Assembly (NCBI RefSeq): GCF_024505165.1
Contig: NZ_JANIBK010000021.1
Span: forward strand, 1 to 44,436
Source of the DNA: Methylomonas rivi
GTDB taxonomy: Bacteria > Pseudomonadota > Gammaproteobacteria > Methylococcales > Methylomonadaceae
Direction of reading: 5' to 3'
DNA: 44,436 bases
Shown in pieces: positions 1 to 44,436 of the stretch. The translations under genes were made by a program, and so were the position numbers. Each line of letters opens with the position of its first letter. Position 1 is the stretch's first letter. Below the pieces are notes generated by a model that saw nothing but the letters and a program-made list of their open reading frames with translations, had not been told where the DNA came from and did no database searches.

Positions 1-230
1 AGATGGAGCGCTGCAGCCGGCCACTTTGCGATATTCAGATAACTGAAATTCAATGATCAAGAACGTCAGGTTTATGGCGTCATGCTGACATTAACACTTG
101 AATTTTTAATTCAGCATCTTGACTTCCGTCTATATGGCGTCGGACTCAATTCTCCGAAAGCGGGAAATCCTAACCAAAATCTTTATCCATATCGCTCGTC
201 GCTTAAGGGGAAATATTGGCGCATCAGAAC

Positions 231-253
231 GATATGTTATATTGTAACAATTA
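231..253 (+). promoter_or_regulatory. Zur-box-like operator
   Basis: The site reads GATATGTTATA, then one T, then TGTAACAATTA. Against the gammaproteobacterial Zur consensus (half-sites GAAATGTTATA and TATAACATTTC around one base) it matches 10 of 11 and 8 of 11 positions. It lies upstream of a same-strand run of zinc-homeostasis paralogues, which is where a Zur operator is expected. Repression when zinc is plentiful and release on zinc depletion is inference from the family. Confidence 0.7.
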
Positions 254-271
254 CGATTAAAGATGTACTAT
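242..271 (+). promoter_or_regulatory. Candidate sigma-70 promoter overlapping the Zur site
   Basis: TTGTAA (242-247) and TACTAT (266-271) are separated by 18 bp. Each matches four of six consensus positions. The -35 element lies inside the right half of the Zur-like operator, so repressor binding would block polymerase. Transcription would start near 278 and leave a leader of roughly 270 nt before the first frame. Confidence 0.4.
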
Positions 272-545
272 ATGCTTTACCGCAACCCATAAATAATGGG
301 ATAGCAGGAATTTACAGAGGCAAATGACCTACATGTTTGATTGCATATCCAAAACGAAGGCCAATCTGTTTACAACAAAGATCGTATTCAGCTTCCTTCT
401 TACTGTGCAAGGTTTGTCCGAAACCAGTCCCTGCCGTAAGCGAAACCAGACTTTAAATTCTGTAAGTTACCCTGCTAACCAAGATGTAGTCATAGGCCGA
501 CTAAATCTTAGTTACAACCAATAAAAGTTTTAACATAGCATTGCA

Positions 546-893
546 ATGACATTGATTCCGAATCAGACACTCTCCGGCAAACTGCCCGTCACCGTGCTTT
601 CCGGCTCTCTCAGTGCCGGCAAAACCATGTTGCTCAAACATATTCTCGGCAACCGCGATAACCGTCGACTAGCAGTCATAGTCAACGACATGAGCGAAGT
701 CAACATCGACGCCGCATCGGTTAAAAACGAGGTGCAATTGAATCGCGGCCAGGAAAAACAGCTCGAAATGAGCAACGGCTGCATTTGCCGCACCCTCCGC
801 GAGGACTTGCCGACCGATGCCGAATTGGTGGCCGGCCCGGACGCCTGGCGCAACTACCGGGATGATTTTCCGCAATGGTTTGCCGATGGCTAG
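546..893 (+). pseudogene. Internally deleted COG0523 (G3E) zinc-chaperone GTPase
   Basis: This 115-codon frame joins the two ends of a COG0523 GTPase. Residues 1-87 match the usual N-terminus, with the [12 protein letters not shown] and EMSNGCIC blocks. Directly after LREDL the frame jumps to the [13 protein letters not shown] block, which normally ends a protein of roughly 400 residues. The GTPase core and most of the C-terminal domain, around 280 residues, are missing. Two hallmark motifs are also altered: the P-loop reads GSLSAGKTM instead of GFLGAGKTT, and the metal-binding CxCC motif reads CICR. Deletion plus degenerate motifs argues for decay. A selected mini-protein is possible but unsupported. 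The start has no clear ribosome-binding site. The next frame begins inside its stop region, so it may still couple translation. Confidence 0.8.
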
Positions 894-1131
894 CATCGAC
901 ACCTACTTGCACATCATCGGTATCGAGTTGTTGGCGATGCTGGCCATCGTGCAGGCGTTGATCGATGCGGGTAAAACCAAGCGAGCCTTATCCAGACTGT
1001 TTCTGACTGTACTCGGTTTTATGCTCGCGCATTTCGCCGCGCACATATTGCCCAACACCCTCGCCGAATTTATCTACAGCTCGCGCCACGAATATCACTC
1101 GGTCAAACCCTTCGCATTACATCGAACATGA
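886..1131 (+). CDS. Small hydrophobic membrane protein in the zinc locus
   Basis: This is an 81-residue protein of unknown family. I start it at the ATG at 886, which overlaps the stop of the deleted GTPase (891-893). Its own stop overlaps the ATG of the ZIP gene (1128) by 4 bp, so it appears translationally coupled on both sides. Residues about 8-27 and 36-55 are hydrophobic enough to span the membrane, with a basic loop (KTKR) between. The C-terminal tail contains a His-rich HEYH stretch. A role as an accessory subunit of zinc uptake is only suggested by position. The frame is open further upstream, but that part overlaps the GTPase remnant and looks non-coding. Confidence 0.5.
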
Positions 1132-1914
1132 CGATTGCTTTAACCACCCTGGCCGGCACCATCGCTGCCTGTCTCGCCGTCAGCTTGTGCTCGCTGTCGA
1201 GTGCGATTGCGCTTTGGCTAAAAACCGAGACTTTAAAATGGCTGGTACCCAATCTGGTGGCCCTGGCTGTCGGCGTACTGCTGGGCGATGCCTTCATTCA
1301 TCTGATTCCCGATGCCATTCAACGCCATGGCGCGGTCAGCGAGGTCTGTCTGACTGTGCTGATCGGCATGTTTGTTTTTTTCGTGTTGGAAAAAGGCGTG
1401 CGCTGGCGACACGACCACAATGTCGACTGCAGCCCAACGGCCGATCACATTTTGCCCCTGGCGAAAATGAATCTGATCGGCGACGCCATGCACAACTTTG
1501 TCGACGGCATTTTGATCGCCGGCAGTTTTCTGGCCGATCCGGTCATGGGGCTAACTACCACGCTGGCCATCGTCGCCCACGAAATTCCGCAAGAGTTGGG
1601 CGACGTCGGCGCACTGCTGCGCGGAGGTTATTCGCCACGGCAAGCAGTGCTCTACAAACTTTTACTGCTCGCTGAGCGTGTTGCCTGGGGCGATATTTAC
1701 CTTGCTGCTCAGTCAGGCCGCCGAATCTTCCTTGATCGTGTTGCTGCCGATAGCCGCCGGCGGCTTCATCTACATCGCCGCTTCCGACCTGATCCCCGTG
1801 TTGCACGAGCGTTCCAGCCTGGCCCATCTCGGCGGTCAAAGCGCGGCTTTTGCCTCGGGCATAGTTTTCATGCAATTCATTGTTTTTTTCGAACAAGCCT
1901 TACTGGCTGCCTAA
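1128..1914 (+). pseudogene. ZIP-family zinc transporter, frameshifted
   Basis: This encodes a ZIP metal transporter of about 261 residues that would import zinc across the inner membrane. The first 176 residues carry the family signatures: HNFVDG (122-127) on transmembrane helix 4 and HEIPQE (151-156) on helix 5, both metal-site motifs, plus a His-bearing cytoplasmic loop near 95-108. At the AAA run 1656-1658 the frame changes. Removing one A restores the helix 6-8 sequence in the downstream frame (LYNFYCSLSVLPGAIFTLLL and on to the stop at 1912-1914). As given, the first frame runs on into the DUF1826 gene, which happens to be in phase. Either a real inactivating insertion or a sequencing error explains this; the rest of the gene looks intact, which favours a recent event. 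Confidence 0.85.
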
Positions 1915-1925
1915 GGAGTTTTTCA

Positions 1926-2642
1926 ATGTTCGCCCGTGTTCCATTTCGTCAACCTGACATTGCATCATCCCTCATTGCCGGCGGATTTCGACCGCTATTC
2001 AACCCCTCGGCAACCAGGACCGTCATCTCCAATCAGTTCGCCGATTTGTCGCGCATTTATGAAGACGGCGTCAATCTGTGCCTGATCGAACGGCCGTTAC
2101 CTGCCGCTATAGAGCAATTCGTCTATCGGGCTGTGCAGGATGCCGGCCGCGTTGAGATTAGCCAGCCGGTCGATCAGCTGCATTTCGACTTCAATCGCTT
2201 ATGGCCAAACGCAGCTCAACTGCCCGGCTATCACCTTTGGCTGGAGGATGTAGAGATGCTGGTCTCGGCGTTCTGCGAATTGTTCGACCGCCGTGAAGCC
2301 GGTTTGCGCCTGCGTACATTGGATAAAGCCATGTGCCCGCGTTTTCACGTCGACCGGGTGCCGGCGCGAATGATCTGCAGTTACGGCGGCATCGGTACTG
2401 AATGGTTGCCTGAATATGCGCTCAATCGCCATAAACTGGGCATGGGCGGCTGTGGCCAACCCGATGCCGAATCCGGTTTGATTGCCGATCCGACCGCAAT
2501 CCGGCAAATGCCGGCTTACGCGGTGGGGCTGATGAAGGGCGAAAACTGGGAAGGCAATGAAGGCCACGGCCTGGTGCACCGCTCGCCGCAACCCACCGCC
2601 GTGCAACCGCGACGTCTGTTGTTGACCCTGGACATGTTGTAA
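1926..2642 (+). CDS. DUF1826 family protein
   Basis: This 238-residue protein resembles the DUF1826 family, which is found beside COG0523 GTPases and zinc transporters. The C-terminal half holds the conserved block CPRFHVDRVPAR followed by SYGGIGTEWLP (about residues 139-165). Its Cys, His and Asp residues could bind metal, but the biochemical function is unknown. I chose the ATG at 1926 because AAGGAG lies 8 bp upstream, directly after the ZIP stop. The open frame extends further upstream only because the frameshifted ZIP frame is in phase with it. The next gene starts 10 bp after its stop. A role in zinc homeostasis is inferred from neighbours. Confidence 0.8.
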   Translation: MFARVPFRQPDIASSLIAGGFRPLFNPSATRTVISNQFADLSRIYEDGVNLCLIERPLPAAIEQFVYRAVQDAGRVEISQPVDQLHFDFNRLWPNAAQLPGYHLWLEDVEMLVSAFCELFDRREAGLRLRTLDKAMCPRFHVDRVPARMICSYGGIGTEWLPEYALNRHKLGMGGCGQPDAESGLIADPTAIRQMPAYAVGLMKGENWEGNEGHGLVHRSPQPTAVQPRRLLLTLDML

Positions 2643-2652
2643 GGACACGGAT

Positions 2653-4362
2653 TTGCTGATCAAGTTGAGTGGCGGGCAAATTTTCGATCCCGCGCAAAAT
2701 CTGCATGGCGAACAACGCGACCTGTTCATCCGTGACGGCTTGATAATAACCAATCCCGGTCCGGACGCTCGCTTCGACACCGTTTACGACCTATCCGGCC
2801 AAATCGTGATGGCCGGCGCGGTGGATATCCATAGCCATATCGCCGGCGGCAACGTCAACACCGCGCGCATGCTGTTGCCGGAGCAACACCGCAACCACAT
2901 GGCGCGCCGCTTAAACCAGCCGTTTTCCACCGCCAAATGGTCCAGTACCGACACCGGCTACCGCTACGCCCGGATGGGTTACACCACCGTGGTCGAGCCG
3001 GCCATGCTGCCGGTCAACGCGTTGGACGTGCACCTGCAAATGGCCGACATCCCAATCATCGACACCGCCGCGCTGGAGATTCTGGGCAACGACGACTTGC
3101 TGCTGCGGCTGATGCGGGCCAAGGCCGGCCAAAACCAAATCAACGATTACGTGGCCTGGACCCTAAACGCCACCCGCGCGCTGGGTTTGAAAGTCATCAA
3201 CGCCGGCGGGGCCAATGCGTTTAAAAGCAACGTGCGCCAATTCGATCTGGACGACATCGTGCCGGATTACGGCGTCAGTTCCCGGCAAATTCTGCAAACC
3301 CTGCAAACCGCCGCTTGCCAGCTCGGCGTGCCGCACCCGGTGCATGTCCATTGCAACAACTTAGGCATTCCCGGCAACGTCGAGACCATCGTAGCCACCA
3401 TGGAAGCCGCGCAAGGCCTGCCGATGCATCTGGCCCACGTGCAGTTTTATGCTTACGGCAACGAGGGCGCCAAGGGCTTTTCTTCGGCGGCCGCGCGATT
3501 ATTGGAAGCTTTCAACCGCCACCCCAACATCACCATGGATGTCGGCCAAGTGCTGTTCGGCCAGACCGTGACCATCTCCGGCGATGTGATTGCCCAATAC
3601 AGCCGTCACGGCGACGCCAGCCCCAACAAGTGGATGATGTGGGACGCCGAATGCGAAGGTTCCGGCGGCGTGGTGCCGTATCGCTATCGCGAAGCCAGCT
3701 TCGTCAACACGCTGCAATGGGCGATTGGTTTGGAGTTGTTTTTACTGGCCGAAGCCCCGGAGCGGCTGTTTTTCACCACCGATCATCCCAACGGTGCACC
3801 GTTCACGGCTTATCCGGAATTGATCCGGCTGCTGATGGACGCCGATTATCGGCAAGCTTGCATGGCCCGGCTGAATCAGGAGGCATTGGCCTTAACCCTG
3901 TTGCCGAACCTAACCCGAGAATTTAGCTTGAGCGAAATCGCCACCATGACCCGTTTCGCCGCCGCGCGCTTGCTGGGCTTGCGCGACCGAGGTCATCTCG
4001 CCCCCGGCGGCATTGCCGACATCGCTGTATACGACCCACAGGGCTGTGGGAAGTGCGGCAAAACGCCGGGAGCGTTTGTTGCCCAACCGCAAGCCGACTA
4101 TCGAGCCATGTTCGCCGATGCCGCCTTGGTGTTCAAAAGCGGCCACTTGGTAGTCAAAGACGGCGAAGTCATTGCTAGGCCGACCGGTAATGCTCACACC
4201 GTTCAGCCCAATTTCGACCCGCGCATCCAACGCGATATTCAAAACCATTTCGACCGCTTTTACAGCCTGAAATTAAACAACTTCAAAGTCGACGATGTCG
4301 CTTTTAGCGTCGAAGATAGCCAGCGTTTCCGCAACGTCGACGTGAATCAATCAACCAATTAA
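2653..4362 (+). CDS. fhcA: Formylmethanofuran dehydrogenase/hydrolase subunit A (FhcA/FwdA) paralogue
   Basis: This 569-residue amidohydrolase matches FhcA/FwdA over its full length. In methylotrophs FhcA is the subunit of the Fhc complex that hydrolyses formyl-methylofuran to formate in the methanopterin C1 pathway. The binuclear metal-site residues of the family can be picked out: H60 and H62 (DIHSH), a candidate carboxylated lysine K180 (LGLKVINAGG), H231/H233 (PVHVHCNN), H259/H262 (MHLAHVQFY) and D377 (TTDHPNGAP). The C-terminal FDRFYSLKLNNFKVDDVAF tail also fits the family. It starts with TTG at 2653, and thrS follows after 2 bp. Partner subunits FhcB, C and D are absent here, and it sits in a zinc-starvation operon, so I infer a second copy. 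A diverged amidohydrolase with another substrate is the alternative. Confidence 0.85.
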   Translation: MLIKLSGGQIFDPAQNLHGEQRDLFIRDGLIITNPGPDARFDTVYDLSGQIVMAGAVDIHSHIAGGNVNTARMLLPEQHRNHMARRLNQPFSTAKWSSTDTGYRYARMGYTTVVEPAMLPVNALDVHLQMADIPIIDTAALEILGNDDLLLRLMRAKAGQNQINDYVAWTLNATRALGLKVINAGGANAFKSNVRQFDLDDIVPDYGVSSRQILQTLQTAACQLGVPHPVHVHCNNLGIPGNVETIVATMEAAQGLPMHLAHVQFYAYGNEGAKGFSSAAARLLEAFNRHPNITMDVGQVLFGQTVTISGDVIAQYSRHGDASPNKWMMWDAECEGSGGVVPYRYREASFVNTLQWAIGLELFLLAEAPERLFFTTDHPNGAPFTAYPELIRLLMDADYRQACMARLNQEALALTLLPNLTREFSLSEIATMTRFAAARLLGLRDRGHLAPGGIADIAVYDPQGCGKCGKTPGAFVAQPQADYRAMFADAALVFKSGHLVVKDGEVIARPTGNAHTVQPNFDPRIQRDIQNHFDRFYSLKLNNFKVDDVAFSVEDSQRFRNVDVNQSTN

Positions 4363-4364
4363 CC

Positions 4365-6149
4365 ATGACTTCCTCAGCAGACCAAACCGAAGACTCTCTC
4401 GACACCTTACGCCACGATACCGCGCACCTGATGGCCCAAGCCGTCAAGGAACTCTATCCTGATACGCAAGTAGCCATTGGTCCGGCTATCGAAAACGGCT
4501 TTTATTACGATTTTGCCTTTGCCGAACCGTTATCCGTCGACGCCTTGCTCGTCATCGAACAACGCATGCGCGACATCGTCGAGCGTGCCGACCCTATCAC
4601 CCGCGAACAATGGAGCCGGGAACAGGCGATTGCCTTTTTCAGTCAGTGCAACGAGTGTTTCAAGCTGAAACTGATCACCCGTATTCCCGAACATGAGACT
4701 ATCTCCGTCTACCGACAAGGGCAATTTACCGACCTGTGTCGTGGCCCGCACGGTGCGGATACCGGGCAAATTGGACTAGCCTTCAAACTGCTCAAATTGA
4801 CCGGCGCCTATTGGCAAGGCGATCACACGCAGCCCATGCTGCAGCGTATCTACGGCACGGTGTGGCCGACACAAACCGAGCTGGATTGCCATCTCAAGCA
4901 ATTGGGGGAAGCGGAATTACGCGACCATCGTCGCCTGGGCAGAGAGATGGACTTGTTTCATTTTCAGGAACAGGCACCCGGCTCGGTCTTCTGGCATGCC
5001 AAAGGCTGGCGATTGTTTCAGCGCTTGATCGGTTATTTGCGGCAACGGCAGACGGCGGCGGGCTATCAGGAAATCAATACGCCGGACGTGATGGACATTG
5101 GCCTGTGGCAGGCCTCCGGGCACTGGGAGAAATTCGGCGAACACATGTTTACCACCCAAACCCCGGATGAGCGGGTGTTTGCGCTGAAGCCGATGAACTG
5201 CCCCGGCGGCGTGCAGGTATTCAAACAAGGCCTGCGAAGCTATCGGCAATTGCCACTGCGGTTGGCGGAATTCGGCAAGGTGCATCGTTACGAGCCGTCA
5301 TGCGCCTTGCACGGCTTGATGCGGGTGCGGTCTTTTACCCAGGACGATGCGCATATCTTTTGCAGCGAGCAGCAAATCACTCAAGAAAGCCTGGCCATCT
5401 GCGAGCTGATTTTAAGCATCTATCGCGACTTCGGCTTTCACGACATTCGCATAAAATTTTCCGACCGGCCGGCGCAACGGGTGGGTGGCGATGCGGTTTG
5501 GGATCAGGCCGAGCAGGCCTTGATTCAAGCCATGCAAACCAGCGGACTGCCGTATACGCATAACCCCGGCGAAGGCGCGTTTTACGGACCGAAACTGGAA
5601 TTTGTGCTGCGCGATGCGATGGGCCGCGATTGGCAGTGCGGCACCTTGCAAGTCGACCTCAATCTGCCGGACCGTCTGGGAGCCAGCTATATCGACGCCG
5701 ACGGCAACAAGCAAACCCCGGTGATGCTGCATCGAGCCTTGTTCGGCTCCCTGGAACGCTTTACCGGTATCTTGCTGGAGCATTACGCCGGTTGGCTGCC
5801 GTTCTGGCTAGCGCCACTGCAAGTCGTGGTCGCGCCCATCAGCGAACAAACCGAAACCTATGCGCTGGAAGTTGCCGAGCAATTAAACAGCGCCGGTTTG
5901 ACGGTGGAAACCGACTTACGCAACGAAAAAATCGGCTACAAGATCCGCGAACACAGTTTGGCCAAAGTGCCGCTGCTGATCGTGGTCGGCCAGCGGGAAA
6001 TGCAAGACGGCCATGTCACGCTGCGCTGGTTGCACGGCGGTCACCAGCAAACCTTGCCGTTGGCGCAAGCCCTGATCGAACTGGCCGCGCAAAACCGCTA
6101 CCCGTCTTCCCTACACACCATTGACTCACGACACGTTGAAAATCGATGA
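4365..6149 (+). CDS. thrS: Threonyl-tRNA synthetase paralogue lacking the TGS domain
   Basis: This class II synthetase charges tRNA-Thr in the cytoplasm. It is 594 residues, shorter than the usual roughly 640, because it begins directly at the editing domain and has no N-terminal TGS domain. The editing motifs HDTAH (HxxxH) and CRGPH (CxxxH) are present. The catalytic zinc ligands are all kept: Cys in MNCPGG, His in DDAHIF and His in MLHRALFGS. The usual MNCPGH reads MNCPGG, one change next to the zinc Cys. The ATG at 4365 is 2 bp after fhcA, and the stop overlaps queD by 4 bp. ThrRS duplicates are known members of zinc-responsive regulons, so this is probably the stress copy. Whether another thrS exists cannot be seen here. 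Confidence 0.93.
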   Translation: MTSSADQTEDSLDTLRHDTAHLMAQAVKELYPDTQVAIGPAIENGFYYDFAFAEPLSVDALLVIEQRMRDIVERADPITREQWSREQAIAFFSQCNECFKLKLITRIPEHETISVYRQGQFTDLCRGPHGADTGQIGLAFKLLKLTGAYWQGDHTQPMLQRIYGTVWPTQTELDCHLKQLGEAELRDHRRLGREMDLFHFQEQAPGSVFWHAKGWRLFQRLIGYLRQRQTAAGYQEINTPDVMDIGLWQASGHWEKFGEHMFTTQTPDERVFALKPMNCPGGVQVFKQGLRSYRQLPLRLAEFGKVHRYEPSCALHGLMRVRSFTQDDAHIFCSEQQITQESLAICELILSIYRDFGFHDIRIKFSDRPAQRVGGDAVWDQAEQALIQAMQTSGLPYTHNPGEGAFYGPKLEFVLRDAMGRDWQCGTLQVDLNLPDRLGASYIDADGNKQTPVMLHRALFGSLERFTGILLEHYAGWLPFWLAPLQVVVAPISEQTETYALEVAEQLNSAGLTVETDLRNEKIGYKIREHSLAKVPLLIVVGQREMQDGHVTLRWLHGGHQQTLPLAQALIELAAQNRYPSSLHTIDSRHVENR

Positions 6150-6559
6150 CAATAACTGAACAAACCCCGTCCACCTGCGGCCTCTATACCCTGAAAGTTC
6201 ACGCGCAATTTTGCTCCGCCCATGCCTTGCGCGAATATCCCGGCGATTGCCGTCGCCTGCATGGGCATAACTGGAAAGTCGAAACCGAAGTACAAGCCAA
6301 GGTGCTGGATGACATTGGTATCGCCATCGACTTCAAAGCCATCAAGGCCGCGACCCGACAACTGGCGGATAGTCTGGATCATCGGTTTTTGAACGACATC
6401 AAGCCCTTCGACCGCATCAACCCCACCGCAGAGAATTTGGCGGCCTGGTTTTACCGCCAACTATCGGCCACCCTGAACAGCGCGCATGTCAAAGTTGCTG
6501 CCGTCACACTATGGGAAACCGACAACGCCTGCGTGCGTTACAGCGAGGTGGCCGCATGA
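6146..6559 (+). CDS. queD: 6-carboxy-5,6,7,8-tetrahydropterin synthase (QueD)
   Basis: This 137-residue protein belongs to the QueD/PTPS family, which converts dihydroneopterin triphosphate to 6-carboxytetrahydropterin in queuosine synthesis. The zinc ligands are H26 (CSAHAL), H39 and H41 (LHGH). The catalytic Cys is C35, in the CxxxHGH spacing (C35, H39) typical of QueD rather than eukaryotic PTPS. It overlaps thrS and folE2 by 4 bp each. FolE2 downstream would supply its substrate. QueD paralogues are known from Zur-associated clusters, so this may be a zinc-stress duplicate. The zinc site is complete, so it is not a zinc-free replacement. Confidence 0.92.
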
Positions 6560-7368
6560 ACATCAGCGCCATCGAAGACATTCAAGGCCGCGCCGACAGC
6601 CGCCGCATCGCCATCGACAAAGTCGGCATCAAGGACATCCTGCACCCGGTGCGGGTTAAGGACAAGAGCTGCGGCGAACAACATACCGTCGCCCGCTTTG
6701 ATATGTACGTGAATTTGCCACATGATTTCAAGGGCACGCATATGTCGCGCTTCGTCGAAATATTGAATAGCCATGACCGGGAGATCAGCATCGCCTCATT
6801 CCCGGTCATGTTGCAAGAAATGCTGTCCCGGCTGGAAGCCGAATCCGGTTATATCGACATGCGCTTTCCGTACTTCGTCGACAAGGCCGCGCCGGTCAGC
6901 GGCGTGCGTAGTCTGCTGGATTATCAGGTCAGCTTCATCGGCGAAATCGACAGTACCGGCTGCCGGATCAAAGTCAAAATCGTGGTGCCTGTCACCAGCC
7001 TGTGCCCGTGTTCCAAGGAAATTTCAGAGCGTGGTGCCCACAACCAGCGCTCGCATGTGACGATTACCGTGTCGGCCAGCGAATTTATCTGGATTGAAGA
7101 ACTGATCGCGCTGGTGGAAGCCGAAGCCTCGTCACCGATCTATGGGTTGCTGAAACGCCCGGATGAAAAATACGTCACCGAATATGCCTATGATCACCCC
7201 AAGTTCGTCGAAGACATGGTCCGCGACGTGGCCGCCAGATTGGAGGCGGAGCCCCGCATCGCCGCCTATTCCGTGGAATCGGAAAACTTCGAGTCTATAC
7301 ACAACCATTCCGCCTACGCATTAATCGAACGCGACAAACGACAAATCCAGTCGCAAGGAAACTTATGA
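6556..7368 (+). CDS. folE2: GTP cyclohydrolase FolE2 (type IB)
   Basis: FolE2 makes 7,8-dihydroneopterin triphosphate from GTP, the first step to folate and queuosine. It does not need zinc, unlike FolE. The protein is 270 residues and contains the family block [14 protein letters not shown] with the metal-binding Cys, and the acidic active-site region after [12 protein letters not shown] use the ATG at 6556, which overlaps the queD stop, rather than the longer frame from 6511 that runs inside queD. Its stop overlaps the next gene by 4 bp. The window also holds the zinc-dependent FolE at 32500-33045, so a zinc-sparing substitution is the natural reading. Relatives in archaea (MptA) serve methanopterin synthesis, a less likely role here. 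Confidence 0.93.
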
Positions 7369-8354
7369 ACCGCATTCTCAACTTCCCGGTGCCAGTCACC
7401 ATTCTGACCGGCTTTCTCGGTGCCGGTAAAACCACCTTACTGAACCGCATTCTGACCGAACACCACGGCCGCCGTATTGCGGTGATCGAAAACGAATTCG
7501 GCGAAACCGGCATCGATAACGAACTACTGGTGCAGGCCGACGAGCAAATCGTGACCATGAACAACGGTTGCATTTGCTGTACGGTGCGCGGCGACCTGGT
7601 GCGCATCCTTGGCGAATTGTCCGACCGCCGCGAAAATGGCGACATTCACTTCGAACGGGTCATCATCGAAACCACCGGCCTGGCCGATCCGGCGCCGGTG
7701 GCGCAAACCTTTTTCATCGAGCAGGACATCGCCGAAAACTATAAGCTGGATGCCATCGTCACCGTGGTCGACGCGGTACATGCTCATCAACAATTGCAAG
7801 AACACCACGAAGCGCAAGAACAAGTGGGGTTTGCCGATCGCATCCTGTTGTCGAAAACGGATTTGCAGGAAGCCGAAGTGATCGCCGATCTGGAAACACG
7901 ACTGCGGACCATGAACCCCAGAGCACCGATCAAACGCGTGCATTTTGGCGCAACCGAGCTGAGTGACATTCTGGACATCGACGGCTTCAACCTGGACGAT
8001 ATACTGAAAATCGAACCGGACTTTTTGGAGGACGTCAGCCACGAGCATGAAGACGACATCAGTTCATTTGTATTTCGCACCGACAGGGAGCTGGATGCTG
8101 CGCGCATACTCGCATTTCTGGACATCATGGTTCGCGACTATGGTAACGACCTGTTGCGCTATAAAGGTATTTTGAATATCGCCGGCTGCGACAAGCGTGT
8201 CATCTACCAAGGCGTACACATGCTGATGACGCAGGATTTTGGCGCCCCCTGGCAAGACGGCGAAGCCAAGGCATCAAGCCTAGTGTTCATAGGCCGCAAT
8301 TTGCCCAAACAGGATATGCTGGAGGCCTTGGAATCGTGCCAAGTGGCGGCTTGA
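7365..8354 (+). CDS. COG0523 (G3E) GTPase, YjiA/ZigA-like zinc metallochaperone
   Basis: This 329-residue GTPase is intact. The P-loop is GFLGAGKTT (about residues 16-24), the metal motif CICC lies in [14 protein letters not shown], and the specificity motif is SKTD. The C-terminal half ([16 protein letters not shown] through SLVFIGRNL) is the CobW C-terminal domain as in E. coli YjiA. Such proteins are thought to hand zinc to client enzymes under zinc limitation. It closes the 4-bp-overlap gene chain after folE2, which would put client enzymes (ThrRS, QueD, the FhcA paralogue) in the same transcript as their chaperone. Client identity is inference. Its motifs are complete, unlike those of the deleted relative at 546-893. 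Confidence 0.92.
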
Positions 8355-8439
8355 TGCTTTGATTGGTTCTAAGATCAGCCTATAAACCAAAAAGCTTCAA
8401 ATTCAATGTAACTGTTCAGTATGGGTTCAGAAGTGATCC

Positions 8440-8462
8440 TCCCCCTTTGAAAAAAAGGGGGA
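8440..8462. repeat. CCCCCTTT hairpin repeat, possible operon terminator
   Basis: CCCCCTTT (8441-8448) pairs with AAAGGGGG (8454-8461) around a GAAAA loop, extended by one T-A pair. The flanking GATTTGAGGGGATTT resembles a dispersed repeat common in methanotroph and other genomes, from memory rather than by search. There is no T run after the stem, so termination of the zinc operon here is uncertain. Confidence 0.5.
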
Positions 8463-8668
8463 TTTGAGGGGATTTATTTGAAAAATCTCGTTGTATGCGT
8501 CTGTGTCAGCAGTTGAGCCATTTCTGCCGGTTAAGAAGGGCCGCTTTATGGCGATGAATATGGTGGAATGAAGCTCGGCAATTAGCGTAATCAGGTCGCC
8601 AATTGATCTAAAAATAACCCTGTTGAACGCCCAATTTCCCGGCCAAACGTTGACATGGGCTTAAATTA

Positions 8669-8730
8669 ATGATCAATTTGCCATTAACTTAATAAATCAT
8701 TATGATCAATATGATCTCGGTTTCTATAAT
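8669..8730 (+). promoter_or_regulatory. Probable autoregulated promoter/operator of the toxin-antitoxin pair
   Basis: ATGATCAAT occurs at 8669-8677 and again at 8702-8710, spaced 33 bp apart (about three helical turns), and ATGATC follows at 8711-8716. A perfect TATAAT lies at 8725-8730. The repeats would cover the -35 region, which fits autorepression by a Phd-type antitoxin. The predicted start is only a few bases before the ATG at 8743, so the transcript would have a very short leader. Confidence 0.45.
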
Positions 8731-8742
8731 AAGAGCGTTATT

Positions 8743-9018
8743 ATGATTAATGAAGTAAATGCTGTTGCTTTTCGGCAAAATCTAGGGGAAATGTTGAATC
8801 AAGTTCAATACCGGCATGATTCAATTTTAATCAAAAAGGACGGGAAACCAGTGGCGGCACTGGTCGATGCGCAATTATTCGATCGAATTCGCCGTTTCAA
8901 AGATCGATTTGATCAATTAAGTCAACAAATGGCCGATGCTTTTGCAAACGTGCCTCAAGAGGAAGGGCTAAATGAAATTGATGCCATAGTTTCAGAGACT
9001 AGGCGTTCTCAATTTTAG
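8743..9018 (+). CDS. Phd/YefM-family antitoxin
   Basis: This 91-residue protein has the Phd/YefM pattern: an N-terminal MINEVNAVAFRQNLGEMLNQV DNA-binding and dimerisation segment, then KKDGKPVAALVDAQLFDRI, then a charged helical tail (about residues 46-91) that would wrap and inhibit the toxin. It would also bind its own promoter, where direct repeats are present. The PIN toxin gene begins 2 bp after its stop, the usual antitoxin-first order. Confidence 0.85.
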   Translation: MINEVNAVAFRQNLGEMLNQVQYRHDSILIKKDGKPVAALVDAQLFDRIRRFKDRFDQLSQQMADAFANVPQEEGLNEIDAIVSETRRSQF

Positions 9019-9020
9019 CT

Positions 9021-9437
9021 ATGACGCAAATTTACATTGTCCTCGATACCAACGTTTTGCTTTCCGGCACCGCCTATCCCAACTCGATACCGGGCAAAAT
9101 CGTTTCCGCTTGGCGAAACGGAAGCCTGGAAGTTGTTCTTTCCCAATATATCTTGGATGAATTGCAGCGGGTTTTACCGCGGCTCAATCACCGTCTTGCT
9201 TGGTCAAGTGTCGAAATTCGCGACTTTGTCGATAGCCTGACTTTCCTTGCCGATCTGGTCGACCCGGTGGAAACAGCCGAGCCTGCACTCCGCGATAGTG
9301 CCGACCAACCCGTACTGGGGACTTTTCTGGCTGCAAAAGCCAATTACCTTGTTACCGGCGACAAGGACTTATTAGCCCTATCCGCGCACTATCCCATCGT
9401 TACCCCGGCCCATTTTTGGCAATTGCATGGCGGATGA
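9021..9437 (+). CDS. PIN-domain ribonuclease toxin
   Basis: This 138-residue protein belongs to the PIN toxin family of COG1569 type. Candidate metal-binding acidic residues are D9 (VLDTN), E47 (ILDELQ), D95 (RDSADQPV) and D114/D116 (TGDKDLL). PIN toxins cleave RNA with Mg2+ or Mn2+. It follows the antitoxin after 2 bp. The giant nuclease-STAND gene starts 48 bp downstream on the same strand with no terminator in between, so the three genes may share a transcript. The RNA target is unknown. Confidence 0.85.
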   Translation: MTQIYIVLDTNVLLSGTAYPNSIPGKIVSAWRNGSLEVVLSQYILDELQRVLPRLNHRLAWSSVEIRDFVDSLTFLADLVDPVETAEPALRDSADQPVLGTFLAAKANYLVTGDKDLLALSAHYPIVTPAHFWQLHGG

Positions 9438-9485
9438 GCCGATTGCGTTGAACATGGCTGCCATACTTTAGATTAAGGATAAGCT

Positions 9486-12400
9486 TTGAGTCTTGCAGGC
9501 GTGCGTTCCAATCGAGGCGATCATTACCAAACCTTAGTCGCGTTTGACTGGGCGTTAAGCATTTTGGTTGATGAAGCCTACCATTGGCTGGAAGTTGATT
9601 CCACGGCACTGGATGCCAGCGGAAAACCGATACCCGTAGACGATGTGGTAATCGGTTGCGCTGATGGTAGCCTGATAGCTTGTCAATGCAAAAAGAACCA
9701 ACCCGATTTTAAACCGTGGTCGATTGCCGACTTAGGCGATGAGTTGGTAAAAGCCTCACGATTCCTGGCAGCTAATCCAAAGGCCCAGCTCAAGTTTTAC
9801 TCTCGTAACGATTTTGGCGACCTTGCTAAGTTGCGAGAGCATGCGCGAACACAGCCTAATACTGCTGCTTATCAGCAAAGTCTAACATCCCATCATCGTA
9901 AGACCGATGTAGCCTTGGCTCAGCGATTAACTGAGACACCTAGCCTGACGACATATGATTGGCTCCACCAAACTTCGTTTGAAGTTTCCAATGAATTCGA
10001 ACGCACGGAAGAGCTTCTAAAAGAACGGCTACGGTTTTTAGCGACCAACGCCGAGATGGCTTTCAGCGCTCTCAAGGACAAACTGAGCAACCTTGGTGCC
10101 TGCATCGGCGAAGGCGGTTCATCGGCTCCGCCCTCGCATCGACTCAGCAAAGCCGATCTTATAGACATATTGGAAAAATCTGGCGCAACGCTAGCGCCGC
10201 CAATGTCGCAACAACAAATGCAACAATCGCTTGCCAGCGCCTCGACAGTCGGACGTTCATGGCGGCGAGATATTTCCGGTACTCGTCTGCATGTCGATAC
10301 CGCCGCTGAATTGATAACAGCCATTGAATCGACGGATCGCTCAATACTGCTCAGCGGAATTCCAGGTTCGGGCAAGACCTGTGTGCTGTTGGAGCTACAG
10401 GAAGCGTTGGATCAACGTAACGATTTGGCCTCTGTGTTTATCCAAACCCGCGAATATGCCTGTTGCCTGACACCCGAAGCACGGACCGCACACGGCCTGC
10501 CCGCAGACTTGGTCGGCCTAATTGCCCGGATGGCGGACAACAAACCCGTGGTTATCGTCATCGACTCGCTGGATGTGCTTTCCTTGTCCCGCGATCATGT
10601 GGTTTTGGATTTTTTCCTGGCGCTGATGGATCGCTTGCTGCTGATTCCCAAGGTCACCCTGATCGCGGCTTGCCGGGAGTTTGACCGAAAATATGACCGC
10701 CGTCTGGCCGAGCGCAGCTGGGATAAGGTCGTCAACACCCAGCCTTTAAATTGGGATCAGGTCGTTGCGCCTATCATCAATACCTTTGGCATTGATCCAC
10801 AAACGCTGGACTCGATGACGCAAAGCTTGTTGCAAAACCCGCGTGAACTGGCGATGTTTGCCGATATTGCCAAGCAAACCGGCGGCTTTAATGTTGCGTC
10901 CAGCCAGGCGCTGAGCCGTAAGTACCTGGAAATAGTTGTTCAAAACGACAGTTTGTTGGGTGATGAAGCTATGGCGGCACTCGAAAAAATCGCCGGCAAG
11001 ATGTTGAAAACCCGCAAGCTGGACATTGTTCGGGTGCAAGCAGCGTTGCCGGATAACATGCGCAAGCGATTATTGAGCGCGAATGTGTTGCACGAAAACC
11101 AGTTCGGCAATATCGAATTCGGCCATCAAACCTTACTGGATGTACTGGTGGTCAGTGGCGCGCAACGCAACGATTTGACACTGAAGGCCTTTATCGAACA
11201 ACTGCCTGCCGTACCGTTTGTAAGGCCAACCATACGTGCCTATGTCGCTTATCTGGCGGCAGGCGATAGAAGCAGTCTGCGTAAGCAACTGCGGGCGGTT
11301 TTCGATAGTCAAGCCGCATTTCATATCCGCCGCTTGGTGGCCGAATCCCTGGCCGAGTTAGTCCCACAGGATGACGACTGGTCTTTGCTCAAACACCTGC
11401 TTAGCCAGCATCGCGAACTGTTTACCCCGTTGTATTACCAAGCTGCATCGCTGGAATGGCATCGTTTTTGGCTCAAATTTCTTATCCCTAACCTGTTGCA
11501 ACAACGTGATGCACAAAGCCTGTCACTACATGTGCAGCATATCGGGCTTTGGAAAAATGCCGATCCCGAGGCTGTCGTGGCTTTCTGGATGTTGGCCTTG
11601 CAACAGGAATGGGCGGATCGTGAGCAGTTGGCGGACAACTTAAAGTTTCAGTTGCACGATTTCGACTTTCGTACCCAAACTGTTGTTGCTGCCTTGATCG
11701 AAACATTGCTGAGTTATCCGCGCCGTGATCACGATTTTCTTGGCCGAGCCATTGCCCGATGCGTGGAAGCAGGCGGCGCCGACGACACATTGTTGTGGCA
11801 CTATATCGCCGGCGACATCCAGCCGGATGATGTGTTGAAATTTCATTTCAGCCAAAAACTCAGATGCGATCCGCATGTGTTTGACAATCAAGATTTCCTG
11901 GCCAACCGCATGCAGGAATCCGAATGCCTGCTTAATCTGGCTATCGACGCAGTTGAGCGGTGGAGTGCGATAAAAACCGAACACTATTATGGCAAGCGGG
12001 AATTGGGGACGCATTTCCTGAATTTCACTTCATATGAATATACCCACAGCCAACACGATACTTATCATGTTTCCGCTGAAAATGTGCTGTTTGGCGCCAT
12101 GGAAAAATCCATTATCCAGCATGCCAAACAACACTCCATCTGGTGGCAGGCCAATCGACAAAAGCTTTGCCATAGCCGGGAATTGGCGTTGCGCTATCTG
12201 GCACTGTTGGCATTGATCGAATCGCCCGAGCCGAATCTGGCCGAGGTGTGTGGTTTGCTAACCGATCAAGAAATGCTGACTTCGGATTTGAGTTTCGAGT
12301 TGGGCAATTTGATCCAGGCTGCTTTCATATTCCTGCAACCGATGGTTCAAGATGCAATTGAAACCGCAATCCTGTCATTGGGAGGCAATCAAAATCCTGC

Positions 12401-14048
12401 TGAAAATCCGCGGATACTTGGGGCGAGAGCGAAATTATTGGCGACCATTCCGGTTTTCTTACGATCACCCACTGCTCAAGCAACCTTGCTTGAATGGGAG
12501 AAGACCTTTGGTCCCTGTATCCGTCAGCCGCATATCGGTTCGCGGGGTGGCACGGTGCGAGCTCCATTTTCTTATGAGCTGTTTCTGGAGTTTTCCGACG
12601 TAGGTATATTGAAACTTCTAAAACACTATCGAAATGATACCGGCCGCGATTGGGGCGAGGATTTTCTGGTGGGCGGCACGGAAGAAGTGGAATGGCAATT
12701 GCGCGAGGCCGCTTCGCGTAGTCCAATGCGTTTTATGCATTTGTTGGCCGAAAATTGGGCCGATATACCCGAACGTTTTACCGATGACATCCTGGATGGC
12801 GCGGCAAGTTTTCTGCTAAATCGTTACGGCAATCGTCGTCCCGCCGACAATCAGTGGGAACCTGTAGAACAACCCGACCCACAACAGCTAGCAACCGTGC
12901 TTCTCGATGAGATTGAAAGGCATTCGACACACTGGCGACATGATCGAGTTGCCGCCAACGCATTGGAAGCCTTCGCCAACGTAATCGAAAACGAGCAAGA
13001 AACAAAGCGTCTCATTTTTGCCGCCATTGGCTTTATCGATTTACAGGAACATAGCAACAACGACGATAGGGATCTGATCGGCGAGGGCATCGGCATGATA
13101 CGCGGAAAGATAACCGAAGCTCTCATGATTGTGGCTACGAATTGGTCGGAAAAACAGAAGCCTTTCCCGCAATTGCTGGTGCCGGCGTTGAGGCGTTTGG
13201 CTTGCAACCCGGAGCCAGCCATCCGCGCCTTGATTCTGCGCCGTTTACCTTATCTGCAAAGTCACAGTCCGGAACTGGGTTGGGAATTGTTTCATTTGGC
13301 ACTTTCCGAAGAAGAGCCTAAGCTTTGGAAGGAGGCGGAACCGTGTCTGTATTACGCCTATCATCAACGTTTTGCCGAGGTCGGCGCGGTATTGCAGCGG
13401 ATTGTTTGCCATGAATTGGGCGAGCCGTTGGAAACCTGGGGCCGGATTTCGGCGTTAGCGGCGTTTTCAGACTATATCGATTTTCAGCAGTTTATTCACC
13501 AATTAGAGACACTCGCCAGTATCGAGGCCTGGAAAGGCGCGGCAACGGTTTGGACTCACAAAGATAACCATGCCCGGCATGCCGAACAATGTTTGGCCGG
13601 CATCCGTGCGGGCCTAAATCAGCCGAATGGGTTTGCTACGACTATAGCCCGGGAACTGTCGTCGTTGTTTGATAAAGACCAACCAGCAATCTGCATTTCT
13701 TGGGATATTGTCGATCTGTATTTCTCGGCTTACGAACAAGATCAGAGTGACGAACGTTTTCGTCTTTACGGTTTCGACGAGTGGCTAAATGCATTATCGC
13801 AAAGCTATCCCGATGAAAGCTTGGCGGCCGCCGAACGGTTTGCGGTGTTTATGCGTGGCGGTAATCATCCCGTTTATGACCGTGGGCCACTTTCCCAGCT
13901 ATTGACCCGATTATTCCGGGAAGCGGAAGAAAGGGAAGAATCTGACGATGGCCGGATGCTGTGCCGGGTTATTGCATTGCAAGATGCGTTTTTGGCTATC
14001 GGTGTTAATGGTTTGCAAGATTGGTTGCGGGATGCTGAGCGGCCTTAA
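9486..14048 (+). CDS. Cap4/DUF4297-like nuclease fused to a STAND NTPase (putative antiviral Avs-type protein)
   Basis: This is a 1520-residue protein. The N-terminus (about 1-120) has the RGDHYQ opening of Cap4/DUF4297 nucleases and a PD-(D/E)XK-type core: E36, D52/D53 in PVDDVVIG, and Q67-C-K69 in ACQCKKN. A linker follows, then a P-loop NTPase with Walker A GIPGSGKT (291-298), Walker B VVIVIDSLD (355-363) and an arginine in ACREFD (397). About 1000 residues of helical, repeat-like sequence follow, the usual place of the ligand-sensing region in STAND proteins. The start is TTG at 9486 with AAGGA 6 bp upstream. The architecture matches antiviral STAND proteins, which sense phage proteins and then degrade DNA. 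That function here is inference, and I cannot assign it to a numbered Avs class. Confidence 0.8.
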   Translation: MSLAGVRSNRGDHYQTLVAFDWALSILVDEAYHWLEVDSTALDASGKPIPVDDVVIGCADGSLIACQCKKNQPDFKPWSIADLGDELVKASRFLAANPKAQLKFYSRNDFGDLAKLREHARTQPNTAAYQQSLTSHHRKTDVALAQRLTETPSLTTYDWLHQTSFEVSNEFERTEELLKERLRFLATNAEMAFSALKDKLSNLGACIGEGGSSAPPSHRLSKADLIDILEKSGATLAPPMSQQQMQQSLASASTVGRSWRRDISGTRLHVDTAAELITAIESTDRSILLSGIPGSGKTCVLLELQEALDQRNDLASVFIQTREYACCLTPEARTAHGLPADLVGLIARMADNKPVVIVIDSLDVLSLSRDHVVLDFFLALMDRLLLIPKVTLIAACREFDRKYDRRLAERSWDKVVNTQPLNWDQVVAPIINTFGIDPQTLDSMTQSLLQNPRELAMFADIAKQTGGFNVASSQALSRKYLEIVVQNDSLLGDEAMAALEKIAGKMLKTRKLDIVRVQAALPDNMRKRLLSANVLHENQFGNIEFGHQTLLDVLVVSGAQRNDLTLKAFIEQLPAVPFVRPTIRAYVAYLAAGDRSSLRKQLRAVFDSQAAFHIRRLVAESLAELVPQDDDWSLLKHLLSQHRELFTPLYYQAASLEWHRFWLKFLIPNLLQQRDAQSLSLHVQHIGLWKNADPEAVVAFWMLALQQEWADREQLADNLKFQLHDFDFRTQTVVAALIETLLSYPRRDHDFLGRAIARCVEAGGADDTLLWHYIAGDIQPDDVLKFHFSQKLRCDPHVFDNQDFLANRMQESECLLNLAIDAVERWSAIKTEHYYGKRELGTHFLNFTSYEYTHSQHDTYHVSAENVLFGAMEKSIIQHAKQHSIWWQANRQKLCHSRELALRYLALLALIESPEPNLAEVCGLLTDQEMLTSDLSFELGNLIQAAFIFLQPMVQDAIETAILSLGGNQNPAENPRILGARAKLLATIPVFLRSPTAQATLLEWEKTFGPCIRQPHIGSRGGTVRAPFSYELFLEFSDVGILKLLKHYRNDTGRDWGEDFLVGGTEEVEWQLREAASRSPMRFMHLLAENWADIPERFTDDILDGAASFLLNRYGNRRPADNQWEPVEQPDPQQLATVLLDEIERHSTHWRHDRVAANALEAFANVIENEQETKRLIFAAIGFIDLQEHSNNDDRDLIGEGIGMIRGKITEALMIVATNWSEKQKPFPQLLVPALRRLACNPEPAIRALILRRLPYLQSHSPELGWELFHLALSEEEPKLWKEAEPCLYYAYHQRFAEVGAVLQRIVCHELGEPLETWGRISALAAFSDYIDFQQFIHQLETLASIEAWKGAATVWTHKDNHARHAEQCLAGIRAGLNQPNGFATTIARELSSLFDKDQPAICISWDIVDLYFSAYEQDQSDERFRLYGFDEWLNALSQSYPDESLAAAERFAVFMRGGNHPVYDRGPLSQLLTRLFREAEEREESDDGRMLCRVIALQDAFLAIGVNGLQDWLRDAERP

Positions 14049-14263
14049 GCGGCTCTCAATTCGATATAGTCACTTGCGGATATCGGAAATGGTACTTTGC
14101 CAATAACCGGTATCGGCAAGCCTAGAACCCTATTCGAATATTTCAACGAGGCCGAAACCTTGCCAGTTATTGATTTATCATGTTGAAGCCGATTTTCATC
14201 AATGGCAGCTTGGTTTAAGACTTTTACCCATAAAACAGTTAATCCTGCGAGCTTAGCCCGACG
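14045..14263 (-). other. Start-less minus-strand open frame, possible gene remnant
   Basis: This is a 72-codon open stretch on the minus strand that ends in GKVPFPISASDYIELRAA. Its stop overlaps the stop of the nuclease-STAND gene (TTAA). It has no ATG, GTG or TTG in its first half. The inferred peptide looks protein-like, but I recognise no family. It could be the tail of a truncated gene or chance. Confidence 0.2.
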
Positions 14264-14312
14264 TTATTGAGAACTACTAAACCGCGTTCATGAACCTTTT
14301 CTGCAGCAACTT

Positions 14313-15293
14313 ATGATGGAATTAACCAAAATCCCCGTTATCGTTGTCACCGGTTTTCTCGGCAGCGGCAAGACCACGCTGTTAAACCGCTTGTTGGCGG
14401 ACGGGGTGAAAACGGCGGTGGTAATCAACGAGTTCGGCGCTACGGCTATCGATCAGGATTTGCTGCTAAATCAGGACATTCCGATGACGGTGCTATCGGG
14501 CGGCTGCTTGTGTTGCCAGATCAAGGGCGCGTTGGCGCCGACTTTGAAGAATTTGTGGATGGCTTGGAATAAGACAGACACCAAGCCTTTCGAACGCATC
14601 ATTATCGAAACCAGCGGCGTTGCCAGTCCGGAACCCATTTTAGACACACTACTGCGCGAACCCTGGCTGTCCAAACGCTACCGGTTGCAACAAATCGTCG
14701 CCACGCTGGCGATTCCGTCCGCCATTACCCAACTGGAGCGCCACGCCGAAGCTCGCGCGCAAATGGCTTGGGCCGACCTGTTGCTACTGACTCACGCCGA
14801 TCTGGCCGATGCCGCGCAACACGCGGAACTGATCGACTACTTAAAGCTGCAGGCACCGGCTACGCCAACGCTGACGGCTACGCGCGATCCGTTTGATACC
14901 TCCACGTTGCAAAGCAAGACGCCACCGTCTTTCCGGCGAGTTCCCTCCGGGCAAGCCTTGCCGGAACACGGCTTTCGCAGCGTGTCGCTTTATCTGGAAC
15001 ACACGCCGAGTTGGCCTCGGTTGCAGGCCACTTTGCAAGCCTTGTTGACCAACCATGCCGATGACTTGGTTCGCATCAAAGGGGTTGTTTATTTCCCCGA
15101 GTGTGCCGAGGCGTTTGCGGTGCATGCCGTCGCCGGACATTTGTATCCACCCATTCAGTTGCCGGAACGTCCGAACCTGGATAGGCGTAGCCGCTTGGTG
15201 TTGATCACGGTTTCGAATCCCGAACAATTGGCCAATGAATTATTAATCCACTTGGGTGTGGAACGCAGTCAAAATCCGATACGGCTGCATTGA
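14313..15293 (+). CDS. COG0523 (G3E) GTPase, lone copy
   Basis: This 326-residue protein of the CobW/COG0523 family is intact in its hallmark motifs: P-loop GFLGSGKTT (14-22) and metal motif CLCC (C65, C67, C68). The usual NKxD/SKTD nucleotide-specificity motif reads THAD. The CobW C-terminal domain is present in reduced form (DDLVRIKGVVYFPE onward). It is 264 bp from the gene before and 412 bp from the one after, and no Zur-like site is visible upstream. The metal (zinc, cobalt or other) cannot be assigned from sequence alone. Two start ATGs are adjacent; the second at 14316 is equally likely. No ribosome-binding site is obvious. Confidence 0.85.
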   Translation: MMELTKIPVIVVTGFLGSGKTTLLNRLLADGVKTAVVINEFGATAIDQDLLLNQDIPMTVLSGGCLCCQIKGALAPTLKNLWMAWNKTDTKPFERIIIETSGVASPEPILDTLLREPWLSKRYRLQQIVATLAIPSAITQLERHAEARAQMAWADLLLLTHADLADAAQHAELIDYLKLQAPATPTLTATRDPFDTSTLQSKTPPSFRRVPSGQALPEHGFRSVSLYLEHTPSWPRLQATLQALLTNHADDLVRIKGVVYFPECAEAFAVHAVAGHLYPPIQLPERPNLDRRSRLVLITVSNPEQLANELLIHLGVERSQNPIRLH

Positions 15294-15705
15294 GAATTAA
15301 GTTGGCAATTGGGGGAAGGTGGACTTGGTCGTCAGTTGCCGTTTGGCGGAGGTTAGGCGAATTTAAAAATTTATTGGCGATAAAAAATATCCCCAACCGA
15401 TAGCCTTAATTTTTGTCGTGTCGCAATTCGACAACAGGAGTTATTTAGAGATTCTGCACTCTGTGATTTCAAGATTTGAATGGCGGCTATACCGGTCACG
15501 GCAGACATAGAAGGCTGACATGTCTGACTGGCAGAAGGGGCATAGCCAGACAGTCACGGCGGTAATGCGATTTTATCCAAAGTGACAGCGGCTTTGCGGC
15601 TGGAATCAGTGGCCCGCCAGCCCATACAAACCGTTGCATAAACCAAAAAGGCCGGCAAAAGCCGGCCTTTTTGGTTATTCGCTGCATTTCTAAAAATGCA
15701 TCGGA
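15294..15705. other. Gene-free region with repeat-like structure
   Basis: No convincing gene lies in these 412 bases. The stretch contains an imperfect 12-bp hairpin at 15521-15556, the octamer GTCACGGC twice (15495-15502 and 15553-15560), and the strong ssb-side terminator at 15641-15676. The open frame on the minus strand at 15496-15687 covers these repeats and looks like translation of a palindromic repeat, not a protein. Confidence 0.5.
15641..15676. terminator. Strong intrinsic terminator, probably bidirectional, downstream of ssb
   Basis: A perfect 16-bp inverted repeat (AACCAAAAAGGCCGGC and its complement) surrounds an AAAA loop. Read on the minus strand it follows the ssb stop by about 30 bp, with a T tract in the descending arm. 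Read on the plus strand it could also end transcription from the COG0523 gene. Confidence 0.85.
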
Positions 15706-16167
15706 TCAAAACGGAATATCGTCGTCGAAATCGTCGTAACTGGCGGGGGCCGGTTGCGAAGAATTGGACGGTGCAGGGCGATTATTGTCATAACTGCTAG
15801 CCGGCGGGGCGTTATCGGCATAATTAGCGGTACCGCCGCTACGGCTGTCCAACATGTGCATGTTGTCGGCGACGATTTCGGTGGTATAGCGGTCCTGGCC
15901 GTCCTGCCCTTGCCATTTCTGGGTGCGGATGCGGCCTTCGACATAGCATTGACTGCCTTTTTTCAGGTACTCGCCGGCGATTTTGGCCAAGCCGCTGAAG
16001 AACACCACCCGATGCCACTCGGTCTCTTCCTTGCGTTCGTTGGTGTTACGGTCTTTCCAGCGGCGGCTGGTGGCCAGGCGAATGGTGGTGATGGCGTCGC
16101 CGCTCGGCATATAACGCACTTCCGGATCGGCCCCCAGGCGGCCGATCAGCATGACTTTGTTCAACAT
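15706..16167 (-). CDS. ssb: Single-stranded DNA-binding protein
   Basis: SSB coats single-stranded DNA in replication, repair and recombination as a tetramer. The 153-residue protein has the OB-fold block ([23 protein letters not shown] through about residue 110), a short Pro/Asn/Ser-rich linker, and the acidic tip DDFDDDIPF that recruits partner proteins. GGGAGAC precedes the ATG. It lies 35 bp after the MFS gene on the same strand, an arrangement with uvrA divergent that is common in gammaproteobacteria. Confidence 0.97.
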
Positions 16168-16202
16168 GATTGTCTCCCTATAAAAAACTTAACCGCACCG
16201 GC

Positions 16203-17588
16203 TTATCGCCACTGCTTTAAAAAAATATTCAATTCGTTTTTGTTCAGCCGCTGGCTATCGACTTTCAGATAAGCGGTACTTTCTTCGAAATGCAAACGCA
16301 CTTCCTCGACACCGTTGATGGCTAACAGCTGCTTGGAAAATTCGCTTCCCCGTTCCGGTTTGACGGTTTGCAGCGACAGCAGCAGGTTGGCGAGATAACG
16401 CGGCGGCGACATGAATAACGCAATTAACGCCCAGCTGGCGGCCACGGCGGCGGAAAATATAAACACCGCGCTTGGCCCGTATTCGCCGTACAGCCAGCCG
16501 CCGCTGGCGCCGCCCAGAAAAGCCCCCATGAATTGCGAGCTGGAGTAGATCCCCATGGCCGTGCCTTTCAAATCGCCCGGCGCGGTTTTGGAAATCAGTG
16601 ACGGCAGCGTGGCTTCCAATAAGTTAAAGCCGCAGAAAAACACCCACAGGCAGGCAATCAAACCGATCAACTGGCCGTGCAGCAGTATGAAGCCCAAATT
16701 GGCAAATACCAGTGAAACCACGGCACCGACGAAGACGGTCTTCATCCGGCGCTTTTTCTCGGCGATGATCACGAACGGAATAATGGCCGCCATGGAGGTC
16801 ACCAGCACCGGCAAATAAACCAGCCAATGTTTACCGGCCAGCAGACCGGCGTCGCGCATCAGCAAAGGCACCACCACGAAGCTGGCCATCAAGATCAGAT
16901 GCAGCGAAAAAATGCCGTAATTAAGCCGCAACAAATCGGCGTTTTTGATCACCGAACTCAACTCGGACGGAATATATTCGGCGTCGCGGTGCACGCTGAT
17001 CTTTTGCGGATTCGGCACGATGAACAGGACCACCGGTACCGCCAGCGCCGCCAGAATCGCGATCAGCCAGAATATGCCGCTGATGCCGAAGTGGTGGGCA
17101 ATCACCGGTCCCACGGTCATCGCCACCCCGAACGACACGCCGATACTGGCGCCTATGGTGGCCATGGCTTTGGTGCGATTGACTTCCTGGGTCAAATCGG
17201 CGAGCAAGGCCATCACCGCCGCCGACACCGCGCCGCAGCCCTGCAGGGCGCGGCCGATCAGAATGCCGTAAATATCCGTCGCCAAAGCCGCCACCACGCT
17301 ACCGGTCAAAAACAGCAGCAAACCGATGACGATAACCGTTTTACGATTGAAACGATCCGACCATAAGCCGAACGGGATTTGCAGCACGGCCTGCGTCAGG
17401 CCGTAAATACCCATGGTCAAGCCGACCAGTTTGGGTGTCGAGCCCGGCATTTGTTCGGTAAACAGCGACAATACCGGCAGCAACATGAACAAACCCAGCA
17501 TTCTGAGCGAATAAATACCGGCCAGCGAAACCGTTGCCCGCTTTTCCATGCGCGTCATTGCACCCGAAACATCCTGAACCTGTGTCAA
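16203..17588 (-). CDS. yajR: YajR-like MFS transporter with C-terminal ferredoxin-like domain
   Basis: This 461-residue inner-membrane transporter of the major facilitator superfamily has about 12 hydrophobic segments. The motif A region reads GLWSDRFNRKT (about residues 74-84). After the last membrane segment there is a soluble tail (about 395-461, with LLAINGVEEVRLHFEESTAYLKVD) like the YAM domain of E. coli YajR. The substrate is unknown. I use TTG at 17588 because GAGGAG sits about 7 bp before it; an ATG at 17555 is the alternative. It is divergent from uvrA across 76 bp and lies upstream of ssb. Confidence 0.85.
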   Translation of the reverse strand: MTQVQDVSGAMTRMEKRATVSLAGIYSLRMLGLFMLLPVLSLFTEQMPGSTPKLVGLTMGIYGLTQAVLQIPFGLWSDRFNRKTVIVIGLLLFLTGSVVAALATDIYGILIGRALQGCGAVSAAVMALLADLTQEVNRTKAMATIGASIGVSFGVAMTVGPVIAHHFGISGIFWLIAILAALAVPVVLFIVPNPQKISVHRDAEYIPSELSSVIKNADLLRLNYGIFSLHLILMASFVVVPLLMRDAGLLAGKHWLVYLPVLVTSMAAIIPFVIIAEKKRRMKTVFVGAVVSLVFANLGFILLHGQLIGLIACLWVFFCGFNLLEATLPSLISKTAPGDLKGTAMGIYSSSQFMGAFLGGASGGWLYGEYGPSAVFIFSAAVAASWALIALFMSPPRYLANLLLSLQTVKPERGSEFSKQLLAINGVEEVRLHFEESTAYLKVDSQRLNKNELNIFLKQWR

Positions 17589-17664
17589 ACCCCAACTCCT
17601 CTTTGCCTTGCATCGTGAAAGACACGTATAGTATCAGGTTCTTTAAATTGCAGGAATCGACACA

Positions 17665-20481
17665 GTGGACACCATCAGTATTCGCGGCGCCCGCACCCAC
17701 AATCTGAAAAACATCGACCTGGATCTGCCCAGGGATAGCCTAATCGTCATCACCGGCCTGTCAGGGTCCGGAAAGTCGTCGCTGGCGTTCGATACGATTT
17801 ACGCCGAAGGCCAACGACGCTACGTGGAATCGCTGTCCGCCTACGCCCGGCAGTTTTTGTCGATGATGGAAAAGCCCGATGTCGATCATATCGAGGGCTT
17901 GTCGCCGGCCATTTCCATCGAGCAAAAATCCACTTCCCACAATCCGCGCTCGACGGTAGGCACGATTACCGAGATTTACGACTATTTGCGCCTGCTGTAT
18001 GCCAGGGTCGGCATCCCGCGTTGCCCGGAACATGGCGGTTCGCTGGAAGCCCAGACCGTCAGCCAGATGGTCGACCAGGTGTTGGCGCAACCGGAAGGCG
18101 AACGCTGGATGTTGCTGGCGCCGGTGGTCAACGACCGCAAGGGCGAACACGTGCTGCTGCTGGAAGATCTGAAAGCCCAAGGCTTTTTGCGCGCCCGCAT
18201 CGACGGCGAAGTTTACGAACTGGACGAACCGCCCGCCCTGGATTTAAAGAAAAAACACACCATAGAAGTCATCGTCGACCGCTTCAAAATCCGCGACGAC
18301 ATTGCCCTGCGGCTGGCGGAATCTTTCGAAACCGCGCTGCGTTTATCCGACGGTCTGGCGCTTGCCGCCTCGATGGAAACCGGGCAAACCCTGCTGTTTT
18401 CCGAACGTTACGCCTGCCCGCATTGCGGCTATAGTTTGAGCGAACTGGAACCGCGCATCTTTTCCTTCAACAACCCGAAAGGCGCCTGTCCGAGTTGCGA
18501 CGGCCTGGGTGTGCGCCAGCATTTCGACCCGCAACTGGTGGTGCACAATCCCGACATCAGTCTGGCCGGCGGCGCGGTGCGCGGCTGGGACCGCCGTAAC
18601 GCCTATTACTACCAAATCATTTGCGCCCTGGCCGAACATTACGGCTTCGACCCGGAAGCGCCGTTCTCGAAAATAGCCAAGGACATACAGGCGGTGATTT
18701 TGTACGGCAGCGGCGAAGACAGCATCACTTTTCAATTCCAAATGGGCCAGGGCAAACCCAAGATCAGCCGTCATCCGTTCGAGGGCATCATTCCCAATAT
18801 GGAGCGGCGTTACCATGAAAGCGATTCGCAGATGGTACGGGACGAGTTGTCCAAATATCTGGCCCAGCAAACCTGCGCGGTCTGCGACGGCGCCCGTTTG
18901 AATCTGGGCGCGCGCAATGTGTTCGTGGCCGACCAGCCTTTGCATCACATTACCCGCCTGCCGATCAAGCAAAGTCTGGCATTTTTTCAGCAACTCAGCA
19001 TCCCCGGCCACCGCGGCGAAATCGCCGCTAAAATCAACAAGGAAATTCAGGAGCGGCTGGAGTTTTTGGTCAACGTCGGCCTGGATTATCTGACCCTGGA
19101 CCGCAGCGCCGACACTTTGTCCGGCGGCGAGGCCCAGCGTATTCGCCTGGCCAGCCAGATCGGCGCCGGACTGGTGGGGGTGATGTATGTGCTGGACGAG
19201 CCGTCGATAGGCTTGCATCAACGCGACAACCAGCGGCTGCTGAACACCTTGTTTAGATTGCGCGACCTCGGCAATACCGTGATCGTGGTCGAGCACGACG
19301 AGGACGCCATCCGCGCCGCCGACCATATCGTCGATATCGGCCCCGGCGCCGGCGTGCACGGCGGCCAGATCGTCTCGCAAGGCACGCCCGCGCAAATTCT
19401 GGCGGACCCGAATTCGCTGACCGGCCAGTATTTATCCGGTGCCTTGGCTATCCAACTGCCGGAACGCACCACGCCGCCCGACCCCACCCGGCAACTCACC
19501 ATACGCAACGCCCACGGCAACAATCTGAAAAATGTCACGGTAAGTTTCCCGGTAGGTTTGTTGACCTGCGTCACCGGCGTGTCCGGCTCCGGCAAATCCA
19601 CCCTGATCAACGACACCCTGTACAGCCATGCCGCAAGAACCATCAACGGCGCCAGCTGCATTCCCGCCCCTTGCGACGCCGTGGACGGTTTGGAACAGTT
19701 CGACAAGGTGGTGGATATCGATCAAAGCCCGATTGGCCGCACCCCGCGATCCAACCCGGCGACCTACACCGGCATCTTCACGCCGGTGCGGGAATTGTTC
19801 TCGGCCACGCCGGAAGCCCGCTCGCGCGGATATACCCCGGGCCGTTTCAGCTTCAATGTCAAGGGCGGCCGTTGCGAGGCCTGCGCCGGCGACGGCGTCA
19901 TCAAGGTGGAAATGCACTTTCTGCCGGACATTTTCGTGCCTTGCGACATCTGCCACGGCAAACGTTACAACCGGGAAACCCTGGAAATCCGCTATAAAGG
20001 CAAGACCATCCATGAAGTATTGGAAATGACGGTGGAAGACGCCGCCCAGTTTTTCTCGGCGGTACCCAGTCTGGCCCGCAAGCTGCATACGCTGATCGAG
20101 GTGGGTTTGAGCTATATCACGCTGGGTCAAAACGCCACCACCTTGTCCGGCGGCGAGGCGCAGCGGGTCAAGCTGGCCAAGGAGCTGTCCAAACGGGATA
20201 CCGGCAAGACGCTTTATATTTTGGACGAACCGACCACCGGCTTACATTTTCACGACATCAAGCAATTGCTGTCCGTGCTGCACACATTGCGCGACCACGG
20301 CAATACCGTCATCATCATCGAGCATAATCTGGACGTGATTAAAACGGCGGATTGGATTGTGGATATGGGGCCGGAAGGCGGCAATGGCGGCGGTACGCTG
20401 GTTGCGGAGGGTACGCCGAGAGAGATTGCCCGACATGCCGAGTCGCATACCGGAGTTTATCTAAAGCGTTTTTTCGATTGA
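17665..20481 (+). CDS. uvrA: Excinuclease ABC subunit A
   Basis: UvrA is the damage-recognition ATPase of nucleotide excision repair. The 938-residue length is normal. Two ABC modules are visible: Walker A GLSGSGKS near residue 31 and GVSGSGKS near 640, each with an LSGGEAQR signature and a [13 protein letters not shown] or [13 protein letters not shown] Walker B. Two zinc modules are present (CPHC/CPSC and CEAC/CDIC). It starts with GTG at 17665. I see no clear LexA box in the 76-bp divergent region. Its stop lies 4 bp from the 3' end of the convergent tRNA-Val gene. Confidence 0.97.
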
Positions 20482-20485
20482 AACC

Positions 20486-20561
20486 TGGTGGGTGCTGAGG
20501 GGTTCGAACCCCCGACCCTCGCCTTGTAAGGGCGACGCTCTCCCAGCTGAGCTAAGCACCC
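20486..20561 (-). tRNA. tRNA-Val (anticodon UAC)
   Basis: This is a 76-nt gene on the minus strand. The acceptor stem is formed by GGGTGCT at the 5' end and AGCACCC at the 3' end, followed by ACCA, so CCA is encoded. The D-arm (AGCTCAGCTGGGAGAGC), anticodon loop CTTACAA with anticodon TAC, and T-loop GGTTCGAACC are all standard. It is convergent with uvrA. Confidence 0.97.
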
Positions 20562-20578
20562 GGCTTCAACTGGCGCGC

Positions 20579-20606
20579 ATTCTATCCAAATTAGCCGGCG
20601 ATGCAA
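20579..20606 (-). promoter_or_regulatory. Promoter of tRNA-Val
   Basis: On the minus strand TTGCAT (20601-20606) and TAGAAT (20579-20584) are 16 bp apart, each close to the sigma-70 consensus. The predicted start falls roughly 10 nt before the mature 5' end at 20561. A GC-rich discriminator follows the -10, typical of stable-RNA promoters. Confidence 0.6.
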
Positions 20607-20876
20607 GGTGTTTTTATACCGCCGGTTAAAAACCGCGGCAAGCGTGCCCTAAAAACTTAAAGTCCGGCACGGATTAATTATCGTTTTGCCTGTAGTTGAA
20701 AAAAATCATTCTTAGCATATCTTTATGTAGTTAGACGCTTACGCTTTAAAGGGCTTACTTCTCCCAGTGTCCGGACTGCTGGCTTTTTGTAAATATCCGG
20801 TAAATTCGCCAACCAAGGGATTTCTTGACTGGCGCGCTAGAAAAATCAATATCACAGCCTAATCAAAAACAAAGAT
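20607..20876. other. Upstream region of the GGDEF gene
   Basis: With the tRNA promoter, this makes a gene-free stretch of about 315 bases. I see no frame or strong repeat. TTGAAA near 20697 with TATCTT 16 bp further is a weak candidate promoter for the downstream diguanylate cyclase. Confidence 0.4.
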
Positions 20877-21911
20877 ATGACCGACAGCACAGCACTATTG
20901 CCCATTTACGATTTTTCTTTCACTCTTAACGCCGATTATCTAAAAAAAATTATTCCGCTGTTGACTCGGCACCAAATTGCCGCCAACCCGATCAATTACG
21001 CTATTTTTTACGATTATGTCACCGAACTGAATCCTTCCTTAACGTCGGCAGTCAATCGCCTGCTGAGCCAAAATACTGTATTCGATAGCGAAACCAGCCT
21101 TGAGCTGTATGGAAACTTTATCAGCAACGCCTCTTTAAAATCCTTCGACAATATCCAGCAACAAATTCATAAAGTGATTCGTCAGGCAACCGACGCCATT
21201 AACGATACTTGTCACAAGGCGGAACAGACTAACGATAGCTTTCAGAAAAAGTCGGCGATATTGGAAAGCAAGCCGGAAATAGCGACGACCCAATCGATCT
21301 TGCAAGAGATCATTCAAGAAACGAAATCGCTCGCCGCGACCAGCCACGCGATGCAGATGCAATTGAACCAAGCCAATGCGGAAATGGAGCAATTGCGTAA
21401 CGAGCTGGCCCGGGTCAGGCAAATGGCCGTTACGGACGGTTTAACCGGTTTGTTAAACCGCCGGGCCTTCGACCAAACTTTAAGCGAGATTATCGAACAG
21501 CCGGACGGCGAAACGACGTGTTTGTCGTTGCTGGACATCGATCATTTCAAACGTATAAACGACACCTTCGGCCATACCATAGGCGATAACGTGCTCAAAT
21601 ATGTGGCGTCGTTATTGAAGAAACATGCAGAAGGACATCATCATGTGGCGCGTTACGGCGGAGAGGAACTCGCCATCATCATGCCCAACACCCCCAAGCA
21701 TAAGGCCATCGAAATTTCCGAAAACATCCGGATTGAAATGGAAAAGAGCCGCTTGAAACGCAAAACCGATAACGCAACCCTGGGCCTGATTACCCTTTCT
21801 GTCGGCATAGCCGAATTACATGTCAACGATAACCCGGAAAGCTTCATAACCCGCGCCGATACGGCTCTTTATCAAGCCAAGGAATCGGGCCGAAATAAAG
21901 TCATGCATTAA
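20877..21911 (+). CDS. Cytoplasmic GGDEF diguanylate cyclase
   Basis: This 344-residue protein has a helical N-terminal region without recognisable membrane segments (about 1-135), a coiled coil (about 140-183) and a GGDEF domain (about 184-344). The active-site motif is GGEEL (261-265), with the DGLTGLLNRRAF opening and the LDIDHFKRINDTFGH metal-binding block, so cyclase activity making c-di-GMP is likely. The inhibitory I-site RxxD before the motif is absent (HHHVARY), so product inhibition through that site is not expected. The N-terminal signal is unknown. It stands alone, convergent with fabG. Confidence 0.9.
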   Translation: MTDSTALLPIYDFSFTLNADYLKKIIPLLTRHQIAANPINYAIFYDYVTELNPSLTSAVNRLLSQNTVFDSETSLELYGNFISNASLKSFDNIQQQIHKVIRQATDAINDTCHKAEQTNDSFQKKSAILESKPEIATTQSILQEIIQETKSLAATSHAMQMQLNQANAEMEQLRNELARVRQMAVTDGLTGLLNRRAFDQTLSEIIEQPDGETTCLSLLDIDHFKRINDTFGHTIGDNVLKYVASLLKKHAEGHHHVARYGGEELAIIMPNTPKHKAIEISENIRIEMEKSRLKRKTDNATLGLITLSVGIAELHVNDNPESFITRADTALYQAKESGRNKVMH

Positions 21912-21925
21912 ACCGCAGGCAATAA

Positions 21926-21959
21926 AAAACCGGCGTCATCCGAAGTTAACGCCGGTTTT
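21926..21959. terminator. Bidirectional terminator between the GGDEF gene and fabG
   Basis: AAAACCGGCG (21926-21935) pairs with CGCCGGTTTT (21950-21959) around a 14-nt loop. A-rich sequence before and T-rich sequence after the stem suit termination of both convergent genes. Confidence 0.8.
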
Positions 21960-21984
21960 CGATCAACCAACCGCTGGGGGCGGG

Positions 21985-22731
21985 TTAGGGCATGTACATG
22001 CCGCCGTTCACATGCAAAGTCTCGCCGGTAATATAAGACGCTTGCTCGGAAGCCAGGAAAGATACCGCGTGAGCGATTTCTTCCGGCCGGCCCAGCCGGC
22101 CCAGGGCGATTGAACCCAGCAACGCGGTTTTAATCTCTTCCGACAATTCCTTGGTCATATCGGTATCGATAAAGCCCGGTGCGACGGTATTGACGGTAAT
22201 ACCGCGCGAACCCACTTCCTTGGCCATCGATTTGGCGAAACCGACCATGCCGGCCTTGGCGGCCGCATAATTGGTTTGTCCGGCATTGCCGGTGGAACCG
22301 ACCACCGAGGAAATATTGATGATACGGCCGTAGCGTACCTTCATCATGCCGCGCAGCACGGCCTTGCTCATCCGGAATACCGAAGTCAGATTGGTGGCGA
22401 TGATGTCGTCCCATTCCTCCTCTTTCATGCGCATCAATAAATTATCGCGGGTGATGCCGGCGTTGTTGACCAAAACCGCCGGCGTGCCGTGCGCATCGCC
22501 GGCGGTTTTGATAAAGTTTTCGATATCGGCGGCGTCGGCCACATTCAATTTATAGCCCTTGCCGTTTGCGCCCAGATAGGCGGAAATCGCCTCGGCGCCG
22601 CTATCGGATGTGGCGGTTCCGACAACGAAGAAGCCGTCGGCAACCAATTTTTCGGCAATGGCGCGCCCTATGCCCCGGCTGGCGCCGGTCACAATGGCCA
22701 GTTTTTTATTTATGCCCTTGAGGGTATCCAT
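21985..22731 (-). CDS. fabG: 3-oxoacyl-[acyl-carrier-protein] reductase
   Basis: FabG reduces beta-ketoacyl-ACP with NADPH in fatty-acid elongation. The 248-residue short-chain dehydrogenase shows GASRGIG nucleotide binding near the N-terminus, NNAG, the catalytic Ser-Tyr-Lys (ISSVVGS and YAAAK), and the usual C-terminal HVNGGMYMP. Its ATG lies 26 bp inside the end of fabD, with GGAG 7 bp before it. It is the last gene of the fab operon; acpP, which commonly follows, is absent. Confidence 0.97.
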   Translation of the reverse strand: MDTLKGINKKLAIVTGASRGIGRAIAEKLVADGFFVVGTATSDSGAEAISAYLGANGKGYKLNVADAADIENFIKTAGDAHGTPAVLVNNAGITRDNLLMRMKEEEWDDIIATNLTSVFRMSKAVLRGMMKVRYGRIINISSVVGSTGNAGQTNYAAAKAGMVGFAKSMAKEVGSRGITVNTVAPGFIDTDMTKELSEEIKTALLGSIALGRLGRPEEIAHAVSFLASEQASYITGETLHVNGGMYMP

Positions 22732-23680
22732 GTAATTGCTCCAAAACAGTATTCAATGAGTCGGGGTCGAATATCGAGAAATGCGCCGCATCCGGGGCAA
22801 TGCGTTTATTCAAGCCCGTCAACACCTTGCCCGGTCCGCATTCGACAAACCCGGACACCCCTTGCTCGTGCATGAATTTGATGGTTTCCACCCAGCGTAC
22901 CGGGTTAAAAAGCTGCTCTTTTAGTGCATTGCGTATCACTTCGGGCGAACCGTGGGATTTGACGTCGGCGTTGTGAATCAAGGTGACATCCGGCATTTCC
23001 ACGTTGATACCCTGCAAAATCTCATTGAGCTTGTCGGCGGCATCTTCCATCAGCAGGCAATGCGAGGGTACGCTAACCGGCAATTTCAAGGCCCGCTTGG
23101 CTCCCAAGGCTTTCAGCGCATCGATCGCTCTATCGACGGCGGCGGTGTCGCCGGCAATGACTACTTGGCCGGGGGCATTAAAGTTGGCCGCGGCCACCAC
23201 TTCGCCATTGGCTACATCCAAACAAGCGTTCACGACTTGATGGTCTTGCAATCCTAAAATCGCCGCCATCGCGCCGACGCCGACAGGCACTGCCTCCTGC
23301 ATCAAGCGCCCGCGCGCTACGACCAGTTTCAAGGCGTCTTCGAACGCAATAGCCCCGGAACATACCAAGGCGGTATATTCGCCCAAGCTGTGTCCGGCCA
23401 TCCAGGCTGGGCGAATTTTTGAGTTATCGCGCCAGACTCGCCAGAAAGCCACGCCCGCCGCCAACATGGCCGGTTGGGTGTTTTCGGTTCGATTTAAGTC
23501 CGCTTCGGGGCCGCTTTCAACCAAGTTCCACAGGTCGAATCCCAGAGCATCGGCAGCCTGTTCGAAGGTTTGCCTGACTTGCGGAAAAGCCGCCGCCATG
23601 GCCGACACCATGCCGACCGATTGCGATCCCTGCCCGGGGAACACGAATGCCAAGTTGTAATTTTGTTCGCTCATAGTCAT
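22706..23680 (-). CDS. fabD: Malonyl-CoA:ACP transacylase
   Basis: FabD moves malonyl from CoA to ACP. The 324-residue protein has the QGSQ oxyanion motif near the start, the nucleophile Ser in GHSLGEY (about residue 95), and the His of the SVPSH block. It follows fabH at 2 bp and overlaps fabG by 26 bp. Two ATGs lie two codons apart at the start (MTM); either may be used. Confidence 0.97.
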   Translation of the reverse strand: MTMSEQNYNLAFVFPGQGSQSVGMVSAMAAAFPQVRQTFEQAADALGFDLWNLVESGPEADLNRTENTQPAMLAAGVAFWRVWRDNSKIRPAWMAGHSLGEYTALVCSGAIAFEDALKLVVARGRLMQEAVPVGVGAMAAILGLQDHQVVNACLDVANGEVVAAANFNAPGQVVIAGDTAAVDRAIDALKALGAKRALKLPVSVPSHCLLMEDAADKLNEILQGINVEMPDVTLIHNADVKSHGSPEVIRNALKEQLFNPVRWVETIKFMHEQGVSGFVECGPGKVLTGLNKRIAPDAAHFSIFDPDSLNTVLEQLHGYPQGHK

Positions 23681-23682
23681 GT

Positions 23683-24651
23683 TTAGTATTTGATTAATGC
23701 TGAACCCCAGGTAAAACCGGCGCCAAAGGCTTCCATCAAAACCATCTGGCCTTTTTTGATGCGGCCGTCGCGCACGCCTTCGTTAAATGCCAACAAACAG
23801 GATGCCGACGAAGTATTGCCTTGGGTTTCCAAAGTCAAAATCACCTGGTCCATGTCCATGCCCAACTTTTTGGCTGTCGCGGCAATGATGCGGGTATTGG
23901 CCTGATGCGGCACCAGCCAGTCGATGTCGCTCTGTTGCAAATCGTTGGCTTCCAGGGTTTCATCCACGATGCGCCCCAGGGTATTGACCGCCACCTTGAA
24001 CACTTCGTTGCCGCGCATGCTGATATAGCCGGGTTCATGTTGTTTAGCCGCCGCGGCGACTTGCGGATTGGGGCAATACAGCAAATCCTCGTAGCCGCCG
24101 TCCGAATGAATGTGAGTAGACAAAATGCCGGGTTGGTCGGAGGCTGACAGCAGTACCGCCCCCGCGCCGTCGCCGAATAAAATGCAGGTGCCTCTGTCGG
24201 TCCAGTCCACGATACGCGAGCATACCTCGGAACCCACCACCAATACCGTTTTGCAAAAGCCGGTTTTAATGTATTGATCGGCAATGCTTAACGCGAATAC
24301 CGAACCGGAACAGGCTGCTTGCACATCGAAAGCCACGCATTGCTTGATGCCCAAACGTTCTTGCAGAAGGCAGGCCGTGCTGGGGTAGACTCTGTCCGGA
24401 GTGCCGGTGGCGACAACGATCAGCTCGATATCTTCCGCATCGATGCCCGCCATGTCCATGGCTTGCCGGGCGGCGATTTCAGCCATGCTGGAGGCGGTTT
24501 CATCGGGACCGGCTATGCGCCGGCTTTTAATGCCGGTACGCTCGTAGATCCAGCTATCCGAGGTGTCCACCATGGCCGATATGTCGTCGTTGGTGCGAAT
24601 TGTGGCGGGCAGGTAGCCGCCCGTGCCGATCACATTACTCCAGCGGCTCAT
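23683..24651 (-). CDS. fabH: Beta-ketoacyl-ACP synthase III
   Basis: FabH starts fatty-acid synthesis by condensing acetyl-CoA with malonyl-ACP. The 322-residue thiolase-fold protein has the catalytic Cys in QAACSGS, His in VPHQAN and Asn in TQGNTSSAS. The ATG overlaps the plsX stop by 4 bp, indicating translational coupling. Confidence 0.97.
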
Positions 24652-25676
24652 TCCGCATCCTTCCGAGCCAGGGCGATTTCCAACTTTTCGCTGATTTTAC
24701 GAATAACATCTTTCTCAACCTCTACTTCCGCCAAGCGAATGGCTGTTTCAAAAGCAAGGACGTCGGCGCCACCATGACTTTTAATGACCAGGCCGCGCAA
24801 ACCGATAAAACTGGCTCCATTATAAAGTCGCGGATCGATGCTATCTTTAAATAATTTTAGTACCGGGTACGCCACCAAACCGGCAAGTTTTGTCAGAATA
24901 TTCCGGGAAAAGGTTTCTTTCAGCTTTACGGCAATCATTTTTGCCGCGCCTTCGATCGACTTCAGCGCCACATTGCCGACAAAGCCATCGGTAACGATTA
25001 AATCGACTTGGACGCTGCCGGCATTGATGGAGTTGCCTTCCACATAGCCGATGTAATTCAAGCTCGAATTTTCCAATAATTTGGCGGCGGCCTTGACTTG
25101 TTCGTTGCCTTTCATATCTTCTTCGCCGATATTCAGCAAACCGACCCGCGGGCGTTCGATGTTTTCAACCGCCTTCACCACTTCCTCGCCCATCACGGCG
25201 AACTGGTAAAGATGCTCGGCGCTGGAGTCCACGTTTGCGCCCAAGTCCAGCACATGGGTGTGGCCGAATACCGACGGCAAGGTGGAAATAATCGCGGGAC
25301 GTTCGATGCCCGGAATCATTTTCAACACGAAGCGCGCGGTCGCCATCAAGGCGCCGGTGTTGCCCGCGCTGACGCAGGCATCGGCTCGGCCGTCCTTGAC
25401 AAGATCTATGGCCACCCGCATCGAGGAGTCTTTTTTGTTTTTCAACGCCTTTTGCGGCGGTTCGTCCATTTCCACCACTTGCGTGGCATGCTGAATACTG
25501 ATTCGATCTTTAAACTCAAGCAAGGCATCGGACAACATATCCTGAAGCACGGCTTGGTCGCCGACCATGATCAATTTTAATTGGGGATTTTTTCGTAAAC
25601 AGGCCAGTGACGCGGGAACTGTCACTTGGGGACCGAAATCCCCGCCCATGGCATCAATCGATAGAGTTGAGCTCAC
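24648..25676 (-). CDS. plsX: Phosphate acyltransferase PlsX
   Basis: PlsX makes acyl-phosphate from acyl-ACP, the first step of the PlsX/PlsY route to phospholipids. The 342-residue protein has the family opening [10 protein letters not shown] and the [11 protein letters not shown] block. It starts with GTG at 25676. It lies 199 bp after rpmF, a gap that contains two hairpins, so separate control from rpmF is possible. Confidence 0.96.
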
Positions 25677-25796
25677 GCTTAGGACCTAACCCTTGAAGTT
25701 GAAAGGAGGAGGCACGCCAAATAAAACGTGCCGTCTTTGATAATTAACAAAACCGCTGCTTTGCCGGAAGCCGAAATGACGCCAGTCGATAAAGGG

Positions 25797-25821
25797 AAAA
25801 GCCGGTATGCCCCGGTCTTTT
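25797..25821 (-). terminator. Hairpin between rpmF and plsX, possible attenuator
   Basis: AAAAGCCGG and CCGGTCTTTT form a stem with one bulged base around a short loop. On the minus strand the stem ends in CTTTT followed by CCC. A second hairpin, ATCGCCG with CGGCGAT, lies near 25848-25873. Partial termination of rpmF transcripts before plsX is plausible but unproven. Confidence 0.4.
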
Positions 25822-25875
25822 CACTAAAATATCAGTCGTTAAACTACATCGCCGGCATCCGACATGCGGCGATTT

Positions 25876-26061
25876 TTACTCTTCGTCGATGTTGCCGGTA
25901 ATGATTTGGCGGCCTTTGAAAAAGCCGTCTGGCGTCATGTGGTGACGCAAATGCACTTCGCCTGTCAACGGATCGTTGGCCAAGGTTTTGGCTGTTAATG
26001 CGTCGTGTGAACGACGTTGACCGCGTCTTGAGCGCGATACTTTGCTTTTTTGTACTGCCAT
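25876..26061 (-). CDS. rpmF: Ribosomal protein bL32
   Basis: This 61-residue large-subunit protein begins [20 protein letters not shown], the standard L32 N-terminus. It contains no CxxC pairs, so it is the zinc-free form. GGAGAG precedes the ATG, and the gene follows yceD after 2 bp, the conserved order. Confidence 0.97.
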
Positions 26062-26063
26062 TT

Positions 26064-26582
26064 TTACTCTCCAGTTTTTTTAAGTTTGGCTAAAACAGAA
26101 AAAGGGTTATTCGTTTCGGTCTGGCTGTTATCGTCAAAATCGGAATCTCTCGACTGGTGCCGAGGGATACAGTCATATTCGTGTCTGGGATAATCCGGTA
26201 TCGCCAACAATATTTCGTCTTCTATCAAATCATGCAATGAGACCTTTTCGCCATTCAGCAGCAAAGGTTCGCAATCGATCTCGAGGCTATCCGCCTCTTG
26301 TAGCGAGGACACCACGGCCAATTTGAATGCAAGCGTTATTGGCCATGCCAGGGCCTGCAAGCAGGATTGGCATTCCAACTCCAACACCGTTTGAATCTTG
26401 CCGGAAACCACCGCGCGCTTGCCTTGCTTGGCAAACCGCGCGTCGACGGCGATATCGCCACCCGTGTTTACGACCATGCCGGACAAGCGCTCGAGTTCGC
26501 TTATTTTTAAGACGCCCGTCAATATGCTACGCCTTTCGGCGAACAATAAGGGATCAATAAGATTAGGAAGTTTGTCTGACAT
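26064..26582 (-). CDS. yceD: YceD/DUF177 family protein
   Basis: This 172-residue protein of the DUF177 family is linked in bacteria and plastids to 23S rRNA accumulation or ribosome assembly. It contains the conserved ECQSCLQAL Cys pair (about residues 90-98) and an acidic C-terminal half ([21 protein letters not shown]). It lies immediately before rpmF and is divergent from maf, as in E. coli. Confidence 0.92.
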
Positions 26583-26650
26583 AACTGTACAATCATACAG
26601 ACAACTCGCTGTTGCGTCAAACCGACAACCTTCCGAACACTGTTAACGGC

Positions 26651-27229
26651 ATGCAAAATCTGGTTTTAGCCTCAAGCTCGAAATATCGCGGCCAAATTCT
26701 CGGTAAGCTTCAATTGGCGTTTAGCTGTTGCGGCAGCGGAGTTGACGAAAGCCCATTGTTCGATGAACCCCCGGACGATCTGGTTCTAAGGCTGGCCGAG
26801 GCCAAGGCGCAAGCCGCGGCGAAAACGTACCCCCGGCACTTAATCATCGGCTCGGATCAGGTGGCTGTTTGCGGCGGCACCATATTGGGTAAACCCGGAA
26901 ATAGAGAGGGGGCGTTTCGGCAGCTACAGCTGCAGTCGGGCAAAAAAACGACTTTTTATACCGGTCTCTGCTTGCTCGATAGCGGCAAAGGGACCATCAA
27001 AACCGATCTCGACATTTGCCATGTCTATTTTAGAGACCTCAACCAAGCGCAATTAAACCGCTACCTGGACAGGGAAGAGCCCTACGAATGCGCCGGCAGC
27101 TTCAAATCGGAAGGCTACGGTATTGCTTTATTCAGCAAAATTGAAGGCGACGACCCTAATGCTTTGGTCGGCCTGCCATTAATCAAATTGATCGATTTAT
27201 TGAATCAATTCGGCGTGGCAATTCCTTGA
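26651..27229 (+). CDS. yceF: Maf-type nucleotide pyrophosphatase (YceF subfamily)
   Basis: This 192-residue protein hydrolyses non-canonical nucleoside triphosphates; the YceF branch prefers 7-methyl-GTP. The family opening LASSSKYRGQIL, the SDQVAVCGG block and the SFKSEGYGIALF block are all present. I start at the ATG at 26651. The frame is open from TTG 26612, but the extra 13 residues are not family-like. It is divergent from yceD, as in E. coli, and ends 8 bp from the convergent HDOD gene. Confidence 0.92.
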   Translation: MQNLVLASSSKYRGQILGKLQLAFSCCGSGVDESPLFDEPPDDLVLRLAEAKAQAAAKTYPRHLIIGSDQVAVCGGTILGKPGNREGAFRQLQLQSGKKTTFYTGLCLLDSGKGTIKTDLDICHVYFRDLNQAQLNRYLDREEPYECAGSFKSEGYGIALFSKIEGDDPNALVGLPLIKLIDLLNQFGVAIP

Positions 27230-27237
27230 GAATCGGC

Positions 27238-28089
27238 CTATCTAGGCAACAGCTGTTCGAAAACGTCCAGAAACTCAGCCGCCGCCTGCTGCATGACCTG
27301 CTCTATTTGTTCCCGGGTCAAGCGCATGGCAGCCAATGTGTGGTCCGGTATCTCGACCAGGGTCTGTTCAATGGGCCTGCCAAATTCCCTATCGTCGATA
27401 AGCCGGGCGGCCAACCACAACAGTTGCGCATCCAATTTATGCGTCACAACGGAGCCGGGATTGAGAACGCCGCCGACAACTTCATACAACGACTCCGGCA
27501 ACTCCCAATATTTTAACAATTCGCGTCCGACATCGGCATGGGTAAAACCGATGATTTCTTGCTCGAACCCCGCCAATAAGCGCCTGTCCTGCCGGATTGA
27601 CAGCAATACTTTGGATGCCTGTTCCGGCATGACCTGATACAGCACCAACGAACCCAAATCGTGCAGCAACCCCGCCAAAAACAAGCGTTCGGTATTCAAC
27701 GGCATGCACTGGTTGCCCAATAGCTTGGTCACCACGCCGCAATGAACGCTACGCATCCAGAACGCCGTCATGTCGACCAAATCGGAAGGGATTTTGGCAA
27801 AACGGTCGACCACGCAGGTCGCTACCACCAAATTGTACAAATCGTCGATGCCGACAATGGAAACGGCCCGTGAAATCGTATCGATTTTGGATTGAAAACC
27901 GTAAAAAGAGCTGTTCACCAACCGCAAAAGCCGGGCGGACAGCGCCGGGTCCTTACCGATCACCGCGCCGATATCCGTCATGGAATAACGCGGATCGCGC
28001 ACCATCTGATTCAGTTGAAAATAAATGTCCGGCAAGGAAAATAACTCCCTTACCTCCGTAACCACATCCAATGCGCTAACTGGTTTCAT
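27238..28089 (-). CDS. HDOD domain signalling protein
   Basis: This 283-residue protein contains an HDOD domain over most of its length (MVRDPRYSMTDIGAVIGKDPALSARLLRLVNSSFYG, then the LFLAGLLHDLGSLVLYQ block). HDOD proteins are regulators often tied to c-di-GMP or stress signalling; no catalytic activity is established. The preferred start is ATG 28089, 3 bp after the transglycosylase stop, with AAGGG upstream. TTG 28095 is less likely. It is the last gene of a long minus-strand run. Confidence 0.88.
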   Translation of the reverse strand: MKPVSALDVVTEVRELFSLPDIYFQLNQMVRDPRYSMTDIGAVIGKDPALSARLLRLVNSSFYGFQSKIDTISRAVSIVGIDDLYNLVVATCVVDRFAKIPSDLVDMTAFWMRSVHCGVVTKLLGNQCMPLNTERLFLAGLLHDLGSLVLYQVMPEQASKVLLSIRQDRRLLAGFEQEIIGFTHADVGRELLKYWELPESLYEVVGGVLNPGSVVTHKLDAQLLWLAARLIDDREFGRPIEQTLVEIPDHTLAAMRLTREQIEQVMQQAAAEFLDVFEQLLPR

Positions 28090-28091
28090 AA

Positions 28092-28676
28092 TCAACCCTT
28101 CCCGTAGAGCCTGAGAACCTGCTGAACATAATTCTGGGTTTCCCGATAGGGCGGAACCGTGTAATTATATTTCATGACAGCGCCCTCTCCGGCGTTATAC
28201 CCAGCGACAGCCAGCTTCAAATTAGAATTGAACATGGCCAATAAATCCTTCAAATAACGCGTGCCGCCGTCGACATTCTGTTCGGCGTCATGCCTATCGG
28301 TTACCCCATAGCGTTTCGCGGTGTCGGGCATCAGCTGCATTAATCCGACCGCTCCCGCCGAGGAAACCGCATGCGGGTTATAGGCGGACTCGGCTTGAAT
28401 CACCGCATGCAGCAATTTGGGATCCATTTGATGCTTGGCCGCCGCCTTGGCGATTAAATCCTGATACTTAAGCCTATTGCCCGCCATGAATTTCACGTCC
28501 CTGGCATAGGTTTTAGGCCGGGTCCGGATAATCAAACGATAGTTAAAACCTTTTTTGGGTTGGTCGGTGTAATACACCCGCCCATCCGGCGCAACATATT
28601 TAAATATATCCGCGGCGGCGGCAGATGAAATGCATAACAACAATAGAATAGTTTTTAGCGATTTCAACTGCCTCAC
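28092..28676 (-). CDS. Lytic transglycosylase with SLT domain
   Basis: This 194-residue secreted peptidoglycan-cleaving enzyme has an N-terminal signal peptide (about 1-22, ending SSAAA). A short DUF4124-like segment follows (IFKYVAPDGRVYYTDQP), then a Slt-type catalytic domain (about 75-190). The catalytic Glu is in VIQAESAYNPHAVS, followed by GLMQLMP and AVAGYNAGEGAV. It is small for the class, so it is probably a soluble or loosely attached periplasmic enzyme. The gene ends just before the HDOD gene and begins 13 bp after purT. Confidence 0.92.
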   Translation of the reverse strand: MRQLKSLKTILLLLCISSAAAADIFKYVAPDGRVYYTDQPKKGFNYRLIIRTRPKTYARDVKFMAGNRLKYQDLIAKAAAKHQMDPKLLHAVIQAESAYNPHAVSSAGAVGLMQLMPDTAKRYGVTDRHDAEQNVDGGTRYLKDLLAMFNSNLKLAVAGYNAGEGAVMKYNYTVPPYRETQNYVQQVLRLYGKG

Positions 28677-28689
28677 CTTTTCGATAAAT

Positions 28690-29892
28690 TTAATCCGCCT
28701 CGACGATGTTAATCATGGCAGCCGCGGTAACCGCTTTTGTTCGCGCATCCCGCACGGAGCCGGCGGTAGCCAGCGCTACGCCCATCCGCCGCGTCACGAA
28801 AGCCTCCGGCTTGCCGAACAAGCGAATCTCGCTATCCGCCACGGCCAGCGCTTGGTTCAATCCCTGATATACCACGGCTTTCGCGTCGATACCGCCCAAA
28901 ATCACGGCGCTGGCCCCGGTTTTATCCAATGCCGTATTCACGGGCAAGCCCAGAATGGCGCGGGCATGCAGATCGAATTCGCTTTGCACCTGGCTAACCA
29001 GGGTCACCATGCCGGTATCGTGCGGGCGCGGACTGACTTCGCTGAACCAGACCCGGTCGCCTTGTACAAACAATTCAACCCCGAATAAGCCCAATCCGCC
29101 CAGGGCTTCCGTCACTTTAGCGGCAATCCGTTGGGATAGTTGAATGGCTTTTTCGCTCATGGGCTGGGGCTGCCAGCTTTCCCGGTAATCGCCATTCTCC
29201 TGTATATGGCCGATAGGTTCGCAGAAATACGTACTTATTCGGCCTTCGGCGTCCACGGCCCGCACGGTCAACAGCGTAATTTCAAAATCGAATTCAATTT
29301 TGGCTTCGACTATTACTTTACCTGTATCGGCGCGGCCGGCGGCCTTGGCATACTCCCAGGCGGCCTGTAATTGGTCGGCGCTTTTCACCATGGACTGGCC
29401 CTTGCCGGAAGACGACATGGTCGGTTTGATGAAACAAGGATAGCCGATGCCGCCGTCGACAGCGGCCTTTAATTGCTCATAGGTTTCGGCGAACGCATAG
29501 TCCGAAGTCGGCAGCCCCAGTTGCTCGGCGGCCAGCTGCCGTATACCCTCGCGATTCATGGTCAGCTGAATGGCCCGGGCATTAGGCACTATTTCGGCTT
29601 CGCCCGCCGCCTCGATTTCAGTCAACGCAGCGGTGGCAATCGCTTCGATTTCCGGCACCACCAAATCGGGTTGTTCAGCCGCGATCAAGGCTTTAACCGC
29701 CGCCGCATCGGTCATGTCGATGACATGGCTGCGATGCGCCACCTGCATGGCGGGGGCATGGGGGTATCGATCCACGGCGATGACCTCAACACCGTAGCGT
29801 TGTAAGGAAATGGCAACTTCCTTGCCCAATTCGCCACTCCCTAAAAGTAATGCTTTGGTTGCGGTTGCACTGCCGGGGGTACCTATTTTCAT
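28690..29892 (-). CDS. purT: Formate-dependent GAR transformylase
   Basis: PurT uses formate and ATP to formylate glycinamide ribonucleotide in purine synthesis without a folate donor. The 400-residue ATP-grasp protein has [18 protein letters not shown] near the start, the [11 protein letters not shown] loop and the [13 protein letters not shown] block. In a methanotroph, formate is a main C1 intermediate, so this route fits. Its ATG overlaps the stop of the MutS-like gene by 4 bp. Confidence 0.96.
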
Positions 29893-31487
29893 GACGATTT
29901 GGCCAAATAATTTTCAATGTCTTGCTTAGAAAAACCGATTTTCTTCGCCACCCGGTCGGCGTGGCTGACTCTGGAAATACCCGGAACCAATTTAAAGGTC
30001 GGCAATTCGTCGGCGAATTCCACCTGTTTCGGCGTCGCAATGCCCCTGTCGACGAACACATCCACCAGTTGATGGTTATGGGTAATCAGAATAGTGCTGT
30101 TGCCCTTGCGGTAAAACCCGTCCAGCACATCGATGGACGATTGCATCTTCTCTTCAAAGGTAGTGCCTTCCGCCATTTCGTCAAGCACCAGCAAGCTTTT
30201 CGCAGTGGTTGCCAAAAAAATATCCCGGGTACGTTTCAACTCGGTACCGAAACGGCCTTCGCCGTCGTCGAGATGGCTGATTTCGGGTGCCTGATAGAAT
30301 ATTTTATCCGCCACGCTCAAACTTGCCGCCGTGGCGGGCACATAGCAGCCTATTTGCGCCAACAGCTGAATCTGGGTAACGGTCTTGCAAAACGCGGTTT
30401 TGCCGCCGCTATTCGGGCCGGTCACGCACACCAGACGCTCTTCGCCCATGGCAAAATCGTTGGCGACGTAATCCGGGTTTTTATGACCCAGCACCGGATT
30501 TTTGGCGCCCGCCAATTGCATCGCATGCCGTTCCGTTGCCCGCATCTCCGGTAGTACGGTTTCGCTGCCGTAAGCTTCGGCGTATTTGATGAACGACAGC
30601 AGTTCATCCAGCTGTCCCAGGCCATCCAGCATCTCGCCCAAGGCCGCCGAGTTGCGGAAAATAGTGCGCAACGGAATGATGCAATTGTCTCTATCGTAGC
30701 CGCCTATCACCGGAATATACGCCAGCATCAACGGCAGGAAAAACACCGACGCCACCGAAATACCGTCCTTGGAAAACTGGAACATGTCGGTGGGGAATAT
30801 GGTCACCAAGCCCCAAATGGCGGCCAGCAGCAAACCGATCAGCAAGGGCTTGAACAGCGTGGGCCGAAAGATGGTTGCCGGCGCGTAGGAGTTCCGGCGT
30901 TCTTCCTTGCTTTGCAGGCCTTTTTCGCTGTTATAAACCGGTCCCACCATTAGCGAATAGTCGTTACTTTGGGCAAAATCGCCGATTTTATTGAACACGC
31001 TTTGCAGATAAGGCGTTTGCGGGGTGCCGGAATTATGAATGGCGCCCACCAGATTCAGCGCCGCGTTGATACCGCGCCGGTACTGTTTGTAGCCATAGCC
31101 TTCGATTTGATTGTCTTCCCGCGCCGTGCCGAAGCCGCCCAGAAATTCGCCGAACAATAACAAATACAAACGATTTTCGCTGCCGGCGGCATTGGCAACG
31201 ATGTTTTCCACGTTGGCGCGCACATCCGGATTATCGCGAATCTCCCGCACCGCGGCCTGTTTGGCGGCAATAGTATCGAGGTCGTCCGGAGGCCGGGTCA
31301 GCGAACGGTATAAAACGGTCTGGCCGGCAACGGTACTGGCGTAATTGACCGTATCGAACAGCTCATCCACCTCTATGGTATTAAATGCGCCTTGATCCAG
31401 CACGCCTTTCCCGGTAGGCAAGGGCTTGCTTTTTCGCACCACCGGCCATTCGTCGTCGCTCCAGCTTTGTAATACGTTTTGTTGCAT
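29889..31487 (-). CDS. Membrane-associated MutS-family ATPase
   Basis: This 532-residue protein has the MutS ATPase domain at its C-terminus: Walker [10 protein letters not shown] (356-364), Walker [12 protein letters not shown], and the ILITHNHQL switch. The core helical part carries two hydrophobic segments (about 214-232 and 244-263) likely to span the membrane. It lacks the mismatch-recognition and connector domains, so it is not MutS itself. Function is unknown. GGGAGG precedes the ATG. It is translationally coupled to purT by a 4-bp overlap and lies 28 bp downstream of hemH. Confidence 0.85.
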
Positions 31488-31515
31488 GCTGCCTCCCCGG
31501 TTATTTTTGTTCCGC

Positions 31516-32493
31516 TTATCGCGCGGATTTTATTAATTCGGCCATTACCTCGACATGGGCGTCGCAATCGTTCAAGGCCGGAATGTAGCGATAACTTTTA
31601 CCGCCCGCCGCCATGAAAATCTCTTTATTGGTAATGGCGATTTCTTCCAGGGTTTCCAGACAATCCACCGCAAACCCTGGGCACACCACATCCACCTGTC
31701 TTATATCCTGTTTGGGCAAGTCCTGTAACACTTCGACGCAATACGGTTTCAGCCATTCGGCGCGGCCGAAGCGGGACTGAAATACCAGCTGCCATTGTTT
31801 ATCTTTCAAGCCCAACTCGTCGGCCAATAAGCGCGCGGTTGCCTGGCAGTGATAAAAATACGGATCGCCCCATTCGGTCAGCTTGGCCGGCAAACCGTGA
31901 AACGACATCACCAATAACGCGGCTTGGCCGTGATTGAGCCAGTGCTGGCGGATCGAGTCCGCCACCGCCTTGATATAGGCGGGGTTTTGGTAATAATCGC
32001 TGACGAAGCGCAAGGACGGCATATGCCGCCAGCGCACGAATTCGTCCGCCACCACATCGAAAATAGACGCCGTGGTGGTCGATGAATATTGCGGATACAG
32101 CGGCAGGATGACGATGTCTTCCACCCCCTGTTTTTTAAATTCCCGCAGTTTCTCCCGCAAGTCCGGCTTGCCGTAGCGCATCGCGCAATCGATCAATAAT
32201 TTCTCGCAGCCGTAACGCTTCGCCAGTTTCGCAGCCAACTGCTGGCTAAAAACGATCAGCGGCGAGCCTTTTTCGGTCCAGATGGTTTTATAGGCGTGGG
32301 CGGATTTACGCGGACGAAACGGCAATATAAACAGATTCAGAATCAGCCACCACAAGGGCCGGGGAATATTGACCACCCGCCGATCGCCGAGAAACTCGCG
32401 CAAAAAGGCTCTGACGTCTTGTGTGCTTGTGCTGGCGGGCGAACCCAAATTGACCAGCAATACGCCGGTTTTCTTTTCCAGGTTTTCGAACAT
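31516..32493 (-). CDS. hemH: Ferrochelatase
   Basis: HemH inserts Fe2+ into protoporphyrin IX, the last step of protoheme synthesis. The 325-residue protein has GVLLVNLGSPAS at the start, the metal-handling His in MSFHGLP and the conserved Glu in CLETLEEI. It ends 28 bp before the MutS-like gene and starts 6 bp after folE. Confidence 0.96.
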   Translation of the reverse strand: MFENLEKKTGVLLVNLGSPASTSTQDVRAFLREFLGDRRVVNIPRPLWWLILNLFILPFRPRKSAHAYKTIWTEKGSPLIVFSQQLAAKLAKRYGCEKLLIDCAMRYGKPDLREKLREFKKQGVEDIVILPLYPQYSSTTTASIFDVVADEFVRWRHMPSLRFVSDYYQNPAYIKAVADSIRQHWLNHGQAALLVMSFHGLPAKLTEWGDPYFYHCQATARLLADELGLKDKQWQLVFQSRFGRAEWLKPYCVEVLQDLPKQDIRQVDVVCPGFAVDCLETLEEIAITNKEIFMAAGGKSYRYIPALNDCDAHVEVMAELIKSAR

Positions 32494-32499
32494 GGCGGC

Positions 32500-33045
32500 T
32501 TATTTGCGATTGATCAGATTCAAAAATTCGGAACGGGTGCTGATCTCTTCGCGAAAGATGCCCAGCATGACGGAAGTCGTCATCACCGAGTTTTGTTTTT
32601 CCACGCCGCGCATCATCATGCACAAATGCTTGGCTTCGATGACCACGGCCACCCCGCGGGCGTCGATGGCGGTTTCCACCGCCGTGGCGATCTGGCGGGT
32701 CAATTGCTCTTGGATCTGCAAACGGCGGCCATACATATCCACAATTCGCGCCAGCTTGGACAAACCCAACACTTTGCCCTGCGGCAAGTAACCGATATGG
32801 CATTTGCCGATAAACGGCAACAAATGGTGCTCGCACAAGGAATACAACTCGATATCCTTGACGATTACCATATCTTCGGTATCGGCCTGAAAAATAGCCC
32901 CATTCAGCACTTCTTCCAGGGTTTTTTCATAGCCGTTATTCAGAAATTTAAAGGCTTTGGCCGCCCGCTTCGGCGTATCGCGCAAACCCTCACGATTGAC
33001 GTCTTCACCTATTGCTTGAATGATTTTGGAGAAATATTCTTCCAT
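32500..33045 (-). CDS. folE: GTP cyclohydrolase I (zinc-dependent)
   Basis: This is the classical type IA enzyme that turns GTP into dihydroneopterin triphosphate for folate. The 181-residue protein keeps the zinc site: Cys and His in LCEHHLLP and the second Cys in KHLCMMMRG. Its presence beside the FolE2 of the zinc locus in one window supports a housekeeping/zinc-stress pair. It sits 6 bp before hemH and 39 bp after dusA. Confidence 0.97.
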
Positions 33046-33084
33046 CGCCGACCCCGGATAAAAAAATGCTGTGAGTATACAGTA

Positions 33085-34089
33085 TCAAACCGTAAATTCT
33101 AAGGCACGCAACAACACATCCTCATCGGCACCCGGCTTATTGGCGTTTTCGCTAATATGGCGGCGCCAAGCTCTCGCACCCGCCACGCCATGAAACAATC
33201 CCAACAGATGGCGGGCGATATCGTGTAAGCGCACCCCTTGTTGCAACTGCTGCCGTATATAGGGCAACAACGCCAAAATCGCGTCCTGGCGGGTTTTCAG
33301 AGGATGGCTATCGCCATATAAACGGCTATCCACTTCGCTGAGCAAATACGGATTGTGATACACCTCGCGCCCCAGCATCACCCCGTCGACATGGTTCAAC
33401 AAATCCAGCGCCGCATCCAGACTATTAATGCCGCCGTTGATGATAATGTCCAATTCAGGAAAGTCCTGTTTCAACTGAAACACCATATCGTAACGCAAGG
33501 GAGGAATATCGCGGTTCTGTTTGGGCGACAAGCCGGACAGCCAGGCTTTACGGGCATGCACGATAAAAGTATTGCAACCGGCGACCGCCACGGCGCCAAT
33601 AAACCGCGTCAATTCTTCATAGGAGTCCCTGTCGTCGATGCCGATACGCGATTTTACAGTCACGGGTATCGAAACCGCCCGTTGCATGGCGGCCACGCAT
33701 TCGGCCACTAATTCGGGTTCCGCCATCAAACAGGCGCCGAAGCGGCCGTTTTGCACCCGATCGCTCGGGCAGCCGACATTCAGGTTCACCTCGCCGTAAC
33801 CGTATTGTTCGGCAAGTTCGGCGCAGCGGGCCAAATCCCCCGGATGACTGCCGCCCAATTGCAACGCGACGGGGTGCTCCCGCGGGTTGAATTGCAAATG
33901 CCGTTGCGGATTGCCGTGCAAAATAGCGCCGGTCGTCACCATTTCGGTATACAGCAGCGCGTGCCTGGACAATAGGCGGTAAAAATACCGGCAATGCCGG
34001 TCGGTCCAATCCAGCATGGGGGCCACCGCAAAGCGTCTGTTTATTTTGCCGGTGTTTGAGCGTGTTTGAGTGTGTTCGAGTGCTTGCAT
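33085..34089 (-). CDS. dusA: tRNA-dihydrouridine(20/20a) synthase
   Basis: DusA reduces uridine 20/20a in the tRNA D-loop using FMN and NADPH. The 334-residue protein has the [17 protein letters not shown] start and the catalytic Cys in [19 protein letters not shown]. The [16 protein letters not shown] segment is typical of the DusA subfamily. It is first in the minus-strand run that continues through folE and hemH. Confidence 0.95.
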
Positions 34090-34214
34090 AATGAATTATA
34101 GGGTACACCACTTGTTCGAATTGTTTGGGCAGCCGGATTGGATAATCCATGTAGGGGGACTGACGTAATCAGGTAGGTTTGGCTGCATGCAATAAGTCCA
34201 ACATTTTGATTTTG

Positions 34215-34238
34215 TTGGGTTATGCCTCGCTAACCCAA
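34215..34238. repeat. REP-like palindrome
   Basis: TTGGGTTA (34215-34222) and TAACCCAA (34231-34238) form a perfect 8-bp stem with an 8-nt loop. The sequence resembles a TTGGGTTA/TAACCCAA palindrome I recall as widely dispersed in gammaproteobacterial genomes. It sits between convergent or unrelated genes, the usual site for REP elements. Confidence 0.6.
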
Positions 34239-34327
34239 TCTACATTTTGGCTTTTACGACAGCCTCCGTGCGTCGGGTAACAGGGATGTTGGAATGCGGG
34301 GGTATAGCGGTTACAGTCATGATAAAA

Positions 34328-34349
34328 AAAGCCGGTGTCGCCCGGCTTT
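34328..34349 (-). terminator. Intrinsic terminator of the Met/His-rich protein gene
   Basis: AAAGCCGG (34328-34335) pairs with CCGGCTTT (34342-34349). On the minus strand the stem is followed by a run of seven T residues (complement of 34324-34330). It lies about 30 bp after the stop at 34379. Confidence 0.85.
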
Positions 34350-34378
34350 ATTTATTGCGTGGCCGAGTCGGCTCGGGG

Positions 34379-34705
34379 TTAATGCATGTTGTTGTGATCC
34401 GCCGGTTTGCCGTGGTGCATCGACATCATTTCCATGTGATGGGCTTTGATGAGTTCCAGTTGGCGGTCTTTCAAGGCTTGCTGCTTTAGCGGGTCTTTTT
34501 CGGCCAGGATTTTATTGGATAAATCGTGCATCGTCAGCATGTGTTCTTGTTTTTGTTTGAGATGCTCGGTCATTTTTGCCGGATCCATGGCGCCCATTTC
34601 ATGTCCCATACCCTTGCCGCCGGCCGTCGGCGCCTGTTCGGCATGGCTGGCGGCGCTCAGGGATAATAGGGCCGATAATGTCAGGATTTTCAGCGAAGAG
34701 TTCAT
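34379..34705 (-). CDS. Secreted Met/His-rich protein, possible copper binder
   Basis: This 108-residue protein has a signal peptide (about 1-22, cleavage likely after SHA). The mature part of roughly 85 residues holds 11 Met and 10 His, in clusters such as GMGHEMGAMD, HHMEMMSMHH and the C-terminal NNMH. That composition is typical of periplasmic copper- or silver-binding proteins, though I recognise no named family. Copper handling would make sense in a methanotroph, whose methane monooxygenase uses copper, but this is inference. It has its own terminator and is divergent from the DUF1614 gene. Confidence 0.75.
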   Translation of the reverse strand: MNSSLKILTLSALLSLSAASHAEQAPTAGGKGMGHEMGAMDPAKMTEHLKQKQEHMLTMHDLSNKILAEKDPLKQQALKDRQLELIKAHHMEMMSMHHGKPADHNNMH

Positions 34706-34994
34706 GGGGTGCTCCAGTTTTTCTAGGGATGGGTTTGGCTAAATGCCGGATGTCGGCTTAAATCGATGCATGGCCGAGGATATTGGGTCTTGACCAAGGC
34801 TTCGGCGGTTATGCCGAGGCCATGCCTGCGAATAGCCGTAATTGATATAAGTTAATGGCCCGGCCCGATTTATAGTCCGTATAGTATCTTAAAACCGGCT
34901 TAATGCCGTTATGCCAAAATTTCATACAACCGTAACGATAAACCGGCTTAGACTATGCGCGGTCCTATTCCACTGGCCGCAAGAGGAGAACCCC

Positions 34995-35651
34995 ATGCCC
35001 GCCATTTCATTGATGCTGTTTTTTTTGATGTCCGTGTTTTTAGTGGCGATGATACAGGTTCAGTTTTTTCAAATTGCCTTTGCCAAACTCGGTTTAACCC
35101 CTGAGGCCACGCTGGCGGTATTAATCGGCACGTTGCTGGGTAGCGGGATTAATTTGCCGATTTTTAAATTAAAAATCCAACATACGGGGCATCTGGTTGC
35201 GTTACCGGGCAGAAAACCCATTTGGGAGTTATTTCAGCCCGTCCGGGAGGGCTGTACCGTAATTGCCATTAACGTGGGCGGCTGCGTGATTCCGGTTGGT
35301 TTGTGCGTCTATTTTATCTCCCTGCAATTGATTGAGCCGCTTTTGCTGGGCGTGGACATCCTGATCATAGCCGGCTTAAGTTACCGTCTAAGCCGGCCGG
35401 TTCCGGGCCTCGGCATCGCCATGCCGCTATTCATTGCCCCGCTGGCGTCGGCTTTGCTGGCGTTGATACTCGATCCGGCGCATGCCGCGCACCTTGCCTA
35501 TATCGGCGGGGTTCTGGGCGTGTTGATAGGCGCGGATATTCTGCATCTGAAAAGTGTCGGCAGCCTTGGCGTTCCGGTGGCGTCGATCGGTGGCGCCGGC
35601 ACTTTCGACGGGATTTTTCTGACAGGTATTATCGCCGCCCTGTTGGCTTGA
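34995..35651 (+). CDS. DUF1614 family membrane protein
   Basis: This 218-residue, very hydrophobic inner-membrane protein has six or seven probable membrane segments. The pattern resembles DUF1614 (NLPIFKL near residue 56, INVGGCVIPVGL, and the C-terminal GADILHLK with SIGGAGTFDGIFLTGIIAALLA). Function is unknown. I use the ATG at 34995, with GAGGAG 7 bp before it, rather than the longer frame from 34911. The symporter gene follows after 39 bp. Confidence 0.8.
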   Translation: MPAISLMLFFLMSVFLVAMIQVQFFQIAFAKLGLTPEATLAVLIGTLLGSGINLPIFKLKIQHTGHLVALPGRKPIWELFQPVREGCTVIAINVGGCVIPVGLCVYFISLQLIEPLLLGVDILIIAGLSYRLSRPVPGLGIAMPLFIAPLASALLALILDPAHAAHLAYIGGVLGVLIGADILHLKSVGSLGVPVASIGGAGTFDGIFLTGIIAALLA

Positions 35652-35690
35652 TAGGTCAGTTAACAACCTGCATTCGGGTATTGGTTTCGT

Positions 35691-36977
35691 ATGGAAAAGA
35701 GCAGGGCGCAAGCGGCTGAAACCGGGATATCCGCCCCAAAATCCCGGCTGTATCTGTGGGTGCTGCTGGCGATCTTCTCGGGCGGGATTTTAGGTTATCT
35801 TGACGCCGAGCATGCGGTGTTGTTGAAACCGGTCGGCGACGGTTTTATCAATTTGATCAAGATGCTGATTGCGCCGGTGGTGTTTTGTACCGTGGTGCTG
35901 GGCATTGCCGGAGCCGGCGATATGAAAAAAGCCGGCAGGGTGGGTGTCAAGGCGCTGTTGTATTTTGAGGTGGTGTCAACCTTTGCGCTTGCCTTGGGCG
36001 TGTTGGTCGCCAATCTGCTGCGGCCTGGGCATGGGTTTAACGTCGATCCTGCCACGCTGGATGCCCAAGCCGTTTCAGGCTATGTCGAACAGGCCCGGCA
36101 TCGGACTACGGCGGAATTTCTGCTGCATATTATTCCTAAAACCTTTACCGATGCCTTTACGGGGTCGGGCGATTTGCTGCAAGTGCTGTTGGTCGCGGTA
36201 CTGTTCGGCTTTGCCTTGCAGCAAATGGGCGGCGCGGGGCAATTGGTGCATAAATTCATCGAGGAATGCGCGCATATCTTTTTCGCCATGATGAATGTCG
36301 TCATGAAACTGGCGCCGCTGGGCGCCGGGGCGGCCATGGCGTTCACCATCGGCAAATATGGGGTCGGGTCGCTGAAACCGTTGGCGGCATTAATGGGCTG
36401 TTTTTATCTGACCTGCGGGCTGTTTGTGATGGGAATACTGGGAAGCATAGCCGCGCTGACCGGCTTTAATATTTTTAAATTGCTGGCTTATATCAAGGAA
36501 GAATTGCTGCTGGTGCTGGGGACCTCTTCGTCCGAGTCGGCGCTGGTGCCGTTGATGCAAAAATTGGAAAACTTGGGATGCTCGCGCTCGGTGGTCGGCC
36601 TGGTGGTGCCGTCGGGCTATTCGTTCAATCTGGACGGTACCAATATTTATCTGACCATGGCGGCGTTATTCGTTGCCCAGGCCTTGAATATCGAGTTGAC
36701 GCTGACGCAGCAACTCACCTTGTTACTGGTTGCCATGCTGACCAGCAAGGGCGCCTCCGGCGTAACCGGTGCCGGATTCATCACGCTGGCCGCGACATTG
36801 GCGGTGGTCCCGGCGGTGCCGGTGGCGGCATTGTCGCTGATTCTGGGCATAGACCGCTTCATGTCCGAAGCGCGGGCCATCACCAATATGATCGGCAATG
36901 CGGTGGCCACCATCGTGATCTCGCATTCGGAACGCGAGCTTGACCAAACCAAAATGCGCGCGGAACTGCGGGGTTAA
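35691..36977 (+). CDS. Dicarboxylate/amino acid:cation symporter (DctA/GltP family)
   Basis: This 428-residue protein of the SDF family couples uptake of C4-dicarboxylates or acidic amino acids to Na+ or H+. The hairpin serine-rich motif [11 protein letters not shown], the [15 protein letters not shown] block and the [12 protein letters not shown] and [14 protein letters not shown] substrate-site segments are all intact. Sequence alone does not decide between succinate/malate and glutamate/aspartate. It follows the DUF1614 gene after 39 bp and may be cotranscribed. Confidence 0.93.
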
Positions 36978-37029
36978 GGCGGATTCAGCCCCGCTTGCGC
37001 TACAAAGTCCGTAACCTGTGCGAATAAAA

Positions 37030-37341
37030 TCAATCCCAAGGCGGCTCGTTCCCGGCATAGGGGACAAAATCCGGGATTGACGGATGGGTAAAAACGCCCG
37101 CGCTTGGGTTGGCCGAGGCGGTTTTTTTAGGTTTCGAGGCTTGGGAATCCGGCTGGTTCGATGCAACGGAGTTGCCCGCCTGCCGAGGCACAAAATCGGA
37201 CTGCCATTGCGCGAAGGGGGTTATGTCCTTACCGATGGGCACATACCATTTCTTATTGGCGGCATCCCAGCGCGCGCCCAAGGCTTTCGCCGCGTCTTTT
37301 TGCGCGTAAGGGACATGCAAATAGGTTATCGATTCAGTCAT
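37030..37341 (-). CDS. DUF5710 domain protein
   Basis: This 103-residue protein has the DUF5710 pattern at its N-terminus (TYLHVPYAQKDAAKALGARWDAANKKWYVP, summarised as residues 6-36), a short domain often attached to DNA-handling or mobile-element proteins. The rest is a low-complexity Ser/Ala/Pro/Lys linker ending in PYAGNEPPWD. Function is unknown. It is convergent with the symporter. Confidence 0.75.
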   Translation of the reverse strand: MTESITYLHVPYAQKDAAKALGARWDAANKKWYVPIGKDITPFAQWQSDFVPRQAGNSVASNQPDSQASKPKKTASANPSAGVFTHPSIPDFVPYAGNEPPWD

Positions 37342-37731
37342 TTCGCTTTGGAAGGGTGATGAATTTGCAGCGCACAGCTAAGCGGTGCCGAGGAATGGGT
37401 TCATTCTTGCTTGACCCTTTACTTTACTGTTGGCTTAACGGGTTTGCAACAAGGGAATGTTGTATTTTTATTGCCTTTAGAGAAACAAATAATGCATATA
37501 TGGGCGTATTGTAAACCATACATAAAGGTTTATAGTTGAGTTGCGTTCATTAAAGTAGCCGGGTCAATTTGGTTTTGGATACGAAAGGGGAAATATCAAG
37601 TAAACGGTAACGAAATATCGCGCTGCCTTCCGGTCGAGTCGATTTTAGCTTGGGAGCGTCGGAAAGCGTATTGACGGTTCGGTATTTTGAAACCCAATCT
37701 ATCAGCGTATTACCAGCTTGAGGAGTGCGAC
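37342..37731. other. Gene-free region upstream of the DUF5658-like gene
   Basis: No convincing gene lies in these 390 bases. An inverted repeat, TTGTAAACC (37509-37517) and GGTTTATAG (37527-37535), is separated by 9 bp and could be a regulator site. Otherwise it is AT-rich spacer. Confidence 0.5.
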
Positions 37732-38127
37732 ATGCAGCCCATCAACTTATGTAAAATCGTAAATGCCAGTGCGGTCAGGTTATTGGAACCCAACGGATAT
37801 TGGCTTACGCAGCCGAAACATGTCGTCAATGCACTGTTGATTCTATTTTTTGGTTTGTTGCATATTGCCGATGGTCTGGTAACCTACCTCGGCTTGAGCT
37901 TTGCCGCGGTGGACGAGGTCAATCCGCTCCTAAACTATTTTGCCGGGTTATGGGGGCTGGGAATGGCGATTATGCTGTTGAAGCTCATCATACTTTTTGT
38001 CATTACCTATATTTTTATCGATCGGCATGCCATCAAAAGCCGTTGGGGTACCGCAACGCTGGCGTGGGCCGATACGTTTTACAGCTGCGTGGTGACCAAT
38101 AATTTCATCCTGGTGATGGGTGCCTAG
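37732..38127 (+). CDS. DUF5658-like small membrane protein
   Basis: This 131-residue protein has three likely membrane segments (about 33-55, 67-97 and 105-130). The pattern of a short hydrophobic protein with HIADGLVTYLGLSFAAVDEVNPLL resembles the DUF5658 family; function is unknown. I use the ATG at 37732 with AGGAG 7 bp upstream; the longer frame from 37687 lacks a ribosome-binding site. Confidence 0.65.
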   Translation: MQPINLCKIVNASAVRLLEPNGYWLTQPKHVVNALLILFFGLLHIADGLVTYLGLSFAAVDEVNPLLNYFAGLWGLGMAIMLLKLIILFVITYIFIDRHAIKSRWGTATLAWADTFYSCVVTNNFILVMGA

Positions 38128-38245
38128 CAAAAGGCCATCGGATTAAATCAGTTCGAAGCTCAATTTTAGTCGCTAGGAACTTGATAAATGATGTAAACGG
38201 CGCATAACATGTTTACTTATTTCTTAACTTAACTGCGAAAAATTT

Positions 38246-38722
38246 ATGGGCTTTGAACAACTTGCATCACTCAGGGACGAATTGGCGCAGCAGGCCGCGG
38301 CCGAGAAATCAAAAAAACGCCAACTTAAGGAGGAGGGCGGTGCGACGGCAAAGAAGGCGGTCAAAGTCGATCCTGTCGTGTTGATTATAGGGCAGTTGCA
38401 GAAGAAGTTTCCGTTGGCTTTTCCTAAGAATCCCGCGCCCAAGGTGCCGTTAAAAATCGGCATCCACAAGGATATATTCGAGCAATCCGAGCAGTTGGGT
38501 ATCGATAAAAACGATTTGCGGGCAGCTATTAAGACTTGGTGCTGGGGCAAGCGTTATTGGGAATGCCTGGTAGAGGACGCCGTCAGGATTGACCTGGATG
38601 GTAATGCGGCGGGTCAAGTGACTAAAGTAGACGCCGATCAGGCGAAAAAACTCAAACAGGGGCGGCGGCGGCCCCCAAAATCTTCGCCTGAGCAGAATGA
38701 ACCTAAAACGGAACCAGGTTAA
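38246..38722 (+). CDS. ProQ/FinO-family RNA chaperone
   Basis: This 158-residue protein has a charged N-terminal helix, a FinO domain (about 45-125, with FPLAFPKNPAPKVPLKIGIH and AIKTWCWGKRYWECL), and a basic tail (KKLKQGRRRPPK). Such proteins bind structured 3' ends and small RNAs and influence mRNA stability. Its size suggests a minimal ProQ without the C-terminal Tudor-like domain. It stands alone; the partner RNAs are unknown. Confidence 0.88.
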   Translation: MGFEQLASLRDELAQQAAAEKSKKRQLKEEGGATAKKAVKVDPVVLIIGQLQKKFPLAFPKNPAPKVPLKIGIHKDIFEQSEQLGIDKNDLRAAIKTWCWGKRYWECLVEDAVRIDLDGNAAGQVTKVDADQAKKLKQGRRRPPKSSPEQNEPKTEPG

Positions 38723-38786
38723 AAGCCTTTATCGTATCGGGTCTTGCCGGCATTCTTCATCCTCCTGGCATTTTCTCCAAATCCCG

Positions 38787-39485
38787 TCAAGCACGGGCGC
38801 AAACCCAAATATCGACCCGGTTGACGCCTTGTTCTTTTAGGGCCGATGCCAGTGCCGCTACCGTTGCGCCGGTAGTCATTACATCGTCGACAATGGCGAT
38901 ATGCCGGTAAGCCGGCGGCCGGCTGACCGAAAAAGCGTGGCGCATGTTTTTGCCGCGTTGCTTGGCCGGCAAACCGGTCTGATGAGCCGTATCACGGTTT
39001 CGCGTACAGCTATTCAAATCCAGCGGCAGTGCCAGTTGATTGGACAAGTGGCGGGCAATCTCTATGGATTGGTTAAAGCCGCGCTCCCGGTACCGATTGC
39101 TATGCAATGGCACGGGAATGATGCACTCCGGCAGTTCCACATTTTCAGCTAAATGCCGGGCCAGCAAGGTTCCCAGCAAGCGTGCGTGCTTGAATTGCCG
39201 GTTAAATTTCAGCCGAGTAATCAGAAAACGCAGCCCGTCGTCATACAAAAAAGGTGCATGGGTCTCATCGAAACTGGGCGTTTTTTTCAGACAGCGGCCG
39301 CACAACTGTGGAGACTGTATGGGAATTTCGAAGTGTTCGGCGCAGCGATAACAGCAATTGTGGTTTCTGGCTAGGTCGTAAAAACAGTCTCGGCATAAAT
39401 CCATTTCATCAAAGCCCGGCCGGCCGCAAAACATACAGCGCGGCGGCAGGCATTTGTTCTGTATAATATTCAGCCAGTTGTTCAC
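38787..39485 (-). CDS. comF: ComF family phosphoribosyltransferase-like protein
   Basis: This 232-residue protein has an N-terminal Cys-rich zinc module (CMFCG, CRDC, CYRC, CGRC within the first 65 residues) and a phosphoribosyltransferase fold with the PRPP motif [13 protein letters not shown] near the C-terminus. ComF proteins are linked to DNA uptake and competence. It is divergent from bioB across 68 bp, a common neighbour arrangement in gammaproteobacteria. Confidence 0.92.
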
Positions 39486-39553
39486 ATTATTTTTTTAAAA
39501 AGGTTGATAAGCATCCATTTGCTGTTTGCCTGCATTGCTTGGAGATTACCAGA

Positions 39554-40546
39554 ATGTCTGTTACGCCGGAACCCATTCAAATAAAAGCGCCATTGCGCCA
39601 CGACTGGCGGTTGAGCGAAGTCGAAGCACTGTTGGTTATGCCGTTCAACGATTTGCTGTTCAAGGCGCAGACTGTACACAGGGTGTATTTCGATCCCAAC
39701 GAAATTCAGGTCAGCAGTCTGTTGAGCATCAAGACTGGCTCCTGCTCCGAGGATTGCGGCTATTGTCCGCAAAGCGCGCGCTACGATTCCGACCTGAATC
39801 CGGAAGCCTTGATGCCGGTCGATGCGGTATTGAAAGCCGCCAGCCAAGCCAAGGCGGAAGGTGCTTCGCGGTTTTGCATGGGCGCGGCTTGGCGTAGTCC
39901 GAAAGATCGGGACATCGAACGGGTAGTGGAAATGGTGCGGGGCGTCAAGGCGCTGGGCATGGAGACTTGCGTGACGCTTGGCATGCTGACCGACAAGCAA
40001 ACCCAAGCCCTGAAGGACGGCGGTCTGGATTACTACAACCACAATCTGGATACCTCCGAGGATTATTATTCCGAGATCATCACCACACGCACCTATCGGG
40101 ACAGGCTGGATACCCTAGATCGGGTGCGCGACGCCGGTATCAACGTCTGCTGCGGCGGTATCGTCGGCATGGGGGAAACTGAAACCGACCGGGCCAAATT
40201 GTTGCTGCAACTGGCCAATATGCCCAAGCATCCGGAAAGCGTGCCCATCAATATGCTGGTGCAGGTGGAAGGCACGCCCCTGCACGGTACCGAAGCGCTG
40301 GACCCCTTGATGTTTGTTCGCACGATCGCCGTGGCGCGCATTCTGATGCCGCAATCGCGGGTGCGTCTGTCCGCCGGCCGCAAAGCCATGAGCGATGAAA
40401 TGCAGGCGCTATGCTTTTTGGCCGGCGCCAATTCCATATTTTATGGCGACAAACTGTTGACCACCGATAATCCGATGACCAATCACGATAAGCAATTATT
40501 TGATCGTTTAGGTGTGCGAATGGGCGGATCCAGTTACGCTGGATGA
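39554..40546 (+). CDS. bioB: Biotin synthase
   Basis: BioB is the radical-SAM enzyme that inserts sulfur into dethiobiotin. The 330-residue protein has the CxxxCxxC cluster site in [13 protein letters not shown] and the second-cluster Cys and Arg residues ([30 protein letters not shown]). I use ATG 39554, with GGAG 10 bp upstream, rather than TTG 39539. It overlaps bioF by 4 bp, opening the operon bioB-F-H-C-D. Confidence 0.97.
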
Positions 40547-41703
40547 GCGCGGGTTTTTACGATTTCGCCGAGCAGCTGACTCAGCTAAACCAACAGGGCC
40601 TGTACCGGCGGCGGCGGGTTATCGATGGGCCGCAAGGTATTTTGCTGCGGGTCGACGGCAGACAAGTCGTTAATTTTTGCAGCAACGACTATCTGGGTCT
40701 GGCCAATCATCCCGAGGTAGTGGCCGGTTTTAAACAGGCGGCCGACCGGTATGGCGTCGGTAGCGGTTCCGCGCATTTGATTTGCGGCCACAGCAGCGCT
40801 CACCATGCCTTGGAAGAGGAGTTGGCGGCGTTTACCGGCCGTGCTCGCGCTTTGCTGTTTTCCACCGGCTACATGGCCAATCTGGGGGTGATATCGGCAT
40901 TGGTCGGGCGCAACGATAGAGTGCTTGAGGATAGGCTCAATCACGCTTCGCTGTTGGACGGCGGCTTGCTGTCGCGCGCGCAATTCAAGCGTTTCCGGCA
41001 TCTCGATAGCGTGGATTTACAAGCGCAATTGCTTGCGCATACTGAAAAGACTTTGATCGTCAGCGACGGCGTGTTCAGCATGGATGGCGACCTGGCCGAT
41101 TTGCCGGCCTTGGCGGCGATGGCGCGACAGCACCGTGCCGGATTGTTGATCGATGATGCCCATGGTTTCGGGGTGCTGGGTCATAAAGGCGGCGGCATTG
41201 TCGAGCACTTCGGTTTGACAGCAGGCGAGGTGCCGATTTTGATGGGTACTCTCGGCAAAGCATTCGGCACCTTTGGCGCGTTTGTGGCCGGTTCCGATGA
41301 TCTGATAGAGATCTTGATCCAAAAAGCCAGAAGTTATGTATTTACCACCGCGCTGCCGGCCGCCGTTGCGGAAGCGACGCGAATTAGTCTGCGCTTGCTG
41401 CAAACGGAAACCTGGCGGCGGGATAAATTGCAAGCCTTGGTGGCGCGGTTTAGAGCCGGCGCCCGGCAGCAAGGTTTGCAACTGATGGATTCTATCTCGG
41501 CCGTTCAACCCATCGTGTTGGGCGATAGCCAACAAGCGGTGTCCGTTAGTCAGGCTTTGCTGCGGCAAGGATTTTGGGTGTCCGCGATTCGGCCGCCGAC
41601 CGTGCCGGCCGGAACCGCCAGGTTGCGGGTGACTTTTTCCGCGGACCATGAAATACAAAATGTCGATGCCTTGCTGGAAGCGTTGGCTAAGGTGATGGCG
41701 TGA
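40543..41703 (+). CDS. bioF: 8-amino-7-oxononanoate synthase
   Basis: BioF condenses pimeloyl-ACP with alanine. The 386-residue PLP enzyme has [14 protein letters not shown] near the start, [10 protein letters not shown], and the PLP Lys in [16 protein letters not shown]. It overlaps bioB and bioH by 4 bp each. Confidence 0.97.
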
Positions 41704-42461
41704 CCTATATCCATACCGAGATTTACGGGCAGGGTCAGCCGCTGGTCATGCTGCACGGTTGGGCCATGCATACAGGCGTGTGGCGGGATTTCGCCCGGCG
41801 GCTGGCCGAATATTATCAAGTGATTTGCGTGGATTTGCCGGGTCACGGTCGTAGCGAAATTCTCGAGCCGTTCGGTTTGGAAAATATTGCCGAAGCCGTT
41901 TTGCAAGCGATTCCTGTGCAAGAGTTTTCGGTGTTGGGTTGGTCTTTAGGGGCGACCGTGGCAATGGCGATAGCGGAACGGGCGCCGCAACGCATCCGGC
42001 ATTTGCTCGTATTGGCCGGTAATCCGTGTTTTATGGAAACCCAGGACTGGCCGGGGGTAAAAAGTCGGACGCTGGATGGGTTTGCCGAGTTGTTAAAAAC
42101 CGACGTGCAGCAGACTCTGATGCGATTTCTGGCGTTGCAAGTGAACGGTTTGGCGCACGGAAAAGCCTTGCTGCAAACCTTGAAACATGCCTTGCACGAA
42201 TGCCCGCCCCCACCGGTCACGGTGCTGCAGGCTGGGCTGGATATTTTGAAAATCAGCGATTTGCGACCGTTTATCAGCAATAACGCCTCGACTATCAGCC
42301 TGATACTGGGCGAAAAAGACACCTTGATCCCCTTGAGTTGCGGCGAAGCGGTGCGGGCGTTGAATGCCGGCGTGAATGTACATGTTTTGGCATCGGCCGG
42401 GCATGCGCCGTTTCTGTCGCATCCGCAACAGTTGCTCGCCGCCATAACGCATACGCTATGA
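41700..42461 (+). CDS. bioH: Pimeloyl-ACP methyl ester carboxylesterase
   Basis: BioH removes the methyl group from pimeloyl-ACP methyl ester, ending the BioC-primed pathway. The 253-residue alpha/beta hydrolase has LHGWAMHTGVW, the nucleophile Ser in GWSLGA and a late His in SAGHAPFLSHP. It starts with GTG at 41700 and overlaps bioF and bioC by 4 bp. Confidence 0.95.
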   Translation: MTYIHTEIYGQGQPLVMLHGWAMHTGVWRDFARRLAEYYQVICVDLPGHGRSEILEPFGLENIAEAVLQAIPVQEFSVLGWSLGATVAMAIAERAPQRIRHLLVLAGNPCFMETQDWPGVKSRTLDGFAELLKTDVQQTLMRFLALQVNGLAHGKALLQTLKHALHECPPPPVTVLQAGLDILKISDLRPFISNNASTISLILGEKDTLIPLSCGEAVRALNAGVNVHVLASAGHAPFLSHPQQLLAAITHTL

Positions 42462-43249
42462 CCGCTGAAATCCTGCTGGATAAACACAAGGTCAGGCGCT
42501 CGTTTGCGGCCGCGGCGGCCGGTTACGACAGTCTTGCTTCGCTGCAGCGGCAAGTGGGGCTGGAATTGTTGCGACGCTTTCCCTTGCACGGCCGGGATGA
42601 GGTGATAGTGGATTTAGGCTGCGGAACCGGTTTTTTGACCCATCAGCTGGCTGCGAATCCGTTGCGGCAACAGTTGCTGGCTTTGGATGTCGCCATGCCG
42701 ATGCTGGCCGCCAGCCGCCGAAATTATCCGGCCATGCGCGCGGATTATGTGTGCGGCGATGCGGAGAAATTGCCGTTTGCCGATAACAGCATCGATCGTA
42801 TTTATTCCAATCTGGCTTTGCAATGGGCGCAGGAGCTATCGGCTGCGTTGTTGGATTTTCAGCGGGTTTTGAAAAGCCGCGGTAGCCTGGTGTTTGCCAC
42901 ATTCGGCCCGCAAACCTTGGTTGAATTGAAAGCGGCCTGGTCCGTTGTCGACGACTATACGCACGTCAACGATTTTCATACCGCGGATCAAATTGAGTGG
43001 TTTTTGCAAGTGGCGGGTTTTGAAGGAATTAACGTGGACAGTGTGCTGTATCGGTCCGAATATTCCGATGTCGAAACCCTGATGAGGGAATTGAAAGGGA
43101 TAGGCGCGCACAATGTTAACCGGAAGCGTAACCCCCGGCCGACCACCAAAACGCAGCTGCAAGAAATGATTAAGCACTATCCGCGGCAAGGTGCCGGCAT
43201 CCTGGCCAGTTATGAGATTATTTTCGTGCGGGCGGAGTTGTCGGCATGA
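42458..43249 (+). CDS. bioC: Malonyl-ACP O-methyltransferase
   Basis: BioC methylates malonyl-ACP with SAM so that it can enter fatty-acid elongation toward pimelate. The 263-residue protein has the SAM-binding motif VIVDLGCGTGFL and the SNLALQWAQEL block. I use ATG 42458, overlapping the bioH stop by 4 bp; the longer frame from 42338 only shadows bioH. It overlaps bioD by 4 bp. Confidence 0.95.
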   Translation: MTAEILLDKHKVRRSFAAAAAGYDSLASLQRQVGLELLRRFPLHGRDEVIVDLGCGTGFLTHQLAANPLRQQLLALDVAMPMLAASRRNYPAMRADYVCGDAEKLPFADNSIDRIYSNLALQWAQELSAALLDFQRVLKSRGSLVFATFGPQTLVELKAAWSVVDDYTHVNDFHTADQIEWFLQVAGFEGINVDSVLYRSEYSDVETLMRELKGIGAHNVNRKRNPRPTTKTQLQEMIKHYPRQGAGILASYEIIFVRAELSA

Positions 43250-43911
43250 GTAGCGGGTTTTTTATCACCGGCACCGATACCAATGTCGGCAAAACCTGGA
43301 GTACGCTGGCCTTGATGCGGGCCTTGCAGATGCGGGGTTTGGTGGTTAACGGCATGAAGCCGGTGGCCGCCGGCTGCGAATGGCAACAAGGCGGCTGGAA
43401 AAACGCGGACGCCTTGTTGCTGCAGCAGTATGCTTCCCGCGCTTTGGATTACCGGCGCATCAATCCTTATGCGTTTCAGTTGCCGGTATCGCCGCATATA
43501 GCTTGCGGCGATACCGAGGTGAAATTGGATGTCATTTTGAATGACTTTAGGTTTTTAAAAGCCCGGAGCGATTGCGTATTGGTCGAAGGGGCGGGCGGCT
43601 GGTTTTCGCCCTTATGTCGGGAATGGGACAATGCCTACTTGGCCAAAGCCTTGCAATTACCGGTCATCTTGGCGGTGGGTATGCGCCTGGGCTGTATCAA
43701 TCACGCCCGCTTGACGAACCAGGCCATACGGCGATCCGGTTGCACGCTGGCGGGTTGGGTGGCGGTGCGGATCGATAAGGATATGCCGGAATTTCAAGCC
43801 AATCTGGATTTTTTGCGGGCCGGCATCGAAGCGCCGCTGATAGGGGTGCTGCCGTATATGCCGCATCCCGATTTTGCCTATTTGGCGTCGCGGTTGATAA
43901 TTCGAAACTGA
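43246..43911 (+). CDS. bioD: Dethiobiotin synthetase
   Basis: BioD closes the ureido ring to give dethiobiotin using CO2 and ATP. The 221-residue protein has the P-loop GTDTNVGKT at the N-terminus, the conserved Lys in GMKPVAAGC and VEGAGGWFSPL. It is the last gene of the operon. bioA, which provides its substrate, is not in this window. Confidence 0.96.
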   Translation: MSSGFFITGTDTNVGKTWSTLALMRALQMRGLVVNGMKPVAAGCEWQQGGWKNADALLLQQYASRALDYRRINPYAFQLPVSPHIACGDTEVKLDVILNDFRFLKARSDCVLVEGAGGWFSPLCREWDNAYLAKALQLPVILAVGMRLGCINHARLTNQAIRRSGCTLAGWVAVRIDKDMPEFQANLDFLRAGIEAPLIGVLPYMPHPDFAYLASRLIIRN

Positions 43912-43918
43912 AAGTTTG

Positions 43919-43932
43919 TTGATCTAAATCAA
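43919..43932 (+). promoter_or_regulatory. FNR/ANR-type binding site before the hemerythrin gene
   Basis: TTGAT (43919-43923), four bases CTAA, then ATCAA (43928-43932) match the FNR half-sites exactly. A GACAAT hexamer at 43955-43960 could be the -10. The site centre would then be at about -41.5, the classical class II activator position. Oxygen-responsive activation is inferred. Confidence 0.7.
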
Positions 43933-43996
43933 GATTTACGGCCTGTATTGTCATGACAATGCGACCTCCATAATAAAAAATCACTGGAGGTAAGCT

Positions 43997-44392
43997 ATGG
44001 CGTTAATCACTTGGACTGCGGAACAATACGGCACCAATGTCGGATTTGCCGATCAAGAGCATCAAACTCTGTTCGGGTTGCTGAATAAATTGTACGACGA
44101 TGCAACCGGCGGTGCGGCGCGCGCCACGATAGGCGTATCGCTGGATGCCTTGATTGCCTATGTGGTCGATCACTTTGCCCATGAAGAAAAAGAAATGGTA
44201 GCCAAGGGTTTTGGCGGTTACGAACGCCATAAGGCGGAGCATGATGCCCTGGTGGGCATTTGCGCGGATTTACAGAAAAAGTTTCATGCCGGCGAAGCCG
44301 ATGTGACCGATGAGGTCGGACAGATGGTGAAAGGCTGGCTGGACAGTCATATCCCTACTTTCGATAAGGCTTATTCGTCGGCATTACAGTAA
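43997..44392 (+). CDS. Bacteriohemerythrin
   Basis: This 131-residue single-domain hemerythrin is an O2-binding di-iron protein. All expected iron ligands are visible: H22 (DQEHQTL), H59 and E63 (DHFAHEE), H78 and H82 (YERHKAEHD), H118 and D123 (DSHIPTFD). In methanotrophs such proteins have been linked to delivering O2 to the membrane methane monooxygenase. GGAGG lies about 8 bp before the ATG. An FNR-type site 65-78 bp upstream suggests induction when O2 is low. Confidence 0.95.
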   Translation: MALITWTAEQYGTNVGFADQEHQTLFGLLNKLYDDATGGAARATIGVSLDALIAYVVDHFAHEEKEMVAKGFGGYERHKAEHDALVGICADLQKKFHAGEADVTDEVGQMVKGWLDSHIPTFDKAYSSALQ

Positions 44393-44417
44393 TAAATAGT
44401 TTTATTTTAAGAAATAA

Positions 44418-44436
44418 AGGCCCGCGAATAGGCCTA
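44418..44436 (+). terminator. Partial terminator hairpin at window end
   Basis: AGGCC (44418-44422) can pair with GGCCT (44431-44435) about 25 bp after the hemerythrin stop. The expected T run would lie beyond the window, so this is incomplete. Confidence 0.4.

Follow-up and report, generated by a model that had tools for sequence, protein, structure and literature searches.

Near one end of the window, by which we mean the whole stretch of 44,436 nucleotides from Methylomonas rivi that was analysed, an operon on the forward strand carries, in order, a ZigA remnant, ZIP, DUF1826, FhcA2, ThrS, QueD, FolE2 and COG0523. The features are as follows.

231..253, no strand: Zur-like operator, palindrome GAAATGTTATA-N-TATAACATTTC, 18/22 consensus positions
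522..544, no strand: weaker Zur-like match (16/22), possibly fortuitous, 1 bp upstream of the ZigA remnant
546..893, + strand: ZigA-type COG0523 remnant with its middle deleted (N-terminal 88 aa, then the last 28 aa)
1128..1912 (right end estimated), + strand: ZIP zinc transporter gene whose reading frame is lost from about 1670 on, through either disruption or an error in the draft assembly
1926..2642, + strand: DUF1826 protein (Pfam/NCBIfam, 223 bits)
2653..4362, + strand: FhcA2, zinc-cluster paralogue of formyltransferase/hydrolase subunit A (TIGR03121, 6s6y match, ligand alignment)
4365..6149, + strand: second threonyl-tRNA synthetase (ThrS), without the N-terminal part of the main copy (Pfam/NCBIfam)
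6146..6559, + strand: second QueD, 6-carboxytetrahydropterin synthase (Pfam/NCBIfam)
6556..7368, + strand: FolE2, zinc-independent GTP cyclohydrolase (Pfam/NCBIfam)
7365..8354, + strand: COG0523/CobW GTPase, putative zinc chaperone (Pfam/NCBIfam)

The gene designated fhcA2 is an open reading frame (2653-4362, +) of 569 aa with a TTG start in the open reading frame listing. Its stop codon lies two bases ahead of the thrS ATG at 4365, and the genes for ThrS, QueD and FolE2 run four bases into the gene that follows each of them, given start codons chosen by hand. Matches to Pfam and NCBIfam bear out the position given in the initial annotation, between DUF1826 and thrS/queD/folE2/COG0523 and 2 bp from thrS. 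Its description of a full-length FhcA-like gene with apparently complete metal ligands also stands: the candidate ligands are present, and the protein matches TIGR03121, 'formylmethanofuran dehydrogenase subunit A', over residues 3-551 with 661 bits, above the curated NCBIfam cut-off of 393. The closest solved structure by sequence is 6s6y chain A (E 5.6e-146), which we take to be FhcA from Methylorubrum extorquens; homology extends over the whole length, with the same candidate ligands and the shared motifs HVHCNNLG and HSHIAGGNV.

Two genes upstream of fhcA2 are damaged or appear so. The two pieces of the ZigA remnant show 84% and 89% identity to the genome's intact ZigA, which is encoded on another contig (C46) and has a Zur-like box of its own. 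Past the break in the ZIP frame near 1670, the open frame reads stop-free into DUF1826, a family named in published Zur clusters (PMC2770081, Fig. 4 legend). About 400 bp 3' of the operon (8743-9437) lie a gene for a Phd/YefM-type antitoxin and then a PIN-domain gene.

The genome also holds primary copies of the spare enzymes in the operon. A second fhcA within an fhcABCD-type cluster, for which the initial annotation had recommended a search, is encoded on contig C54 (7633-9246; TIGR03121, 785 bits) in an fhcBADC cluster whose four genes each score above the NCBIfam cut-off; the window gene is not the sole fhcA. This ordinary protein (FhcA1) and FhcA2 are 51% identical, and fhcD is present in a single copy. 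The main ThrS (contig C92) is 53% identical to the operon copy and the main QueD (contig C59) 32%, while FolE1 is encoded inside the window at 32512-33045.

Zur-like boxes

The Zur-like site that had been claimed upstream of the operon corresponds to the palindrome at 231-253, which is to be read as a consensus match only, the consensus being the proteobacterial one printed in the available text of PMC4219657. When the first 14 kb were resampled 100 times under a first-order Markov model, its score was never reached (p 0.010). Throughout the 4.52 Mb genome (382 contigs), a Zur core with at most two mismatches occurs at three sites: this one, one before the full-length ZigA gene and one before a gene for an exported-type protein. 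With three mismatches, the pattern occurs at six places vs ten in a reversed control that has no split by mismatch number; because the three-mismatch sites do not exceed this control, only sites with at most two mismatches were used.

The exported-type protein (L156:1554-2306, contig C238) has a perfect Zur palindrome core less than 100 bp upstream. By eye it is PEP-CTERM-like, it has no NCBIfam match, and homologues with 56-63% identity lie within the zinc clusters of L041, L042, L043 and L045. It is possibly an extracellular zinc-handling protein.

In 31 of the 41 zinc loci, a Zur-like box outscores Markov resamplings of the same locus (p at most 0.05), although in some of these the best box is not directly 5' of the cluster; in the controls, the same was seen at one of six fhcB loci and at none of four loci in islands of cys and bio genes. 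The best box lies behind the cluster in L042 and about 420-450 bp before ZigA in L044 and L095. No box above chance was found in the other ten zinc loci (L033, L036, L038, L039, L046, L050, L051, L101, L102 and L115). Five more, mostly truncated and outside the resampling set (L032, L103, L104, L107 and L116), have a best box of 13/22, four of them being on contigs of 3.9-10.5 kb and L116 being broken by mobile genes.

Recurrence and phylogeny of FhcA2

When the window protein was compared with 311 genomes of its order, 65 places in 62 genomes scored at least 788 bits and the next listed place scored 655, a clear gap that indicates two kinds of protein. The distribution is patchy, and 62 of 311 is a lower bound, since broken or partial copies could score under 788. 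The cultured Methylomonas sp. LW13 (L038) is among those with the copy in a zinc cluster. At least two FhcA matches are present in 57 of the 62 carriers, a few of which may be fragments of one gene. The five carriers with one match only (G124, G037, G038, G045 and G230) are 70-95% complete and three of them have fhcD; within the fetched 18 kb, G124 and G230 show fhcD and fhcC without fhcB, and in G045 the contig ends. Sampling of the class (369 genomes) revealed six genomes beyond the order scoring 688-741 bits, two of which (G671 and G429) proved to carry members of the FhcA2 clade described below, while in the other four (G365, G394, G517 and G556) FhcB adjoins and the protein clusters with ordinary FhcA. 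In a sample of the phylum (299 genomes), FhcA was detected at E 1e-60 in 14 and nothing exceeded 609 bits except the window's own genome.

Recurrence of the neighbourhood in related genomes, on which the initial annotation had let its proposal depend, was apparent when the two kinds of locus were compared within 21 genomes, chosen since the places of both copies could be fetched. FhcA2 loci contain DUF1826 (20 of 21), FolE2 (19), ZigA (18), COG0523 (18), ZIP (16) and a TonB receptor (15), and none contains FhcB, C or D. All 21 FhcA1 loci, in contrast, have FhcB, D and C, and none has a zinc marker. A best Zur-like box of at least 16/22, counted anywhere in the locus, occurs in 18 of 21 FhcA2 loci vs 0 of 21 FhcA1 loci. 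The FhcA2 gene is directly flanked by COG0523 genes in loci of the Methylobacter/Crenothrix type.

Two FhcA2 genes, at L195 (L012) and L116, are near-identical (dS 0.005), with the two genomes (G100 and G295) classified in separate families of the order; this reflects either recent transfer or contamination. At L116, recurring pairs of a reverse-transcriptase and an IS66-transposase gene interrupt the cluster.

For phylogenetic analysis, three FhcA rows with fewer than 500 aligned residues were dropped and identical sequences merged, reducing 143 rows to 106. In the resulting tree, 59 rows (FhcA2) fall on one side of a branch; within the flanking sequence available, at least one zinc-cluster gene accompanies 54 of these, and FhcB, C or D accompanies none. 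A more careful tree, built from 46 rows picked by hand out of the 106, recovered FhcA2 as a single clade (support 99/96; united in 98% of 200 bootstraps), in agreement with the expectation that copies from zinc neighbourhoods would group apart. The clade is gammaproteobacterial and distinct, and it extends to a Methylophaga metagenome-assembled genome (MAG).

Zinc features accompany the three earliest members. In G429 (L083), Zur-like boxes precede a HisI gene by about 110 bp; in G671 (L078), a lone FhcA2 gene has a Zur-like box 62 bp upstream (p 0.059 over the 19.5 kb locus); and in the Methylophaga MAG (L054), COG0523 adjoins, with no box found on the short contig. The zinc link therefore seems to date from the origin of the clade, although the G429 row is long-branched.

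The five FhcA2 rows without a zinc-cluster gene are L078 and four island rows, L086 (L047), L087, L089 (L048) and L114 (L055), which form a subclade nested inside the FhcA2 clade. These four lie among or beside CysD, CysN, IspG, IlvD, BioA and BioD, together with DUF6671, and have no Zur-like box above resamplings; L047 also has a type I ABC exporter and an HlyD-like protein. Another IspG is encoded elsewhere in the G062 genome. The island genes may together encode reserve isozymes for use under some stress.

Conservation of the FhcA2 protein

The metal-binding His residues of FhcA presumably lie within HxH and HxxH pairs. On this basis, candidate ligands of the window FhcA2 are H60, H62, K180, H231/H233, H259/H262 and D377, positions that are invariant in all 106 FhcA rows (59/59 FhcA2 and 47/47 FhcA1). 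They can account for the ligand set of the two-metal site described in the available text of PMC11656701, namely four His, one Asp and one (carboxy)Lys. The loss of zinc ligands that marks zinc-independent replacements of the FolE2 or DksA2 kind was not observed, and with the candidate ligands unchanged no sign of zinc independence is visible in the sequence.

Beyond the ligands, 105 positions show the same residue in at least 97% of FhcA1 rows, and FhcA2 keeps 101 of them in at least 90% of its own. Leave-out controls put this in proportion: FhcA2 keeps 131 of 148 positions vs 102 of 148 in nine alphaproteobacterial FhcA, and 104 of 110 vs 102 of 110 in four early gammaproteobacterial FhcA. 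Fourteen positions carry a residue that almost all FhcA2 rows share and few FhcA1 rows have. Pairwise dN/dS was 0.04-0.18 in 14 of 15 FhcA2 pairs, the fifteenth (0.32) being a near-identical pair with a dS of 0.005; three pairs of ordinary FhcA gave 0.04-0.11. FhcA2 is under purifying selection. The kept residues and low dN/dS together argue for a functional enzyme that probably remains compatible with the partners of FhcA1, although its fit to FhcB, C and D is not assured because about half of its residues differ from those of its own FhcA1.

Three sequence features were considered as marks of adaptation and set aside. A CxxC loop near residue 465, a candidate extra zinc site, is an insertion in some Methylomonas-type rows with unconserved cysteines. 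The motif HVHCNNLG, which lies close to the metal and reads HVHGCNLG in the FhcA1 of the same genome, is not specific to FhcA2: its letters recur in FhcA1 rows (C in 10/47, N in 12/47) and in the 6s6y chain. All 47 FhcA1 rows have E at position 129, and 56 of the 59 FhcA2 rows have Q there; the three earliest FhcA2 members keep E, and the E129Q change is a lead only, not a defining one.

Proposed role of FhcA2 under zinc starvation

The A subunits of these complexes carry a two-metal amidohydrolase site (PMC11656701), and Fhc produces formate from formyl-H4MPT, with methylofuran as carrier (PMC8141765). We consider it likely, on grounds of sequence and gene context, that FhcA2 serves as a spare catalytic subunit under Zur control, taking the place of FhcA in Fhc during zinc starvation. 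Zinc-loaded Zur would repress fhcA2 and zinc shortage would switch it on, together with the spare ThrS, QueD, FolE2 and the COG0523 GTPase. Where the ordinary FhcA is left unfilled by its two zinc ions, FhcA2 would join the ordinary FhcB, FhcC and FhcD instead and continue to release formate from formyl-methylofuran by hydrolysis, which would sustain formaldehyde oxidation and the energy supply. The two-metal site is probably retained, because the ligands are unchanged, and would probably be filled either with another divalent metal or with assistance from the COG0523 GTPases encoded nearby. We infer three of these steps, namely induction when zinc is short, entry of FhcA2 into Fhc and metal loading. 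The initial annotation had likewise proposed a spare FhcA inducible when zinc is scarce, and paralogy, recurrence, a clade of its own and the Zur-like boxes all lend support to it. The pattern suggests that many methane-oxidising bacteria keep a backup FhcA with which to continue oxidising methane under such conditions.

A stronger version is conceivable, though we hold it only tentatively: Fhc may be metal-switchable, with FhcA2 exchanged in under zinc starvation and loaded by COG0523 with scarce zinc or another metal, so that zinc supply would directly gate the formate-producing step of aerobic methane oxidation. The flanking of FhcA2 by COG0523 genes in Methylobacter/Crenothrix-type loci fits loading by these proteins, which the initial annotation had suggested beside a possibly tighter metal affinity, and does not show it.

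Among other readings, FhcA2 could be an ordinary zinc enzyme that raises the amount of FhcA and so the share that is filled with zinc. Haas et al. (PMC2770081, available text) suggest dosage for paralogues with intact sites, and in FhcA2 the candidate ligands are intact, as are 101 of 105 invariant residues. An identity of just 51%, with 14 near-fixed positions, nevertheless exceeds what extra dosage needs, and we regard this reading as unlikely. Rather less probable is a separate amidohydrolase working outside Fhc on some other formamide-like substrate, for instance one tied to pterin or queuosine. Such an enzyme would suit the separation from fhcB, C and D (0/59 rows) and the adjoining FolE2 and QueD, seen in the window and in many loci, but would hardly be expected to keep the residues invariant in FhcA1 as FhcA2 does, including in both leave-out controls, or to occur mostly in genomes with at least a second FhcA match (57/62 carriers, a few matches perhaps being gene pieces). 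That FhcA2 is a general stress isozyme, placed in zinc clusters by chance and with zinc as one trigger among several, is very improbable: the four island rows without a Zur-like box and the second IspG copy in G062 are in its favour, but zinc-cluster neighbours occur in 54 of 59 rows and the island subclade branches from inside the FhcA2 clade.

Read as a spare catalytic subunit, FhcA2 joins a known class. Haas et al. (2009, PMC2770081) list nine families of Zur-regulated zinc-enzyme paralogues, namely HisI, PyrC, Cam, HemB, CysRS, ThrRS, AmiA, QueD and DksA. Like these, FhcA2 is a second copy of a zinc enzyme accompanied by COG0523, FolE2 and DUF1826 behind a Zur-like box; unlike them, it belongs to C1 energy metabolism. 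The nearest parallel is the PyrC paralogue (dihydroorotase), likewise a two-metal amidohydrolase duplicated in a zinc regulon, but PyrC has lost its zinc ligands (PMC2770081, available text), whereas FhcA2 has kept the candidate ligands. From the ordinary FhcA it differs in its Zur-type operon, its separation from FhcB, C and D and its own gammaproteobacterial clade.

Spare zinc enzymes under Zur control are thus already known, but FhcA as such a paralogue was not found in the literature searched. It is absent from the nine-family list of PMC2770081, and the word formylmethanofuran is absent from the available text of that paper, as it is from those of the Zur reviews and the ZepA paper. In the open-access literature, which takes in few subscription journals, no paper combined formylmethanofuran with 'zinc uptake regulator' or FolE2, or 'formylmethanofuran dehydrogenase subunit A' with zinc and paralog; formylmethanofuran and COG0523 occur together in one paper, a selenium review. 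A search for expression data on zinc depletion likewise came up empty, and a transcriptome paper contained none of the terms sought.

If the proposal is right, a main energy-pathway enzyme of methane oxidisers would join the enzymes that are backed up against zinc shortage, and, alongside copper and lanthanides, zinc would become a candidate control on methane oxidation. With FhcA1 and FhcA2 present in a single cell, there would also be a natural pair for asking what role the COG0523 GTPases play and by what means a two-metal amidohydrolase copes with zinc scarcity while its ligands stay unchanged. At one locus (L084:9399-9482), a 28-aa near-copy of the end of FhcA1 lies directly behind the gene.
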